Assembly: GCA_039803925.1 (NCBI GenBank)
Contig: JBDRZL010000014.1
Span: forward strand, 1 to 56,374
Direction of reading: 5' to 3'
From: a candidate division WOR-3 bacterium
Lineage (GTDB): Bacteria > Hydrothermota > Hydrothermia > Hydrothermales > JAJRUZ01
Length of the DNA stretch: 56,374 nt
Shown: piece by piece, positions 1-56,374 of the stretch
Layout: each line of letters begins with the position of its first letter
How positions within the stretch are numbered: position 1 is the first letter of the stretch
Position numbers and translations under genes: made by a program
The notes under the pieces: model-generated
Database searches by the model: none
Told to the model about the DNA's origin: nothing
The model's input: the letters and a program-made list of their open reading frames with translations, nothing else

Positions 1-120
1 TTTAATCCAAAATTTAAAAATAGATTTTTGATTACCCATAATTATTGGGAAAATAAAGAAAATAATTTTTTAATTTTAAATTCTCTTGGATTCAAGATTA
101 AACTACATTTCTTTTTCTAA
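1..120 (+). pseudogene. Possible 3' tail of a gene entering from the left edge
   Basis: Frame 1 is open from the window edge to a TAA at 118-120 and ends in Leu-His-Phe-Phe-Phe, an aromatic finish common in outer-membrane barrels. A second frame, from about 75 to a TAA at 164-166, ends in EENRKVLEIIRHLR and reads more like a soluble protein tail. The two overlap, so this may be one gene with a frameshift. The product cannot be named from this short stretch, and coding status is uncertain. Confidence 0.2.
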
Positions 121-175
121 AGAAGAAAATAGAAAAGTATTAGAAATTATTAGACATTTAAGATAATTCAATTAA

Positions 176-400
176 TTAAACTCTTTTAATAACTTCTGAT
201 AGGAGTATTTCAAGTCTCTTATTCCCTTCGTCAATCATTCTCTGTGTCTCCATTATAAATTTTTCAAGTCTCTTATTCCCTTCATCAATCATTCTTTGTG
301 TTGCTTCAATCATCTTCTTCGCCCTTTCATCCTCTTTTTGTATAAGTTTGTTTGTAAAATAAGATAAAATAAAGGGTTGAATTAAAGCAAGAGCTCCCAA
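176..400 (-). CDS. Small membrane-anchored coiled-coil protein, hypothetical
   Basis: This 74-residue ORF opens at TTG with a short hydrophobic stretch (GALALIQPFILSYF). It then carries a charged helix in which an 18-residue unit, TQRMIDEGNKRLEKFIM-like, is repeated twice. At DNA level this is two near-identical 54-bp tandem copies, about 208-261 and 262-315. The reading frame continues upstream with more hydrophobic residues (NILAFIL) before a stop, so the true start may be a non-ATG codon 20-40 bases further out. No Shine-Dalgarno sequence is visible. The layout (one membrane helix plus a heptad-rich tail) is seen in many unnamed small proteins, and no function is claimed. It could be a fragment of a longer gene. 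Confidence 0.35.
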   Translation of the reverse strand: MGALALIQPFILSYFTNKLIQKEDERAKKMIEATQRMIDEGNKRLEKFIMETQRMIDEGNKRLEILLSEVIKRV

Positions 401-763
401 AATAAATGCAAGAATATTTATTGTTTCGGCTGTAATATTTTAATTTTAAAATAAAGATTTATTTAGGGTCAAAAACTAAAAATTTTTTAATCATAAAAAA
501 ATTCAAGATGCTTAAAAAAAGGCTTTTTAAATTGTTATATATAATAAGACCCTTATAAATTGGTTAAATAAAGATCAGGGAAATATAAGGGTGCTGAATT
601 TGAACTAAACCCTAAAATACTATATGATAATTTTTTTTTTCATTATTATGTCTCTTGTTACATGGATATTTAAATATTATTAGTTTTAAGCAAAAATATG
701 AACAATTCTTGCTACGGATAGGCTACAAAATGTCTTTTTGTATCTTATTAGACTGGGTTAATA
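401..763. other. Gene-free AT-rich stretch
   Basis: No convincing gene is visible. On the minus strand at about 586-597 there is a weak relative of the leader motif found elsewhere (AGTTCAAATTC), with TATAGT about 16 bases upstream of it, but no intact gene follows. This may be the leftover leader of a lost gene. Confidence 0.3.
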
Positions 764-874
764 ATGAAAAGAAATAAAGTTTCAAATGTTGTAGGGATCT
801 TCGTGATTTTACTCTGTCTATTTACCTATCCCTTTTTAGATGCTAACTTCCACAAATACTCTATTTTAAACTAA
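764..874 (+). CDS. Tiny ORF with signal-peptide-like sequence
   Basis: A 36-residue ORF beginning MKRNKVSNVVGIFVILLCLF has a basic start and one hydrophobic helix, then stops soon after a likely cleavage region. No ribosome binding site is visible. It could be a real membrane micropeptide, or the 5' remnant of an exported protein gene that was truncated. It lies just upstream of the iorA promoter and is probably unrelated to iorA. Confidence 0.2.
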   Translation: MKRNKVSNVVGIFVILLCLFTYPFLDANFHKYSILN

Positions 875-882
875 ATTGAAAT

Positions 883-911
883 TTGAAAATCAAAAATCTT
901 TCCTTTATTAT
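883..911 (+). promoter_or_regulatory. Predicted sigma-70 promoter of iorAB
   Basis: TTGAAA at 883-888 and TATTAT at 906-911 are separated by 17 bases. Transcription would start about 35 bases before the GTG start of iorA, leaving a leader that contains the GGAGGGG ribosome binding site. Confidence 0.5.
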
Positions 912-953
912 TTATACTACTAACTTTTTTATTGCAAAAGATGGAGGGGAATT

Positions 954-2684
954 GTGAAAAATAAATTATTTTTATCAGGTAATGAAGCACTTGCAAGAGG
1001 TGCCTGGGAATCTGGTGTAAGTGTTGCTGCCAGTTACCCGGGAACTCCCTCTACTGAAATTCTTGAAAATCTCGCAAAATATAAGGAAATTGAGGCGGAA
1101 TGGTCAACAAATGAAAAGGTGGCTTTTGAAGTAGCATTAGGGGCAGCAATAGGAGGAAAAAGAGCAATAGTATCAATGAAACATGTAGGTCTTAATGTTG
1201 CTGCTGACCCTTTATTCTCCTCTGCCTATTCAGGTATTAATGCTGGATTTGTAATTGTTACCTGTGATGACCCTGGAATGCATTCCTCTCAGAATGAACA
1301 GGATAACAGAAGATACGCCAAATTTGCAAAAATACCCCTACTTGAACCTTCTAACCCCCAGGAAGCTTATGATTTTGTTAAAATTGCCTTTGAATTATCT
1401 GAAAAATTTGAAATTCCTGTTTTAGTTAGATTAACAACAAGGGTCTCCCATACAAAGGGAATTGTTTTTGTAAATGAAAGAAAAGAGATTCCTTTAAAGG
1501 ATTATACAAAAAATTTTTCAAAGTTTGTTCTTCTTCCAGCAAACGCAAAAAATCGGCATAAAATTCTTGAAGAAAAAATTTTAGAATTAAAAAAACTCTC
1601 CTCAAAAATTGAAATAAACAGAATTGAAAAGGGTAAAAATAGTCTCGGTATTGTTACTTCAGGTGTTTCATATAATTATGCAAAAGAAGTATTTGAAGAT
1701 GCATGGTTCTTAAAACTTGGGATGGTTTTTCCTTTTCCTGAAGAACTTTTTAAAGAATTTTACAAAAATGTTAAAGAAGTTATAGTTGTTGAAGAAAATG
1801 AACCATTTATTGAAGAGGAAATAAAAATCCTTGGATTCAAAGCTGAAGGGAAAAAATATTTTCCTATTTTAGACGAACTTTCCTGTGATATTATTAGAAA
1901 GGGATACAAAAATGAAGAATTACCTCACCCAGAAAACTTTGAAACTGTTAAAAGACCACCCCAACTCTGCCCAGGTTGCCCTCATACAGGTATTTTTTAT
2001 TCTCTTTCAAGGTTAAAAGTAACTGTTTTAGGTGATATTGGATGTTATACCCTTGGAGCACTCCCTCCACATAACGCAATGGATACATGCATCTGTATGG
2101 GGGCATCAATTGGAAATGCTATTGGTTTTGAAAAAGCAGGAAAAGAGAAAATAGTGGCTGTCATAGGTGATTCAACATTCCTTCATTCTGGTATAACAGG
2201 TTTAATTGACGCAGTTTACAATAAGGGGAAAATGACCCTTATAATTCTTGATAATAGAACAACAGCAATGACAGGTCATCAGGACCACCCTGGAACAGGA
2301 ATAACTGCAAAGGGAGAGAAAACAAAAGAAATTAATATCTATGACATTGTAAAAGCAATAGGAGTTGAGGAAATTTATGAAGTTGATTCTTACAATTTAA
2401 AGGAAACATTAAAAACCATTAAAAAAGCTGTTGAAAGTAAAAATTTAAATGTTATAATTTCAAAAAGACCCTGTGCCCTCTTAAAGGAAGTAAGAGAAAA
2501 TTTTTCAAAAAAACCTAAAATGAAAATTGATGAAGAAAAGTGCCTTGGTGAAAAATGTAAGGCATGTATAAGACTTGGATGCCCTGCAATCTCAGCTTTA
2601 AATGGTAAAATTTCTATATCACCCCTTTTATGTGTAGGATGTGAAGTCTGTAAAGAAATTTGTCCTAAGGGGGCTATAAGTTAA
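954..2684 (+). CDS. iorA: Indolepyruvate:ferredoxin oxidoreductase, alpha subunit
   Basis: This is the large subunit of the enzyme that oxidatively decarboxylates aryl-pyruvates from aromatic amino acids to aryl-acetyl-CoA, passing electrons to ferredoxin in the cytoplasm. The N-terminal pyrimidine-binding half begins with the conserved SGNEALARGAWE and YPGTPSTEI. The C-terminal TPP domain has CPGCPH (near residues 339-344) and GDSTFLHSG...LDN (near 405-433). Two 4Fe-4S clusters follow: CLGEKCKACIRLGCP near 530, and CVGCEVCKEICP near the end. At 576 residues it is close to the family's usual size. The start is GTG at 954, preceded by GGAGGGG. iorB follows with one base between stop and start, so the two are cotranslated. 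Family assignment is secure; the physiological substrate is inferred. Confidence 0.95.
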   Translation: MKNKLFLSGNEALARGAWESGVSVAASYPGTPSTEILENLAKYKEIEAEWSTNEKVAFEVALGAAIGGKRAIVSMKHVGLNVAADPLFSSAYSGINAGFVIVTCDDPGMHSSQNEQDNRRYAKFAKIPLLEPSNPQEAYDFVKIAFELSEKFEIPVLVRLTTRVSHTKGIVFVNERKEIPLKDYTKNFSKFVLLPANAKNRHKILEEKILELKKLSSKIEINRIEKGKNSLGIVTSGVSYNYAKEVFEDAWFLKLGMVFPFPEELFKEFYKNVKEVIVVEENEPFIEEEIKILGFKAEGKKYFPILDELSCDIIRKGYKNEELPHPENFETVKRPPQLCPGCPHTGIFYSLSRLKVTVLGDIGCYTLGALPPHNAMDTCICMGASIGNAIGFEKAGKEKIVAVIGDSTFLHSGITGLIDAVYNKGKMTLIILDNRTTAMTGHQDHPGTGITAKGEKTKEINIYDIVKAIGVEEIYEVDSYNLKETLKTIKKAVESKNLNVIISKRPCALLKEVRENFSKKPKMKIDEEKCLGEKCKACIRLGCPAISALNGKISISPLLCVGCEVCKEICPKGAIS

Positions 2685-2685
2685 A

Positions 2686-3279
2686 ATGGAAAAGAAAGAA
2701 TTCAATATAATAATATGCGGTGTCGGAGGTCAGGGAATTTTACTTGCTTCTGAGATACTTGCTCTTACAGCAATGGAATCTGGATTCGATATTAAAAAAA
2801 GTGAAGTCCATGGAATGTCTCAAAGAGGAGGAAGTGTATTCTCTCATGTAAGGATTGGGGAAAAAGTTTATTCACCAATTATTGAAAAGGGCAAAGGAGA
2901 TATCTTACTTTCCTTTGAAAAAGCTGAAACCTTAAGATGGGTTCATTATTTAAAAAGGGATGAACCCTTAATAATAATGAGTGATTTAGAAATTATACCA
3001 CCACTTGTTTCTCTTGGGCTTACAAGTTATCCAAAGGATGTTGAAAAAAAACTTAAAAGTATTTCTTCCAAACTTTTCATAATTCCTGCAAAAAAAATAT
3101 CAGAAGAACTTAAAGATATAAGAGTATTAAATATATTTTTTCTCGGGTTTCTTTCCAATTTTTTACCCTTTGAAATAAAAACATGGGAAGAAATAATTAA
3201 AAGTAAAGTTCCAGAAAACAAACTTGAAATAAATTTAGCTACCTTTAAAAAGGGTAGAGAGTTTTTAAATAACTTTTAG
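2686..3279 (+). CDS. iorB: Indolepyruvate:ferredoxin oxidoreductase, beta subunit
   Basis: This is the small gamma-type subunit that partners IorA. It has the GVGGQGILLASEILA motif at residues 12-26 and the conserved HGMSQRGGSV segment near residue 43-52, both diagnostic for the 2-oxoacid:ferredoxin oxidoreductase gamma domain. Its 197 residues match the usual IorB length. It starts at an ATG that follows the iorA stop almost directly, so translational coupling is likely. The CoA-transferase pair at 3797-5545 on the other strand could handle the acyl-CoA products, but that link rests only on proximity. Confidence 0.93.
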   Translation: MEKKEFNIIICGVGGQGILLASEILALTAMESGFDIKKSEVHGMSQRGGSVFSHVRIGEKVYSPIIEKGKGDILLSFEKAETLRWVHYLKRDEPLIIMSDLEIIPPLVSLGLTSYPKDVEKKLKSISSKLFIIPAKKISEELKDIRVLNIFFLGFLSNFLPFEIKTWEEIIKSKVPENKLEINLATFKKGREFLNNF

Positions 3280-3336
3280 TAGTTTTCAAATTTTTATAAA
3301 ATAGGGAAAGGTTGGAATTAAATTTAAAATTTTATT

Positions 3337-3654
3337 TTATTGTGCAGGTTCTCCTTCAATTTCTACTGTAAGAGTAACAACTGTAAACGAGCTCGTAAAG
3401 AAAGAAATTAAATAATCTATAAAACTTACATAACTTTTTGCCTTAACATTTTTTAAATTATATTTCTGAATTATATCTTCAGGTGAGTTATCTGTGAAGG
3501 GAAATAAACCACATAAAGTATACCAACCTCTTTGTGAGGTTTCAATTTAACCGGTTCTACCTCCCTATTAATTTTACTTCTTTTTTTGGTGATGCAACAT
3601 ATTTAACACTATAAAAGGCTATAAACCTAAAAAAACTAAAATTAATCTTTTCAT
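3337..3654 (-). pseudogene. Frameshifted gene for a small exported protein
   Basis: On the minus strand a start with a signal-like MKRLILVFLG (ATG at 3652-3654) can be followed through three frames. The segments are AFYSVKYVASPKKEVKLI, then EVEPVKLKPHKEVG, then GWYTLCGLFPFTDNSPEDII and onward to EIEGEPAQ and a TAA at 3337-3339. Each segment is protein-like, yet they are separated by stops and frame changes, so this is a decayed gene of about 105 codons. Its layout (short signal, then a GLFP-containing core and a hydrophobic Phe-rich strand near the end) recalls small Bor/TRL-type lipoproteins, but that resemblance is only an impression. Confidence 0.5.
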
Positions 3655-3678
3655 CTATCACCTTCATCCTTAATATAA

Positions 3679-3711
3679 GAAATATTTCGCAGGCTAAAGC
3701 CTGCGCCTACC
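3679..3711 (+). repeat. REP-like palindrome, copy 1
   Basis: GAAATATTTC leads into the palindrome CGCAGGCTAAAGCCTGCG, then CCTACC. It pairs with copy 2 (3751-3785) in opposite orientation, as in REP doublets (REPINs). The same layout, with a different stem, recurs at 56311-56342. Confidence 0.6.
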
Positions 3712-3750
3712 CTTTTTCTAACATTTATTTCCTTGATCTTATAATTCTAT

Positions 3751-3785
3751 GGTGCCTACAACCTTTAGGGTGTGAAATATTTCGC
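3751..3785 (-). repeat. REP-like palindrome, copy 2 (inverted relative to copy 1)
   Basis: GGTGCCTAC is followed by an imperfect palindrome (ACCTTTAGGGT) and then GAAATATTTCGC, the reverse arrangement of copy 1. The preceding bases TATAATTCTATGG also match the flank of the third copy at the right end of the window (TATAATTTTATGG on the minus strand), so the repeat unit extends beyond the palindrome itself. Confidence 0.55.
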
Positions 3786-3796
3786 TTCTTGATATT

Positions 3797-4555
3797 TCAA
3801 ATGTAATATCTTTCTTTATCCACTTCCTCTCTTAATATTCTAAGTTCCTCCTCAGTTGGCTCAGGTGTCACCTCAAGGGGTTCCTTTACAAGGAGTTCAA
3901 AACCTGTATTTTCTTTAACCTCTTCAAGCATAACACCTGGATGAAGAGAAATAACACGCATTCTCTTTGTTTCTTCATCAAAATCAAGAAGAGCTAAATC
4001 TGTCACAACTCTATAAGGACCTGTTCCTTCTGGTAAACCACTTTCCTCTCTTTTTCCTTTTCCTCCTAAATATCCGGGGGTTGTTATAAAATCAACTTTT
4101 TCAACAAATCTCTTTTTTTCATGTTTCATTATAATAATTGTTCTCCAGCAAAGGGAACCTACATCATTTCCTCCTCCACTACCGGGCAATCTTACCTTTG
4201 GTCTTGAATAATCTCCTATAACCGTTGTGTTTAAATTTCCGTAAGGATCAATTTGAGCACCACCTAAAAACCCATAATCAATAAAACCCCTTTGAGCAGA
4301 TTCCATAATATCACAAATTCCAGTTGCTGCAAGTGCTCTATAAAAAGTTCTTCCCTCACCAACTGCTCTTGGTAATTTTTTTAAGTTAGCCCCAATTCCT
4401 CCAAATTCAAATATTGGAATAATATGGGGAGCATGAAGTTTTTGAGCTAAAGAAGCTGCAAGCATCGGAATACCTGTTCCTATAAAACATGTAGAGTAAT
4501 CTTCCATTAACCTTGCTGCAACACAAATCATAAGTTCAGTTTTTGAATATTTCAT
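3797..4555 (-). CDS. CoA-transferase family I, beta subunit (glutaconate CoA-transferase type)
   Basis: This is one half of a two-subunit CoA-transferase that moves CoA between acids through a glutamyl-thioester intermediate. The 252-residue protein matches the GctB/IpdB type in length. The likely catalytic Glu50 lies in IIPIFEFGGIGANL, the position equivalent to the active-site Glu of GctB. It also shows the glycine-rich RLPGSGGGNDVGSL loop. The ATG at 4555 is three bases after the stop of the alpha-subunit gene, and its ribosome binding site (GGGAGGT) lies inside that gene's end, so translation is coupled. The substrate cannot be told from sequence; aryl-acids from the nearby IorAB reaction are one possibility. 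Confidence 0.85.
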   Translation of the reverse strand: MKYSKTELMICVAARLMEDYSTCFIGTGIPMLAASLAQKLHAPHIIPIFEFGGIGANLKKLPRAVGEGRTFYRALAATGICDIMESAQRGFIDYGFLGGAQIDPYGNLNTTVIGDYSRPKVRLPGSGGGNDVGSLCWRTIIIMKHEKKRFVEKVDFITTPGYLGGKGKREESGLPEGTGPYRVVTDLALLDFDEETKRMRVISLHPGVMLEEVKENTGFELLVKEPLEVTPEPTEEELRILREEVDKERYYI

Positions 4556-4558
4556 CTT

Positions 4559-5545
4559 TTACCTCCCCATTTTTTCATATTTTAATTTCATCAATTTTTC
4601 AATTCCAATTTTTTCAAGGTATTCCTTATGATTTTTAACAGAATATACATACTCATCCATATATTTTTTTGTCCCTTCCTCTGTTTCGCACATCCTTAAA
4701 AACATCTTTAAATGTTCTTCATCCCTTTCATATAAATAAACCATCTCACCTGGATGGGAACCAAAAGGGGCATAAACAACAGCATCAGTAAGAAAATAGG
4801 GAATGATTGTTTTTTCTGGATACCTTCTTATTTCGTCAGTTGAAACAATCTCTTCTGTGCTTATTATGAGCCTTTTTGAAGCTCTTGCCATTTCAAAGGC
4901 AAATCCAGAAATACCTTCTATAACACAGTTACCATATTTATCAGCCTTATGAACATGTATAATTCCCACATCAAGAATTAATGCAGGTAATAGACATAAC
5001 TTTATACCTGTAAAAGGACACTTTATTACTTTTGCTGCTGAATATTTGAAGGTATCACTGCCAAGCATACTTCTAATAGGGATAAAGGGAACACCCATAG
5101 CAGCAGCTTTAAATCTCCAGGCCATTGCAGCATTAGACCATTCAACAATTTTTACTTTTCCATTTTCAGCAGCCCTTCGGAATATAGGTGATAAACCTAA
5201 TACTTCATAACCTATATATGTTACATCCATTGCAGTTACAAGATCTGCTGCCAAAAGGTAATCTATTTCAAGTAATCCCTGACCTGCAAGACGCAAATCC
5301 TTTTTCCCCTGTCTTACAATTTCCCTTATTATTGAAAGGGGAGCTCTGACAGTTCCATAAAGTTCAACTCCTATATAATCTCCATCTTTTATAAATTGAC
5401 TAACAGCCTCCTTCTCATCCATTACTTTTTCAACTAAAGCTCTCCTTTTTTTCTCTCTTACAAATTTCCTAAATTCCTCCACATCCGGTTTTTGTATTAA
5501 TTCACCAATTCCCTCTTCTACAATTTCAATTGTTTTATTTCCCAT
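4559..5545 (-). CDS. CoA-transferase family I, alpha subunit (glutaconate CoA-transferase type)
   Basis: This is the partner of the beta subunit encoded next downstream. The protein of 328 residues has the family's KDGDYIGVELYGTVRAPLS opening near residues 51-72. It also has the conserved FTGIKLCLLPALILDVGIIHVHKADKYGN-type core (shown here in part), in which the strand before HVHKAD is typical of GctA/IpdA. A strong ribosome binding site (GGAGGTGG) precedes the ATG. It follows infC by 30 bases on the same strand, so it probably shares the thrS-infC transcript, an unusual place for this enzyme. Substrate unknown. Confidence 0.85.
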   Translation of the reverse strand: MGNKTIEIVEEGIGELIQKPDVEEFRKFVREKKRRALVEKVMDEKEAVSQFIKDGDYIGVELYGTVRAPLSIIREIVRQGKKDLRLAGQGLLEIDYLLAADLVTAMDVTYIGYEVLGLSPIFRRAAENGKVKIVEWSNAAMAWRFKAAAMGVPFIPIRSMLGSDTFKYSAAKVIKCPFTGIKLCLLPALILDVGIIHVHKADKYGNCVIEGISGFAFEMARASKRLIISTEEIVSTDEIRRYPEKTIIPYFLTDAVVYAPFGSHPGEMVYLYERDEEHLKMFLRMCETEEGTKKYMDEYVYSVKNHKEYLEKIGIEKLMKLKYEKMGR

Positions 5546-5575
5546 TTTCCACCTCCTGATTTTTTAATTATACAA

Positions 5576-6121
5576 TTATTTCTTTTTTGGTTTCATTATA
5601 ACAACAATTTGCCTATCTCCCACTTTTTTAATTTCCCCCTCAGGTTCTGCAAAATCCTTTACTTTTTCAAAGAACTTTTCCATTATTGCCTTACCCTGAG
5701 TATCAACTAAAACTATCTCCCTCCCCTTAAAAAATAACCTAACCTTTACCTTATGACCAGTTTCTATAAATTCTCGCATCTTCTTAATTTTAAGCTGAAG
5801 ATCATGTTCACTTGTGGATGGTCTGAATGAAATCTCTTTTTCTTCTGCAGTTTTTGTATGTTTCTTCTTTTTTTTCATTTCATATTTGAATTTTCCATAA
5901 TCAAGTATTTTACAAAGTGGTGGATTGTCTGTTGGAACTATCTCAACAAGGTCAAGACCCTTTTCATAAGCAAGTTCAAGAGCTTCCCTTGTCGGCATTA
6001 CCCCTAAAAACTTTCCATTCTCATCAACAACCTTTATCTCTTTTACCTTTATTTCTTCATTTATCCTATAAGGCTCTCTATCTCTTGCAACCGGACCTCT
6101 TGGATACCATTTTCTTCCCAT
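5576..6121 (-). CDS. infC: Translation initiation factor IF-3
   Basis: IF-3 binds the 30S subunit and checks start-codon choice. The 181-residue protein has the N-terminal YRINEEIKVKEIKVVDENG segment (around residues 18-36). A lysine-rich linker (EMKKKKKHTK) follows, then the C-terminal domain with KEISFRPSTSEHDLQLKIKK and HKVKVRLFFKGRE, all classical. It starts with ATG, not the AUU used for autoregulation in E. coli, and no Shine-Dalgarno sequence is seen. Its leader holds one of the GGTTCAANYCC motifs, with a second copy just beyond, at the thrS stop. The usual partners rpmI and rplT are absent; CoA-transferase genes follow. Confidence 0.96.
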   Translation of the reverse strand: MGRKWYPRGPVARDREPYRINEEIKVKEIKVVDENGKFLGVMPTREALELAYEKGLDLVEIVPTDNPPLCKILDYGKFKYEMKKKKKHTKTAEEKEISFRPSTSEHDLQLKIKKMREFIETGHKVKVRLFFKGREIVLVDTQGKAIMEKFFEKVKDFAEPEGEIKKVGDRQIVVIMKPKKK

Positions 6122-6143
6122 AAAATAAAAATAATTTTTTGAA

Positions 6144-6154
6144 GGAATTGAACC
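6144..6154 (-). promoter_or_regulatory. T-arm-like leader motif before infC
   Basis: The minus strand reads GGTTCAATTCC, 22 bases upstream of the infC start. The base on each side can extend the GG/CC stem by one pair (AGG...CCT), giving a 3-bp stem with a TTCAATT loop. It is one of seven exact GGTTCAANYCC sites in leaders in this window. Both this copy and the next are followed by an A/T-rich run ending in TTTATTTT. Confidence 0.55.
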
Positions 6155-6210
6155 TAATTAAGAAATTTTTTCGAACTTTAATCAAAAAGAAAATAAAGAA
6201 AATTTTTTAA

Positions 6211-6222
6211 GGAAATAGAACC
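6211..6222 (-). promoter_or_regulatory. Variant leader motif at the thrS stop / upstream of infC
   Basis: The minus strand reads TTAGGTTCTATTTCCTTAAA, overlapping the thrS stop codon. It closely parallels the copy 57 bases further on (TTAGGTTCAATTCCTTCAAA), so the thrS-infC spacer looks like a tandem duplication of one leader unit. This copy deviates from the consensus by a T in place of A and one extra base in the loop. Confidence 0.4.
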
Positions 6223-8135
6223 TAACTATTTTCAAGTTCTCCTTTGATTCTTGAAATAAATTCTTCAATACTCATTGAACCCAACTCCCCTTCCCCATGT
6301 TTTCTGACTGACACTGTTTTATTCTCCTCTTCTTTTTTTCCAACAACAAGAATATATGGAACTTTTTCAATTTCTGCCTTTCTGATTTTATATCCAATTT
6401 TTTCATTTTCATAATCAATTTTACACCTTAAACCCTCTTTTTTTAAAATATCTTCAATTTTTCTTGCATAATCAAAGATTTTTTCACTTAAAGGTAAAAT
6501 TCTTACCTGCTCAGGAGAAAGCCATAAAGGGAAATTTCCCTCATATTGTTCAATTAAAACACCAAAAAATCTTTCAAAGGAACCAAGTAGTGCCCTGTGT
6601 ATCATATAGGGTTTTTTATCCTTTCCATCACTATCTCTAAAAGTTAAATCAAATCTTTGAGGTAAATTGAAATCAAATTGAATTGTTGTACATTGCCATT
6701 CTCTTCCTATAGCATCCCTTATTAAAATATCAATTTTCGGGCCATAAAAAGCACCTTCACCTTCTGCAATCTCAAATTTAAGAGAAGCTTCTTTTGCTGC
6801 TTTTATAAGAGATTCTGTCGCCAAATCCCACATCTGGGGTGTTCCCACATACTGCTCAGGTCTTGTGGAAATATAAACCTTATAATCCTTAAAACCAAAC
6901 TTTGAAAGAACAAATAAGGCAAAATCAATGACTCCTTTTATTTCATCTTCAACTTGATAGGGTGTACAGAATATATGGGCATCATCTTGAGTAAATCCTC
7001 TTACCCTTGTTAAACCATGTAAAACACCACTTCTTTCATATCTATAAACTGTTCCAAACTCAAACAATCTAAGGGGTAAATCTCTGTAACTCCTTAATTC
7101 ATTTTTATAAATCTGAATATGAAAGGGACAGTTCATCGGTTTTATAAAATAAGAACCCTCTTCAGAAAATTCCATTTCAGGATACATGTTCTCTCTATAA
7201 AAATTAAGATGCCCTGATATTTCCCATAATTTACTTTTACCAACATGAGGAGTATAAACAGGAAGATAACCTCTTTTTAAATGTTCTCTAAAAAGAAAAT
7301 TTTCTATTTCTCTCCTTATAAATGCACCTTTTGGAAGCCATAAAATAAGACCTGCCCCAACATCCTCTGAAGAAATAAAAAGCGAAAGTTCTTTTCCCAG
7401 TTTTCTATGATCCCTTTTTTTTGCTTCTTCAATTTTATTTAAATAATCCTTTAAAAGCTCTTCTTGAGGAAAAGAAATCCCGTAAATTCTTTGAAGAACC
7501 GGACCTTTTTCATTTTTTCTCCAGTAAGAGGATGAAGAGGAAAGAATTTTAAAGGACTTAATAAGACCAGTCCTTACAAGATGTGGACCTGTACATAAAT
7601 CAATAAAATCACCCTGTTTATAACAACTCACTATATCATCTTTGATTTCATTTATAAGCTCAATCTTAAAATCCTCACCTCTTTCTTTAAAAATTTTAAG
7701 AGCCTCTTCCTTTTTTATTTCAATTCTCTCGACTTTTAAATCTCTCTCAATGATTTCTTTTGCTCTTTTTTCAATCTTTTCAAGGTCTTCTGGAGTAAAG
7801 GTTTTGTCACCCATAAAAAAATCATAGTGAAATCCATTCTCAATGGGAGGTCCTATTGTTAATTTTGCAAAAGGAAAAAGTTCCTTAACTGCCTGAGCCA
7901 TCACATGCGAAGAAGTGTGCCAAAAAGTCTCTCTTCCTAAAGGGTGTTCAAAATCAACAAGTTTTATCTCTTTTTCAGTCCCTTTAATTATGTAACTTAA
8001 ATCCTTTGGATTTCCGTCAACTATAGCAGCAAGAAAATTTTCATCTTTAACAAAATCAATAATTCTCTTTCCTTTATTTTCTCTTATTATTTTTTCATCT
8101 AAAATTTTTTTATTTCCTCTCTCAATCTTTTCCAT
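6222..8135 (-). CDS. thrS: Threonyl-tRNA synthetase
   Basis: This enzyme charges tRNA-Thr in the cytoplasm. At 637 residues it is full length. The editing domain has [16 protein letters not shown] (His73 and His77) and the [15 protein letters not shown] motif near residue 171. The class II catalytic core includes [11 protein letters not shown] (zinc Cys), the [17 protein letters not shown] segment, and a C-terminal anticodon-binding domain. The N-terminal TGS-like part is about 60 residues. It leads the thrS-infC unit, as in many bacteria. No Shine-Dalgarno sequence is evident before the ATG; the leader is about 28 bases from the predicted promoter. Confidence 0.97.
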
Positions 8136-8169
8136 GACGTGAAATCAATAAATAATAAATCATCTTCAT

Positions 8170-8199
8170 ATTATAATTTTAAAAACTAAACTTTTTCAA
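8170..8199 (-). promoter_or_regulatory. Predicted promoter of thrS-infC
   Basis: On the minus strand TTGAAA (8194-8199) and TATAAT (8170-8175) are 18 bases apart. No T-box or threonine-operator-like structure is visible in the short leader. Confidence 0.55.
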
Positions 8200-8220
8200 C
8201 AATATTTTTATAAGTATCCT

Positions 8221-9783
8221 TTAAAAGCTAATCCTTTCTGAAACACTTTTTCCCTGTAAGAAAAGTAATAGATAATCCCTTCCACCTGCCTTTGAATCCG
8301 TTCCTGACATATTAAATCCACCAAAGGGATGAACATCAACAAGAGCACCTGTGCATTTTCTGTTAATATATAAATTACCAACAAAAAACTCTTCCTTTGC
8401 CTTTATTATGTTCTTTCTATTTAAAGAGAAAACTGAACCTGTTAATCCATAATCAGAGTTGTTTGCAATCCTTATAGCATCGTCAAAATCCTTTGCTTTT
8501 ATAACAGAAAGAAGAGGACCGAAAATTTCCTCCTGAGCTATCCTTGCATTTTCATCAACATCATAAAATATTGTTGGCTCTATGTAAAAACCTTCCTCTA
8601 AATCTGCTTTTTTACCCCCAGTTAACAATTTACCTTCCTTTTTTCCTATCTCAATGTAACTAAGTATCTTTTTCTCAGAGGACTCATTTATAACAGGTCC
8701 CATAAAGTAATTTTCCTTTGCTGGACCTATCTTTATCTTTTTTGTTTCCTCTTTAAGCATTTCAATAACCTTATCATAAACATCCTGATGAACTATAAGT
8801 CTTGAACAGGCAGAACACTTTTGACCTTGAAAACCAAAGGCTGAAACAATGGTCCATTTTACTGCATCGAGAAGATCTGCTTCACTATCAATAATTATTG
8901 CATCCTTACCTCCCATTTCTGCTATTACCCTCTTTAACCACTTCTGACCCGGCTGAACCTTTGAAGCAAGTTCATAAATATAAGAGCCCACCTCCCTTGA
9001 ACCTGTAAAGGCAATAAACCTGGTTTTAGGATGAGCAACAAGAGGGTCACCCACCTTAGAACCTGAACCAGTAAGGAAATTGAGAACACCTTTCGGGAGA
9101 CCTGCTTCATACATGAGTTCTACAAATTTATAGGCAATTAAAGGTGCATCAGAAGAAGGCTTCAAAATAACACAATTACCTGTAACAATTGCAGCAGTTG
9201 TCATTCCAAGAGTAATAGCAAGGGGAAAATTCCAAGGCGGAATTACTACTCCAACACCAAGGGGAATATAAAAATATTCTGGAATTTCACCCTCAAAAGG
9301 TGTTAAAGGCTGAAATTCTCCGTACCTTACAGCCTCTCTTGCATAGAATTCAAGATAATCTATAGCTTCTGCTGTATCAGCATCTGCTTCAGCATAATTT
9401 TTTCCTACTTCAAGAACCATCGTAGCAGAAAATTCGTGTTTCCTTTTTCTTAAAAGATAAGCAGCCCTCAAAAGAATGCTTGCCCTTTCTTTTGCAGGAA
9501 TTCTTTTCCATTCTTCAAAAGCTTTCCAGGCAACTTCAAGTGCCTTTTCAATGTGTTCCTTTTCAGCAATTGAAAATTCTCCAATTACTTCGTCTTTTTT
9601 AGAAGGATTTATACTTTTAAATGTTTCTTTTGTATAAATTTTCTCTCCTCCGATTATTAATGGATATTTTTTTCCAAATTCTGATTCTATTTTTTTAATT
9701 TCATTTTGAAAAATTTCAATATTTTCCTTTTTAGTAAAATCGGTAAAAGGTTCGTTTTTAAAGGGTTTAACATTAAAATTCAT
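8221..9783 (-). CDS. rocA: L-glutamate gamma-semialdehyde (1-pyrroline-5-carboxylate) dehydrogenase
   Basis: This enzyme oxidises glutamate semialdehyde to glutamate with NAD in proline/ornithine breakdown. The 520-residue protein matches the RocA-type single-domain enzyme (about 515), not the bifunctional PutA. Key residues are visible: PWNFP (Asn185), KPS (Lys208), the FTGSREVG coenzyme loop near 259-266, EMGGKD (Glu289) and FGFQGQKCSACSR (catalytic Cys323). A strong GGAGG site precedes the ATG. The leader begins with a GGTTCAATTCC motif just after the predicted promoter. A class III aminotransferase that could feed it semialdehyde lies far away at 51112; that link is inference. Confidence 0.93.
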   Translation of the reverse strand: MNFNVKPFKNEPFTDFTKKENIEIFQNEIKKIESEFGKKYPLIIGGEKIYTKETFKSINPSKKDEVIGEFSIAEKEHIEKALEVAWKAFEEWKRIPAKERASILLRAAYLLRKRKHEFSATMVLEVGKNYAEADADTAEAIDYLEFYAREAVRYGEFQPLTPFEGEIPEYFYIPLGVGVVIPPWNFPLAITLGMTTAAIVTGNCVILKPSSDAPLIAYKFVELMYEAGLPKGVLNFLTGSGSKVGDPLVAHPKTRFIAFTGSREVGSYIYELASKVQPGQKWLKRVIAEMGGKDAIIIDSEADLLDAVKWTIVSAFGFQGQKCSACSRLIVHQDVYDKVIEMLKEETKKIKIGPAKENYFMGPVINESSEKKILSYIEIGKKEGKLLTGGKKADLEEGFYIEPTIFYDVDENARIAQEEIFGPLLSVIKAKDFDDAIRIANNSDYGLTGSVFSLNRKNIIKAKEEFFVGNLYINRKCTGALVDVHPFGGFNMSGTDSKAGGRDYLLLFLQGKSVSERISF

Positions 9784-9821
9784 TTTATTCCTCCTTTAAG
9801 ATGATTTAAGAAAAGAAAGAA

Positions 9822-9832
9822 GGAATTGAACC
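9822..9832 (-). promoter_or_regulatory. T-arm-like leader motif before the P5C dehydrogenase gene
   Basis: The minus strand reads AAGGTTCAATTCCTT, giving a 4-bp stem (AAGG/CCTT) and a 7-base TTCAATT loop. It starts 10 bases after the predicted -10 box and 38 bases before the ATG. A pyrimidine-rich stretch follows it, then the Shine-Dalgarno sequence. Confidence 0.6.
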
Positions 9833-9842
9833 TTAAAGATAA

Positions 9843-9872
9843 ATTTTATTCAATTAAAACATTAACTTTCAA
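9843..9872 (-). promoter_or_regulatory. Predicted promoter of the P5C dehydrogenase gene
   Basis: On the minus strand TTGAAA (9867-9872), an 18-base spacer and TAAAAT (9843-9848) form a plausible sigma-70 promoter. Transcription would begin about at the leader motif. Confidence 0.5.
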
Positions 9873-9901
9873 GATTTATTATGAATTAATAAAGTTAATC
9901 G

Positions 9902-10234
9902 CTATTTTTTACCTTTCTCTTTACCCTTTTTAGCTGGATACTTCATTTTGTAATAAGAATGTTTAAGCCAGGGTTTTTCCTCCTCTGTTTCTATTACTAC
10001 ATAATCATATATCTCAATATCCTTCGGTTTTTCAATCACTTCTACCCATTTCCCTCCTTGAAAAATTATATAAACATTTCTTTCCGGATGGTAATATATT
10101 TCAAGTGAAGGATAATACCAGTAAACAATTTTTTTTCTTAAACCGTAAGCCTTAGCATGAGGTGGTGGACCATGATGCTCATAAACTGTTACACACGATA
10201 AAGTTATAAATAAAATTAAAAATAAAATTCTCAT
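9902..10234 (-). CDS. Small lipoprotein, hypothetical
   Basis: The 110-residue product has a signal sequence ending in a lipobox (ITLSC, Cys at residue 14), so it is probably lipid-anchored in the periplasm or outer membrane. The mature part has a His/Pro-rich start (HHGPPPHAKAYG), then an aromatic strand-rich core with YYPSLEIYYHPERNVYIIFQGGKW, and a lysine-rich tail. Similar small His-Pro lipoproteins with a YYP...VYY-like core are widespread and uncharacterised. It stands between convergent or same-strand neighbours with no clear operon partner. No function is claimed. Confidence 0.75.
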   Translation of the reverse strand: MRILFLILFITLSCVTVYEHHGPPPHAKAYGLRKKIVYWYYPSLEIYYHPERNVYIIFQGGKWVEVIEKPKDIEIYDYVVIETEEEKPWLKHSYYKMKYPAKKGKEKGKK

Positions 10235-10258
10235 TTAAATATTTTATTCCAAAATTAA

Positions 10259-11545
10259 TTAACTTTCAAGAATTTTAAAAAAACCTCTGATATTTTCACC
10301 GCAATTAAAACACTTTCCATTTATGATCCTGTTTTCAATAATATCAAAAATATACCTTTTTATCAACAAAGTTCCACATTTATGACAATAAGTATTTTCG
10401 TATCTATGACCTGGAACATTACCTATATAAACATAATAAAGACCTTCCTCCTTTGCTATATCCCTTAAAATTTCAAGCCTTTTTACGGATGTTGGCGGTG
10501 CATCAAATTTATAAGCAGGGAAATATCTTGTTAAATGATAAGGAATATCTTCTCCTATTTCGTCTCTTATTCTCCTTGCAATTTCCCTTATATCCTCTTC
10601 CCTGTCATTATAGCCTTCTATAACAAGGGTTATAATTTCAACCCAGAGCCCCTTTTCTTTTGCAATTTTTATATTTCTCCAGATCTTTTCTAAATCAGCA
10701 CCACAGTATCTTTTAACAAATTCTCTGTTACCCTTTATATCAAAGTTAATAGCATCAAGACCTGAATCTATAAGCAAATTTAAAGCTTTTTCTGTCATAT
10801 AACCATTTGAAACAAAAGTATTGTAATAATTTTTCTTTTTTGCAAGCTTAAACAAATCAAGAGAATACTCAAGTAAAAGAGTTGGTTCATTGAAAGAAAT
10901 ACTTGTCCCTTCACATTTAAATTTTTCCATTAAATCAATAAATTTTTCTGGAGAAATAAATTTACCTTTTCCGATATTATATGGAGCCTTACTTATCTCA
11001 TAATTCTGACACCAGGGACATAAAAAATTACAAGACCAGGATGAAGCTGTTAAGGCTTTTGTTCCAGGGTAAAAATGAAAGAAGGGCTTCTTTTCAATTG
11101 GATTTACACATATAGAAGAAATATCACCATAAATAAGTGTATATACTTTACCTTCAACATTCATTCTTGTTTTACAGAAACCAACATCTCCCCTTTTCAA
11201 TTTACATCTCCTTTCACAAACAAGGCATATCGTATAATCACCTCTAAATTCGTATATGCTTTCTTTCACCCTCTTTTCATTAATTATCTTAATTGGACTT
11301 ATATCAATTGTCTCAAAAATTGGATAGAAAGAAACTCTATCACCTTCTTTTATTTCCCTATCTAAAAAAGAATTTTCACCATTTACAAGAATAAGGTGAA
11401 CCTCTCTTTCTTTTATTCCAAAAATTTTTAAAATATCCCTTACCTTTTTCCCTTCTTCTATTTCAATTTCAAACTCTCTTTTTCTTAAATCCAAAGGAAG
11501 ATAATCACTTAACTCTTCATAAAACCTTACCTTTACTTTTATCAT
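10259..11545 (-). CDS. amrS: AmmeMemoRadiSam-type radical SAM enzyme with N-terminal ubiquitin-like domain
   Basis: Residues about 1-85 form a ThiS/MoaD/Mut7-C-ubiquitin-like beta-grasp domain (MIKVKVRFYEEL..., LILVNGENSF, EGDRVSFYPIF). The rest is an AmrS-type radical SAM protein. It begins with a cysteine cluster CLVCERRCKLKRGDVGFC, then the SAM-cluster motif CNFLCPWC. At the C-terminus is a zinc-ribbon pair (CHKCG...CFNCG). AmrS proteins normally accompany AmmeMemo (AmmA and Memo) partners; none is in this window. The domain fusion suggests the beta-grasp part serves as a carrier or recruiting domain, which is inference. The start at 11545 (ATG) lacks a strong ribosome binding site. Confidence 0.88.
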   Translation of the reverse strand: MIKVKVRFYEELSDYLPLDLRKREFEIEIEEGKKVRDILKIFGIKEREVHLILVNGENSFLDREIKEGDRVSFYPIFETIDISPIKIINEKRVKESIYEFRGDYTICLVCERRCKLKRGDVGFCKTRMNVEGKVYTLIYGDISSICVNPIEKKPFFHFYPGTKALTASSWSCNFLCPWCQNYEISKAPYNIGKGKFISPEKFIDLMEKFKCEGTSISFNEPTLLLEYSLDLFKLAKKKNYYNTFVSNGYMTEKALNLLIDSGLDAINFDIKGNREFVKRYCGADLEKIWRNIKIAKEKGLWVEIITLVIEGYNDREEDIREIARRIRDEIGEDIPYHLTRYFPAYKFDAPPTSVKRLEILRDIAKEEGLYYVYIGNVPGHRYENTYCHKCGTLLIKRYIFDIIENRIINGKCFNCGENIRGFFKILES

Positions 11546-11561
11546 TAAAATATATTAAAAT
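11532..11561 (+). promoter_or_regulatory. Predicted promoter of the thiolase operon
   Basis: TTTACT (11532-11537) and TAAAAT (11556-11561) are separated by 18 bases. It sits over the start of the divergent radical SAM gene. Confidence 0.4.
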
Positions 11562-11573
11562 AAAGTTTTATCA

Positions 11574-11584
11574 GGTTCAAACCC
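11574..11584 (+). promoter_or_regulatory. T-arm-like leader motif before the thiolase gene
   Basis: The plus strand reads GGTTCAAACCC, 12 bases after the predicted -10 box and 22 bases before the thiolase ATG. The stem is only two or three pairs here. Confidence 0.5.
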
Positions 11585-11606
11585 ATGAAAATTCCATAAA
11601 TTTAAA

Positions 11607-12785
11607 ATGAAAGAAATCTTTATTGTTTCAGCTGTTAGAACACCAGTAGGAAAAATACTCGGTAATTTATCTTCTTTTTCTGCAACAGACCTTGGGGGTA
11701 TGGTAATTAAAGAAGCAGTTAAAAGGGCAAATATTCCAAAGGAAAAAATTGATGAAGTTATAATGGGCTGTGTATTACCAGCAGGGCTCGGACAAGCACC
11801 CGCAAGAATAGCAGCAATAAAAGCTGGTTTAAACCCAGAAATTCCCTCCTTTACCATCAATAAAGTATGTGGTTCAGGTCTCAAAGCTATTATGCTTGGA
11901 GTTCAAGCAATAAAAGCAGGTGATATAGAAATTGCTGTATGTGGCGGGATGGAATCAATGACAAATGCACCTCATCTTACTTATTTGAGGGCAGGAATAA
12001 AATATGGAGAAGCTAAATTAATTGATCATATGGTTTATGATGGATTATGGTGTTCTTTTAATGACAAGCATATGGGTAATCTTGCTGAATATACTGCAAA
12101 AAAGGCAGGAATAAAAAGAGAAGAACAGGATAAATTTGCCTATGAAAGCCACATGAAAGCTGTAAAAGCTCATAAGGAAGGCAAATTTAAAGAAGAAATT
12201 TTACCAATAAGTATTAAAACAAAGGAAGGTGAAAAGATAATAGATAGGGATGAATCTGTAAGAGAGGATACTTCCCTTGAAAAACTTGCTGCTTTAAAGC
12301 CTGTTTTTGAAAAGGATGGAACAGTCACAGCTGGTAATGCACCTGGTCTAAATGATGGTGCTGCCTGTGTTATAGTAGCTTCAGAAAAAATGGTAAAGGA
12401 ATTAAATTTAAAACCTCTTGCAAGGGTAATTAGCTATTCTTCAAATTTTGTTGAACCAAAAGATTTATTTTTTGCTCCAATAGGAGCTATTAAAAAATTA
12501 ACTGAAAAATCTGGATTAAAAAATCCCAATGACTTTGATTTGATGGAGATTAATGAGGCTTTTGCAGCTCAAATTCTTGCTGATATAAAAGCCCTTGATC
12601 TTGATATAAATAAAATAAATGTTCATGGAGGAGCCATTGCAATAGGACATCCAATAGGAGCTTCGGGAGCAAGAATTCTTGTGACTCTCATTTATGCTCT
12701 CAAACATTATAATAAAAAGAAGGGATTTGCCGCTTTATGTCTCGGAGGCGGTGGTGCTGTTGGGTTATCAATTGAAATAGTTTAA
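11607..12785 (+). CDS. Thiolase (acetyl-CoA C-acetyltransferase family)
   Basis: This enzyme condenses or cleaves acyl-CoA with CoA. The 392-residue protein has the full catalytic set: Cys88 in NKVCGSGLKAI, His348 in GHPIGASGAR, and Cys378 in CLGGGGAVG. That length and the 'GGMESMTNAPHL' segment near residue 114-125 fit the biosynthetic/degradative acetoacetyl-CoA thiolase group. No acyl-CoA dehydrogenase or hydratase lies nearby, so the pathway (fatty acid, amino acid or ketone) cannot be set. The surA-type gene follows two bases later on the same strand. Confidence 0.93.
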   Translation: MKEIFIVSAVRTPVGKILGNLSSFSATDLGGMVIKEAVKRANIPKEKIDEVIMGCVLPAGLGQAPARIAAIKAGLNPEIPSFTINKVCGSGLKAIMLGVQAIKAGDIEIAVCGGMESMTNAPHLTYLRAGIKYGEAKLIDHMVYDGLWCSFNDKHMGNLAEYTAKKAGIKREEQDKFAYESHMKAVKAHKEGKFKEEILPISIKTKEGEKIIDRDESVREDTSLEKLAALKPVFEKDGTVTAGNAPGLNDGAACVIVASEKMVKELNLKPLARVISYSSNFVEPKDLFFAPIGAIKKLTEKSGLKNPNDFDLMEINEAFAAQILADIKALDLDINKINVHGGAIAIGHPIGASGARILVTLIYALKHYNKKKGFAALCLGGGGAVGLSIEIV

Positions 12786-12787
12786 GA

Positions 12788-14038
12788 ATGATAAAAATTT
12801 TAATATTATTTTTTTCTCAGATTCCAGTTTATAGTGACCGAATAATAGCAATTGTTGATAAAAAGCCAATTCTTGAAAGTGAACTTAAAGAGATGGTTGA
12901 TTTTTTCAAAATTTTAAAACCTGAAATTGAAAAGGAGGAAGAAGAAAATTTAAGAAAAAAAATTTTAGAACAGTTAATAGAAAATGAATTAATTCTTTAT
13001 GAAGCCAAAAAGGATACTACAATAAAGGTTACCCAGGAAGAAGTTGAAAGTTTTATAGAAAATGAAATCAAAAGAATAAAAGAGGAGTTGGGAGACTCTA
13101 TTTTTAAAGAGGAACTGAAAAAAGAGGGATTAAATGAAGAAAAGTTAAGGGTAAAATACAGAGAACAGGTTGAAAGAAATCTTTATATTCAGAAATATAT
13201 ATCAAAATATATAGCACCAAAAATCAATATAACTCCTACTGAACTTGAAAATTTTTATAAAAAATACATAGACTCAATTCCTGAACTTCCTGAAGGATTT
13301 GAACTTTCCCATATATTTATTGCGATAAGACCTTCTGAAAAAATTATTGAGAATGCCAGAAAAAGAGCAGATGAAGTTTTTAAGGAACTTAAATCCGGAA
13401 GTGATTTTGGCTATATTGCTTTAAAATACTCTGATGATAAAGCAACTGCTGTAAATGGAGGAGATATAGGTTTTATTCAAAGGGGAACTTTTCCACCTGA
13501 AATAGAAGAAAAAATATTTTCCTATAAAAAGGGAGAAATAATAGAACCAATTCAGGGTGACCTTGGATTTTTCATCTTTCAGGTTGTTGATAAAAAAGAA
13601 GATAAAATCAGGTTAAGACAGATTGTTATTGCTACCCTGCCATCTAAGGAAGATACATTAAGAGCAAAAGAAAAAGCAAAAGAGGCATTTTTATTTGCAA
13701 AAGAAAAGGGATTTGAGGAGGCAGTAAAAAAATATTCAGAAGACCCTTTAACAAAAGATAGAAAGGGTTACCTTGGATTTGTTCCCATAGATAGATTAAG
13801 GGAAGAGGTAAGAAGCTCCCTTTTAAAGGCTGAAAATGGTGAAATTTTAGGACCCTTTTATCTTGATTTTGGTTATCATATTTTTAAAAGAATTTCCTAT
13901 AACAAAGGAGGAAAACCTTCCTTTGATGAAGTAAAATTCATGATGCAGAATCTTTTATTTCAAAAGAAAGTTCAGGAATTACTGAAAAAGAAGGCATCTG
14001 AAATAAAAAATAAGGTTTATGTTGAAATATTTTATTAA
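12788..14038 (+). CDS. surA: SurA-type periplasmic chaperone / peptidyl-prolyl isomerase
   Basis: It has a short N-terminal hydrophobic signal (MIKILILFFSQIPVYS) followed by DRIIAIVDKKPILESEL, the usual SurA N-domain start. Two parvulin domains follow: the first about residues 172-265 (ELSHIFIAIRP...GGDIGFIQRG...PIQGDLGFFIFQV) and the second about 280-370 (LRQIVIATLPS...KGYLGFVP...GPFYLDFGYHIFK). The 416 residues match SurA (about 430). In the periplasm it would escort outer-membrane proteins, in line with the many barrel-like proteins encoded here. It begins two bases after the thiolase stop. Confidence 0.88.
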   Translation: MIKILILFFSQIPVYSDRIIAIVDKKPILESELKEMVDFFKILKPEIEKEEEENLRKKILEQLIENELILYEAKKDTTIKVTQEEVESFIENEIKRIKEELGDSIFKEELKKEGLNEEKLRVKYREQVERNLYIQKYISKYIAPKINITPTELENFYKKYIDSIPELPEGFELSHIFIAIRPSEKIIENARKRADEVFKELKSGSDFGYIALKYSDDKATAVNGGDIGFIQRGTFPPEIEEKIFSYKKGEIIEPIQGDLGFFIFQVVDKKEDKIRLRQIVIATLPSKEDTLRAKEKAKEAFLFAKEKGFEEAVKKYSEDPLTKDRKGYLGFVPIDRLREEVRSSLLKAENGEILGPFYLDFGYHIFKRISYNKGGKPSFDEVKFMMQNLLFQKKVQELLKKKASEIKNKVYVEIFY

Positions 14039-14049
14039 TAATTTTAAAT

Positions 14050-14316
14050 TTGCGAATAGATAAGTTAATACAGATTTTAAAATTTATAAAGAGCAGAAAT
14101 TATGCAAATTTAGCTTGTAGAAAGGGTTATGTTTATGCTAATGGAAAAATTGTAAAGGCTTCTTATAGAGTAAAAAAAGGGGATAAAATCAAAATAGATT
14201 TAGTTGATAGATGCATTGAATTTGAAGTGCTTGATTTACCACAGAAAAATTTTAAAAAAGAGGAACTTGAAAATTTCATAAGAATCATAAATTACACTTA
14301 TAAAAAGAATGCATAA
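14050..14316 (+). CDS. S4-domain RNA-binding protein (Hsp15/RqcP-like)
   Basis: This 88-residue protein is almost all S4 domain: MRIDKLIQILKFIKSRNYANLACRKGYVYANGKIVK, with the following KKGDKIKIDL. That is the layout of Hsp15/RqcP proteins, which bind 50S-peptidyl-tRNA complexes during ribosome rescue. The start is TTG at 14050. Its last codons overlap the start of pdxA by eight bases, so the two are coupled. A role on stalled ribosomes is inferred from the family. Confidence 0.8.
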   Translation: MRIDKLIQILKFIKSRNYANLACRKGYVYANGKIVKASYRVKKGDKIKIDLVDRCIEFEVLDLPQKNFKKEELENFIRIINYTYKKNA

Positions 14317-15217
14317 AATTTTTATTGCACCAGGTGACCCTTTTGGTGTTGGACCTGAAATTTTAATAAAATCTTTATCAAAAATTAAATTAACTTCTTT
14401 TGAGATTATAATAGGATCAGATCCTGATTTTTTTATTAAAAAAACAAAGGAGTTTAAAATTAATTTAGATAATAAAAATATTTCTTTTGATGGAATCTAT
14501 AAAATTAAAAAAGGGGAAAAAAATTATCCCACATTAAAAGGTGCAAAATTCAGTATAGAATCCTTAAACTGGGCAATAGAAAAAGTTAAAAAAGAAAAAG
14601 GTGTGCTTTTAACAGGTCCTGTTTCAAAGGAAATGATAAGAAAATTAATTCCAAATTTTCTTGGACAGACAGAGTACATATGTGAAAAAATAAATAAAGA
14701 TCCTTCTGAAGTAATAATGAGTTTTTATTTTAAAGATAAATTTCTGGGACTTTTTACACAGCATATACCTTTAAAGGAAGTATTTAAGTTTATTGACCCT
14801 GCCTTTTATTTAAAAAGATTAAGAGTTTTTAAAAGGGAAATTAAAAAAATTATCAGAAAAAATCCTAAGATAGCACTTTTATCACTGAACCCCCATGGTG
14901 AAGAATTTGGAGAGGAAGAAAAATTTTTAAAAAATTATATAAAATTCAAAAAAAATTTAAAAGGTTTTTTTCCTTCAGATTCTTTTTTTGGATACTCCCT
15001 TTATAAAGATTTTGATGCTATATTTGCTTTTTACCATGACCAAGGGACAATTCCTTCAAAAATTTTAGGACCTTCAGTGCACCTCTCTCTTGGATTACCC
15101 TTTTTAAGAATTTCTCCTGACCACGGACCCGCCTATAATATGAAAGGAAAAGCAAATTATAAATCCATTCTAAATTGTTTTAAATTTATTAAAAAATATT
15201 TTACTCTCTTTGAATAA
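14309..15217 (+). CDS. pdxA: 4-hydroxythreonine-4-phosphate dehydrogenase
   Basis: PdxA catalyses an NAD-dependent oxidation in pyridoxal phosphate synthesis by the DXP-dependent route. Signature segments are present: IAPGDPFGVGPEI at residues 5-17, LTGPVSKEMI near 107, FLGQTEYI near 118, TQHIPLKEV near 150, and the metal-site region FYHDQGTIPSK near 245 with the ISPDHGPAYNMKGKA near 271. At 302 residues it is slightly shorter than E. coli PdxA (329). No other pdx gene is near. It overlaps the S4 gene and closes this plus-strand operon. Confidence 0.93.
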   Translation: MHKIFIAPGDPFGVGPEILIKSLSKIKLTSFEIIIGSDPDFFIKKTKEFKINLDNKNISFDGIYKIKKGEKNYPTLKGAKFSIESLNWAIEKVKKEKGVLLTGPVSKEMIRKLIPNFLGQTEYICEKINKDPSEVIMSFYFKDKFLGLFTQHIPLKEVFKFIDPAFYLKRLRVFKREIKKIIRKNPKIALLSLNPHGEEFGEEEKFLKNYIKFKKNLKGFFPSDSFFGYSLYKDFDAIFAFYHDQGTIPSKILGPSVHLSLGLPFLRISPDHGPAYNMKGKANYKSILNCFKFIKKYFTLFE

Positions 15218-15279
15218 CTTTTTAAAGTAACCTATCTTTCTTTACCAGCCGCTTTTAAGTCAAAATCTAATAGAAATTT

Positions 15280-15813
15280 TTATTTAGTTCTCTTATATTT
15301 TCCCATCAACTCTCCGTATCCGATTATATGCCCCTCCATTGCTTTTAGAACTTCTTTTTTTGTAGCACCTGGTTTTAAGTCAAGGGTAGTGTCAAGGGCG
15401 TATAATTTAAAAAAATATCTGTGAGTTCCATAAGGCGGGCAAGGTCCCCCATAACCAAGTTTATTCCAGCTATTTTTACCATGTACTGCTCCATTTTCAA
15501 GTTTTTCAAGAGGTTGAATACCTGGGGATAATTTCTTAACATCCTTAGGTATATTAAAAAGTATCCAGTGATCCCATGTTCCCATTGGTGCATCAGGATC
15601 ATCACATATAAGAACAAAGCTTTTTGTTTCTTCAGGAATTTTTTCCCATTCAAGAGGTGGTGAAATATTTTCACCATCACAAGTATATTTGACTGGAATC
15701 ATTTCACCATAACCAAATTCTGAACTTTTTATAATTATTTCAGGATAAACTTGTTTAGAAGTTTTTTTTGATAAACCCCCAAAAATAAATATAGGAATAA
15801 AAAAATGCATCAT
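15280..15813 (-). CDS. YbhB/YbcL-type (PEBP family) protein, probably exported
   Basis: The 177-residue protein has a short hydrophobic N-terminus (MMHFFIPIFIFGGLS). A complete PEBP fold follows: YTCDGENISPPLEW at about residues 43-56, DDPDAPMGTWDHWILFNIP near 71-89, and a GYGGPCPPYGTHRYFFKLYALD segment near 120-141. These form the family's ligand pocket. Bacterial members have no well-defined role; phospholipid or small-molecule binding is usual for the family. A ribosome binding site (AAAGGAGG) precedes the ATG. It follows era on the same strand with a 22-base gap. Confidence 0.9.
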   Translation of the reverse strand: MMHFFIPIFIFGGLSKKTSKQVYPEIIIKSSEFGYGEMIPVKYTCDGENISPPLEWEKIPEETKSFVLICDDPDAPMGTWDHWILFNIPKDVKKLSPGIQPLEKLENGAVHGKNSWNKLGYGGPCPPYGTHRYFFKLYALDTTLDLKPGATKKEVLKAMEGHIIGYGELMGKYKRTK

Positions 15814-15835
15814 TTAAAACCTCCTTTAAAAAATT

Positions 15836-16735
15836 TTAACTTATATACCCTATTTTTTTCAAAAAATTAAGGTCACTCCTCCAACCTTCTTTTACCTTTA
15901 CCCATATATCTAAATAAACACTTTTAAGAAGTTTTTTCTCTATATCCTTTCTCGCCAAGGTTCCTACCTTCTTGATTTTCTCTCCACCTTTTCCTATTAT
16001 AATTCCCTTTTGAGATTCCTTTTCCACATAGATTATAGCCTTTATGTAAACCCTCTTTTCTTCTTCCCTCCACTCCTCAATTTCAACAGCAGAAGAATAG
16101 GGAATTTCTTCACCGTAAAGATTAAAAATCTTTTCCCTTATTAATTCTGCAACAAAGAATCTTTCAGGTTTATCGGAAATTTCCTCATCTTCATAAAACT
16201 TTTCTCCATAGGGTAATAAATCAACAATTGCCCTTTCTACAATATCTATTCCATCTCCTTGTGATGCTGAGATAGGAATTATTTCTTTAAAAATATTCTC
16301 TTTACTATATATATCAATAACAGGTAATAACTCATTTTTGTTTATTGTGTCAATTTTATTAATAATAAGTATAGAAGGTTTCCCTGAACTTTTAATCATA
16401 TCAATTAGCTTCCTTTCAATACTCCCTATTTCAGGAACAGGCTCAACCATTAAAAGAATAACATCTGCATCCTCTATAACCTTTTTTACCTCTTCAACCA
16501 TTGTCTTATGTAATTCATACTTAATTTTATCAAGCATACCCGGAGTATCATAGAAACATATTTGATATTTTGGAGTTGTTTTTATTCCCAGTATATTTAC
16601 CCTTGTTGTCTGGGGTTTTGGAGTGATTATAGAAACGAATTCTCCTATCAAAGCATTTAATAGGGTAGATTTACCTACATTTGGTCTTCCAACTATTGAA
16701 ACAAATCCAGATTTAAAATCTTTTCTGGATTCCAA
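15836..16735 (-). CDS. era: GTPase Era, 16S rRNA maturation factor
   Basis: Era binds the 3' end of 16S rRNA and helps 30S assembly. G1 is GRPNVGKST (residues 16-24), the switch region PKPQTTR follows near 36-42, G3 is DTPGM near 61, and G4 is NKID near 126. A C-terminal KH domain carries GIIIGKGGEKIKKVG near 247-261. The 299 residues are standard. The start is TTG at 16735, supported by AAAAGGAGG seven bases upstream. Its first 23 bases overlap the end of the upstream barrel-like gene, so the two are probably cotranscribed. Confidence 0.96.
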   Translation of the reverse strand: MESRKDFKSGFVSIVGRPNVGKSTLLNALIGEFVSIITPKPQTTRVNILGIKTTPKYQICFYDTPGMLDKIKYELHKTMVEEVKKVIEDADVILLMVEPVPEIGSIERKLIDMIKSSGKPSILIINKIDTINKNELLPVIDIYSKENIFKEIIPISASQGDGIDIVERAIVDLLPYGEKFYEDEEISDKPERFFVAELIREKIFNLYGEEIPYSSAVEIEEWREEEKRVYIKAIIYVEKESQKGIIIGKGGEKIKKVGTLARKDIEKKLLKSVYLDIWVKVKEGWRSDLNFLKKIGYIS

Positions 16736-17855
16736 ATTTCACCTCCTTTTTTAAGGGAAAAATTTCCTTTTCCACATAATTATACTGTATATAAATGCAG
16801 TATTTTTTATTGTTAATATAACCTCCCTTAAATTTATTTACCATAAATTTATCTTTTATAAAATATATACCTTCTGGTTCAAATACAAAATGCCTGTAAG
16901 TGATTTTAAATTTTAAAAAAAACAGGTCAATATTATCACTGAAATTTTGGTATTTAATAAAAATTCTATTTAAAAATACAAATTCAAAAGAAGTTAATTC
17001 TAAGTTACTTGTCTTTTTTTTATAAAAATTATTACCTTCAAGAAAAAAAGCATCAAAGTAATCCTCAAAGAATTTTTTATAACTTATATTTAACAAAATC
17101 CTTTCAAAAATTATTTCCATTTGTGAATAAAAAAGTGAATTTATTTGGCTTTCCGTATTTTCAAAAATAAATGGAATTGTTTCAAAAATAACCTCATGTT
17201 CTCTTATTGAGTTAAAAAAATTCACTTTTTTCAAAAAACCCGTTTTAAAGGAAACATTTTTATTTAAATAGAGTATATTAAAAGAAGGGGAAATTTTGTT
17301 TTTATTTAAGTATAAATAAAAGGGCAAATAAAAACTTTTTATTTCGGGCATAAAATAAATGTAGTAAATAAATTTTTTCAAAAATTTGATCCCAAAACCT
17401 TCTTTTAAATTTTCAAAATATAAATCCCCTACGAGCTCTTCATCAAAGGTTAAAAATTCCTTAAATTTTTTTTCATAAAATAAGGGGAATTTTACATTAA
17501 AAAAGAATTTTAATTTTTCAAAATTAATCAAATAATTAAATTTAATATCCTGAAAATACTCTGTGTAATTATTAGCCTTCCTGAAAAACCCATCTAAACT
17601 TATAGTTGTATCAACTGTTTTTTTAAATAGAACAAAACGAAAATTAAAAGAATTAAATTCCCTGTAATTATAATAAGAGAAAAAGAAATCAAGGAAGGGA
17701 AATCTTTTATTAGCTTCAAAGTCAATAGAATTTAAAAAATTTAAATTGAATTTTAGGCTTTTGTTTAAAATCTGAATGTTTTTCAATCTATTTGAATAAT
17801 ACTCATAAAGGGAGAAAAAGTCTTGAGTAAAAATTACAAAAATTAATATTTTCAT
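16713..17855 (-). CDS. Putative outer-membrane beta-barrel protein, hypothetical
   Basis: This 380-residue product is extremely rich in Phe, Tyr, Asn and Lys. It has a weak signal-like start (MKILIFVIFTQDFFSLYEYY). Repeated alternating polar/aromatic stretches (for example KLKFFFNVKFPLFY and YCIYIQYNYVEK) and a terminal FGIQKRF give the look of an outer-membrane barrel. No named family is recognised. The end overlaps era by 23 bases. The extreme composition may reflect AT mutation pressure on a membrane protein. Confidence 0.65.
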   Translation of the reverse strand: MKILIFVIFTQDFFSLYEYYSNRLKNIQILNKSLKFNLNFLNSIDFEANKRFPFLDFFFSYYNYREFNSFNFRFVLFKKTVDTTISLDGFFRKANNYTEYFQDIKFNYLINFEKLKFFFNVKFPLFYEKKFKEFLTFDEELVGDLYFENLKEGFGIKFLKKFIYYIYFMPEIKSFYLPFYLYLNKNKISPSFNILYLNKNVSFKTGFLKKVNFFNSIREHEVIFETIPFIFENTESQINSLFYSQMEIIFERILLNISYKKFFEDYFDAFFLEGNNFYKKKTSNLELTSFEFVFLNRIFIKYQNFSDNIDLFFLKFKITYRHFVFEPEGIYFIKDKFMVNKFKGGYINNKKYCIYIQYNYVEKEIFPLKKEVKFGIQKRF

Positions 17856-17896
17856 AATTTTTTGAAGTTTTAAATATAATACTATAAAATTTTAAT

Positions 17897-18739
17897 ATGA
17901 GAAAAATAATTAAGATGTTATTCTTAATATTTATAGGGGGTAAGATATGGGGTGAAATTCTTATAATAGACGGAATAGGCGACGAAAACATAAATAATAA
18001 GATAAAAGAGGTATCTAAGGATAAGTTAGTTTTTATAAGACCAGAAGATTTTAAAAACAGTATTGATGGTTATAAATTGATAATCTTACTGGGAGACAGA
18101 GCTTTAGAATTCTACAAAAAAAACAACTGGGATAAACCCTGTGTAGTAGGGTATGTAAAAAATCCAATTTATGAGATTCCGATAACAGGTACAGGTTTAA
18201 GGTATGGACTCCCTCACACTCTTCTTTTTACAATAATTTCCTCATCTATGAAATGGGTAAAAAGAGTGGGAGTAATTTTTCCCTATGAATATTCTGAGTC
18301 AAACTATGTAGAGGAATTAAAGAGAATTTCAAAAACTTTCAATATAGATATAAAAATTGTTTTTGTTCAGGGAAAACAGGTTAAAAAAGCTTTTTCAGAA
18401 TTATCCGGTATTGATCTTTTTTTACTTTTACCATGTGAATTTACTCTTGATGAAAATTCTGCAAGATACTTTATTGAAGAATTTACAAATCTTAAAATAC
18501 CTGTTTTTGGATTTGAAAAAAAACATGCTGTAATGGGAGCTTTAATGAGTTATGATATTGAAAAAAATTATTTAATAGAATTTCTTAACATTATTAAGCT
18601 TGTATCTGAAGGAAAAGACCCTTCTACAATTCCAGTAAAATATCCTCAGAACTATGAGATTTACATAAAGAAAAAAACAAAAGATATACTTAAACTTGAG
18701 GTTGATAAATTAGCTCTTAAAAATGTAAATGAAATTTGA
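17897..18739 (+). CDS. ABC-transporter substrate-binding-like protein (ABC_sub_bind type)
   Basis: It has a short signal-like start (MRKIIKMLFLIFIGGKIWG). It then shows features of the family typified by tryptophan/tyrosine ABC substrate-binding proteins: a VGVIFPYEYSESNYVEEL segment near residue 116-135, FLLLPCEFTLDENSARYFIEE near 174-194, and IPVFGFEKKHAVMGALMSYDIEKNY near 201-225. No permease or ATPase gene is adjacent. Two GHKL-ATPase proteins follow, the first overlapping by 11 bases. That suggests it serves as a periplasmic ligand sensor and not as a transporter part, which is inference. Confidence 0.75.
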   Translation: MRKIIKMLFLIFIGGKIWGEILIIDGIGDENINNKIKEVSKDKLVFIRPEDFKNSIDGYKLIILLGDRALEFYKKNNWDKPCVVGYVKNPIYEIPITGTGLRYGLPHTLLFTIISSSMKWVKRVGVIFPYEYSESNYVEELKRISKTFNIDIKIVFVQGKQVKKAFSELSGIDLFLLLPCEFTLDENSARYFIEEFTNLKIPVFGFEKKHAVMGALMSYDIEKNYLIEFLNIIKLVSEGKDPSTIPVKYPQNYEIYIKKKTKDILKLEVDKLALKNVNEI

Positions 18740-20093
18740 GGTATTAATTTTAAACTGTGTTAATTTGAAAAATGAAATGGAAGCTTTGAAATACATAAAG
18801 AATTTTCTTGAAAGGGAAGCCATTGATGCCACTATAAATATAAGAATGAATGGATATGAAATAACAGTTTCTCCATTTAATGATATTTTAATTAAAAAAA
18901 GTTTTGATGAAAGAGGTATAAAAACTTTTATAGAAGGAGAACTGGATAAAAAATATGAGGATTTAGTAACATTTCTTTTTTCATACTATATAAAAAAAAG
19001 AGAAGATGAGTTAAAAAACAAAATACAGAATTCTTTAAAAAAAGGTTTAGAGGAAGGTGAAAAATTATTATTTAAGCTTGAAGGATGGGAGAAAAATATA
19101 CTTGAAACAGATCCCCTTTTCTTTCTTTTCTTGAATTATAAAAACCTCTCAAAAAATTTGGAAGAAAAAAAAGATCTTTATTACACTTTTTCTGATTTAA
19201 GCACTTTTACTTTTTTTAAGATTATTAATTGTGAAAGAGAGGAACATCTTAAAGAAATTCTTTACTATACATTAAGAAAGTTACTAATTGAGGATTTTGA
19301 GTATTTCTTTTTATTTTTTGAAGATGATATTTTGCCTATCAATTCCCTTTTCTCTTCTTTTTTTATGGATGATTTTTTTTATGATGATTTATGCAGGAAT
19401 AAAATTAGGAAAAACATAAAACAAATTCAATACAAGAATAAAAAATTATACCTTTTTTATTCAAACCTTATAGAAAAAGAAATAGGAGTTTTAGGAGTAT
19501 ATACTAACAAGGAAATTAGCAGTGAAATGAATATTTTCTTTACCTATTTATCTACTATTACTCTTTATTTCTATTTAAAAAGAAATATAAAAATTGCATA
19601 TAATTTTACAAAAAGGATTCTTCCTGTTATAAACATCAAAGCAGCAATTCTTAAATATAAAAGATATGATGAATTAATTGAAAATTTAACAAAACCTATT
19701 CATAAATTTAATATTGTAGAAACCGTAAAGGAGGTATTAAATATACTTGACTTTGAAATTGAAAGAAAAAAAATCAAGGTAAATATTGAAAAAGAGGAAT
19801 TTATATGTGAGGGAGATAGAGAGCTTTTAAAAATTGCTTTACTAAACTTATTCAAATACTTAATTTCTTTTAACAGGATCAGGGGTTATATGAGCATTTA
19901 CTTTAGAGAAGGTGAAATGCTGATTGAAGATTCTGGAATAGGATTAACAAAGAATGACCTTGAGCTAATTTTAGATCCCCAGGATATAAATGAACCATTA
20001 TCCCTTTCTGGAATTATATTTAAAACCCTTGGTTATGATATTCAAATTGATGTAGAAAGGGGTATTGGAAATAGAATAAGAATAATTTTTTAA
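18729..20093 (+). CDS. Divergent histidine-kinase-like protein with degenerate GHKL domain
   Basis: A 454-residue protein. The N-terminal two thirds has no recognised domain and is Phe/Lys-rich. The last 140 residues resemble a HATPase_c domain: an N-box-like helix (ELLKIALLNLFKYLISFN) lacking the usual Glu/Asn, a G1-like DSGIGLTKNDLELIL, and a final strand RGIGNRIRIIF. No phosphoacceptor H-box was found. It overlaps the substrate-binding gene upstream and ends two bases before the next GHKL protein. It may be a partner or scaffold for the intact domain. No membrane helix is obvious. Confidence 0.6.
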   Translation: MKFEVLILNCVNLKNEMEALKYIKNFLEREAIDATINIRMNGYEITVSPFNDILIKKSFDERGIKTFIEGELDKKYEDLVTFLFSYYIKKREDELKNKIQNSLKKGLEEGEKLLFKLEGWEKNILETDPLFFLFLNYKNLSKNLEEKKDLYYTFSDLSTFTFFKIINCEREEHLKEILYYTLRKLLIEDFEYFFLFFEDDILPINSLFSSFFMDDFFYDDLCRNKIRKNIKQIQYKNKKLYLFYSNLIEKEIGVLGVYTNKEISSEMNIFFTYLSTITLYFYLKRNIKIAYNFTKRILPVINIKAAILKYKRYDELIENLTKPIHKFNIVETVKEVLNILDFEIERKKIKVNIEKEEFICEGDRELLKIALLNLFKYLISFNRIRGYMSIYFREGEMLIEDSGIGLTKNDLELILDPQDINEPLSLSGIIFKTLGYDIQIDVERGIGNRIRIIF

Positions 20094-20095
20094 TC

Positions 20096-20662
20096 ATGTT
20101 ACCCATTTATATGTACGAGTTTTTAAAGAGACTGGGCTTTCAAGAAAATCATGAAATAATAAAAAGAGAAATGGATCGGCTTTTAATTTTACAAAATATA
20201 ATAGATGGTAAAATTATTCTAAATAATAGAAAAATAAATCTCTTTGATTTTATGAATAATTTTTTAGAAAGAGAAAAAGAAGATGGTATTGTTTTTGATT
20301 TAAATCTATTCTCTCCTCCTCAAACCTTAGAAATAACTACTGATTCAAACTACTTTGATATAATTTTGAAAGAATTGATAGACAATTCAAAGGTTTCCAT
20401 ATCCAAATCAGGTCTTATAAAAATAAATATAAACAAAAGAAATTACAATATTTTAGAAATAATTGACTCAGGAACAGGTATTCCGAAATCTGATATTAAA
20501 AAAATTTTTACTCCATTCTTTGTTACAAATTTTCATCTTTTTAAAGGACACCTTGGGATTGGGCTTTCAATAGTAAGTGGTTTATTAAAATTTATGGGTG
20601 CAAAAATTGAAATAAATTCAGAATATTCAAAGGGTACGAAAGTCACTCTCTATTTGATTTAA
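20096..20662 (+). CDS. GHKL ATPase protein, histidine-kinase catalytic domain without H-box
   Basis: This short 188-residue protein carries an intact kinase ATP-binding domain. The N box is ILKELIDNSKVSIS near 97-110, G1 is DSGTGIP near 131-137, the F box is FTPFF near 144-148, and G2 is GHLGIGLSIVSGLL near 157-170. Upstream is a short helix (HEIIKREMDRLLILQNIIDG) resembling the second helix of a DHp domain, but the phosphorylated His helix is missing. It is last in a three-gene unit behind the substrate-binding protein. No response regulator lies nearby. It may form a heterodimer with the preceding protein, or act as a split kinase. Confidence 0.75.
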   Translation: MLPIYMYEFLKRLGFQENHEIIKREMDRLLILQNIIDGKIILNNRKINLFDFMNNFLEREKEDGIVFDLNLFSPPQTLEITTDSNYFDIILKELIDNSKVSISKSGLIKININKRNYNILEIIDSGTGIPKSDIKKIFTPFFVTNFHLFKGHLGIGLSIVSGLLKFMGAKIEINSEYSKGTKVTLYLI

Positions 20663-20683
20663 AGTTTATAAAAAATTTATAAT
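20654..20683 (+). promoter_or_regulatory. Predicted promoter of the V/A-ATPase operon
   Basis: TTGATT (20654-20659) and TATAAT (20678-20683) are 18 bases apart, overlapping the end of the GHKL gene. No leader motif follows. Confidence 0.45.
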
Positions 20684-20711
20684 TAACTTTTAAAAATTAA
20701 AATAAATCAAC

Positions 20712-21050
20712 ATGCATAATCACAAAATAAAAATAAGAGAAAATCTTTTTTACCTCTTGAAAGAAGAGGAGGAGAATTATCCTTTTATAGAAGAAAAATT
20801 AAGAGAAAAAGAAGAATTGATTAAAAGGGAAAAACTTGAAGGAGAAAGAAAACTAATTAAATTCAGAGAGGAAATGGAAAAGAAAAAGGAAGAATTGATA
20901 AAAAAAGGAATTTTAAAAATAGAGGAAGAATGTGAAAAAATTTATGAGGAGGGTAAGAAAAAGGCTAAAGAACTTATAGAAAATATTGAAAAATATAAGT
21001 GGGAAGCACTTAAAGTTTTTGAGGATGTAATTTTTAAAGGAGAAATCTAA
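20712..21050 (+). CDS. V/A-type ATPase subunit G/H (peripheral-stalk coiled coil)
   Basis: The 112-residue protein is nearly all charged helix (long runs of Glu/Lys with heptad spacing, for example REKEELIKREKLEGERKLIK). That fits the G/H stalk subunit, which pairs with subunit E to hold the stator. It lies first in the operon, directly before subunit I, the position of this subunit in Thermus and archaea. Composition and position drive the call; there is no sequence signature. Confidence 0.7.
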   Translation: MHNHKIKIRENLFYLLKEEEENYPFIEEKLREKEELIKREKLEGERKLIKFREEMEKKKEELIKKGILKIEEECEKIYEEGKKKAKELIENIEKYKWEALKVFEDVIFKGEI

Positions 21051-21053
21051 AGT

Positions 21054-22949
21054 ATGGCAACTTTAAGAATGAAAAAAGTTGAAATAATTGGTGAAAAGGA
21101 AAGACTTGATAAATTTTTAAGAAAATTACAAGAATTATCAGTTCTTCACATTGAGGATAAAGAACTTGAGGAAAGTATTGAATTTATAAAACCTGCTATT
21201 TCAGAAAAGGAAAAAGAAATCTTAAAAAAGATTGATAGAGCTATCGGTATGATTGAAGAAATAAGAAAGGAGGAGATGATTTCTTCCCATAAGATTGAAA
21301 AAAGAGAATTTAAAGACATTGAAGATTTATTTAACAATTTGGAGGAAATTTATTTAAAATATAAAAAAATAAAAGAAGAGGAAAAGAAGCTTATTGAAGA
21401 GAGAAATTTATATTTTTCCTTTACAAAAATACTTGAGGTTTTTGAAGAACTTATAGAAAAGGAGGAAATACATATACCTGAAAATTTTGAAGTTAAAGGC
21501 TTTCTTTTACCAAGGGAAGAACTTATTCTTTTATCAAGAATTAAGGAAAACTTTGAAAAGGATTATGGTGAAAAAGTAAAAATATTTGAGAGGGTTATAA
21601 AGGGAAATCAAATAGCAATTCTTATAATCTATTCTCCGGAAATAAAAGATGAGTTAAGAGAAAGGTTATGGAGGGAAGGTTTACCGGAAATAAGTTTACC
21701 AGAGGATATTGGAAAATTATCCTTTAAGGAAATGCTTAAATTTTTGAGAAATAAACTTGAAGAAATTCCCAAAAAATTTAAGGAGAATGAATTAAGAAAA
21801 AAAATATTTATTGATAAAAATTTAAATATCCTTTTTAACAGTTTCTATATATTGCAGGATATAAGGGATTTATTGAAAATAAAAGAAAAGGGCATATTTG
21901 TTACAAGATACTTTTTTTATTTAGAGGGATTCTTACCTGAAAAGGATATAGAATCTTTGAGAGAAATTGTAAAAGAAGAAAATGTTTATTTAAAGGAGAC
22001 AAATCCTATGAAAGAAGAGTATAAGAGAGTTCCTGTAATACTAAAAAACCCTTCTTTCTTTAAAAATTTTGAGCCTTTTATAGAATTTTTCTCATTACCT
22101 GTATATAGAACTTTTGACCCAACATCAGTTTTGGCAATTTTCTTTCCGGTATATTTTGGATTCATGCTTGGTGATATTGGTTACGGTTTTCTGAGTTTTC
22201 TGCTTTTTCTTTTACTTTACTTAAAGTTTAATAAAAATGAATTTATAAAGAGGATAAGTTTTGCTTATATTTTGGCAAGTATTTTTACAATTTTATTTGG
22301 TTTATTGTATATGGAGATGTTTGGCGATTTGCTTGAAAAAATTGGGTTTAAACCGATTTTTCATAGAGTTCATGATGCTAATACATATCTTTTAATTGCA
22401 ATTAGTTTTGGTTCATTTCAGGTTATACTTGGTTTTATTCTTGGTATTTATAATGCTTTAAATCTTGGGCACGGAAAGCATGCAATAGGTGTTTTTTCCA
22501 TGTTATTGGGTCTTTTATCACTTCTTTTACTTGCTGGAACAAGTCTTAAGATACTTCCAGATTATTTATCATCAATTCTTCTTATTTTTCTATTTTTATT
22601 TATGATAATGTCCTTTAAGTTTCATGGTCCTGCAGCACCAATTGAAATATTTTCTGCTTTTGGTCATATACTTTCCTTTGCAAGGCTTATGGCTATAGGA
22701 CTATCTTCTGCAATAATAGCAGTGATAGCAAATAAATTTGTAAGTATACTTCCGTCCATAATTATAGGAATCTTAGTAATGTTTTTATTTCATGTTCTTG
22801 CTTTTATACTCGGAATTTTTGACCCGACAATTCAGGGATTAAGGCTTCAATTTGTTGAATTTTTTACAAAATTTTATGAAGCAGGTGGAAGGGAATATAA
22901 ACCTTTATTTAAAAGATTAAAAGGGGTTCCACTCCCAGAAATAAAATAA
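21054..22949 (+). CDS. atpI: V/A-type ATPase subunit I (membrane a-like subunit)
   Basis: This is the large stator subunit that forms the ion half-channels beside the rotor ring. At 631 residues it has the cytosolic N-terminal arm (LRMKKVEIIGEKERLDKFLRKLQEL..., with coiled-coil segments to about residue 350) and a C-terminal membrane part. The membrane part has several helices, including the conserved stretch FFPVYFGFMLGDIGYGF near 363-379, and a late helix with FGHILSFARLMAIGLSSAI that carries the key Arg. That layout matches bacterial/archaeal subunit I. It sits three bases after the G/H gene. Confidence 0.93.
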   Translation: MATLRMKKVEIIGEKERLDKFLRKLQELSVLHIEDKELEESIEFIKPAISEKEKEILKKIDRAIGMIEEIRKEEMISSHKIEKREFKDIEDLFNNLEEIYLKYKKIKEEEKKLIEERNLYFSFTKILEVFEELIEKEEIHIPENFEVKGFLLPREELILLSRIKENFEKDYGEKVKIFERVIKGNQIAILIIYSPEIKDELRERLWREGLPEISLPEDIGKLSFKEMLKFLRNKLEEIPKKFKENELRKKIFIDKNLNILFNSFYILQDIRDLLKIKEKGIFVTRYFFYLEGFLPEKDIESLREIVKEENVYLKETNPMKEEYKRVPVILKNPSFFKNFEPFIEFFSLPVYRTFDPTSVLAIFFPVYFGFMLGDIGYGFLSFLLFLLLYLKFNKNEFIKRISFAYILASIFTILFGLLYMEMFGDLLEKIGFKPIFHRVHDANTYLLIAISFGSFQVILGFILGIYNALNLGHGKHAIGVFSMLLGLLSLLLLAGTSLKILPDYLSSILLIFLFLFMIMSFKFHGPAAPIEIFSAFGHILSFARLMAIGLSSAIIAVIANKFVSILPSIIIGILVMFLFHVLAFILGIFDPTIQGLRLQFVEFFTKFYEAGGREYKPLFKRLKGVPLPEIK

Positions 22950-22965
22950 AATTATGGAGGTAAAA

Positions 22966-23292
22966 ATGAAAAAACTAAAATTCCTTATGTATACAATATT
23001 CTTCATGGTAATCTCATCAGCAATTCTTTTGGCAGAGGAAGTAGCTCATGCTGCACAGGAAGCAGGTGGAGATGACTTTTCAAAACTACTCGCTCATATA
23101 GGTGTTGCTCTTGCTGTTGGTATACCTGGTCTTGGAACAGGTTGGGCTCAATCAAGAATTGGTGCAGCAGGTGCAGGAACAATTGCTGAAAGACCTGAAA
23201 CAGCCATATGGATTATAATAATGCTCGCGATACCTGAAACAACAGTTATACTTGGATTTGTTATAGCCTTTATGCTTATGGGTAAAATTTAA
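22966..23292 (+). CDS. atpK: V/A-type ATPase subunit K (rotor c-ring)
   Basis: This is the proteolipid ring subunit. I choose the ATG at 22966 over that at 22954 because GGAGGT at 22956-22961 lies just upstream of it; the product is then 108 residues. An N-terminal hydrophobic segment (KFLMYTIFFMVISSAILLAEE) precedes one c-type hairpin. Helix 1 is GVALAVGIPGLGTGWAQSRIG and helix 2 carries the ion-binding Glu in AIPETTVILGFVIAFMLMG. The Gln in GWAQ and the ET that follows Pro are the residues that form Na+ sites in known Na+-binding c rings. The hydrophobic N-terminus may be a cleaved signal or a third helix. Confidence 0.93.
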   Translation: MKKLKFLMYTIFFMVISSAILLAEEVAHAAQEAGGDDFSKLLAHIGVALAVGIPGLGTGWAQSRIGAAGAGTIAERPETAIWIIIMLAIPETTVILGFVIAFMLMGKI

Positions 23293-23867
23293 TGACTCTT
23301 AAGGAATTTGTAAAGGGAAAAATAAATAAAATAATTGAGGAGATTGAAAAGGAGACTTTTTTAGAAATAAAAAAAATTAGAGAAGATTTGGAAAAGGAAA
23401 AAGAAACTATAGGGGAAAGAATGTTAAAAGAAGTAGAAAATTTTTTAAAAATTGAGAGAGCTAAAAGGATAGCTGAAGTAAAGCTTAAAGCACTAAATGA
23501 AGTTTTGTTATCAAGAAATACTATTTATGAAAGACTTTTAGATATTTTAAAAGAGGATATAGAAAGGAGAAGGAAAAATGGAACCTACAGAGAATTTTTT
23601 GAAAAGCTTTTTTTAGAAGCTCTTACAGATTATGGTGAAAGAGAAGGAAAAATTATCTGTTCTCCACAAGATTACGAATATACAAGGGAGCTTGTTGAAA
23701 AAATGGAACTACAATTTGAAATTCAAAAAGATGAAAGTATATTTGCAGGTGTTATAATAGAGCGGAAAGATGGTAAAATAAGGGTTTTAAATACTCTTGA
23801 ATCAAGATTAAAAAAAGCAGAACCATATTTAATGCAGAAACTTTTTAATCAGATTTTTAAAATTTAG
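23292..23867 (+). CDS. atpE: V/A-type ATPase subunit E (peripheral stalk)
   Basis: The 191-residue protein starts with a long coiled-coil helix (about residues 1-75, many Glu and Lys). A small globular C-domain follows, ending in QFEIQKDESIFAGVIIERKDGKIRVLNTLESRLKKAEPYL, the characteristic subunit E finish (shown in part). It pairs with the G/H subunit. Its ATG overlaps the last base of the subunit K stop, so the two are tightly coupled. Confidence 0.9.
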   Translation: MTLKEFVKGKINKIIEEIEKETFLEIKKIREDLEKEKETIGERMLKEVENFLKIERAKRIAEVKLKALNEVLLSRNTIYERLLDILKEDIERRRKNGTYREFFEKLFLEALTDYGEREGKIICSPQDYEYTRELVEKMELQFEIQKDESIFAGVIIERKDGKIRVLNTLESRLKKAEPYLMQKLFNQIFKI

Positions 23868-23868
23868 T

Positions 23869-24891
23869 ATGGATGATTTTGGGTATATAAATGCAAGGAT
23901 AAGGGCAAAGAAGGAAAAACTTTTAAAAAGACAGGAAATTGAAGAATTGCTACAGGCTGAAAATTTTGAAAAGTTTGTTGAAAACCTTCAAAAAACGGAA
24001 TACTCAAGGGATATTGAAAGGGGAGAAATTGATTTAGAAAAGGTATTAAGGGGAATTAACAAAAACTTTTCAGATACAATTAAAGGTATAATGGAATTTT
24101 CTTCAGGAAATCCGAAAGAGCTTCTTTATATTCTCCTTTCAAGGTTTGTTGTGGCAAATATAAGAGCAATTATAAGAGGGAAAATGAGGAATATTAAGCC
24201 TGAGGATATTGAAACAGCACTTTTTCCTGTTCTTGAATTGGATGAACCAAAATTAAAGGCTCTTCTTTCAAAGGAAGAAACCTCAGAAGTTCTTGAATTA
24301 CTTTTAACTTTTAGAATTCCCCTTCCTTTTGTTATAACAAGTAAATTGATCAAAAAAGTGAGGGAAAAGGATATTGAATTTGTTGAAAATTATTTAGAAA
24401 GTTCATATTATAGTTATGCATTTAGCAAGGTAAAAAGGGGAGATGGCGATAAAGAATTTATAAGGTATATGTTAAATTCTTGGGTTGATCTTAAAAATAT
24501 AGTAGGTATTTTGCTCTATTTAAAATACGGCATAAGCCCCCTCGGTAAAATTGAACTTCTTCCTTATGGGTTTTTAACTGAGAATCAGAGGAAAGCCCTT
24601 TTAAAGGCTCAGAGTTTAAAGGAAATTTCAGAAATTTTGTTTTCTACGAAATACAGAGAACTTTCAAAGTTAATAACAGAGGGAGATATTATAGGTTTTG
24701 AAAAGCGTTTTGAGGAGGTATTGAGTTTATGGGCAATAAAGGGTTTTTTAAAGGACCCTTTATCAATTGCTATACCACTTGCTTATATAATTTCAAAATA
24801 CAATGAGGTTGTAAATTTGAGAATTATTGCCTTTGGAAAGTATCATGGTTTAGAAACCTATGAAATAAGGAAGGAGATACTTTTAATATGA
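23869..24891 (+). CDS. atpC: V/A-type ATPase subunit C (central stalk socket)
   Basis: This 340-residue protein has the AC39/subunit C pattern: DDFGYINARIRAKKEKLL at the start, a helical body, ILLSRFVVANIRAIIRGK near 88-105, and the late LAYIISKYNEVVNLRIIAFGKYHGL segment near 303-327. It forms the cap that links the central rotor to the c ring. Spacing from subunit E is one base, and the final four bases overlap the start of subunit F. Confidence 0.92.
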   Translation: MDDFGYINARIRAKKEKLLKRQEIEELLQAENFEKFVENLQKTEYSRDIERGEIDLEKVLRGINKNFSDTIKGIMEFSSGNPKELLYILLSRFVVANIRAIIRGKMRNIKPEDIETALFPVLELDEPKLKALLSKEETSEVLELLLTFRIPLPFVITSKLIKKVREKDIEFVENYLESSYYSYAFSKVKRGDGDKEFIRYMLNSWVDLKNIVGILLYLKYGISPLGKIELLPYGFLTENQRKALLKAQSLKEISEILFSTKYRELSKLITEGDIIGFEKRFEEVLSLWAIKGFLKDPLSIAIPLAYIISKYNEVVNLRIIAFGKYHGLETYEIRKEILLI

Positions 24892-25226
24892 AGGAAAGAG
24901 AAAAAGAGATTAAGGTTCTTGCTTTAACGGAGGAAGGTTATGATGCTGGTTTTAGACTCGCGGGTTGTATTACAAGGAAGGTAAAGGATGAAAAGGAGCT
25001 TTCTAAAATTTTGGAACATTTTATTGAGAACGGTGAGTTTGGAGTGATACTTGTAGAGGAATCTTTATATCAGAAGATAGAGGAGAGAAAAAGGAAAAAG
25101 TATGAAGAATTATCTTTTCCTTTAATAGTTGGTCTAAATTTAAAACCTGAAGGTAGACTTGATCCGGCTGAACACATAAGGGAGTTAACGAAAAGGGCAA
25201 TAGGTTACAGTTTAAAGATAAAGTAA
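24888..25226 (+). CDS. atpF: V/A-type ATPase subunit F (central stalk)
   Basis: The 112-residue protein has the Rossmann-like subunit F fold: an opening strand and helix (KVLALTEEGYDAGFRLAG), then GEFGVILVEESLYQKIEE near 47-64 and the LSFPLIVGLNLKPEG strand near 74-88. It is the last ATPase gene here. Subunits A, B and D, which usually follow F, are absent; the next genes lie on the other strand. Confidence 0.92.
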   Translation: MKEREKEIKVLALTEEGYDAGFRLAGCITRKVKDEKELSKILEHFIENGEFGVILVEESLYQKIEERKRKKYEELSFPLIVGLNLKPEGRLDPAEHIRELTKRAIGYSLKIK

Positions 25227-25233
25227 ATTTTTA

Positions 25234-25755
25234 TTATTTTGAAAAAGTTCCTAATTCTATAAGAATTATATAAAAGCGGTCGCGTAAAAAGAAGTATCTG
25301 TATCTTTCAGAAAGTGGAATATTTATAGGATAATCCTGATAGGAAAGGGCAATAAAAAAATCTTTTGATGGAATTTTGTATCTAAGCTGTATTAATGGAA
25401 ATGAAAATAAGAATCTGGTATAAAGATTTGGAATATTGAGTGGATAAGGAGAGTAAGCACTTACATATGTAAAGTTTCCTATACCACTTCCTATTTTCAG
25501 TTTTTCATTAAAAAAAGTTTTTGATAATTCAAAGGAAGATATAAATTCAAAGGCGAATTCAGGAGATTTATCTGAGATTTTTTCTATAACTCCTCCGCTT
25601 CTAATTAAGAGTGAACCTCCCATGATAAATTGTCTCAAAGGTTTTTCAATTTTTATTCCATAAAAGGGGGAATTAATAGGCTTTTCTGGCCAATAAAAAG
25701 GTGTAAAATTTATCCAGAAGTTTAAAGAAGTAAAAAGAATTAGGATAAAGTTCAT
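25234..25755 (-). CDS. Exported protein, paralogue of the next gene, hypothetical
   Basis: A 173-residue product with a hydrophobic N-terminal segment (MNFILILFTSLNFWINF). Alternating aromatic strands follow (for example LSYQDYPINIPLSERYRYFF), suggesting a small outer-membrane barrel. It shares with the neighbouring gene the segments NSPFYGIKIEKP / NSPFWGIGFEFP and KTFFNEKLKIGSGIGNFTY / KKFFNEKIELSIGGGNFIY. These mark the pair as tandem duplicates. A ribosome binding site (AAGGAGGAAT) precedes the ATG. The family is not recognised. Confidence 0.75.
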   Translation of the reverse strand: MNFILILFTSLNFWINFTPFYWPEKPINSPFYGIKIEKPLRQFIMGGSLLIRSGGVIEKISDKSPEFAFEFISSFELSKTFFNEKLKIGSGIGNFTYVSAYSPYPLNIPNLYTRFLFSFPLIQLRYKIPSKDFFIALSYQDYPINIPLSERYRYFFLRDRFYIILIELGTFSK

Positions 25756-25775
25756 ATTATTCCTCCTTTATATAT

Positions 25776-26306
25776 TTACAGGGAAAAGCCCCATTTTAGT
25801 AATATTAAATTAAAGAATGGGTAAGGTGGTGTATTTCCTTTTCCTTTAATAAATGTGCAAAACTTATATGTGATTCCAAGGACAATGGGTGTATTTTGAA
25901 ATTTATGTTGTATATTGAGAGATAATGGTGTAAAAAAGAAGAAATTTTTAATAACTGGAGGATAATATTCTGTGGGAAATTTATATATGAAATTGCCTCC
26001 TCCGATAGATAGTTCAATTTTCTCATTAAAAAATTTTTTTGAAATTTCAAAAAGAATAATATATTCAAAACTCCAGAATGAAGTAAGAGTGAAAGTATCT
26101 TTTATGGTTGTATCTCTTATTACTTTACCTTTAACTTTTGAGGATGTTTCAAAAAATCTTGCCATAATTGAGCTTCCTATATAAAATTTTTTGACAGGAA
26201 ATTCAAAACCGATTCCCCAGAAAGGTGAATTGGCATATAGGTTTGGGGAATATATAGAGTATTCATTCCAGAAGTTTATAGAAAGAAATAAATATATAAT
26301 AAACAT
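25776..26306 (-). CDS. Exported protein, paralogue of the previous gene, hypothetical
   Basis: The 176-residue protein has the same layout as the gene downstream: a short signal (MFIIYLFLSINFWNEYS), conserved ANSPFWGIGFEFPVKKF at about 26-42, and the FFNEKIELSIGGGNFIYKF strand pair near 91-109, with alternating aromatic strands. It is the first gene of the pair. Its leader contains a near-match to the T-arm-like motif. A structural outer-membrane or surface role is likely; the exact function is unknown. Confidence 0.75.
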   Translation of the reverse strand: MFIIYLFLSINFWNEYSIYSPNLYANSPFWGIGFEFPVKKFYIGSSIMARFFETSSKVKGKVIRDTTIKDTFTLTSFWSFEYIILFEISKKFFNEKIELSIGGGNFIYKFPTEYYPPVIKNFFFFTPLSLNIQHKFQNTPIVLGITYKFCTFIKGKGNTPPYPFFNLILLKWGFSL

Positions 26307-26328
26307 TTTGGGGTTTTTTTAGGGAGGG

Positions 26329-26339
26329 GGAATTGAACT
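26329..26339 (-). promoter_or_regulatory. Near-match leader motif before the exported-protein pair
   Basis: The minus strand reads GGAGTTCAATTCCCCC, differing from GGTTCAANYCC by one base in the core. It lies 22 bases before the ATG at 26306, in the same position as the exact copies. No good -35/-10 pair was found upstream. Confidence 0.4.
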
Positions 26340-26346
26340 CCAAATT

Positions 26347-27878
26347 TTAAGGACTCCAATTCTGGTAAAAATAGGGCTTAATTAAAGCACCACCTACATC
26401 TTCACTTGGAATTTGCCACATTCCAGGCACCCCTCCCTGTGTCCACTCAAAAAGTCCATAAACAAGCACAGCGCCGATAAAATCATCATCATTCCAACCC
26501 CAATCTTCTTCCCACACTTCAATATATACTCCATACCACCGCCATGATTCCGGTCCGTTAAACCTAAAAAGCGATTTGCCCCTCCAATCATATCCCCATA
26601 TTCCCACGCGTTCAGGTGTTTGATACCATCTATTTAGATAGTCCACGCCCGGAAATTTAGTGTATGTCGGTTCCCATACCTGATCCCACACATTATATGT
26701 ATAAATTTCCATTGGCCCCGTTTCGCATCGTTGACTAATATACATACCCCTCATTAAAAGTCTCACAGTATTCTCTTTTATAATAACCTGACTATTATTT
26801 TCCCCTATATTTGAACCATAACCAGTTTCCACTGGAGATTCCTCCACCCGATATTGGTAAATGCTACTTTCAGGAGGTTCTGGTGATACAAAAAGAATGG
26901 GATAATTTGGTAGGTTAAAAAGATCTATATATATTTTTTCTCCTTTAGAATTAAAACCTAATAGTGTATCCCACTCTGTATCATCTTTCAGAGTAGTCCA
27001 ATAAGTAACATAAGGGGAAATTTTAGCAGGATTTTTTATCCAGGTTGAGTAATACAAAGTATCTAAAAATTGAAGTGATACTGTAGGATAATGTTTTACT
27101 AAACCACCTATACACTCTTCTAAATAACCGGAAACTAAAGACATTTTTTTCAGTATTGTTTCCCCTGTCGATGTAACACTCTGAATATAGTCAGAAAAAT
27201 ATAAAGAATGTTCTTTATAAGGCGAAGATGTCATATAATCTGAAAGAATTTAACGATTCTCTTCATTCAGTAAAGCCATTGCAAGCGCTTGTGAAACTGC
27301 TGAAAGTGTGTCCTCAAGTGTAGGTTGGGGAACACGAACTTCACAAGCAATAGGTCTTCCAAAAGGGTCGTATTTACATTGAATTACTTCAATCTTTTGA
27401 AAACTAAAAGGAGAAGAATTTAATAAAGAAACCATAGATGGTTCAATTTCCATAATAGTATCAGGTTGAATAACTCCTAAAAGTACACTTTCAAGAAGAA
27501 GACCGAGTGTTTGTCTAAAAGGACCAGTAACCTTTGATTCTATGAAAGGGATTACATCATTTGTAAGTTTATTCTGAGCAGAATTATAATTTTCTCTTTC
27601 TACCATATTTTTCACGACATCAACTTTATTTATAAAGGCATTTCTTGTTGCCTCAGGATCAAAGTTACCATACCCATTCCTTACCCATCTCAATATTGTA
27701 TTTATGCACATAAGCGAAAATGCACTTCCCTATAAGGATCTCCACTATAGGTTTCTCCTGTAATAAAAGTAAGGTAATGAAATACATAATCTTTTAACAC
27801 CATATTTTGTGGCAGTGAGCTTTTAATTTGAATTTCTGGAAATGTTTTTCTTCTGACAGCTGGAGAATAAAATTAAAC
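26347..27878 (-). pseudogene. Decayed gene for a large protein of unknown function
   Basis: Three consecutive open segments on the minus strand look like one protein cut up. The first is 27878-27702 (PAVRRKTFPEIQIKSSL...EVHFRLCA). After a frame change comes 27711-27250 (INTILRWVRNGYGNFDPEA...MALLNEENR). Then, in the same frame but past one TAA at 27250-27252, comes ILSDYMTSSPYKEH and onward to 26347. The last part is Trp/Tyr-rich, with an acidic EDWGWNDDDFIG loop typical of calcium-binding C2-like strands. The 5' end is cut short at about 27878, 96 bases from the 23S gene. The second segment has helices like small extracellular linkers. The family is not recognised. Confidence 0.6.
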
Positions 27879-27935
27879 TTATTAAAACCTCTATAAAAAA
27901 GTTATAATCTTTTAAATTTATTTTTTTTCATTTCA

Positions 27936-27970
27936 TTCCCATTTCTTCTAATTTTTAAAATTAATGGGAA
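27936..27970. repeat. Inverted repeat just beyond the 23S 3' end
   Basis: TTCCCATT (27936-27943) and AATGGGAA (27963-27970) can pair. On the minus strand this trails the 23S gene and competes with the terminal stem. It may act in 3' processing or as a weak terminator; A-rich sequence, not a T-run, follows. Confidence 0.3.
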
Positions 27971-27974
27971 GGGT

Positions 27975-31015
<3,041 letters not shown>

Positions 31016-31078
31016 CCCTTCCCAACCTAATTTTCAAATAACAGTGTAAAATATCATCCCCAAAATTAGGGTATTATA

Positions 31079-31107
31079 ATTATACAATTTTTTATCCCAT
31101 TTGTCAA
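31079..31107 (-). promoter_or_regulatory. Predicted promoter of the 23S rRNA gene
   Basis: On the minus strand the consensus TTGACA (31102-31107), a 17-base spacer and consensus TATAAT (31079-31084) form a near-perfect promoter. Transcription would start about 55 bases before the 23S gene, which indicates that the 23S gene is transcribed on its own. Confidence 0.75.
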
Positions 31108-31110
31108 GCA

Positions 31111-33600
31111 TCATTCCCTCTTCGCATCAAACCAGTTTCTACCTACCCCCACCTTTACTTCAAGTGGCACTTTTAAATTATAAACTTTTTCCATACAATT
31201 TTTCAATACAATCAAAAAATCATCTACTTTTTCCTCTTTAACCTCAAAAATTAGCTCATCATGCAACTGTAAAACAAGTTTTATATCTTTTGAATTTTTA
31301 ATCACTTCTTTATATATGTTTATCATGGCAAGTTTTATAATATCTGCAGCTGAACCCTGAACAGGAGTATTTACTGCCATTCTTTCACCCTGCTCCCTTA
31401 CTTCCCTCTTTGGATGAAATAATTCAAAAATCTTTCTCTTTCTCCCGAATATTGTCCTCACCTCCCCTTTTTCTGTTGCTTCTCTTATAGTATAATCAAT
31501 CCATTCTTTAACCTTGGGATATGCTCTAAAATAATCCCTTATAACCTCTTCTGCTTCCTCATAAGAAATAGATAGTTCCTTTGATAAACCATAAGGAGAT
31601 AATCCATAAAATATCCCAAAATTAATAGTTTTTGCTTTTCTTCTGTCTTCTTCTGTAATTGAAACTTTACCCAAGATATTCTTGGCAGTTTCAGCATGAA
31701 TATCTCTTCCTTTTATAAACGCTTCTATCATATTTTCATCACCGGAAAGATGAGCAAGAATCCTGAGCTCTATCTGTGAATAATCAGCTACAACAATCTT
31801 AAAACCTTGAGGAGCAATAAATGCCCTTCTTATATTTCTTCCTATCTCTGACCTTATAGGTATTGTCTGAAGATTTGGATTTACGCAAGTTATTCTACCT
31901 GTCTGTGTTCCTATCTGTTTAAAAGTAGCATATATTCTACCTGTCTCAGGGTCTATAAGTGATTTCAAAGGTGTTACGTAAGTTGATAAAATCTTAAATA
32001 ATTCACGATATTCAAGTATTTTTCTGGGAACAATATGTTCCTTTGCAAGTTCTTGCAAAACAGCTTGGTCTGTTGAATACCCTGTTTTTGTTCTCTTTTT
32101 GGGCTTTAATTTAAGTTTTTCAAATAAAATTTTTCTTAGCTTAAAAGGTGAATTTAAATTGAATCTTGTTCCACAGATACTGAATATTTCCTCCTGAATA
32201 AGTTTTAATTTTCTAAGAATATCAAACTCAAGATCTGTAAATATTTTTCTATCAATTAAAACACCCGAAAGTTCCATCTCTGCCAACACTCTTGTTAAAG
32301 GATTTTCAATTTTAAAATAAACCCCATCAAGTTCCTCCCTGAAAATCTCTTCCATTAATTTTGGAATTATCCTCTTTATCACATAAAGAATTTCAACTTC
32401 CCTTTTTGAAGGTAAATCTGATAATCTTTTACCAAGAAATTCAAGAGTAATGGTTTCTTCATCTGGATCGGGTTTTTCAGGATACATAAGTTGATAGATT
32501 ATTATTGGATCATAAACCTTTGCCCTCACATCAATTCCTTTTTTTAAAGTTCTCTTATAAAACTTTTTTGCATCAGGAACAAAAATCTCATTATTTTCAT
32601 TAATTACAATATCCTTAAAATCTTCATCTTTTATTTTAAAAGCCTCTTCATAAAATCCCACTATATATCCATCTCTCAAATGCACTGCAATTGGGAACCT
32701 ATTAACTTTTTCATAATCTTCCTTTAATTTTATATCAGGTAAATAGGTAGAAAATTTTTTCATCAGAGTTCTGAACTCAAACATTCGGAAAATTTCAAAT
32801 AATTTTTCTAAATCTGGTTCCTTTACTTTAAGTTCCTCCATATCTAAGTATATAGGTACATCAAGTTCAAGGTTTATAAGTTTTTTATTAACCTCTATTA
32901 TATCCCTGTTATTTTTTATAATTTCTACAACATTTTTATCTGATATTCTCGAAGGTTCTTCTAAAATTTCTTCAAGAGAATATTTTTCAAGAATTTCTTT
33001 AGCTCTTTTTTCACCTATTCCTGGGACACCAGGAATATTATCTATTGAATCCCCTATTAAGCTAAAATAATCTGAAAGTTTTTCCGGGGGAAGTCCATAT
33101 TTCTCCTTAACCCTTTGAGGGTTATAAAGAATCTCTTCTTTTGGTCTTGTATCAAGGACCCAAATATTTTCATTTACTATCTGCAAAATATCCTTATCCG
33201 ATGTCTGAATTAATACTTTAAAACCCTCTCTCTCTGCTTTTTTAGCAATAGTGGCTATAACATCATCTGCTTCATATCCTTCAATTTCAAAAATTTTTAT
33301 TTTTAATGCCTTTCCAAGCTCCTTTATCCATATTAAACTGAAAGTGAGTTCATCCGGTGCTTTTGGTCTTGTTGCCTTATATGCTGAATAAATTTCGTGC
33401 CTCTTTGTTTTTCCCTTTGCATCAAAAACAAGAGCAGCATGAGTGGGTTTATATTCTTCAAGAAGCCTTAAAAAAGAATTTGTAAAAGCAAAAATAGCAG
33501 AAGTATTCTCCCCCTTTGAATTTCTTAATGGATTTTTTTCAAAAGCAAAAAAGGCTCTATAAGCAAGGGATGTCGCATCAACAAGTAAAAGCAGGGACAT
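31111..33600 (-). CDS. polA: DNA polymerase I, without proofreading
   Basis: PolA fills gaps and removes RNA primers. The 829-residue protein (Taq is 832) has the N-terminal 5'-nuclease (LLLVDATSLAYRAFFAF, ASDKDILQI-like QTSDKDILQI, GIGEKRAKEIL). A middle exonuclease-like domain has lost the DxE metal ligands (IAVHLRDGYIVGFY). A family A polymerase core follows: VVADYSQIELRILAHLSGD, the O-helix KAKTINFGIFYGLS with the Phe typical of Taq, and LQLHDELIFEV near the end. So 3'-5' proofreading is probably absent. No Shine-Dalgarno sequence is clear. Confidence 0.96.
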   Translation of the reverse strand: MSLLLLVDATSLAYRAFFAFEKNPLRNSKGENTSAIFAFTNSFLRLLEEYKPTHAALVFDAKGKTKRHEIYSAYKATRPKAPDELTFSLIWIKELGKALKIKIFEIEGYEADDVIATIAKKAEREGFKVLIQTSDKDILQIVNENIWVLDTRPKEEILYNPQRVKEKYGLPPEKLSDYFSLIGDSIDNIPGVPGIGEKRAKEILEKYSLEEILEEPSRISDKNVVEIIKNNRDIIEVNKKLINLELDVPIYLDMEELKVKEPDLEKLFEIFRMFEFRTLMKKFSTYLPDIKLKEDYEKVNRFPIAVHLRDGYIVGFYEEAFKIKDEDFKDIVINENNEIFVPDAKKFYKRTLKKGIDVRAKVYDPIIIYQLMYPEKPDPDEETITLEFLGKRLSDLPSKREVEILYVIKRIIPKLMEEIFREELDGVYFKIENPLTRVLAEMELSGVLIDRKIFTDLEFDILRKLKLIQEEIFSICGTRFNLNSPFKLRKILFEKLKLKPKKRTKTGYSTDQAVLQELAKEHIVPRKILEYRELFKILSTYVTPLKSLIDPETGRIYATFKQIGTQTGRITCVNPNLQTIPIRSEIGRNIRRAFIAPQGFKIVVADYSQIELRILAHLSGDENMIEAFIKGRDIHAETAKNILGKVSITEEDRRKAKTINFGIFYGLSPYGLSKELSISYEEAEEVIRDYFRAYPKVKEWIDYTIREATEKGEVRTIFGRKRKIFELFHPKREVREQGERMAVNTPVQGSAADIIKLAMINIYKEVIKNSKDIKLVLQLHDELIFEVKEEKVDDFLIVLKNCMEKVYNLKVPLEVKVGVGRNWFDAKRE

Positions 33601-33670
33601 TCTGAATAAATTATATTAAAAAATTATTGAATTTATCACTTTTAAAGGAAATTTAATAAAAAAAAATTAA

Positions 33671-33745
33671 CGGGGACGACGGGACTTGAACCCGCGGCCT
33701 CCGGCTCGACAGGCCGGCGTTCTAGCCAAGCTGAACTACGTCCCC
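33671..33745 (-). tRNA. tRNA-Asp (GUC)
   Basis: The cloverleaf is GGGGACG acceptor, D-arm around TAGTTCAGC, anticodon stem CCGGC/GCCGG with loop CTGTCGA giving GTC, and T-arm CGGGTTCAAGTCCCG. The discriminator is G, as for Asp. The CCA end is not encoded. It lies between sufD and polA, and TTAAC/GTTAA flanks extend the acceptor pairing beyond the mature ends. Confidence 0.95.
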
Positions 33746-33755
33746 GTTAATATTA

Positions 33756-33785
33756 ATTATATATTCAAAACTAAATATTTTTCAA
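33756..33785 (-). promoter_or_regulatory. Predicted promoter of tRNA-Asp
   Basis: On the minus strand TTGAAA (33780-33785), an 18-base spacer and TATAAT (33756-33761) lie just upstream of the tRNA, in the gap after sufD. Confidence 0.5.
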
Positions 33786-33795
33786 TATTTTAATT

Positions 33796-34911
33796 TTATA
33801 CTTTTATCAAAGATAAATAGTCTTTTACCCTTTCTTTAAAACCTTCTTCCGCACCATCTAAATTGGAAAGTAAATAAGATTCAACATACATCCTTACAGC
33901 TTCTTCCCTACTTAATCCCCTGGAAATCATATAAAAAAGTTTCTCCTCAGAAAGAGGACCAGAATTTACTGAATGAGTGCATCTTAAATCATTTGAAAGA
34001 ATTTCAAGAGAAGGAACAGGAAGAAAACTTGCACTACTTGAAAGCAAAAGGGCATCACCCTCAACAAAAGCATTTATTTTCTTTAAATTTTCCTCAACCC
34101 TTGCAAGACCATAAAAACAAACAGTGGATTCATCAAACAAAATACCCCTTGAATATTCTTCACCACTTGTATAACTTTTCCTAAATATAAGGTCATTCCT
34201 TAAACTTAAAAAATTTTTCTTTTCCCCTACAAAAACATCCTTAACAAGGGCTTTCGCACCTTCACCTTCAACAAAAATATACTTATCAACCTTTGAATAA
34301 GGATTTCTGAAATAAGCAGAAAATATTTCTGTTTCAGAATCCCTTCCCAGAAACAAAAATAAAGAATTAAAAAGGTAGGAAATATTAGAATTATGAAAAT
34401 TATATAATTTTAACTTTGAAGAATCATCAAGAAGAAAAATAAAAAGATTATGTGAAAAAAAGTTCCCTTCATTTTCCTGATTAATTTTAAGTTCTAAATA
34501 AGAGGAATTAAGTTTAAAAATATAAGTCTGAAAACTGTAAGTAGAATTTAAAGGAGAAACTGAACTTAAATCAAATTTTTTTTCTCTATTATTTAATTCA
34601 AGAAAAAAACCTCCTGTGGGAAAAATAAAATGAGTGGCAATCAGTCTATCCTTTTTCAATTCAAAAACCTTTAAAAAGAGATCATAAGCAACTTTATTAT
34701 CAAGAAAATCGGGAAATAGAAGAATACCATCTAAATCTGATAATTCGTCTCTTATAAGAATATCTTCTTTTACTTTTAAATAATCTCCAAAAGGAATATT
34801 TCTTAAATCTGTATACCTCTCACTTGGAAGAGGAAGATCCTTTAAACTACTAAAGACCTCTTCCCTTTTCTTTAAATATTCAAAGTTTTTAATTTTTATT
34901 TCTGTTAACAT
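33796..34911 (-). CDS. sufD: SufD-type Fe-S assembly scaffold
   Basis: This is the third gene of sufB-sufC-sufD. The 371-residue protein has the family's late beta-helix repeat region and the diagnostic C-terminal segment DLRCTHSVNSGPLSEEKLFYMISRGLSREEAVRMYVESYL, near residues 312-351 (here quoted in part: CTHSVNSGPLSEEKLFY, SRGLSREEA). SufD works with SufB and SufC to build Fe-S clusters in the cytoplasm. The N-terminal part is poorly conserved and Phe/Lys-rich. It is shorter than E. coli SufD (423). No sufS, sufU or sufE gene is near. Confidence 0.85.
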   Translation of the reverse strand: MLTEIKIKNFEYLKKREEVFSSLKDLPLPSERYTDLRNIPFGDYLKVKEDILIRDELSDLDGILLFPDFLDNKVAYDLFLKVFELKKDRLIATHFIFPTGGFFLELNNREKKFDLSSVSPLNSTYSFQTYIFKLNSSYLELKINQENEGNFFSHNLFIFLLDDSSKLKLYNFHNSNISYLFNSLFLFLGRDSETEIFSAYFRNPYSKVDKYIFVEGEGAKALVKDVFVGEKKNFLSLRNDLIFRKSYTSGEEYSRGILFDESTVCFYGLARVEENLKKINAFVEGDALLLSSSASFLPVPSLEILSNDLRCTHSVNSGPLSEEKLFYMISRGLSREEAVRMYVESYLLSNLDGAEEGFKERVKDYLSLIKV

Positions 34912-34941
34912 AGAATTTACCTTATTTTAGAATTTTAAATT

Positions 34942-35706
34942 TTAAATATTAGAATTCTCAAAAACTTTGTATCCAGTTTTCTCAACCTCCTGAACAATCT
35001 CAAATCCACCTTCTTTTACAATTTTCCCATTTACCATTACATAAACCTTATCAGGTTTTACATAATTTAAAATCCTCTGATAATGGGTAATAAGTAAAGC
35101 GCCAAAATCAGGTGATCTCATCAAATCAATAGCCTTTGCCACAATACGAATTGAATCAATGTCAAGACCTGAATCAACCTCATCAAGAACTGCAAATTCT
35201 GGTTTTAAAAGAAGCATCTGTAAAACCTCAGCCCTCTTCTTTTCACCTCCTGAAAAACCAACATTCAAATCCCTTTCAGCAAAATTATCATCAAAACCCA
35301 GAAGTTCCAGTTTCTTTTTTAATTCCTTTTTATATTCCAGAAAATTCCTTGGGTAAGACTCCCCATTTTTCTTTTTCTCTTTAAGAGCAAGAATACTTCT
35401 CCATACGAAATGCTGAAAAGTTATTCCTTTTATTTCATAAGGATACTGAAATCCAAGAAAAAGGCCAAGCGAAGCCCTTTCATCAGCTTTAAGTTCTAAA
35501 ATATTTCTACCCTTAAAAATTATTTCTCCTTTTGTAACCTTATATTTGGGATGACCCATAAGAACAAACCCAAGGGTTGTCTTACCAGAACCGTTTGGTC
35601 CCATTATCGCATGAATTTTTCCCTTTTCAAGAAAAAGATTTAAACCTTTTAAAATTTCTTTATCTTCAACAGATACATGAAGATCTTTTATTAAAATACC
35701 TTCCAT
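34942..35706 (-). CDS. sufC: SufC Fe-S assembly ATPase
   Basis: This is the ABC-type ATPase of the SufBCD complex. I start it at ATG 35706 (MEGILIKDLHV), where GGAGG stands at the right distance, and not at the longer ORF start at 35745; the product has 254 residues. The Walker A is GPNGSGKTT near 36-44. The signature LNVGFSGGEKKRAEVLQ lies near 146-162 and Walker B FAVLDEVDSGLD near 170-181. A downstream His (LLITHYQRIL) is the switch residue. It lies 13 bases after sufB and 30 bases before sufD. Confidence 0.95.
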   Translation of the reverse strand: MEGILIKDLHVSVEDKEILKGLNLFLEKGKIHAIMGPNGSGKTTLGFVLMGHPKYKVTKGEIIFKGRNILELKADERASLGLFLGFQYPYEIKGITFQHFVWRSILALKEKKKNGESYPRNFLEYKKELKKKLELLGFDDNFAERDLNVGFSGGEKKRAEVLQMLLLKPEFAVLDEVDSGLDIDSIRIVAKAIDLMRSPDFGALLITHYQRILNYVKPDKVYVMVNGKIVKEGGFEIVQEVEKTGYKVFENSNI

Positions 35707-35719
35707 TTTTGCCTCCTTT

Positions 35720-37123
35720 TTAACCAATTGAACCTTCCATTTCAAGTTGAATCAATCTATTTAATTCAACCGCATACTCCATGGGAAGCTCTTTTGTAAG
35801 GGGTTCAATAAAACCAAGAACAATTAGGGCAAGGGCTTCTGACTCCGGAATACCCCTTGAAGTTAAATAAAAAATCTCTTCCTCAGATATTCTACCAATA
35901 CTTGCCTCATGACCCAAATCAACCTCTTCCTCCTTAATCTCCATATAAGGATAAGTATCAGACCTTGATTTTTCATCAAGAATCAAAGCATCACAATTTA
36001 CATTTGACCTTACTCCCTTTGCTCCTTTTATAATTCTTACAAGCCCCCTATAGGTTGTCCTTCCACCGTCTTTGCTTACACTTTTTGAAATAATCCTGCT
36101 TGAAGTATAAGGCGCAAGATGAATTGCCTTTGCTCCTGTATCCTGATGCTGACCTTTTCCTGCATATGCTACTGAAATTATTTCAGCTCTTGCTCCTTTT
36201 TCCTTCATTATAACACATGGATACTTCATTGTAACCCTTGAACCCATATTACCATCAACCCATTCTACAACTGCATCCTGATAAGCAATAGCTCTTTTTG
36301 TAACAAGATTGTAAATATTGTTAGCCCAGTTTTGAATTGTGGTATACCTGACCCTTGAACCCTTTTTTGCTATAATTTCAACAACAGCAGCATGCAATGA
36401 ATAAGAAGAATACATAGGCGCAGTGCAACCTTCAATATAATGGACAAAGGAACCTTCATCAGCAATAATTAGAGTCCTTTCAAATTGACCCATGCTTGCA
36501 GCATTAATCCTAAAATATGCCTGCAAAGGAAATTCAACATGAACACCAGGTGGAACATAAATAAAACTTCCACCACTCCAGACTGCTGAATTGAGTGCAG
36601 CAAACTTATTATCAGTTGGGGGAACAACTTTACCAAAATACTCTTTAAAAAATTCAGGATACTTTTTTAGAGCAGTATCTGTATCAAGAAAAATAACACC
36701 CTTTTTTTCAAGATCTTTTCTTATGTTATGATAAACAACTTCAGAATCATACTGCGCTCCAACTCCTGCAAGAAACTTTCTCTCTGCCTCAGGAATTCCA
36801 AGTTTTTCAAAGGTATTCTTTATGTATTCAGGAACATCCTCCCAGGAAGTACCCTTTCTATCAGTCGGCCTCACATAATAAGATATTTCATCAAAGTTAA
36901 TACCTTTTAGATCTGCACCCCATAAGGGCATTGGCTTTTTTAAAAAAATTTCAAAAGATCTTAACCTGAATTCTCTCATCCAATCAGGCTCACCTTTTAT
37001 AGAACTTATATCCTCTACAACTTTCTTGGTTAATCCCTTGGGTGCAGTATAAAGATAATCAACTTCATCTCTAAAATCATACTTCTTTAAATCTATAGTT
37101 AAAACATCTTTTAAATTTTCCAT
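35720..37123 (-). CDS. sufB: SufB Fe-S assembly scaffold
   Basis: This is the core scaffold on which SufBCD builds [Fe-S] clusters. The 467 residues match SufB, with diagnostic segments: [14 protein letters not shown] near 121-134, [19 protein letters not shown] near 184-202, [19 protein letters not shown] near 231-249, and the [15 protein letters not shown] stretch near 344-358. The C-terminus has [19 protein letters not shown]. It is the first suf gene here and has a clear promoter and an AAGGAGG ribosome binding site. Confidence 0.96.
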
Positions 37124-37147
37124 TTTGTTTCCTCCTTGTATAAATAA

Positions 37148-37176
37148 AATATACAGTTAAATTTAAAATTATTCAA
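37148..37176 (-). promoter_or_regulatory. Predicted promoter of sufBCD
   Basis: On the minus strand TTGAAT (37171-37176), 17 bases, TATATT (37148-37153), just after the TPR gene ends. The leader is only about 18 bases and has no leader motif or obvious regulator site. Confidence 0.5.
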
Positions 37177-37179
37177 GAT

Positions 37180-38262
37180 TTAAACCTTTTCAAAATTTTT
37201 TGCTAAAACTGCTAAGGAACGAAAGTAAAAAGGATATTTTTTATCATTAATAACTTCTATATATTTTTCAGCCTTTTTAAAATTTTTGAATTCTATCAGA
37301 GTAAGAATCTTTAAAAGAAGATATAAACCCTTTTCCTCATAACTTGAATTTTCAAGTTCTTTTTCAGCTAAATCATAAAGTTCTTCTGCTTCATTTTTAT
37401 CCCCGTAAAATCCCTTTATGTAAGCAAGCCATGAAAGAGCAAGACCTCTTAAAGTTTTCTCCTCAAAAGGTAAGTAATTTAAAATTCTCCATGACCTTCT
37501 CTCCACTTTTTTAAATTCCTCCGCATCCACTGAAAGAGGATTTGAAAGTTTTAATCTCACTTCTATGGAAAGTCTCGGTGCTCTTAAATTTAAAAGGGTT
37601 TCCTCAAGAATTTTTTCAAGTTCTATTGTCTCATCTTTTTTTCCTTCTTCAAACAAAAGAAGTGCCTTTTCAAATAAAACATAAGCATAAAGAAGTTTTG
37701 ACCTTTCTGTGTATTCTCTAAATAAAATTTTAAGCATATCATTTGCTCTTGTCCATTCACCCCTTATCCTTGCAATCTTTGCTCTCCATAATGTTGCCCA
37801 GCCTTCCTCTTCAATTAAACTTGTCCCCCTGAAACTGATCTCACTTTCTGTAAAATGTCTCTCAGCCCTATCATAATCACCTTCTATAAACAATATTTTA
37901 CCAAGAGAAAAATTGATCTTCCCCCTTTCCTCATCTGTTAAACCTTTCTGGTTTAATACTTCATTCAATATTTTCTTCGCCTTTTCAAACTGGCCTTTTT
38001 CCCTATATAACCTTGCCTTAAGCCTTTTAATAGAATTCAAAATTGAAACACTACCATCTCTCTCTATTATTTTTTCACACTCTTTAAGAATTTTTTCTGC
38101 TTTATTATAGTCCTTCAAATCAAGAAGAACACTTATATAATCAGGATAAATCTCAATATATTCACCCCTTGTAAGTTCAATAATTCTCTCAAGAATATCT
38201 TTTGTCTCTCTTAAAAGACCCTTTTTGTAAGCCCTTTTTGCCTCTTTTATAAGTCCTTCCAT
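37180..38262 (-). CDS. TPR-repeat protein, hypothetical
   Basis: The 360-residue helical protein contains about six tetratricopeptide-like repeats (for example YISVLLDLKDYNKAEKILKEC and INFSLGKILFIEGDYDRAERHF), with helix pairs through most of its length. TPR proteins serve as scaffolds for protein contacts; no partner is indicated. No signal peptide is evident, so it is likely cytoplasmic. Its first 16 bases overlap the end of miaA, so it belongs to the mutL-miaA operon. Confidence 0.85.
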   Translation of the reverse strand: MEGLIKEAKRAYKKGLLRETKDILERIIELTRGEYIEIYPDYISVLLDLKDYNKAEKILKECEKIIERDGSVSILNSIKRLKARLYREKGQFEKAKKILNEVLNQKGLTDEERGKINFSLGKILFIEGDYDRAERHFTESEISFRGTSLIEEEGWATLWRAKIARIRGEWTRANDMLKILFREYTERSKLLYAYVLFEKALLLFEEGKKDETIELEKILEETLLNLRAPRLSIEVRLKLSNPLSVDAEEFKKVERRSWRILNYLPFEEKTLRGLALSWLAYIKGFYGDKNEAEELYDLAEKELENSSYEEKGLYLLLKILTLIEFKNFKKAEKYIEVINDKKYPFYFRSLAVLAKNFEKV

Positions 38263-39203
38263 ATTTCCTCCTTTAAAATTTTTTTAATTTTCTCTTTAAC
38301 ATCATCCATTTTTTCATCTTCCATTTTATAAAAAAAAGGATTAATATTAAGATAATTTTTAAAAAAATTCAACTGTCTCTTTGTATATTCATAGGTTCTT
38401 TTCTTAGCAAGATTCACCGCCTCTTTCAAATCTTCTATTTTGCCCATTATATATAATATAAGTTCCTTATATCCATGCGCATCAAGAGATTTATACTTTA
38501 AATCATACCCTCTATTTAATAAATTCTCAACTTCTTTTAAAAAACCCTTTTCCATCATTTCATCAAACCTCTTATTAATCCGCTCCCTCCTTTTTTCCCT
38601 TTCCCAGTATATGGCAAAATAATATGGAACTATTTTCTTTTCACCCTTTCTTTTATATAACTCTGACGGTTTTTCTCCTGTAAGTTCATAAATCTCTATT
38701 GCCCTTTCAATCCTCACTCTATCATTTGGATGTATTTTTAAAGCCCTTTCAGGATCAATTTTTTTCAACAATTCATAAAGCTTTAATGTTTCTTCCTTTT
38801 TTAACTTTTCCCTCAATTCAGAAGGAACAGGTGGTAAAGAAATAAAATCTTCAAAAAGAGCCTTTAAATAAAGTGTAGAACCTCCCACAACAAAAAATCT
38901 TTCACCTCTTTTATAAAGCTCAACAATTATTTTTTCTGCATCTCTTGCATAATCCCCTGCACTGTAATATTCATCAGGATACTTTATATCAATCATAAAG
39001 TATTCAACTTCCCTTCTCATCTCCTCTGTTGGTTTTGCTGTTCCTATATCCATTAATTTATAAACTTTCTTTGAATCACAAAGAATTATTTTTGTTCCAA
39101 GCTCTTTTGCCAATTCAAAAGCCAATTTATTTTTTCCTGAACCAGTATGTCCTATTAATGCAAAAACCCTTATTTTATCTTCCAAATTTTTTATCAAGTT
39201 CAT
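38247..39203 (-). CDS. miaA: tRNA dimethylallyltransferase MiaA
   Basis: MiaA adds the isopentenyl group to A37 in tRNAs that read UNN codons. The 318-residue protein has the P-loop LIGHTGSGKNKLAFELAKEL (Gly-x4-Gly-Lys variant with Asn in place of the usual Ser/Thr after Lys) at about residues 17-36. It also has SKKVYKLMDIGTAKPT near 44-59, DYARDAEKIIVELYKRG near 83-99 and GGSTLYLKALFEDFI near 104. The loop residue change is worth a check. It overlaps mutL by 29 bases and the TPR gene by 16. Confidence 0.94.
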   Translation of the reverse strand: MNLIKNLEDKIRVFALIGHTGSGKNKLAFELAKELGTKIILCDSKKVYKLMDIGTAKPTEEMRREVEYFMIDIKYPDEYYSAGDYARDAEKIIVELYKRGERFFVVGGSTLYLKALFEDFISLPPVPSELREKLKKEETLKLYELLKKIDPERALKIHPNDRVRIERAIEIYELTGEKPSELYKRKGEKKIVPYYFAIYWEREKRRERINKRFDEMMEKGFLKEVENLLNRGYDLKYKSLDAHGYKELILYIMGKIEDLKEAVNLAKKRTYEYTKRQLNFFKNYLNINPFFYKMEDEKMDDVKEKIKKILKEEIWKDL

Positions 39204-40809
39204 CCTTAGTAATTTGGATCATGACAGGTCTTCCATGGGGACAGAAAAAGGGATCATCAAGAGAAAAAAGTTCTATTAGAATATTTGTCATTTCTTCCTT
39301 TCTTAAAATATCACCTTTTTTTATGGCACTCTTACAGCTAATCTCTTTATAAACATTTAAGGGGTCAAGCTTTTTTTCCTTTTTTATTGAATTAATTATT
39401 TCTATAAAATTTTCCTTTGAAAACTTTTTAATAAAATCGGGCAAACCCTCAATCTGAATCTCCGTGGCTCTTATTTCTCTTATCTCAAAACCAATATTCT
39501 CCAAAACAGGTTTTATTTCCTTAAAAGTAGAAAACTCTGTAGGAGAAAGCTTCAAAAGAATTGGAAAGGCTATATAATTTGTTTTAAATTTTCTTGAACT
39601 TAATATCCTTTCATAAATAATTTTCTCATGGGCTGTATGCTGATCTATTATTAGTAAACCTTTTTCAAACTTTACAACTATATAAGTGTTTTCAAATTGC
39701 CATATATCCTCATAAATTAAAGGCTCCTTCTTATCTTCTCTTTTTTGCATTTCACCAAATTCAAGCTGTTTAACATCTTCCTTAAATTTATCCCCACCTA
39801 ATTTTATAAGAAGTTCCATTTTTTTATCACTTGTACTTTTTTCCTTAACAGTGCCCCTTACTATATTTACAATCCTAAAAGGAAAACCAAGTTTGGGTGA
39901 AAACTTAACCTGTAACTTCTGAGGATGAATATTAAAATCAACTTCTTCAGGGTTTATAAAAAGAAAAAGAAATACATCAGGTGATTTAAACCTATCTGTA
40001 TAAATATTAGAAAAGGCTCTAATAAAAGAATTGTCAAAAAAAGGTCTTCTGTTAACAAAAAAAAATCTTTGAGGAGATTCCTTTAAAAATTCTGGTCTTG
40101 ATAAAAATAAAGTAAAGGAAAAATTCTTTTTACTTTCTTCAATCTCAACCAATTCCTTTAAAAATTCCTCACCAAAAATTGAAGAGATTCTTTCTTTAAA
40201 ACTATTAACAGAAGGTAAATTAAATATTGTTTCCCTTTCATCTTTTAAAAGAAATTCCACTTCGGGATTTGAAAGAGCATACTTCATTACAACTTCTATA
40301 ATTTTTTTTAATTCCTGACTCCCAGTTTTTAAAAATTTCCTTCTCGCAGGAACAGAATAAAAAAGTTCCCTCACCGTGACAGTTGTACCCTTTGGATGAG
40401 CACAGGGTTTTAAATATTTCTTTTCTCCACCATCTATAAAAATCTCATTACCCTCAAAATTTATATTTATAGAACTTTTAATGATAACCCTTGAAACTTT
40501 TGAAATGGCAAAAAGTGCCTCCCCTCTAAATCCATAAGTTGTTATTCTTTTTAAATCCTCTGGCTTTTCTATTTTACTTGATGTAAAAGGTAAAAAACAG
40601 AGAGAAAGATCCTCTTCATCCATTCCCTCTCCATCATCTTTTACCTCTATCAACCTTTTTCCACCATCCTCAACAAAAATCTCAATTTTTTTAGCACCTG
40701 CATCAAGGGAATTCTCAATCAATTCTTTTACAACTGAAGATGGATCATCTATTACTTCACCTGCTCTTATTTTATAAATTAATTCTTTTTCTAATCTCCT
40801 TATTTTCAT
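39175..40809 (-). CDS. mutL: DNA mismatch repair protein MutL, with endonuclease motif
   Basis: The 544-residue protein has the N-terminal GHKL ATPase (LIENSLDAGAKKIEIF, VKDDGEGM, TYGFRGEALFAI). The C-terminal dimerisation domain contains DQHTAHEKIIYE (near residues 389-400), which matches the metal-dependent nicking endonuclease motif of MutL from bacteria without MutH, and CPHGRP near residue 523. So this MutL probably nicks DNA itself. It leads the mutL-miaA-TPR operon. mutS is not in this window. Confidence 0.95.
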   Translation of the reverse strand: MKIRRLEKELIYKIRAGEVIDDPSSVVKELIENSLDAGAKKIEIFVEDGGKRLIEVKDDGEGMDEEDLSLCFLPFTSSKIEKPEDLKRITTYGFRGEALFAISKVSRVIIKSSININFEGNEIFIDGGEKKYLKPCAHPKGTTVTVRELFYSVPARRKFLKTGSQELKKIIEVVMKYALSNPEVEFLLKDERETIFNLPSVNSFKERISSIFGEEFLKELVEIEESKKNFSFTLFLSRPEFLKESPQRFFFVNRRPFFDNSFIRAFSNIYTDRFKSPDVFLFLFINPEEVDFNIHPQKLQVKFSPKLGFPFRIVNIVRGTVKEKSTSDKKMELLIKLGGDKFKEDVKQLEFGEMQKREDKKEPLIYEDIWQFENTYIVVKFEKGLLIIDQHTAHEKIIYERILSSRKFKTNYIAFPILLKLSPTEFSTFKEIKPVLENIGFEIREIRATEIQIEGLPDFIKKFSKENFIEIINSIKKEKKLDPLNVYKEISCKSAIKKGDILRKEEMTNILIELFSLDDPFFCPHGRPVMIQITKDELDKKFGR

Positions 40810-40935
40810 AATTTTTAAGATTTTTATTTTTTTAAATTTTAAAACACTTCATTAACTAAATACTAATAGCTAAAATCCCAAAACAATTTTAACTTTACCT
40901 CCTTTTTTATTTTATATGTAAGCACTTTAAGTCTT

Positions 40936-41781
40936 TTACCTTCTAAAAATTCTTGGATTTATGGTTATACCAAACCCGAATCTTGGAGAAAATCTCGGAG
41001 AACCACCTAAAAAGTGCTCAAGCTTTGTTAAAGCAAAATTTACAGAAATAAGAGGACTTACATACCTTCCTCCAACATTAAAATCCCTTCCATCAAAATC
41101 AAGTAAAATATGGAAATTTTTACTAATAATATAATATGCACCCCAGAAAACACCAAAAGTAATATCATGCTTTGTCTTACCACCAGTTAAAATATCAAAA
41201 TTAAAATACTTTGAACGAGAACCATACCCTACAAATCTTCCCCTACCAAGACCAAATGTGCCAACAATTTTATAAGTAAAATGTTTTGAAAAAACAAGGA
41301 ACAAAGAAAAGTTTTCTAAATTTCTCCTGTAATCTCCTTCCTTCCAATCCTCCCAGTAATAGGAATTATCATCATTATATCCACCTTCAGGTGGATTTGA
41401 GCCAGTTGAACTTATATATTTTCTGTATGTAATATCATAAATACCCACTGCAACAGCTGGTGTAACACCTATTTCAGGCATTATCCTGTAAATTAAATCA
41501 ATAGCATAATCACTTAAGGTATAAACTTTTAAAGTAAAAAAGAAATTTCCTAAGGACATTGTTCCATACATATCAAAATCAAAGGGCTTTGATGGATCAT
41601 AATTCTTGATTTCATAACCTGACTTAATCTCCCTCCTTAATCCAAAATGCGCATAAAGAGAAAACTCAGAATAAAAGGGTGTAGAAGGCAAAATAGCTGT
41701 TGGAATATCAATCTGAGAAAAGGAATTCTGAAACTCTCCGTATATTAAAGCCCAAACCAAAAATAAAGTTAACTTTTTCAT
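40936..41781 (-). CDS. Putative outer-membrane beta-barrel protein, hypothetical
   Basis: The 281-residue product has a clear signal peptide (MKKLTLFLVWALIYG). A Tyr/Phe/Gly-rich body of alternating strands follows (for example FNVGGRYVSPLISVNFALT), ending FGFGITINPRIFRR. The general look is an outer-membrane barrel with extracellular loops (GSNPPEGGYNDDNSYYWEDW near 130). No named family is recognised. It has its own strong promoter and starts with the leader motif, so it is expressed alone. The downstream gene is mutL, separated by 126 bases. Confidence 0.75.
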   Translation of the reverse strand: MKKLTLFLVWALIYGEFQNSFSQIDIPTAILPSTPFYSEFSLYAHFGLRREIKSGYEIKNYDPSKPFDFDMYGTMSLGNFFFTLKVYTLSDYAIDLIYRIMPEIGVTPAVAVGIYDITYRKYISSTGSNPPEGGYNDDNSYYWEDWKEGDYRRNLENFSLFLVFSKHFTYKIVGTFGLGRGRFVGYGSRSKYFNFDILTGGKTKHDITFGVFWGAYYIISKNFHILLDFDGRDFNVGGRYVSPLISVNFALTKLEHFLGGSPRFSPRFGFGITINPRIFRR

Positions 41782-41800
41782 TTTACTTTTTTTAAAATAA

Positions 41801-41811
41801 GGATTTGAACC
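41801..41811 (-). promoter_or_regulatory. T-arm-like leader motif after a consensus promoter
   Basis: The minus strand reads AAGGTTCAAATCCTT, with stem AAGG/CCTT and loop TTCAAAT. It begins only six bases after TATAAT, so it would form the first bases of the mRNA, and it lies 19 bases before the ATG at 41781. Confidence 0.6.
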
Positions 41812-41817
41812 TTTTTT

Positions 41818-41846
41818 ATTATAAGATAAATTTTTTTATTTGTCAA
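41818..41846 (-). promoter_or_regulatory. Consensus promoter for the barrel gene at 40936-41781
   Basis: On the minus strand TTGACA (41841-41846), 17-base spacer, TATAAT (41818-41823), a perfect sigma-70 consensus. It lies back to back with the plus-strand -10 box (41851-41856) of the metF-like gene, whose spacer would cover the TTGACA, so the two would compete. Confidence 0.75.
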
Positions 41847-41850
41847 GTAT

Positions 41851-41856
41851 TATAAT
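41851..41856 (+). promoter_or_regulatory. -10 box for the MTHFR-like gene, suggesting a leaderless mRNA
   Basis: TATAAT ends seven bases before the ATG at 41864. Transcription would begin at about the start codon, giving no leader. The -35 position (AAATTT) is poor. The AAGG just before the ATG is part of this gap and would hardly be transcribed. Confidence 0.4.
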
Positions 41857-41863
41857 AATAAGG

Positions 41864-42736
41864 ATGAAAGAAAAAATAATCTTTGAAGTTATCCCGCCTC
41901 CCTTTGATTGGAATGAAGAAAAAATTCTAAATTTTTCTGAAAAAATTAAAAGAATAATGAAGGAAAACAGAATAAAGTTTTTAAATATTCCTGAAGTTAT
42001 AGATGAAAAAACAAGGGAAAAAGAAAGAAGTGTTCCCTATAAAGAAAAAATTGATAATTTAGAATTTTCAGAATATCTTAAAAACAATTTTAATTTTGAA
42101 CCAATAATAAATAAAATTTGTGTCAGAATAAGCAAAAAGGAATTTGAAGAATGGGTTAAAAAAGTATACAAAAAAGGAATAAGATACATTGTTTTAGTTG
42201 GCGGAGAGTCAAGTAAAATAAAATACCCTGGATATTCGGTTATAGAAGCCGCAAAATTCATTAAAAAAAATTTTCCTGATATAAAACTTGGAGGAATAAC
42301 CATATTTACAAGAAATAAGGAACCTTACCGAATTCTTGAAAAAATGAAAGCAGGTATAGACTTTTTTGTATCTCAAATTATATTTGAAACAAGCAATATG
42401 AAACAGGTTTTAATACACTTATGGAGACTCACTAAACTTGAAAATATAAAATTCCCTGATATATACATTTCCTTTGCCCCAGCACAAAAAATAAGGGATA
42501 TAGAATTTATGAAATGGCTGGGAGTAGAATTTCCTACTGCAATAAATTTTTACATAACAGAAAAGGAGAGAAAAGTTGAATCAAGGACTTTTGAAGTCAT
42601 TGAGAGAATGCTTGATGAGATATTTGATTTTGCTAACAAGGAAAGGTTAAACTTGGGTTTTAATGTTGAACATGTTATGTACTCAAATCTTGAACTTTCC
42701 GAAAATATAATAAAAAAAATTAAAGAGAGAATATGA
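41864..42736 (+). CDS. metF: Methylenetetrahydrofolate reductase-like protein
   Basis: The product, 290 residues from ATG 41864 (an earlier start at 41840 is possible but less likely), fits the FAD-dependent MTHFR barrel: FEVIPPPFDWNEEKILNFSEK at the start, NIPEV, KKGIRYIVLVGGES near 105, and the KAGIDFFVSQIIFETSNM segment near 162-179, all equivalent to MTHFR positions (PKT, GGD, GADF..QLF). It would reduce methylene-H4folate to methyl-H4folate for methionine synthesis. The motifs are divergent, so the cofactor and partner are inferred. It starts the three-gene methionine module; the next gene overlaps by four bases. Confidence 0.75.
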   Translation: MKEKIIFEVIPPPFDWNEEKILNFSEKIKRIMKENRIKFLNIPEVIDEKTREKERSVPYKEKIDNLEFSEYLKNNFNFEPIINKICVRISKKEFEEWVKKVYKKGIRYIVLVGGESSKIKYPGYSVIEAAKFIKKNFPDIKLGGITIFTRNKEPYRILEKMKAGIDFFVSQIIFETSNMKQVLIHLWRLTKLENIKFPDIYISFAPAQKIRDIEFMKWLGVEFPTAINFYITEKERKVESRTFEVIERMLDEIFDFANKERLNLGFNVEHVMYSNLELSENIIKKIKERI

Positions 42737-43653
42737 AAATAATATTACATGGAAATTACCCAAGAAGTGAAAAACTTGTTGAAGCTACAAGAGACTTTGA
42801 AAGAGGAAGAATTAAGGAAGAAGAATTAAAAAAATATTTTAAAGAAGATATTTTAAATATAATTAAACTCCAAAAAAACTGGGATTATATCTTTAACGGT
42901 CATTTTTATTTTCAGGATTTATTAAGACCATTTTCTGAACTTGTTTATGAGGTTGAAATTGACGGGCTCAAAAGATTTTATGAAACAAATTTCTTCATGA
43001 GAAAGCTCATCTTTAAAAAATTTGAAATAAAAGAAAATAAAAAATTTTTTGAACACTACCTTTTATGTGATGGTCTTTTTAATAAAAAAGAAAATCTTAC
43101 ATTTACCTTTCCCTTTTTATTTTTTTTCCAAGAATTTTCTGAAAATATCAAATTAAAAGAAATAGGAGAATTACTATTAAAGGTAGTTAAAGAATTAAAT
43201 GAATGGGGAAACAAACTTTTAATTTTTTATGAACCCACTTTTGGCTTTAAAAATATAAATGAAGAAGAAAAAGAAATTTCTTTATGGTTTTTAAAAGAAT
43301 TAAAAAAATTTAAAAATTTAAAATTTGCTTTACATAGTTTTTTCTTTGATGTAAGTAATGATTTGGATTTTATTTTCTCCTTGGATTTTGACGGATACGG
43401 ATTTGATTTTTATAATAACTCAAGAGATTTTATTTTGAAAAACTTTCCGGAAAATAAATTACTTCTTGCAGGAATAATAAATACAGATTCTACACTAATA
43501 GAAAAAAAAGAATTTATTGAAGAATTTATTGAAAAATCAATCAATTATGTAAAAGAAGAAAATATTTATGTAACCACAAACTGGTCTCCTGAATTTCTTC
43601 CAAGAGAGATTATGGATAAAAAAATAAAAAATTTAATTAAAGGAGAAAATTAA
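42733..43653 (+). CDS. MetE N-terminal-domain-like protein
   Basis: This 306-residue protein has the pattern of a methionine synthase barrel half: HGNYPRSEKLVEATRDFERGRIKEEEL at the start (MetE N-domains begin similarly with RSEKL..A..D..R..I..EEL), GHFYFQDLLRPF near 56, and LLAGIINTDSTLIEKKEFIEEFI near 249-271. It lacks the His/Cys zinc ligands. It lies between the MTHFR-like gene (overlap four bases) and the catalytic MetE-like gene (next base). A noncatalytic domain that presents methyl-folate or homocysteine to the core protein is plausible but inferred. It could instead be a separate methyltransferase. Confidence 0.6.
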   Translation: MKIILHGNYPRSEKLVEATRDFERGRIKEEELKKYFKEDILNIIKLQKNWDYIFNGHFYFQDLLRPFSELVYEVEIDGLKRFYETNFFMRKLIFKKFEIKENKKFFEHYLLCDGLFNKKENLTFTFPFLFFFQEFSENIKLKEIGELLLKVVKELNEWGNKLLIFYEPTFGFKNINEEEKEISLWFLKELKKFKNLKFALHSFFFDVSNDLDFIFSLDFDGYGFDFYNNSRDFILKNFPENKLLLAGIINTDSTLIEKKEFIEEFIEKSINYVKEENIYVTTNWSPEFLPREIMDKKIKNLIKGEN

Positions 43654-44808
43654 ATGAAAATTTTAACTCATGAGATTGGTTCCCTTGCTAAACCCTCTTT
43701 CAGAGTTAAAGCTTTCAGAAAAATAAAACTTACAGATTCTGATATAGAAGAAGCAGAAAAATGGGGACATTTTCTTGAAATTGATGAAAGGAAAGAGTTA
43801 ATTGATATCCTTTCAAAGAGAGAAAACTTTACAGAAGAGGAAAAAGAAAAAATACTCCACTTTTCTTCCCTTTATGCTATAAGACTTCTTGAAAAGGCAG
43901 GACTTGACCTTGTTTATGATGGAGAGCAGCATAGAGTGGAAATGTATGAGTATCCCGTAAAACACATAAGAGGATTTGAATTTAAAGGTCATGTTAGAAG
44001 TTTTGATAACAAATATTACAGGAAAGCTTCCTGTGTCTCAATCCCTACTTTAGTATCTCCCTATCATGATGAAGAATTTGAAAGAATAAAAAAATTAGCA
44101 AAAAAACCTGTTAAAATTCCTGTAACAGGAGCATATACAATAGTGGACTGGTCTTATGATGAGTACTTTTTAAGAAATATAAAACCAGGTGAGGGTGATA
44201 TAAGAGAAAAAAGAAAAAAAGCAAGAAAGGAATTTTTACTTTCAATTGCCAAAAATTGTATTTATCCTGTTTTAAAATCCCTTTACGAAAAAGGAGCAAA
44301 ATACTTACAGATAGATGAACCAGCAGCAACTACAAAAAGGGATGAGATAGATTTATTTGTATTAACAATGAAGGAAAGTATAGGTGATTTAAAAGGAAAG
44401 GTATTTTTTGGAACTCATATATGTTTCTCAGATTACTCTCTTTTATTTCCAAAAATTTTGGAACTTGAAGGAATACTTAATGAGGTTCATTTTGAATATG
44501 CAAACAGAGATACAAGGGAAATAGGTATTAATCCTGAAAAAAGAAGGGGTTATGAAATACTTAAAGAATTTAAAAATACAAAATTTATTGTTGGACTCGG
44601 AACAATTGATGTTCATACTGATTTTATTGAACCACCTGAACTCATAAGGGATAGAATTTTATATGCCCTTGATATTATAAAGGACCCTGATAGAATATAT
44701 GTTGCACCAGATTGTGGTTTAAGAACAAGAACATGGGATATAGCCTTTAAAAAACTCAGGAATATGGTGGAAGGAAAATACCTTGCTGAGAAAGAAGCAA
44801 GAATTTAA
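43654..44808 (+). CDS. Cobalamin-independent methionine synthase catalytic domain (core MetE type)
   Basis: The 384-residue protein corresponds to the C-terminal, catalytic half of MetE. It has HEIGSLAKPSFRVKAF at the start, DLVYDGEQHRVEMYEY near 88-103, IDEPA near 225-229, the zinc-site GTHICFSDY near 253-261 (His and Cys), and the APDCGLRTR near 352-360 (zinc Cys). So it would transfer a methyl group to homocysteine. Stand-alone core MetE proteins in archaea and Dehalococcoides use a methyl-corrinoid, not folate, as donor; the adjacent MTHFR and MetE-N-like proteins here may provide folate-based methyl transfer instead. Mechanism inferred. Confidence 0.85.
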   Translation: MKILTHEIGSLAKPSFRVKAFRKIKLTDSDIEEAEKWGHFLEIDERKELIDILSKRENFTEEEKEKILHFSSLYAIRLLEKAGLDLVYDGEQHRVEMYEYPVKHIRGFEFKGHVRSFDNKYYRKASCVSIPTLVSPYHDEEFERIKKLAKKPVKIPVTGAYTIVDWSYDEYFLRNIKPGEGDIREKRKKARKEFLLSIAKNCIYPVLKSLYEKGAKYLQIDEPAATTKRDEIDLFVLTMKESIGDLKGKVFFGTHICFSDYSLLFPKILELEGILNEVHFEYANRDTREIGINPEKRRGYEILKEFKNTKFIVGLGTIDVHTDFIEPPELIRDRILYALDIIKDPDRIYVAPDCGLRTRTWDIAFKKLRNMVEGKYLAEKEARI

Positions 44809-44817
44809 CTTAAAAAG

Positions 44818-45614
44818 ATGGATATTTTAAAAATTTATAATATTTTAAAAAAAATAGAAGAAATAAATCCGAGGTTTGTCATTGAAAATATTTTTGAAGA
44901 AAAATTTGAAAAATTAATTACATTAAAAGAAATAGATAAAAAAAAATAGAAAAAGCTTTAAAAATCATTGAATTAATTAAAAAAGGCGAAAGACCTGAGT
45001 ATATTTTCAAAAAATGTTTATTTTTAAATGAAGAATTTTATATAGAAAAAAAGGTTTTGATTCCAAGAGAAGAAACATCCCTTTTAGTCAATTATTTAAA
45101 GGAGCTTAAAGAAAAAAAATTAAAACCTGAAATCATTATTGATTTTGGAACAGGAACAGGAATTTTGGCAATATGGGCAAAAAGAATATTCCCTTTTTCC
45201 TATGTTTTAGCTGTTGATTTTTTAAAAAAAGCATGTAGATGTGCCAAAATAAATAGTAGAAAAAAAAGTGCAAAGATAAAAGTAATAAGGACAAAAAGTT
45301 TTAAAATTTTCAAGAAAGAAAAAATTGATTTAATTATTACAAACCCACCTTATCTTTCAGAAGAGGAATATAAAAAATATGGACCATTTAAAGGTGAATC
45401 AAAAATTTCCCTTTTTGGCGGGAAAAAAGGTTATGAAACTTTTTTGAAATGGTTAAAGGAAGGCTTTGAAGTTTTAAAAAATGGAGGTATTTTTATAAGT
45501 GAGATTTCAGAATTCTGGAATAAGGAAATTCTTTTAAGTTTTAAAAAATATTTAGTAGAGGAAATAAAAGATTTTTTTAATAAAAATAGGATTTGGATTT
45601 TTAAGAAGTTTTAA
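44818..45614 (+). pseudogene. prmC: prmC, release-factor glutamine methyltransferase, split by frame change at an A9 run
   Basis: The ORF begins MDILKIYNILKKIEEINPRF and runs to a TAG at 44947-44949, right after GAT and nine As (44938-44946). Shifting by -1 there continues as IEKALKIIELIKKGERPEYIFKKCLFLNEEFYIEKKVLIPREETSLLV, the normal PrmC sequence (quoted in parts), through DFGTGTGILAIWAKR and the catalytic NPPY. PrmC methylates the GGQ glutamine of RF1/RF2 and is rarely lost. The frame can be restored by one extra A, by transcriptional slippage, or by -1 ribosomal shifting on A-AAA-AAA. A sequencing indel is equally possible. The product would be about 265 residues. Confidence 0.75.
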
Positions 45615-45628
45615 ATTATTATTTTTAA

Positions 45629-46261
45629 ATGCACCTTATATCACCATCAAGGATATACCTTTATGTTAGTTGTCCAAGGTGCTTTTATTTGGAGGTAAAA
45701 AAAGGAATAAAAAGACCAGTTGAATTTTTCCCGAGGATTCCTTCCCTTCTTGATAAAATTTTTAAAGAAATTGCTGAAGAATTTAAGGAAAAAGATCTCC
45801 CTTATTACTTTAAGAGATTTGGATTAAAGGGAAAACTCAAAAAAATAAAACTTGAAGATAAAAAAATAGAAAATACGGATTTAATCTTAAGGGGAATACC
45901 TGATGAGATCATTGAAAATGAAGAAAAAAAAATTTTACCTCTTGATTACAAAACTTCTTCAAAATTTCCTGATAAACTTCCAATTCCTGTCCAAATTCAA
46001 CTTGATAGTTATTCTTTGCTTATTAGATTAAACAATTTTGAAACTAATGAAAAGGCTTTCGTTTTTTATTTTGTCCCTTATTATTCAAGGAATGAAAAGA
46101 GAATTAGATGGGATACAAAACTTTATGAATATTCAGTAAATTTAAAAAGGCTAAAGAAATTTATAATTGAAATAGATAAAACCTTAAGAGAGGACAAATT
46201 ACCCGAACCTTCCAAAAGTTGCCACTTCTGTAAATATGTTGAAGATGTTAAGAATCTATAA
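45629..46261 (+). CDS. PD-(D/E)XK nuclease-family protein with four-cysteine Fe-S-like site
   Basis: The 210-residue protein starts SPSRIYLYVSCPRCFYLEVKKG, as in RecB/AddB/Cas4-like nucleases, and has the catalytic elements GIPDEII (Asp near 91), LDYKTSS (Asp and Lys near 106-110) and a following Gln motif (VQIQLDSYSLLI). Cysteines 14 and 17 plus a C-terminal CHFC pair near 200 can hold an iron-sulfur cluster, as in Cas4 and AddB. No CRISPR array or cas genes are nearby, so it is not called Cas4. It follows prmC by 14 bases. Substrate unknown. Confidence 0.8.
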   Translation: MHLISPSRIYLYVSCPRCFYLEVKKGIKRPVEFFPRIPSLLDKIFKEIAEEFKEKDLPYYFKRFGLKGKLKKIKLEDKKIENTDLILRGIPDEIIENEEKKILPLDYKTSSKFPDKLPIPVQIQLDSYSLLIRLNNFETNEKAFVFYFVPYYSRNEKRIRWDTKLYEYSVNLKRLKKFIIEIDKTLREDKLPEPSKSCHFCKYVEDVKNL

Positions 46262-46266
46262 AAAAT

Positions 46267-46638
46267 TTAAAATTTTTTCTCTATTAAAAAAATAAACTTT
46301 TCTTCCTTTATGTTAATTCCCATCAAACTTGTATCCCTTTCAAATTTATAAAGGTGTGCAGAAACATACGCATCTAATATGTTAAAAGCCCATAAGGAAA
46401 AGGAAAGAATGAAATTATAAGAAAACCTGTATAGGGCACTTTGACTTTTCTCAATGTAGGGATAATCCCTTAATAATTCTCTCAAAAGGAAAACTTCTCC
46501 ACAAAAGAAAAAAGCACCTTTAATATAATTTCCTGTATAAACCTGACCGAAACCAGGTAAAAGAGCGCTCATCCATGCTGCTTTTACTGGATTTTTATTC
46601 TCTGTTAAAATTAAAAATAAAAATAAAAATTTTATCAA
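46267..46638 (-). CDS. DUF5683-type membrane protein
   Basis: The 123-residue product has a short signal-like start, then AAWMSALLPGFGQVYTGNYIKGAFFFCGEVFLL, the hallmark of DUF5683 (glycine-rich GFGQVY and following hydrophobic helix, shown in parts: LLPGFGQVYTGNY). Two or three membrane helices are likely. It is last in a minus-strand string starting at 50321. Its start overlaps the truA end by four bases. The role of the family is unknown. Confidence 0.75.
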   Translation of the reverse strand: MIKFLFLFLILTENKNPVKAAWMSALLPGFGQVYTGNYIKGAFFFCGEVFLLRELLRDYPYIEKSQSALYRFSYNFILSFSLWAFNILDAYVSAHLYKFERDTSLMGINIKEEKFIFLIEKKF

Positions 46639-47366
46639 TAAAAAACCTCCATTAAAAATAACCCTTGTGGGGGTGCTATAATTAAAGTGTCAGGAACATT
46701 TTCAAGGACTCTCTTAAAACCATCAAGATCATTCCTTGAAGCAAAATATACCATCTGGCCAACAAGACTTCTAACAAGTTTATTTAAAAATCTCTTTGCA
46801 TAAAAATATAAAAAAATTTTTTTACCCTTTCTTTCTGCATAACACTTTTCAATTTTCAAAAAACCGTTTCCCTCAGGTAAGGGAGAAAAGGGAGAAAAAT
46901 CTCTTTCAATCTCTGTTAGTTTAGTCATTTTATAGAATAAATTATAATTCAATTTAAAATTAATTTCCCAGGCATATAGTCTTTCAAGAGGGGACCTTTC
47001 AAGGAGAATTGTGTATCTATAGAGTTTTGCTTTTGCGGATCTTCTTGCATGAAATTTATTACTAACAATTTCAATTTCTTTTACATAAATATCTCTTGGT
47101 AAAATTGCATTCATAGCTTTTCTTAATTTTTCCCTATCACCTTCAAATCTTTCATAAAATATTTTTTTAGGTGCATCAAAGTGAGCTACCTGACCCAAAG
47201 CATGAACTCCCCTATCTGTCCTTGAAGCTCCCTGAATTAAACCTTTTGCACAGATAAGTTTTTTTGTAACTTCATCAAGAACACCCTGAACTGTTCTAAA
47301 ACCTTTTTGAACTTGCCAACCGTAAAAATTTGTTCCATCATATTCCAATTTAATTTTAAACCTCAT
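46635..47366 (-). CDS. truA: tRNA pseudouridine(38-40) synthase TruA
   Basis: TruA modifies U38-40 in the anticodon stem. The 243-residue protein has the motif EYDGTNFYGWQVQKG near 7-21, the catalytic Asp in ASRTDRGVHALGQ (Asp51 region), HARRSAKAKLYRY near 105-117, and FYAKRFLNKLVRSLVGQM near 186-203. Length is typical. It overlaps both neighbours by four bases, so translation is coupled through tatC-truA-DUF5683. Confidence 0.96.
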   Translation of the reverse strand: MRFKIKLEYDGTNFYGWQVQKGFRTVQGVLDEVTKKLICAKGLIQGASRTDRGVHALGQVAHFDAPKKIFYERFEGDREKLRKAMNAILPRDIYVKEIEIVSNKFHARRSAKAKLYRYTILLERSPLERLYAWEINFKLNYNLFYKMTKLTEIERDFSPFSPLPEGNGFLKIEKCYAERKGKKIFLYFYAKRFLNKLVRSLVGQMVYFASRNDLDGFKRVLENVPDTLIIAPPQGLFLMEVFY

Positions 47367-48049
47367 TTTTTTAATTTTTTTGCAAAAAATATAGAAAGTT
47401 CAAAAAGTAAAACAATAGGTATTGCTAAAATACTCATTGTTATAAAATCAGTTGAAGGTGTAAAAAGAGCTGCAAGAATAAAAATTAAAACAATAACTTC
47501 CCTTCTTTTCGATTTTAATAATTTATAATCGAGAATATTAAGTTTAACAAGAATTAAAATTAAGATTGGTAATTCAAAAAGGAGACCTGTGAAAATTGTA
47601 ACATATAAAAGGAAATTCACAATATCTGAAATATGCATAAGTGGTAACATTACATTTCCTGCAAAGGAAAGAAGAACTTTGATACCAAGAGGATAAATAA
47701 CAAATATTGAAAAGAAGAAACCCACATAGAAAAGGAAGGGAGATAAAATTATAAAGGGTTTAATGTTTTTAATTTCATTTTCATAAAGACCTGGTTTAAT
47801 AAATGCCCATAATTCATAAATCAAAAAGGGTATGGTAAAGAATATTCCCGATAAAAGAGAAACCTTCAATCTTACAATAAAAGCTTCCTGTGGAGAAAAA
47901 AAGTAAATTTCTCCGATTGGTTTTTTTATAAAATCTATAATTTTCAAAGAGAAAACAAAGGATATTAAAGTAAAGATAAATAGATAAATTATAACTCTTA
48001 TGATTCTTATTCTTAATTCTTCTAGATGCTCAAGGAAAGATTCCTCCAT
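47363..48049 (-). CDS. tatC: Sec-independent protein translocase TatC
   Basis: TatC is the receptor of the twin-arginine translocase in the inner membrane. The 228-residue protein begins with the signature FLEHLEELRIRIIRVI and has six hydrophobic segments. The first periplasmic loop carries FFSPQEAFIVRLKVS near 49-63 and YELWAFIKPGLYENE near 82-96, both family hallmarks. No tatA/tatB gene is nearby. It overlaps truA by four bases and the DUF4159 gene by one base. Confidence 0.94.
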   Translation of the reverse strand: MEESFLEHLEELRIRIIRVIIYLFIFTLISFVFSLKIIDFIKKPIGEIYFFSPQEAFIVRLKVSLLSGIFFTIPFLIYELWAFIKPGLYENEIKNIKPFIILSPFLFYVGFFFSIFVIYPLGIKVLLSFAGNVMLPLMHISDIVNFLLYVTIFTGLLFELPILILILVKLNILDYKLLKSKRREVIVLIFILAALFTPSTDFITMSILAIPIVLLFELSIFFAKKLKK

Positions 48050-48666
48050 CAGTAAGTTATTGCGTAAAGAAAAATGTTAATACCCATTTTAATTGCCTCT
48101 TCCCTTATTTCAGGTGGATCTCCATAAACATCTGTCCATCCGTCGGATATGTTTGAGTTATAAGTATAAAAGAGACATAATCTATCACCTATAAAAATTC
48201 CGTAACCCTTTGGTGGGCCTTCATAATGCTCGTGAATTTTTGGAAGACCTTTTTCAAATTTATAAAAAATATTATAAATAGCATGGTCAAAGGGAACCTC
48301 TTTAAGTTCTTTTTCAGGGAAAATTTTTTTAATTTCTCCTCTTATATATTTATCCATTCCATAATCATCATCAATATAAAGAAATCCACCTGATTCAAGG
48401 TATTCCCTTAAATTTTTAGCATCCATTTCTGAAAGTTCTACTTTTCCATGACCTGTCATAAAAAGGAGAGGATAATTCCTTATTCTTCTATCACCAACAT
48501 CAAGAACTACCTCTTGCTCTATCATATTTATTCCAGTTCTTTTTTCAATTTCCTTTGAAAGATTAGGAATAATTTCAGGGTCATTATACCAGTCTCCTCC
48601 TCCTTCATATTTAAGCCTGACGATCTGGAGTTCAAGTATTGAAAATAAAATTAGAAAAAGGAACAT
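48049..48666 (-). CDS. DUF4159-type exported protein
   Basis: The 205-residue protein has a signal peptide (MFLFLILFSILELQ), then VRLKYEGGGDWYNDPEIIPNL, PLLFMTGHGKVELSEMDAKNLREYLESGGFLYIDDD (quoted in parts: LLFMTGHG, YLESGGFLYIDDDYG), and the late ISDGWTDVYGDPPEIREEAIKMGINI. This pattern fits DUF4159, a glutamine-amidotransferase-like fold found next to MoxR/BatA genes elsewhere. Here no such partner is seen. Periplasmic location is inferred. It overlaps the HAD gene by 16 bases. Confidence 0.85.
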   Translation of the reverse strand: MFLFLILFSILELQIVRLKYEGGGDWYNDPEIIPNLSKEIEKRTGINMIEQEVVLDVGDRRIRNYPLLFMTGHGKVELSEMDAKNLREYLESGGFLYIDDDYGMDKYIRGEIKKIFPEKELKEVPFDHAIYNIFYKFEKGLPKIHEHYEGPPKGYGIFIGDRLCLFYTYNSNISDGWTDVYGDPPEIREEAIKMGINIFLYAITY

Positions 48667-49178
48667 ATATATTCTAATGCATCCTTAAAATTTTTTGCTA
48701 TAAAGCTCGGTTTCAAAGTCAATGGGTACCTTGTTTTTATATAAATTGTTATCATTCCCAGTTTATATCCAAATTCAATATCACTATCCTTATCTCCTAT
48801 CATAAATTTTTTTTCATAATCAAAGGGAAATTCCTTTTTCCATAATCTATAAAAATATAAACCCGGTTTCCTGCAAGAACACATTTCTATAGGTAAATGG
48901 GGACAAAAGTAATATTTTAAAATTTTAACCCTTTTTAAATATAAAAACTGATCAAGTCTTTCATTATTTCTTTTAACATCTATTTCCTTATAGTAACCTT
49001 TATTTATTCCAGACTGATTTGAAAAAACAAAAAAGTGAAAATTTAATTTTTTTAATTTATGAAGACCTTCTATAACATAATCATTTAATTTTAACTTAAA
49101 GGGATCACCAAGAGTTCCATAGTCCCTATCTTCTATTAGAACCCCGTCTCTATCAAGAAAAAGCAAGTTTCTTTTCAC
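48651..49178 (-). CDS. HAD phosphatase, heptose-bisphosphate/histidinol-phosphate phosphatase type
   Basis: The 175-residue protein has the HAD motifs DRDGVLI (residues 8-14), FSNQSGINKGYYKE near 52-65, the zinc loop CPHLPIEMCSCRKPG near 92-106, and GDKDSDIEFG near 128-137. That combination is typical of GmhB (heptose bisphosphate phosphatase), which serves LPS core heptose synthesis, and of histidinol phosphatases. No other heptose gene lies here, so substrate is open. It overlaps rdgB and DUF4159 genes. Confidence 0.85.
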   Translation of the reverse strand: MKRNLLFLDRDGVLIEDRDYGTLGDPFKLKLNDYVIEGLHKLKKLNFHFFVFSNQSGINKGYYKEIDVKRNNERLDQFLYLKRVKILKYYFCPHLPIEMCSCRKPGLYFYRLWKKEFPFDYEKKFMIGDKDSDIEFGYKLGMITIYIKTRYPLTLKPSFIAKNFKDALEYICSFF

Positions 49179-49762
49179 AAAATTTTTAAAAGAAATTCTT
49201 TTAACTCTTTAAGAGCTTTTCCCCTGTGAGAAATTTCATTCTTTTTTTCTAAACTTAATTCAGCAAAAGTTCTACCAAGGGGTGGATAAAGAAATAAAGG
49301 GTCATAACCAAAACCCGAAGCACCCCTTTCTTCATAGGTAATAAAACCTTCCACTTCTCCTCTGAATTTGAAAAAATTACTTTTATCAAGAAAAAAATAA
49401 ATTACACATATAAATTTAGCTTTTCTTTTTTCAAATGGAACACCTTCAAGCATTTTTAAAATTAATTTTCTATTTTCTTCATCTTTACCTGAATCTGAAA
49501 ATCTTTTTGAATAAATTCCAGGAAGGTTATCAAGATAATAAACAACAAGACCAGAATCTTCACCAATTGTTGGCATTCCTGAGATTAAATTTCCGTATTT
49601 TGCTTTAATAAAGGCGTTTTCATCAAAACTTCTCCCCTTTTCCTTAAATCCCTTTTCTATCCCAAAATCCCTTAAAGTTAGTATTTCTATATTTAATTCT
49701 TTTAAAAATTCTAAATATTCTCTTCTTTTACCCTGATTTGAAGTAGAAAGGAGTATTTTCAA
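49175..49762 (-). CDS. rdgB: XTP/dITP diphosphatase (RdgB/HAM1 type)
   Basis: This enzyme clears noncanonical purine nucleotides. The 195-residue protein begins LLSTSNQGKRREYLEFL and shows ENAFIKAKYGN near 47-57, IGEDSGLVVYYLDNLPGIYSKRFS near 66-89 and the GFGYDPLFLYPPLGRTFAELSLEKKNEISHRGKAL segment near 151-185 (diagnostic pieces GYDPLF, ISHRGKAL). Length is standard. It is four bases before the SPOR lipoprotein gene's end and overlaps the next gene by four. Confidence 0.95.
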   Translation of the reverse strand: MKILLSTSNQGKRREYLEFLKELNIEILTLRDFGIEKGFKEKGRSFDENAFIKAKYGNLISGMPTIGEDSGLVVYYLDNLPGIYSKRFSDSGKDEENRKLILKMLEGVPFEKRKAKFICVIYFFLDKSNFFKFRGEVEGFITYEERGASGFGYDPLFLYPPLGRTFAELSLEKKNEISHRGKALKELKEFLLKIL

Positions 49763-49766
49763 AAAA

Positions 49767-50321
49767 TTATCTCTTGGGTGTCACCTCTGTTTCTGCAATC
49801 CAGGCATCATAATAACCGAGGCTTCTTAACCTCATTTTCATTCTTTCAGCCTCTTCTCTTGAAATAAAATCACCCACTCTTACTTTATAATAAGGTGGAA
49901 TATATTCAACATAAACCTTATATTCTCCTTTAAGTCTTGCCTCTGCTTCTTTTGCGAATTTTTCAGCTTTTTCTTTATTTCCTGGTTTTGAAGCATCAAC
50001 AGCAAGAATCTGAACCCTGTAACCAAAAACTTTTGAAGGTGAAGGCTGAGGTGGAGGAGTTTCCTTTTTGGATGTGGGTGCAATAACAACTTCACCTTCT
50101 TCAACAGTTTCAGGTGCAGGGGATGGAGCAGGTGTTTCCTCTTCTGTGATAACCACTGTTTCTTCTCCTTTCTTTTCTTCTGGAGCAGGTTTCTTTTCTT
50201 CTTCTTCTCCAATAATTACAATCTCACTTTCTGTCTCTGCAGGTGTTGCTGGCTGAGCAGCTTGAGGTGCACAGAAATAATATAGACTAATAAAGAGCAA
50301 GAAATAAATTAACTTCTTCAT
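49767..50321 (-). CDS. SPOR-domain lipoprotein
   Basis: I start this at ATG 50321 (MKKLIYFLLFISLYYFCAP), where GGAGGAATT precedes it, and not the longer ORF from 50363; the latter would translate the leader motif. The product has 184 residues with a lipobox (SLYYFC, Cys17). A Pro/Glu/Ala/Thr-rich linker follows (about 20-105), then a C-terminal SPOR domain (YRVQILAVDA...YYKVRVGDFISREEAERMKMRL). SPOR domains bind denuded peptidoglycan at division sites. It is probably outer-membrane anchored. Confidence 0.88.
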   Translation of the reverse strand: MKKLIYFLLFISLYYFCAPQAAQPATPAETESEIVIIGEEEEKKPAPEEKKGEETVVITEEETPAPSPAPETVEEGEVVIAPTSKKETPPPQPSPSKVFGYRVQILAVDASKPGNKEKAEKFAKEAEARLKGEYKVYVEYIPPYYKVRVGDFISREEAERMKMRLRSLGYYDAWIAETEVTPKR

Positions 50322-50350
50322 ATTTTTATATAATTCCTCCTTTGCTTTAA

Positions 50351-50361
50351 GGATTTGAACC
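50351..50361 (-). promoter_or_regulatory. T-arm-like leader motif before the SPOR lipoprotein
   Basis: The minus strand reads GGTTCAAATCC, beginning eight bases after the predicted TATAAT and 29 bases before the ATG, ahead of the Shine-Dalgarno sequence. The stem is only GG/CC, without clear extension. Confidence 0.55.
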
Positions 50362-50369
50362 ATCTTATT

Positions 50370-50398
50370 ATTATAAATTTAAAATAATAAAAATGCAA
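50370..50398 (-). promoter_or_regulatory. Predicted promoter of the SPOR lipoprotein operon
   Basis: On the minus strand TTGCAT (50393-50398), 17 bases, TATAAT (50370-50375). It would drive the seven-gene string from the SPOR lipoprotein to the DUF5683 protein. Confidence 0.55.
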
Positions 50399-50982
50399 AA
50401 ATATTTAATTTATACAAAGGGGAAAAGTTTTACTGTTTATTTTCTAACTTCAGGAGGAGACTTTGAGGATTATGTAATTGGAGGAATTTCCTATCCTTAC
50501 AGATTCAATGCTAAGGATTTATTATTAAGTTACAGTTTTGAGGGTTCACCCTTTGATTACAAAGTAACTCTTGGTTTTCATGAATATAGAGACGAAATAA
50601 TAAGTGTAAATGGATATCCTGAAGATAAGGTAATATGGAACAGAGTAAGAGGTTTTCATTTAAATATTTCAATGGCTCAAACTTCAAAGGCATGGAGATC
50701 AGTATGTTATGGTATAGGTGGAACTTTTGGGTGGTTCAGGGATGAAGATTTAAAAAATGAAAAGGGGGTGCTTATTCCTGATAAAAAGGAGGGTCATGAA
50801 TATCACTTAAATTTTCAAAGAATGATTTTCATATAGGATTTCTAATTCCTACTTACAATCTTGAATTTGACCCCTATTTTGTTTATCAAATTAATTTTGA
50901 ACACATTGTTTTATCCCTTTATTTAAGAGCCAATATGTTAAGAAAAGGGGGAGGTATAGGTTTAAGTTTGGGTGTGAAATAA
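50393..50982 (+). pseudogene. Truncated and frameshifted outer-membrane-barrel-like gene
   Basis: The first segment (MQKYLIYTKGKSFTVYFLTSGG, through IPDKKEGHEYHLNFQR) stops at 50834-50836. In another frame it continues as HIGFLIPTYNLEFDPYFVYQINFEHIVLSLYLRANMLRKGGGIGLSLGVK and stop at 50980-50982 (quoted in part: IGFLIPTYNLEFDPYF, GGGIGLSLGVK), which reads as the last strands of a barrel. The protein has no signal peptide, so the 5' end is also missing. The coding ATG lies inside the promoter of the divergent SPOR gene, and no ribosome binding site is seen. A dead gene. Confidence 0.65.
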
Positions 50983-50986
50983 AAGT

Positions 50987-51016
50987 TTGAAGGGAAAGGT
51001 TTATATTCTTTATAAT
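50987..51016 (+). promoter_or_regulatory. Predicted promoter of tRNA(CAU)
   Basis: TTGAAG (50987-50992), 18-base spacer, TATAAT (51011-51016), ten bases before the tRNA. The aminotransferase gene 13 bases after the tRNA has no other visible promoter, so it is probably on the same transcript. Confidence 0.55.
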
Positions 51017-51026
51017 AAAAATTTAA

Positions 51027-51098
51027 GGCGGCGTAGCTCAGAGGCAGAGCAGGGGTTTCATAAGCCCTGTGTCGGCGGTTCGAATCCGCCCGCCGCCA
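51027..51098 (+). tRNA. tRNA with CAU anticodon (elongator Met or Ile2)
   Basis: The cloverleaf has acceptor GGCGGCG/CGCCGCC, D-arm GCTC/GAGC, anticodon stem GGGGT/GCCCT with loop TTCATAA giving CAT, and T-arm GGCGGTTCGAATCCGCC. The discriminator is A, and CCA is not encoded. The G1-C72 pair argues against an initiator tRNA. A CAU anticodon that TilS modifies would read AUA, so Ile2 is possible too. Confidence 0.93.
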
Positions 51099-51111
51099 CT
51101 TTCTCTTAAAA

Positions 51112-52320
51112 TTGTTCAAATTCGAATCAGCTACTTCCTTATCCCTTAAAACTGGCGGAATAAATTTAATTCTCAAAAAAGCAAAAGGTGACCTTGTATG
51201 GGATAAAAATAATAAAAAATATTATGACTTTACATCCTTTTTTGGCGTTTCTCTTTTTGGACACTTCAATCCCTTTATAATTAAAAAAGTTAAAGAATAC
51301 TTTAAAATTAAACCTCACTCAATGGCGGATCTCTTTCCTTATGAAAAAAGAGAAAAATTATCAGAAGAAATTGTTAAATTTTTTAAAAACAAAGATTTGC
51401 TCTGCACCTTTGGAATATCAGGAACTGATGCAATTGAAATAGCAATTAAAACTGCCTTTTTATATACAAAAAGAGAAAAAATAATTTCCTTCAAAAATTC
51501 ATACCACGGGCTTTCAATGTTCAACCTCTCTATTACAAATATTTATCATTTTAAAAAACCCTTTGAAAAATTTTTAAAAAATTACTCAATAGAAATTAAA
51601 TATCCTGAAAGAGAAGAGGAAATTGAAGATCTTGAAAGGAATTTAAAAAGTCTAAACTCAAAAGAAATTGCTGGAATTATTTTAGAACCCATACAGGGAA
51701 GAGGTGGAATAAAAGTTCCCCCCAAAAATTTTATTAAAATTCTCTATGAATATGCTAAACTTAATGATATTATATTAATAATTGATGAGGTTTTTTCAGG
51801 TTTTGCAAGAACAGGTAAAGATTTCTGCTTTCAATATGAAATAGATTTCCCTGATATTTTGTGCCTCGGGAAAGCACTCGGAGGCGGATTCCCAATTTCT
51901 GCCTGTGTGGGAAAAAAAGAAATTATGAAAGTTTGGGAAATAAAAGGAGATCCCCTTTATGCAACAACCTTTTTAACCCATCCTTTATCAATAATATCAT
52001 CCCTTGCCTTTTTAGAACTTTATAAAAAAGAAAATCCTTTAAAAATAGTAAAGGGAAAGGAGAAAATTTTTAAAGAACTACTTAAAAAATTAGAAAATAA
52101 AAGGGAAATTAAGGAAATAAGGGGAAAAGGAATTTTATGGGGGATAGAATTTAAGGACGAAAAACTATCTTTAAATTTATGGAAAAAATTAATAAAAAAA
52201 GGATTTTTAACACTTCTTGAAGGTGAAAAACACAATGTTTTAACTTTTGTCCCTTCTTTATATTTTTCAGAAAAAAAACTAAAAAAAATTATAGATTTTT
52301 TAGATATTTCTCTCCATTAA
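51112..52320 (+). CDS. Class III PLP-dependent aminotransferase
   Basis: The 402-residue protein belongs to the ornithine/acetylornithine/4-aminobutyrate group. The PLP Lys lies in LGKALGGGFPISACVG near 252-267. Other landmarks are GISGTDAIEIAIK near 101-113, SYHGLSMFN near 127-135, EPIQGRGGIKVPP near 191-203 and IDEVFSGFARTGK near 223-235. The start is taken as TTG at 51112, with no good Shine-Dalgarno sequence. It begins 13 bases after the tRNA. Donor specificity cannot be told; feeding semialdehyde to the P5C dehydrogenase at 8221-9783 is one idea. Its end overlaps the convergent ligase gene by 21 bases. Confidence 0.88.
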   Translation: MFKFESATSLSLKTGGINLILKKAKGDLVWDKNNKKYYDFTSFFGVSLFGHFNPFIIKKVKEYFKIKPHSMADLFPYEKREKLSEEIVKFFKNKDLLCTFGISGTDAIEIAIKTAFLYTKREKIISFKNSYHGLSMFNLSITNIYHFKKPFEKFLKNYSIEIKYPEREEEIEDLERNLKSLNSKEIAGIILEPIQGRGGIKVPPKNFIKILYEYAKLNDIILIIDEVFSGFARTGKDFCFQYEIDFPDILCLGKALGGGFPISACVGKKEIMKVWEIKGDPLYATTFLTHPLSIISSLAFLELYKKENPLKIVKGKEKIFKELLKKLENKREIKEIRGKGILWGIEFKDEKLSLNLWKKLIKKGFLTLLEGEKHNVLTFVPSLYFSEKKLKKIIDFLDISLH

Positions 52321-53823
52321 AAAAATTCTTCTTATCTCTTTTATATCTGCAATATCATGGGCACTTTTATCAAATCTGAACCTTTTAACCCTTGCAAACC
52401 TTAAGGAAAATCCTGAATTATAAACCTTACTTTCAATTACCTCATCAAAGGCAACTTCAACTACATAAAAGGGTTTAACCTTAATCATCCATCCAAAATT
52501 TTTTTCTGTTAAAGGAGGAAGATTTTTAGTAAGGAAAATCAAATCTTCTTCTTTTAGACCTTTAAAAGTTTTACCGAGATCAAGAAAATTTTTCCTTTCT
52601 TCATCAAGACAGGAAAGATGAAGATTTGATAAAAATCCCCTTCTTTTACCATGACCCCATTCAGCACCTGTTATAACAAGGTCAAGAGTATAAAATTTTT
52701 TCCATTTAAACCAGTATTTTCCTCTTTTTCCGTATGTATAAGGGCTCACAGGATCCTTGATAATTAAACCCTCATTCCCTTTTTCAATTGACTTTAAGAA
52801 AAAATTTTCTGCTTCATCCTTTTTATCAGTTATGATATAGGGCATTTTGATTTTTTCAGGAATTATCTCCTCAAGAATTTTCTTTCTTTCCTTAAGGGGG
52901 TAATCAAGTAAAAACTCTCCATCCACATAAAGAATATCAAAGACAAAGGGAGAAATATTTTCACTTTCAACATATTTTTTACCGAACTCCTTCATAAAAT
53001 CCTGAAAGGGAATAGAGATTCCCTTTTCATTTAAAATAACTCCTTCAGCATCCAGAATAAAATCTCTTTTAAATACCTTAAAAAATTCTGTTAGATTTTT
53101 TAATTTAAATGTTATATCTTTTAAATTTCTTGAAAATATCTTTATTTTATCCCTTTCCTTATGAATCTGGAGTCTTGCTCCATCAAGTTTGAATTCAAGT
53201 AAAAAATTTTTTCCCTTTTTAAAAAGTCTTAAAGGATCTTCTTCAATTTCTGCGAGCATAGGTGAAAGGGGCTCAAAAATTTTGGGGTTAAATTCTTTAA
53301 AAATTAAATTACCCTTTTCAAAAATTTCATAAACAAGTTCTAAGATATTTCCTCTTTTAAGTAATTTTTCTCCTTCTTTAATATCAATTCTCTTTGCCTT
53401 TAAAAGGGCTTTAAAAATAATTTTTTCCTTTGCACCCTGCCTTACTTCTCCAATTAAATAATCAACAAAAAATGCTCTTTCTTTTTCATTTAAGTTTTTG
53501 AAAAAATCCTTTAAAAGATAAAACCTTTGACTTAAAGAACCTTCCCCTTTAATAAAGCTCAATTTTTTGATAAATTCCTCTATTTCCTTTAGTTCTATTT
53601 CCCTTACAGAAAAATCCTTTATTGAAGCTAAAACTTCCCTTAAGAGGGAGTAACCTACATTCAATTTCCCATAAAGGGGGATTCCTGAGAGAAGTGAAAA
53701 AGAAATTTTAATTTCCTCTAAACTTAATTTTTCAAAAAAATCAGATAAAATAAATATTTTATCCTTTAAAGAACTTTTTTCCTTAACTTTTTCATAAATA
53801 TGAATAATTTCTGAAAAATACAT
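52300..53823 (-). CDS. lig: ATP-dependent DNA ligase, archaeal type
   Basis: The 507-residue protein resembles archaeal/eukaryotic ligase I. An N-terminal DNA-binding domain (about 1-200) is followed by the adenylation core with motif I FKLDGARLQIH (Lys near 213; usual form KxDGxR), motif III FVFDILYVDG-type PFVFDILYVDGE near 293-304, motif IV EGLIIKDP near 349-356 and motif V FKWKKF near 371-376. A C-terminal OB-fold ends RFARVKRFR. Bacteria normally use the NAD-dependent LigA; ligA is not in this window. It is divergent from the P460 gene and overlaps the aminotransferase at its tail. Confidence 0.93.
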   Translation of the reverse strand: MYFSEIIHIYEKVKEKSSLKDKIFILSDFFEKLSLEEIKISFSLLSGIPLYGKLNVGYSLLREVLASIKDFSVREIELKEIEEFIKKLSFIKGEGSLSQRFYLLKDFFKNLNEKERAFFVDYLIGEVRQGAKEKIIFKALLKAKRIDIKEGEKLLKRGNILELVYEIFEKGNLIFKEFNPKIFEPLSPMLAEIEEDPLRLFKKGKNFLLEFKLDGARLQIHKERDKIKIFSRNLKDITFKLKNLTEFFKVFKRDFILDAEGVILNEKGISIPFQDFMKEFGKKYVESENISPFVFDILYVDGEFLLDYPLKERKKILEEIIPEKIKMPYIITDKKDEAENFFLKSIEKGNEGLIIKDPVSPYTYGKRGKYWFKWKKFYTLDLVITGAEWGHGKRRGFLSNLHLSCLDEERKNFLDLGKTFKGLKEEDLIFLTKNLPPLTEKNFGWMIKVKPFYVVEVAFDEVIESKVYNSGFSLRFARVKRFRFDKSAHDIADIKEIRRIFLMERNI

Positions 53824-53845
53824 AAAAAATTTTTATCCTAAAAAC

Positions 53846-53874
53846 TTGAAATTTTCAAATTAATATTGTATAAT
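53846..53874 (+). promoter_or_regulatory. Predicted promoter of the P460-marR operon
   Basis: TTGAAA (53846-53851), 17 bases, consensus TATAAT (53869-53874). Transcription would start within the palindrome that follows (53876-53894), so a bound repressor would block it directly. Confidence 0.7.
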
Positions 53875-53875
53875 T

Positions 53876-53894
53876 TAGTTGGTATTACCAACTA
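53876..53894. promoter_or_regulatory. 19-bp palindrome, probable MarR operator
   Basis: TAGTTGGTA-T-TACCAACTA is a perfect 9+1+9 inverted repeat starting two bases after the -10 box. Its size and position suit a MarR-type dimer, and a MarR-family gene is second in this operon (54440). Autoregulation is inferred. Confidence 0.7.
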
Positions 53895-53897
53895 TTT

Positions 53898-53914
53898 TAG
53901 GGTTCAATCCCCTA
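53898..53914 (+). promoter_or_regulatory. Perfect T-arm-like stem-loop in the P460-marR leader
   Basis: TAGGG/CCCTA form five pairs around the loop TTCAATC, the exact shape of a tRNA T-arm (5-bp stem, 7-base loop, GG-TTCAA-N-Y-CC core). It follows the palindrome and precedes GAGGAGG and the ATG at 53936. Confidence 0.65.
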
Positions 53915-53935
53915 ATATTAAAAGAGGAGGTTATA

Positions 53936-54415
53936 ATGAAGGATTTAATTTTAAAGGCTATGATGAGCACATCCTTTTTTGTGCTCATCTCCTCAACAAA
54001 AACTTACTATCCTGAAAATTACAGAAACTGGTTCCATGTTAAAACTCTAATTCTTGAAGAAGGTCATCCACTATTTGAAGCCTTTGGAGGTATTCACCAT
54101 GTATATGCAAATGAAAAGGCTTACAAAGCTCTCTTAAATAATGAAAAAGTTTTCCCTGAGGGTTCTGTATTTGTTTTTGACCTTCTTGAAGTGGTTAAAG
54201 AAAATAATTCAGTGGCAGAGGGAAAAAGGAAGGTTCTTGCCTATATGAAAAAGCATGGTAAAAAATTATTTGCAGAAACCGGCAACTGGGAATTTGCTGC
54301 CTTTGCAGAAGGAGACCCTTCAAAACAGATTGTTAAGGATGCTAAAAGGGAATGTTTCAGTTGTCACGCCTCTCAGAAGGAAAAAGATTATATTTTCAGT
54401 GGTTGGAGAAAATAA
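53936..54415 (+). CDS. Cytochrome P460-like heme protein, exported
   Basis: From ATG 53936 (behind GAGGAGG) the product has 159 residues. It begins with a signal (MKDLILKAMMSTSFFVLISS). The body has YPENYRNWFHVKT...GHPLFEAFGGIHHVYAN near 24-60, FPEGSVFVFDLLEV near 70-85, and near the C-terminus CFSCHASQKEKDYIFSGW, one c-type heme site (CxxCH). This is the P460 / cytochrome c' beta fold, known to handle hydroxylamine or nitric oxide in some bacteria. The heme-crosslinking Lys cannot be assigned here. It leads the operon that encodes the MarR protein. Confidence 0.85.
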   Translation: MKDLILKAMMSTSFFVLISSTKTYYPENYRNWFHVKTLILEEGHPLFEAFGGIHHVYANEKAYKALLNNEKVFPEGSVFVFDLLEVVKENNSVAEGKRKVLAYMKKHGKKLFAETGNWEFAAFAEGDPSKQIVKDAKRECFSCHASQKEKDYIFSGWRK

Positions 54416-54439
54416 AAAATCTTTTCCTATAATTTCTCT

Positions 54440-55006
54440 TTGGAAAATTTAGATTTTAAAATCCTTTCCGGTCTTGAAAGAGTATCTGAAATTATGAAAG
54501 TTTTTTTAAGGAGGGAAAGTTCTAAATTTAAATTAAGTCCGACTCAGGTTCAAATCCTGCTTTCCCTCCTTTCTGAAGGGAATTTAAAAATAAAAAACTT
54601 GGAGAAAATTACTTCCCTTGATAAAACCACCCTTTCTAAGTCAATAAAAAATTTACAGAAAAAAAACTTTATTGAAAAAACTCAATCAGAATTAGACAGA
54701 AGAGAAAAAATCCTTAAGATTAAAGAAAATAAAAAAGAGAGCATAAAGAATTTCTCATTAAGTATAAATCTATTCAAAAAAGTATTAAAAAATTTTTCTG
54801 AAAAAGAAAAAGAAATTATTTTAAAGTTTATTTTTGATTTTATAGATTACTCCATTGATATGGGTCTTATAGGTTTACAGAAAATGTGTTCAAAATGTAT
54901 CTATTTTAAAATTAAAAATAATAGATTTTACTGCAAATTTCTTAATAGGGAACTTAAAATAAGAGATTTAAAGATAAACTGTTCTGATTTTGTAAGTATT
55001 ACATAA
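54440..55006 (+). CDS. MarR-family regulator with C-terminal cysteine cluster
   Basis: The 188-residue protein has a winged helix: LSPTQVQILLSLLSEGNLKIKNLEKITSLDKTTLSKSIKNLQKKNFIEKTQSELDRREK (pieces: TQVQILLSLLSEG, LDKTTLSKSIKNLQ, RREK wing) at about residues 33-92. The C-terminal extension holds four Cys (MCSKCIYF...FYCKFLNREL...INCSDF, roughly C-x2-C-x10-C-x16-C), which could bind a metal or Fe-S cluster as a redox or NO sensor. It begins at TTG 54440, 24 bases after the P460 gene. Likely target: the palindrome at 53876-53894. Confidence 0.85.
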   Translation: MENLDFKILSGLERVSEIMKVFLRRESSKFKLSPTQVQILLSLLSEGNLKIKNLEKITSLDKTTLSKSIKNLQKKNFIEKTQSELDRREKILKIKENKKESIKNFSLSINLFKKVLKNFSEKEKEIILKFIFDFIDYSIDMGLIGLQKMCSKCIYFKIKNNRFYCKFLNRELKIRDLKINCSDFVSIT

Positions 55007-55014
55007 AAAATTCG

Positions 55015-55025
55015 GGTTCAATTCC
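55015..55025 (+). promoter_or_regulatory. T-arm-like leader motif before the type IX secretion cargo
   Basis: The plus strand reads GGTTCAATTCC, 22 bases before the ATG at 55048, at the same distance from the start codon as the copies at infC and the thiolase gene. The stem can include a third G-T pair (GGG/CCT). A weak -10 (ACATAA) precedes. Confidence 0.5.
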
Positions 55026-55047
55026 TTTTTAAAAAAAGAGGTAAAAA

Positions 55048-56244
55048 ATGAAATTTTTAAGATTTTTAATATCAATAGGTTTAACATCTTATCTTTATTC
55101 CCAGACTTTACAGGATGCTCTTGATAATTATGATCTCAATTTCATAACAGGAGGTAATGCAAACTGGTTCTATCAAACAAACTATTATTATTACGATAAT
55201 GATGCTGCACAGAGTGGTACCATTACCCATAATCAGTTAACCTTTCTAAAAACAACCATCCAATCACCCTGTAGCTTAAAATTCTACTGGAGAGTTTCCT
55301 CAGAAGCAAACTATGATTTTTTAAGTTTTGTTAGAAAATATGCAGCCTCCCAACTATATGATAGAATTTCAGGAACAACTGGGAACTGGATACAGAAAAA
55401 AATAGTGATATTAAGCCCTGGAACAGACACAATGGTATGGACATATTCCAAAGATGGTTCGGGTTCTTCAGGACAGGATGCTGGATGGGTTGATTATGTG
55501 AGATATTTTCCAATAAACAACAACTTAGTAACACTTCAGGAAGCACTCGATAACACAAACTTAACCTTTTACAGTGATGGTAGTGCTCCCTGGATAGGCG
55601 AGACATGTTTCAGCTATGACGGTCAGGATGCTGCGATAAGTGGAAGAATACCCCACAACGGTTTCTCCCGTTTATATACAAATGTAGTAGGACCCTGTAG
55701 CTTAAAATTCTACTGGAGAGTTTCCTCAGAAGCAAACTATGACAGACTTTACTTTTTAAAGGATGATACTTTAAAAGATTTTATTTCAGGAACAACAGGA
55801 GGCTGGGTATTAAAAAGATTCATAATCAATGCCTCAGGGAATCACAGTATTAAATGGGTTTACTCAAAAGATGGTACAAACTCAAATGGTTCGGACTGCG
55901 CCTGGGTTGATAAATTTGAATATTTCCCCATAGGAACTGAGATATCAGAAAAAATTGATACTGAAAAATCTTACTTTGCAATTTACAATAATTTGGAAGG
56001 AGATTTAAAAATTAGGTTCTATGTTTCAGAAGAAGATACTAAGGATAAAATTGAATTGAGTCTATATAACATAACTGGAAGAAAAATGATTGATCTTTTA
56101 TCGAAAAAGGAAATTAAACCAGGGGAATATATACTTAATTTCAATCTCTCAAAAGATAAAAATCTTTTAAAGAGAGGTTTTTACTTTTTGAAATTTACAA
56201 CCTCTACAAAGAAATATACTAAGAAAATCTTAATTATAGAATAA
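55048..56244 (+). CDS. Secreted repeat protein with type IX secretion sorting tail
   Basis: The 398-residue protein has a signal peptide (MKFLRFLISIGLTSYLYS), then two homologous units (about 20-155 and 165-300). Each unit has a LQ(D/E)ALDN start, a CSLKFYWRVSSEANYD core and a W(V/I)-K(K/R)-I strand with VDxxxYFPI end. A C-terminal domain (about 310-398) of YNITGRKMIDLLSKKEI, GEYILNFNLS and GFYFLKFTTSTKKYTKKILIIE type (quoted in parts) is the Por/type IX sorting signal. It would cross the outer membrane and be surface-anchored. The repeats are like concanavalin-type beta domains. A 51-bp tract is identical in both repeats. Confidence 0.85.
   Translation: MKFLRFLISIGLTSYLYSQTLQDALDNYDLNFITGGNANWFYQTNYYYYDNDAAQSGTITHNQLTFLKTTIQSPCSLKFYWRVSSEANYDFLSFVRKYAASQLYDRISGTTGNWIQKKIVILSPGTDTMVWTYSKDGSGSSGQDAGWVDYVRYFPINNNLVTLQEALDNTNLTFYSDGSAPWIGETCFSYDGQDAAISGRIPHNGFSRLYTNVVGPCSLKFYWRVSSEANYDRLYFLKDDTLKDFISGTTGGWVLKRFIINASGNHSIKWVYSKDGTNSNGSDCAWVDKFEYFPIGTEISEKIDTEKSYFAIYNNLEGDLKIRFYVSEEDTKDKIELSLYNITGRKMIDLLSKKEIKPGEYILNFNLSKDKNLLKRGFYFLKFTTSTKKYTKKILIIE
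55266..55316 (+). repeat. 51-bp exact direct repeat, copy 1
   Basis: This tract, coding for CSLKFYWRVSSEANYD, is identical to 55692-55742 while the surrounding repeat sequences differ. Recent gene conversion or strong selection on this segment would explain it. Confidence 0.7.
55692..55742 (+). repeat. 51-bp exact direct repeat, copy 2
   Basis: Identical to 55266-55316, in the second unit of the secreted repeat protein. Confidence 0.7.
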
Positions 56245-56310
56245 ATTTTTAAGATGTAGAATACCATAACAATATTGAATTTTTCTGGCTCAATAAGATC
56301 TTCAAAAGTG

Positions 56311-56342
56311 AATTTCTGCGAACCCTAAAGGGTGCGGCTACC
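56311..56342 (+). repeat. REP-like palindrome, copy 3
   Basis: AATTTCTGCG-AACCCTAAAGGGT-GCGGCTACC has the same layout as copy 1 at 3679-3711 (AATATTTCGC-palindrome-GCCTACC). Its flank on the minus strand (TATAATTTTATGG) matches the flank of copy 2. The stem is CACCCTTTAGGGT-like. It lies downstream of the secreted repeat protein. Confidence 0.55.
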
Positions 56343-56374
56343 ATAAAATTATAGAACCTTTGTTTTTTGGAAAA

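Follow-up and report, generated by a model that had tools for sequence, protein, structure and literature searches.

Within the window, a 56,374-nt stretch of DNA from a candidate division WOR-3 bacterium, positions 53846-53938 of the forward strand hold the control region of a gene for cytochrome P460 (159 aa; 53936..54415, with its ATG start codon at 53936; Pfam PF16694, E 3.7e-30). The region opens with a putative sigma-70-type promoter matching the consensus (TTGAAA-17-TATAAT, 53846..53874), in which a 17-bp spacer separates the -35 box at 53846-53851 from the -10 box at 53869-53874. It continues with a palindrome, TAGTTGGTATTACCAACTA (53876..53894), lying across the transcription start as a putative MarR operator, then with a leader hairpin resembling the T-arm of a tRNA (53898..53914) and, considering the standard 3' end of the 16S rRNA, a Shine-Dalgarno (SD) sequence, GAGGAGG (53924..53930). 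The hairpin reads TAGGG-TTCAATC-CCCTA, with a sixth pair added in the predicted fold, and contains the conserved core GGTTCAATCCC at 53901-53911; the predicted stability of the leader as a whole is not unusual (z = +0.95). The first-pass annotation had described this succession of promoter, palindrome, T-arm-shaped hairpin, GAGGAGG and ATG, and our reading of the sequence finds every part in place, including the start of the leader GGTTC 26 nt past the -10 box.

The next gene on the same strand (54440..55006) encodes a MarR-family regulator (Pfam PF01047, E 1.3e-11) that is also adjacent to P460 in other phyla and is probably a ligand-responsive repressor of the P460 operon. Within its coding sequence lies a GGTTCAAATCC core (54546-54557, reading SPTQVQIL), which was considered as a leader copy at 54547 and rejected as an apparent coding coincidence. 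Just past the MarR stop codon there is a second T-arm leader, GGTTCAATTCC (55015..55025, forward strand), located 22 nt before the ATG at 55048 of a gene (55048-56241) whose product is predicted to be secreted and combines repeated segments with a sorting domain of the Por type at its C terminus. No known Rfam leader or riboswitch scored above its gathering cut-off in the window, where the only Rfam matches were the 23S rRNA and two tRNAs; the 23S rRNA gene (27973-31014) has no 16S gene beside it in the window, the latter being on another contig (C7).

The palindrome is built as 9+1+9 and is unique in the genome. The window, being AT-rich, holds a fair number of palindromes with 9-bp arms (8 versus 4.85 +/- 2.9 expected), and the case for this one therefore rests on where it lies and on its counterparts elsewhere. 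Pairs of P460 and MarR genes were found in other phyla, and eight such loci were examined. At one of them (L109), two copies of TTTGGTAYTGCCAA, resembling the window's TTGGTATTACCAA, lie shortly upstream of the P460 gene (2900-2983); the operator core there is nearly the same (TTGGTATTGCCAA) and an SD is present, and the T-arm hairpin is absent. L114 (2795-2813) and L116 (2583-2601) carry TAGTT-N9-AACTA-like palindromes that also resemble the window's operator, with ~0.35 such palindromes expected by chance over all eight loci. Other palindromes were found at L110 and L112, and no clear palindrome was found at the remaining three loci, L111, L113 and L115. P460 and MarR with palindromic sites appear to form a conserved regulatory cassette across several phyla, and both the position of MarR as the next gene and the related palindromes at P460-MarR pairs elsewhere support the palindrome as its putative operator.

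On comparison across genomes the palindrome and the hairpin are independent of each other, since the operator occurs without the hairpin elsewhere and the hairpin occurs without the operator at other genes of the family. P460 is absent from the related genomes G002 and G003, so the cassette was probably acquired. It had been proposed that the operator was inserted between the promoter and the hairpin; this is not supported, because the operator comes with the P460-MarR cassette and occurs at L109 without a hairpin, making it more likely that the hairpin was added to the cassette. The order of events was therefore probably acquisition of the cassette, followed by emergence of the hairpin before it.

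The hairpin belongs to a class of leader elements defined by the motif GGTTCNANYCC, a 3-bp stem carrying a tRNA-type T-loop. A narrower version, GGTTCAAWYCC, occurs 132 times in the genome versus once for the reversed pattern (tRNA T-arms included), and 147 and 79 times in two congeners versus 0-1 for the reversed pattern (tRNA T-arms partly included). Outside tRNAs, 776 kb of the source genome (G000) contain GGTTCNANYCC 78 times; 61 of these copies are leaders of called genes, corresponding to ~9% of the 691 genes called. Of the intergenic copies that remain, most stand at a similar distance upstream of a reading frame that is short or begins with GTG. Three neighbouring reading frames of ~56 aa each have their own T-arm leader (L143 ~14636, 14859 and 15076; G000 C5 34636-35086), two of the three leaders being identical copies. 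The outgroup genome from the sister family (G004) has one leader among 615 genes (720 kb). These counts rest on stretches of 776, 400, 379 and 720 kb, of which those from G000 (776) and G004 (720) are contiguous contig stretches; the stretches from G002 and G003 were partly picked for holding the motif and their densities are biased upwards. Gene starts were assigned by a simple purpose-written caller, and for hairpin genes the start was chosen with the help of the hairpin.

A scan of 1031 starts that allowed single substitutions returned 69 matches in the sense orientation versus 4 in the antisense orientation. No substitution was accepted at G53, T54, A58, C61 or C62, and G52 and T55 were replaced in at most one copy each; C56 was slightly relaxed, and position 57 was free, with T and C accepted. 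The scan thus confirms for the leaders a 7-nt loop closed by G53-C61 and containing T54, T55, a slightly relaxed C56, and A58. Next to the core, pair 51-63 was found as GC in 28, AU in 24, UA in 7, GU in 7 and CG in 3 of 94 leaders. It is Watson-Crick in 62 of them where 32 are expected, and its covariation score was matched by none of 500 shuffles; the inner pairs 52-62 and 53-61 carry no covariation information, the core having been used to select the sequences. The outer stem pairs show no excess over column composition in the 94 leaders, and from this we take the selected stem to comprise the three pairs 51-63, 52-62 and 53-61. The exact 5-bp stem seen at P460, to which importance had been attached, is therefore not a feature of the class. 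In the tRNAs of the same genomes, G52-C62 is present in 42 of 42 and position 57 is only G or A; since the leaders accept T and C at this position, they follow a rule of their own.

Leaders elsewhere in the window illustrate the placement of the element. On the reverse strand they precede the genes for translation initiation factor IF-3 (GGTTCAATTCC, 6144..6154; ATG at 6121), an aldehyde dehydrogenase (9822..9832; ATG at 9783), a protein without a Pfam match (41801..41811; ATG at 41781) and a SPOR-domain protein (50351..50361; ATG at 50321), and on the forward strand those for a thiolase (GGTTCAAACCC, 11574..11584; ATG at 11607) and the ATP synthase c-subunit (GGTTCCACTCC, 22925..22935; ATG at 22966). 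The leader at 41801..41811 is kept in the G002 and G003 orthologues with the distance unchanged, and that of the SPOR-domain gene is kept in G002. The thiolase leader is present in the G003 orthologue, while the G004 orthologue has an SD in its stead.

Measured from the last C of the core, the start codon of genes lacking an SD is a median of 22 nt away (IQR 19-23, n=79); in genes with an SD the median is 24.5 nt (IQR 23-28, n=38; p=2e-6 for the difference). The search window extended from 8 to 40 nt, hence the sharp mode was not imposed, and in an earlier tally without a distance limit 28 of 35 copies lay 10-38 nt from a start. This confirms for the leaders a near-fixed spacing to the start codon of the kind expected for an SD-type initiation signal, and the P460 copy shows the usual spacing. 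About one third of the leaders also carry an SD, and for this reason the idea that the hairpin is a device solely for SD-free genes was rejected.

No such constancy exists with respect to promoters. Among 100 leaders the distance to upstream -10-like boxes is variable; 34 lie within 60 nt past the end of a same-strand gene and a further 16 overlap that gene, such that about half of the copies are operon-internal, located at the stop codon of the preceding gene or across it. A promoter or initiator element was rejected on both grounds. The 26-nt distance at P460, which had been considered longer than at other genes, is likewise nothing special, because the distance to the -10 box varies at all genes. 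An example of overlap is an AsnC-domain gene whose leader extends over the end of the upstream coding sequence (L039 8761-8796; G002 C1 49471-49508, L055) and is kept in both G000 and G002 despite the overlapped sequence being different.

Orthologous genes tend to share the element. Among 216 reciprocal best hits between G000 and G002, the hairpin is in both members of 14 pairs, in only one member of 7 and in neither of 195 (p=3e-17); for G000 and G003 the corresponding numbers are 7, 6 and 71. In the orthologue pairs compared, the hairpin is kept at similar spacing and the flanks have diverged. When the pattern was combined with ATGAAR and searched in 147 genomes of the phylum, each of the four family genomes gave 22-46 matches and the others 0-6 each, many of these resembling tRNA ends. 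All four family genomes sampled thus have the element and the 143 other genomes of the phylum show only background, leading us to reject a wider distribution within the phylum. Comparison of genomes shows a genuine and strict element that is strand-specific, takes its position from the start codon rather than from the promoter, is conserved in orthologues, and among the sampled genomes of the phylum is restricted to the family. We regard the existence of a family-specific, T-arm-like leader element linked to start codons as nearly certain. The first-pass annotation proposed that the hairpin acts as RNA, since its place is tied to the gene it precedes rather than to the promoter, and this receives strong genome-wide support from the tight spacing to ATG, the operon-internal copies, the covariation of pair 51-63 and the retention in orthologues.

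The sister family provides the best evidence on what the hairpin may do. The hairpin is absent from all 22 G004 orthologues of hairpin genes in G000. Where the G000 hairpin gene lacks an SD, the G004 orthologue has one in 14 of 16 cases, compared with 40 of 129 for non-hairpin genes lacking an SD in G000 (p=1.8e-5); the SD rate of these control genes is possibly underestimated owing to wrong starts. Pooling the three family genomes gives 24/29 versus 76/239, with shared orthologues reducing the independence of these counts. An altered 16S 3' end was rejected as an explanation, the standard sequence ...GGATCACCTCCTTT being identical in G000, G001, G003 and G004, and the conserved core of the leader contains no matching complement to it. 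SD use at hairpin-free genes is not much lower in the family. This outgroup comparison suggests that the hairpin does the work of the SD at the genes that carry it. Their products include IF-3, RRF, ribosomal protein S20, RpoD, H+-pyrophosphatase (H+-PPase), ATP synthase c, fructose-bisphosphatase, S-adenosylmethionine decarboxylase, TatA, DivIVA, and pilin-like and SPFH proteins, as well as DnaK and ribonucleotide reductase, which were identified by eye from sequence. So broad a set, mostly of housekeeping genes, is more readily expected of a general initiation signal than of a narrow regulon.

We therefore favor, as the probable though by no means settled reading, that the hairpin is an mRNA signal promoting translation initiation, replacing or supplementing the SD. 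The short stem-loop of the leader copies the tRNA T-arm (G52 G53-TTCNANY-C61 C62 plus one covarying pair) and is set ~19-24 nt ahead of the start codon, or a few nucleotides more where an SD is present. At ~20 nt ahead of the start codon it would be close to the side of the 30S subunit where the mRNA exits. There the hairpin may act as a positive initiation signal, probably by docking on the 30S subunit at this exit side or on a bound protein that recognizes T-loops, and would either substitute for the SD or cooperate with it. At P460 the hairpin appears combined with an independent MarR operator over the transcription start, such that transcription of the P460-MarR operon would be regulated by MarR and its translation would proceed through hairpin and SD. 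The fuller proposition, to which we give about an even chance, is that a second, structured ribosome-recruiting signal evolved in this family: a copy of the T-arm in mRNA, read at a set distance by the ribosome or a bound factor. Of the genes carrying it, roughly one in ten of the total, many would have had their SD replaced by this signal.

A search for what might read the hairpin (covering copies of TruB, small Trbp111/CsaA-type proteins and the 16S 3' end) found no receptor. Duplication of TruB was rejected, the gene being single-copy in 21/21 genomes, and so was an elbow-binding protein of the Trbp111/CsaA type as a shared receptor, small versions being present only in G001 and G003. The leader loop satisfies both the T-loop rule and the GUUCNANNC rule for Pus4/TruB, and TruB is predicted to convert U55 of the leader to pseudouridine.

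This fit counts in favor of an alternative in which the hairpin is a regulatory mRNA site: by binding it, TruB or some other tRNA-handling protein with affinity for T-arms would turn a large regulon down or up in response to tRNA level or growth. In E. coli, TruB modifies GUUC in mRNA too (PMC13062092). The invariance of GG/CC suggests a protein reader, and strict conservation also fits a protein-bound site. However, the genes are broadly housekeeping and include RpoD, IF-3 and ATP synthase, the replacement of the SD by the hairpin, gene for gene, points to a constitutive positive role, and no tested genome has more than one TruB; we consider a regulatory site possible but unlikely. It is more doubtful still that the hairpin serves mRNA stability, shielding transcripts from decay at their 5' end. 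Several leaders do follow a -10 box closely (e.g. 41801 and G002 C2a 16620) and could form the 5' end, but half of the copies are operon-internal at or before the upstream stop codon, spacing is set by the ATG and not the promoter, the selected stem has just 3 bp, and the stability of the P460 leader is ordinary.

The T-arm DNA of tRNA genes is a usual target of integrases, and the dispersed leader sites have a core identical to it, so that one could regard them as DNA elements, either promoter-near binding sites or mobile or integration-site remnants of tRNA genes. We judge this very unlikely given that the element is strand-specific and linked to the start codon, that copies are found mid-operon and within the ends of coding sequences, and that it is kept in orthologues while the flanks diverge and pair 51-63 covaries. 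Least probable of all is a chance resemblance to a T-arm at P460, in which the locus would be a promoter, a MarR operator and an SD alone. A single five-pair stem is in itself weak evidence, and the SD at P460 is strong. For the class, however, chance is refuted by the enrichment across the genome, the spacing and the retention in orthologues, and the P460 copy sits at the usual spacing.

Bacterial translation initiation is accounted for by SD pairing, by leaderless starts and by AU-rich leaders that lack structure. Should the initiation reading be correct, a tRNA-like structured signal standing in for the SD at many housekeeping genes would constitute a new class of initiation signal, and the family would offer a natural system for asking which part of the ribosome or which tRNA-handling protein reads a T-loop in mRNA. 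The presence of the hairpin in this family only, beside a sister family that uses the SD, would provide a before-and-after view of the origin of the signal. Full-text literature searches, with most subscription journals outside their scope, returned no earlier description of such a T-arm-like initiation leader.

Compared with known systems, the transcriptional part of the P460 locus would be ordinary: a near-perfect 19-bp palindrome over the promoter of a MarR-encoding operon is what is found in autoregulated MarR operons, and the window's version differs by the added leader hairpin. The leaders share with the tRNA T-arm the 7-nt TTCNANY loop and its closing by G53-C61, together with the G52-C62 pair of all 42 tRNAs checked. 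They differ in having neither acceptor stem nor D-arm, in a selected stem of three pairs, in position 57 (usually A, with T or C at times, where the tRNAs here have only A or G), and in their location in mRNA leaders at a near-fixed distance from the ATG. A tRNA gene or relic was rejected, as ARAGORN and Rfam detected no tRNA or cloverleaf at the leader sites checked. The tRNA-mimicking leaders exemplified by the thrS operator imitate the anticodon arm, each on behalf of one gene or of an amino-acid regulon; the hairpin similarly copies part of a tRNA into an mRNA leader, but it is a T-arm mimic common to functionally unrelated genes. All bases required by the TruB/Pus4 mRNA target motif (GUUC, GUUCNANNC) are found in the leaders, which differ by the additional, near-invariant GG/CC, and we know of no placement of TruB/Pus4 mRNA sites at a fixed distance before start codons. 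With the SD the hairpin has in common its linkage to gene starts, its near-fixed spacing and its occurrence at the genes that have an SD in the sister family; it differs in lying further upstream (19-24 nt), in lacking complementarity to the 16S 3' end, and in being able to coexist with an SD at the same gene.
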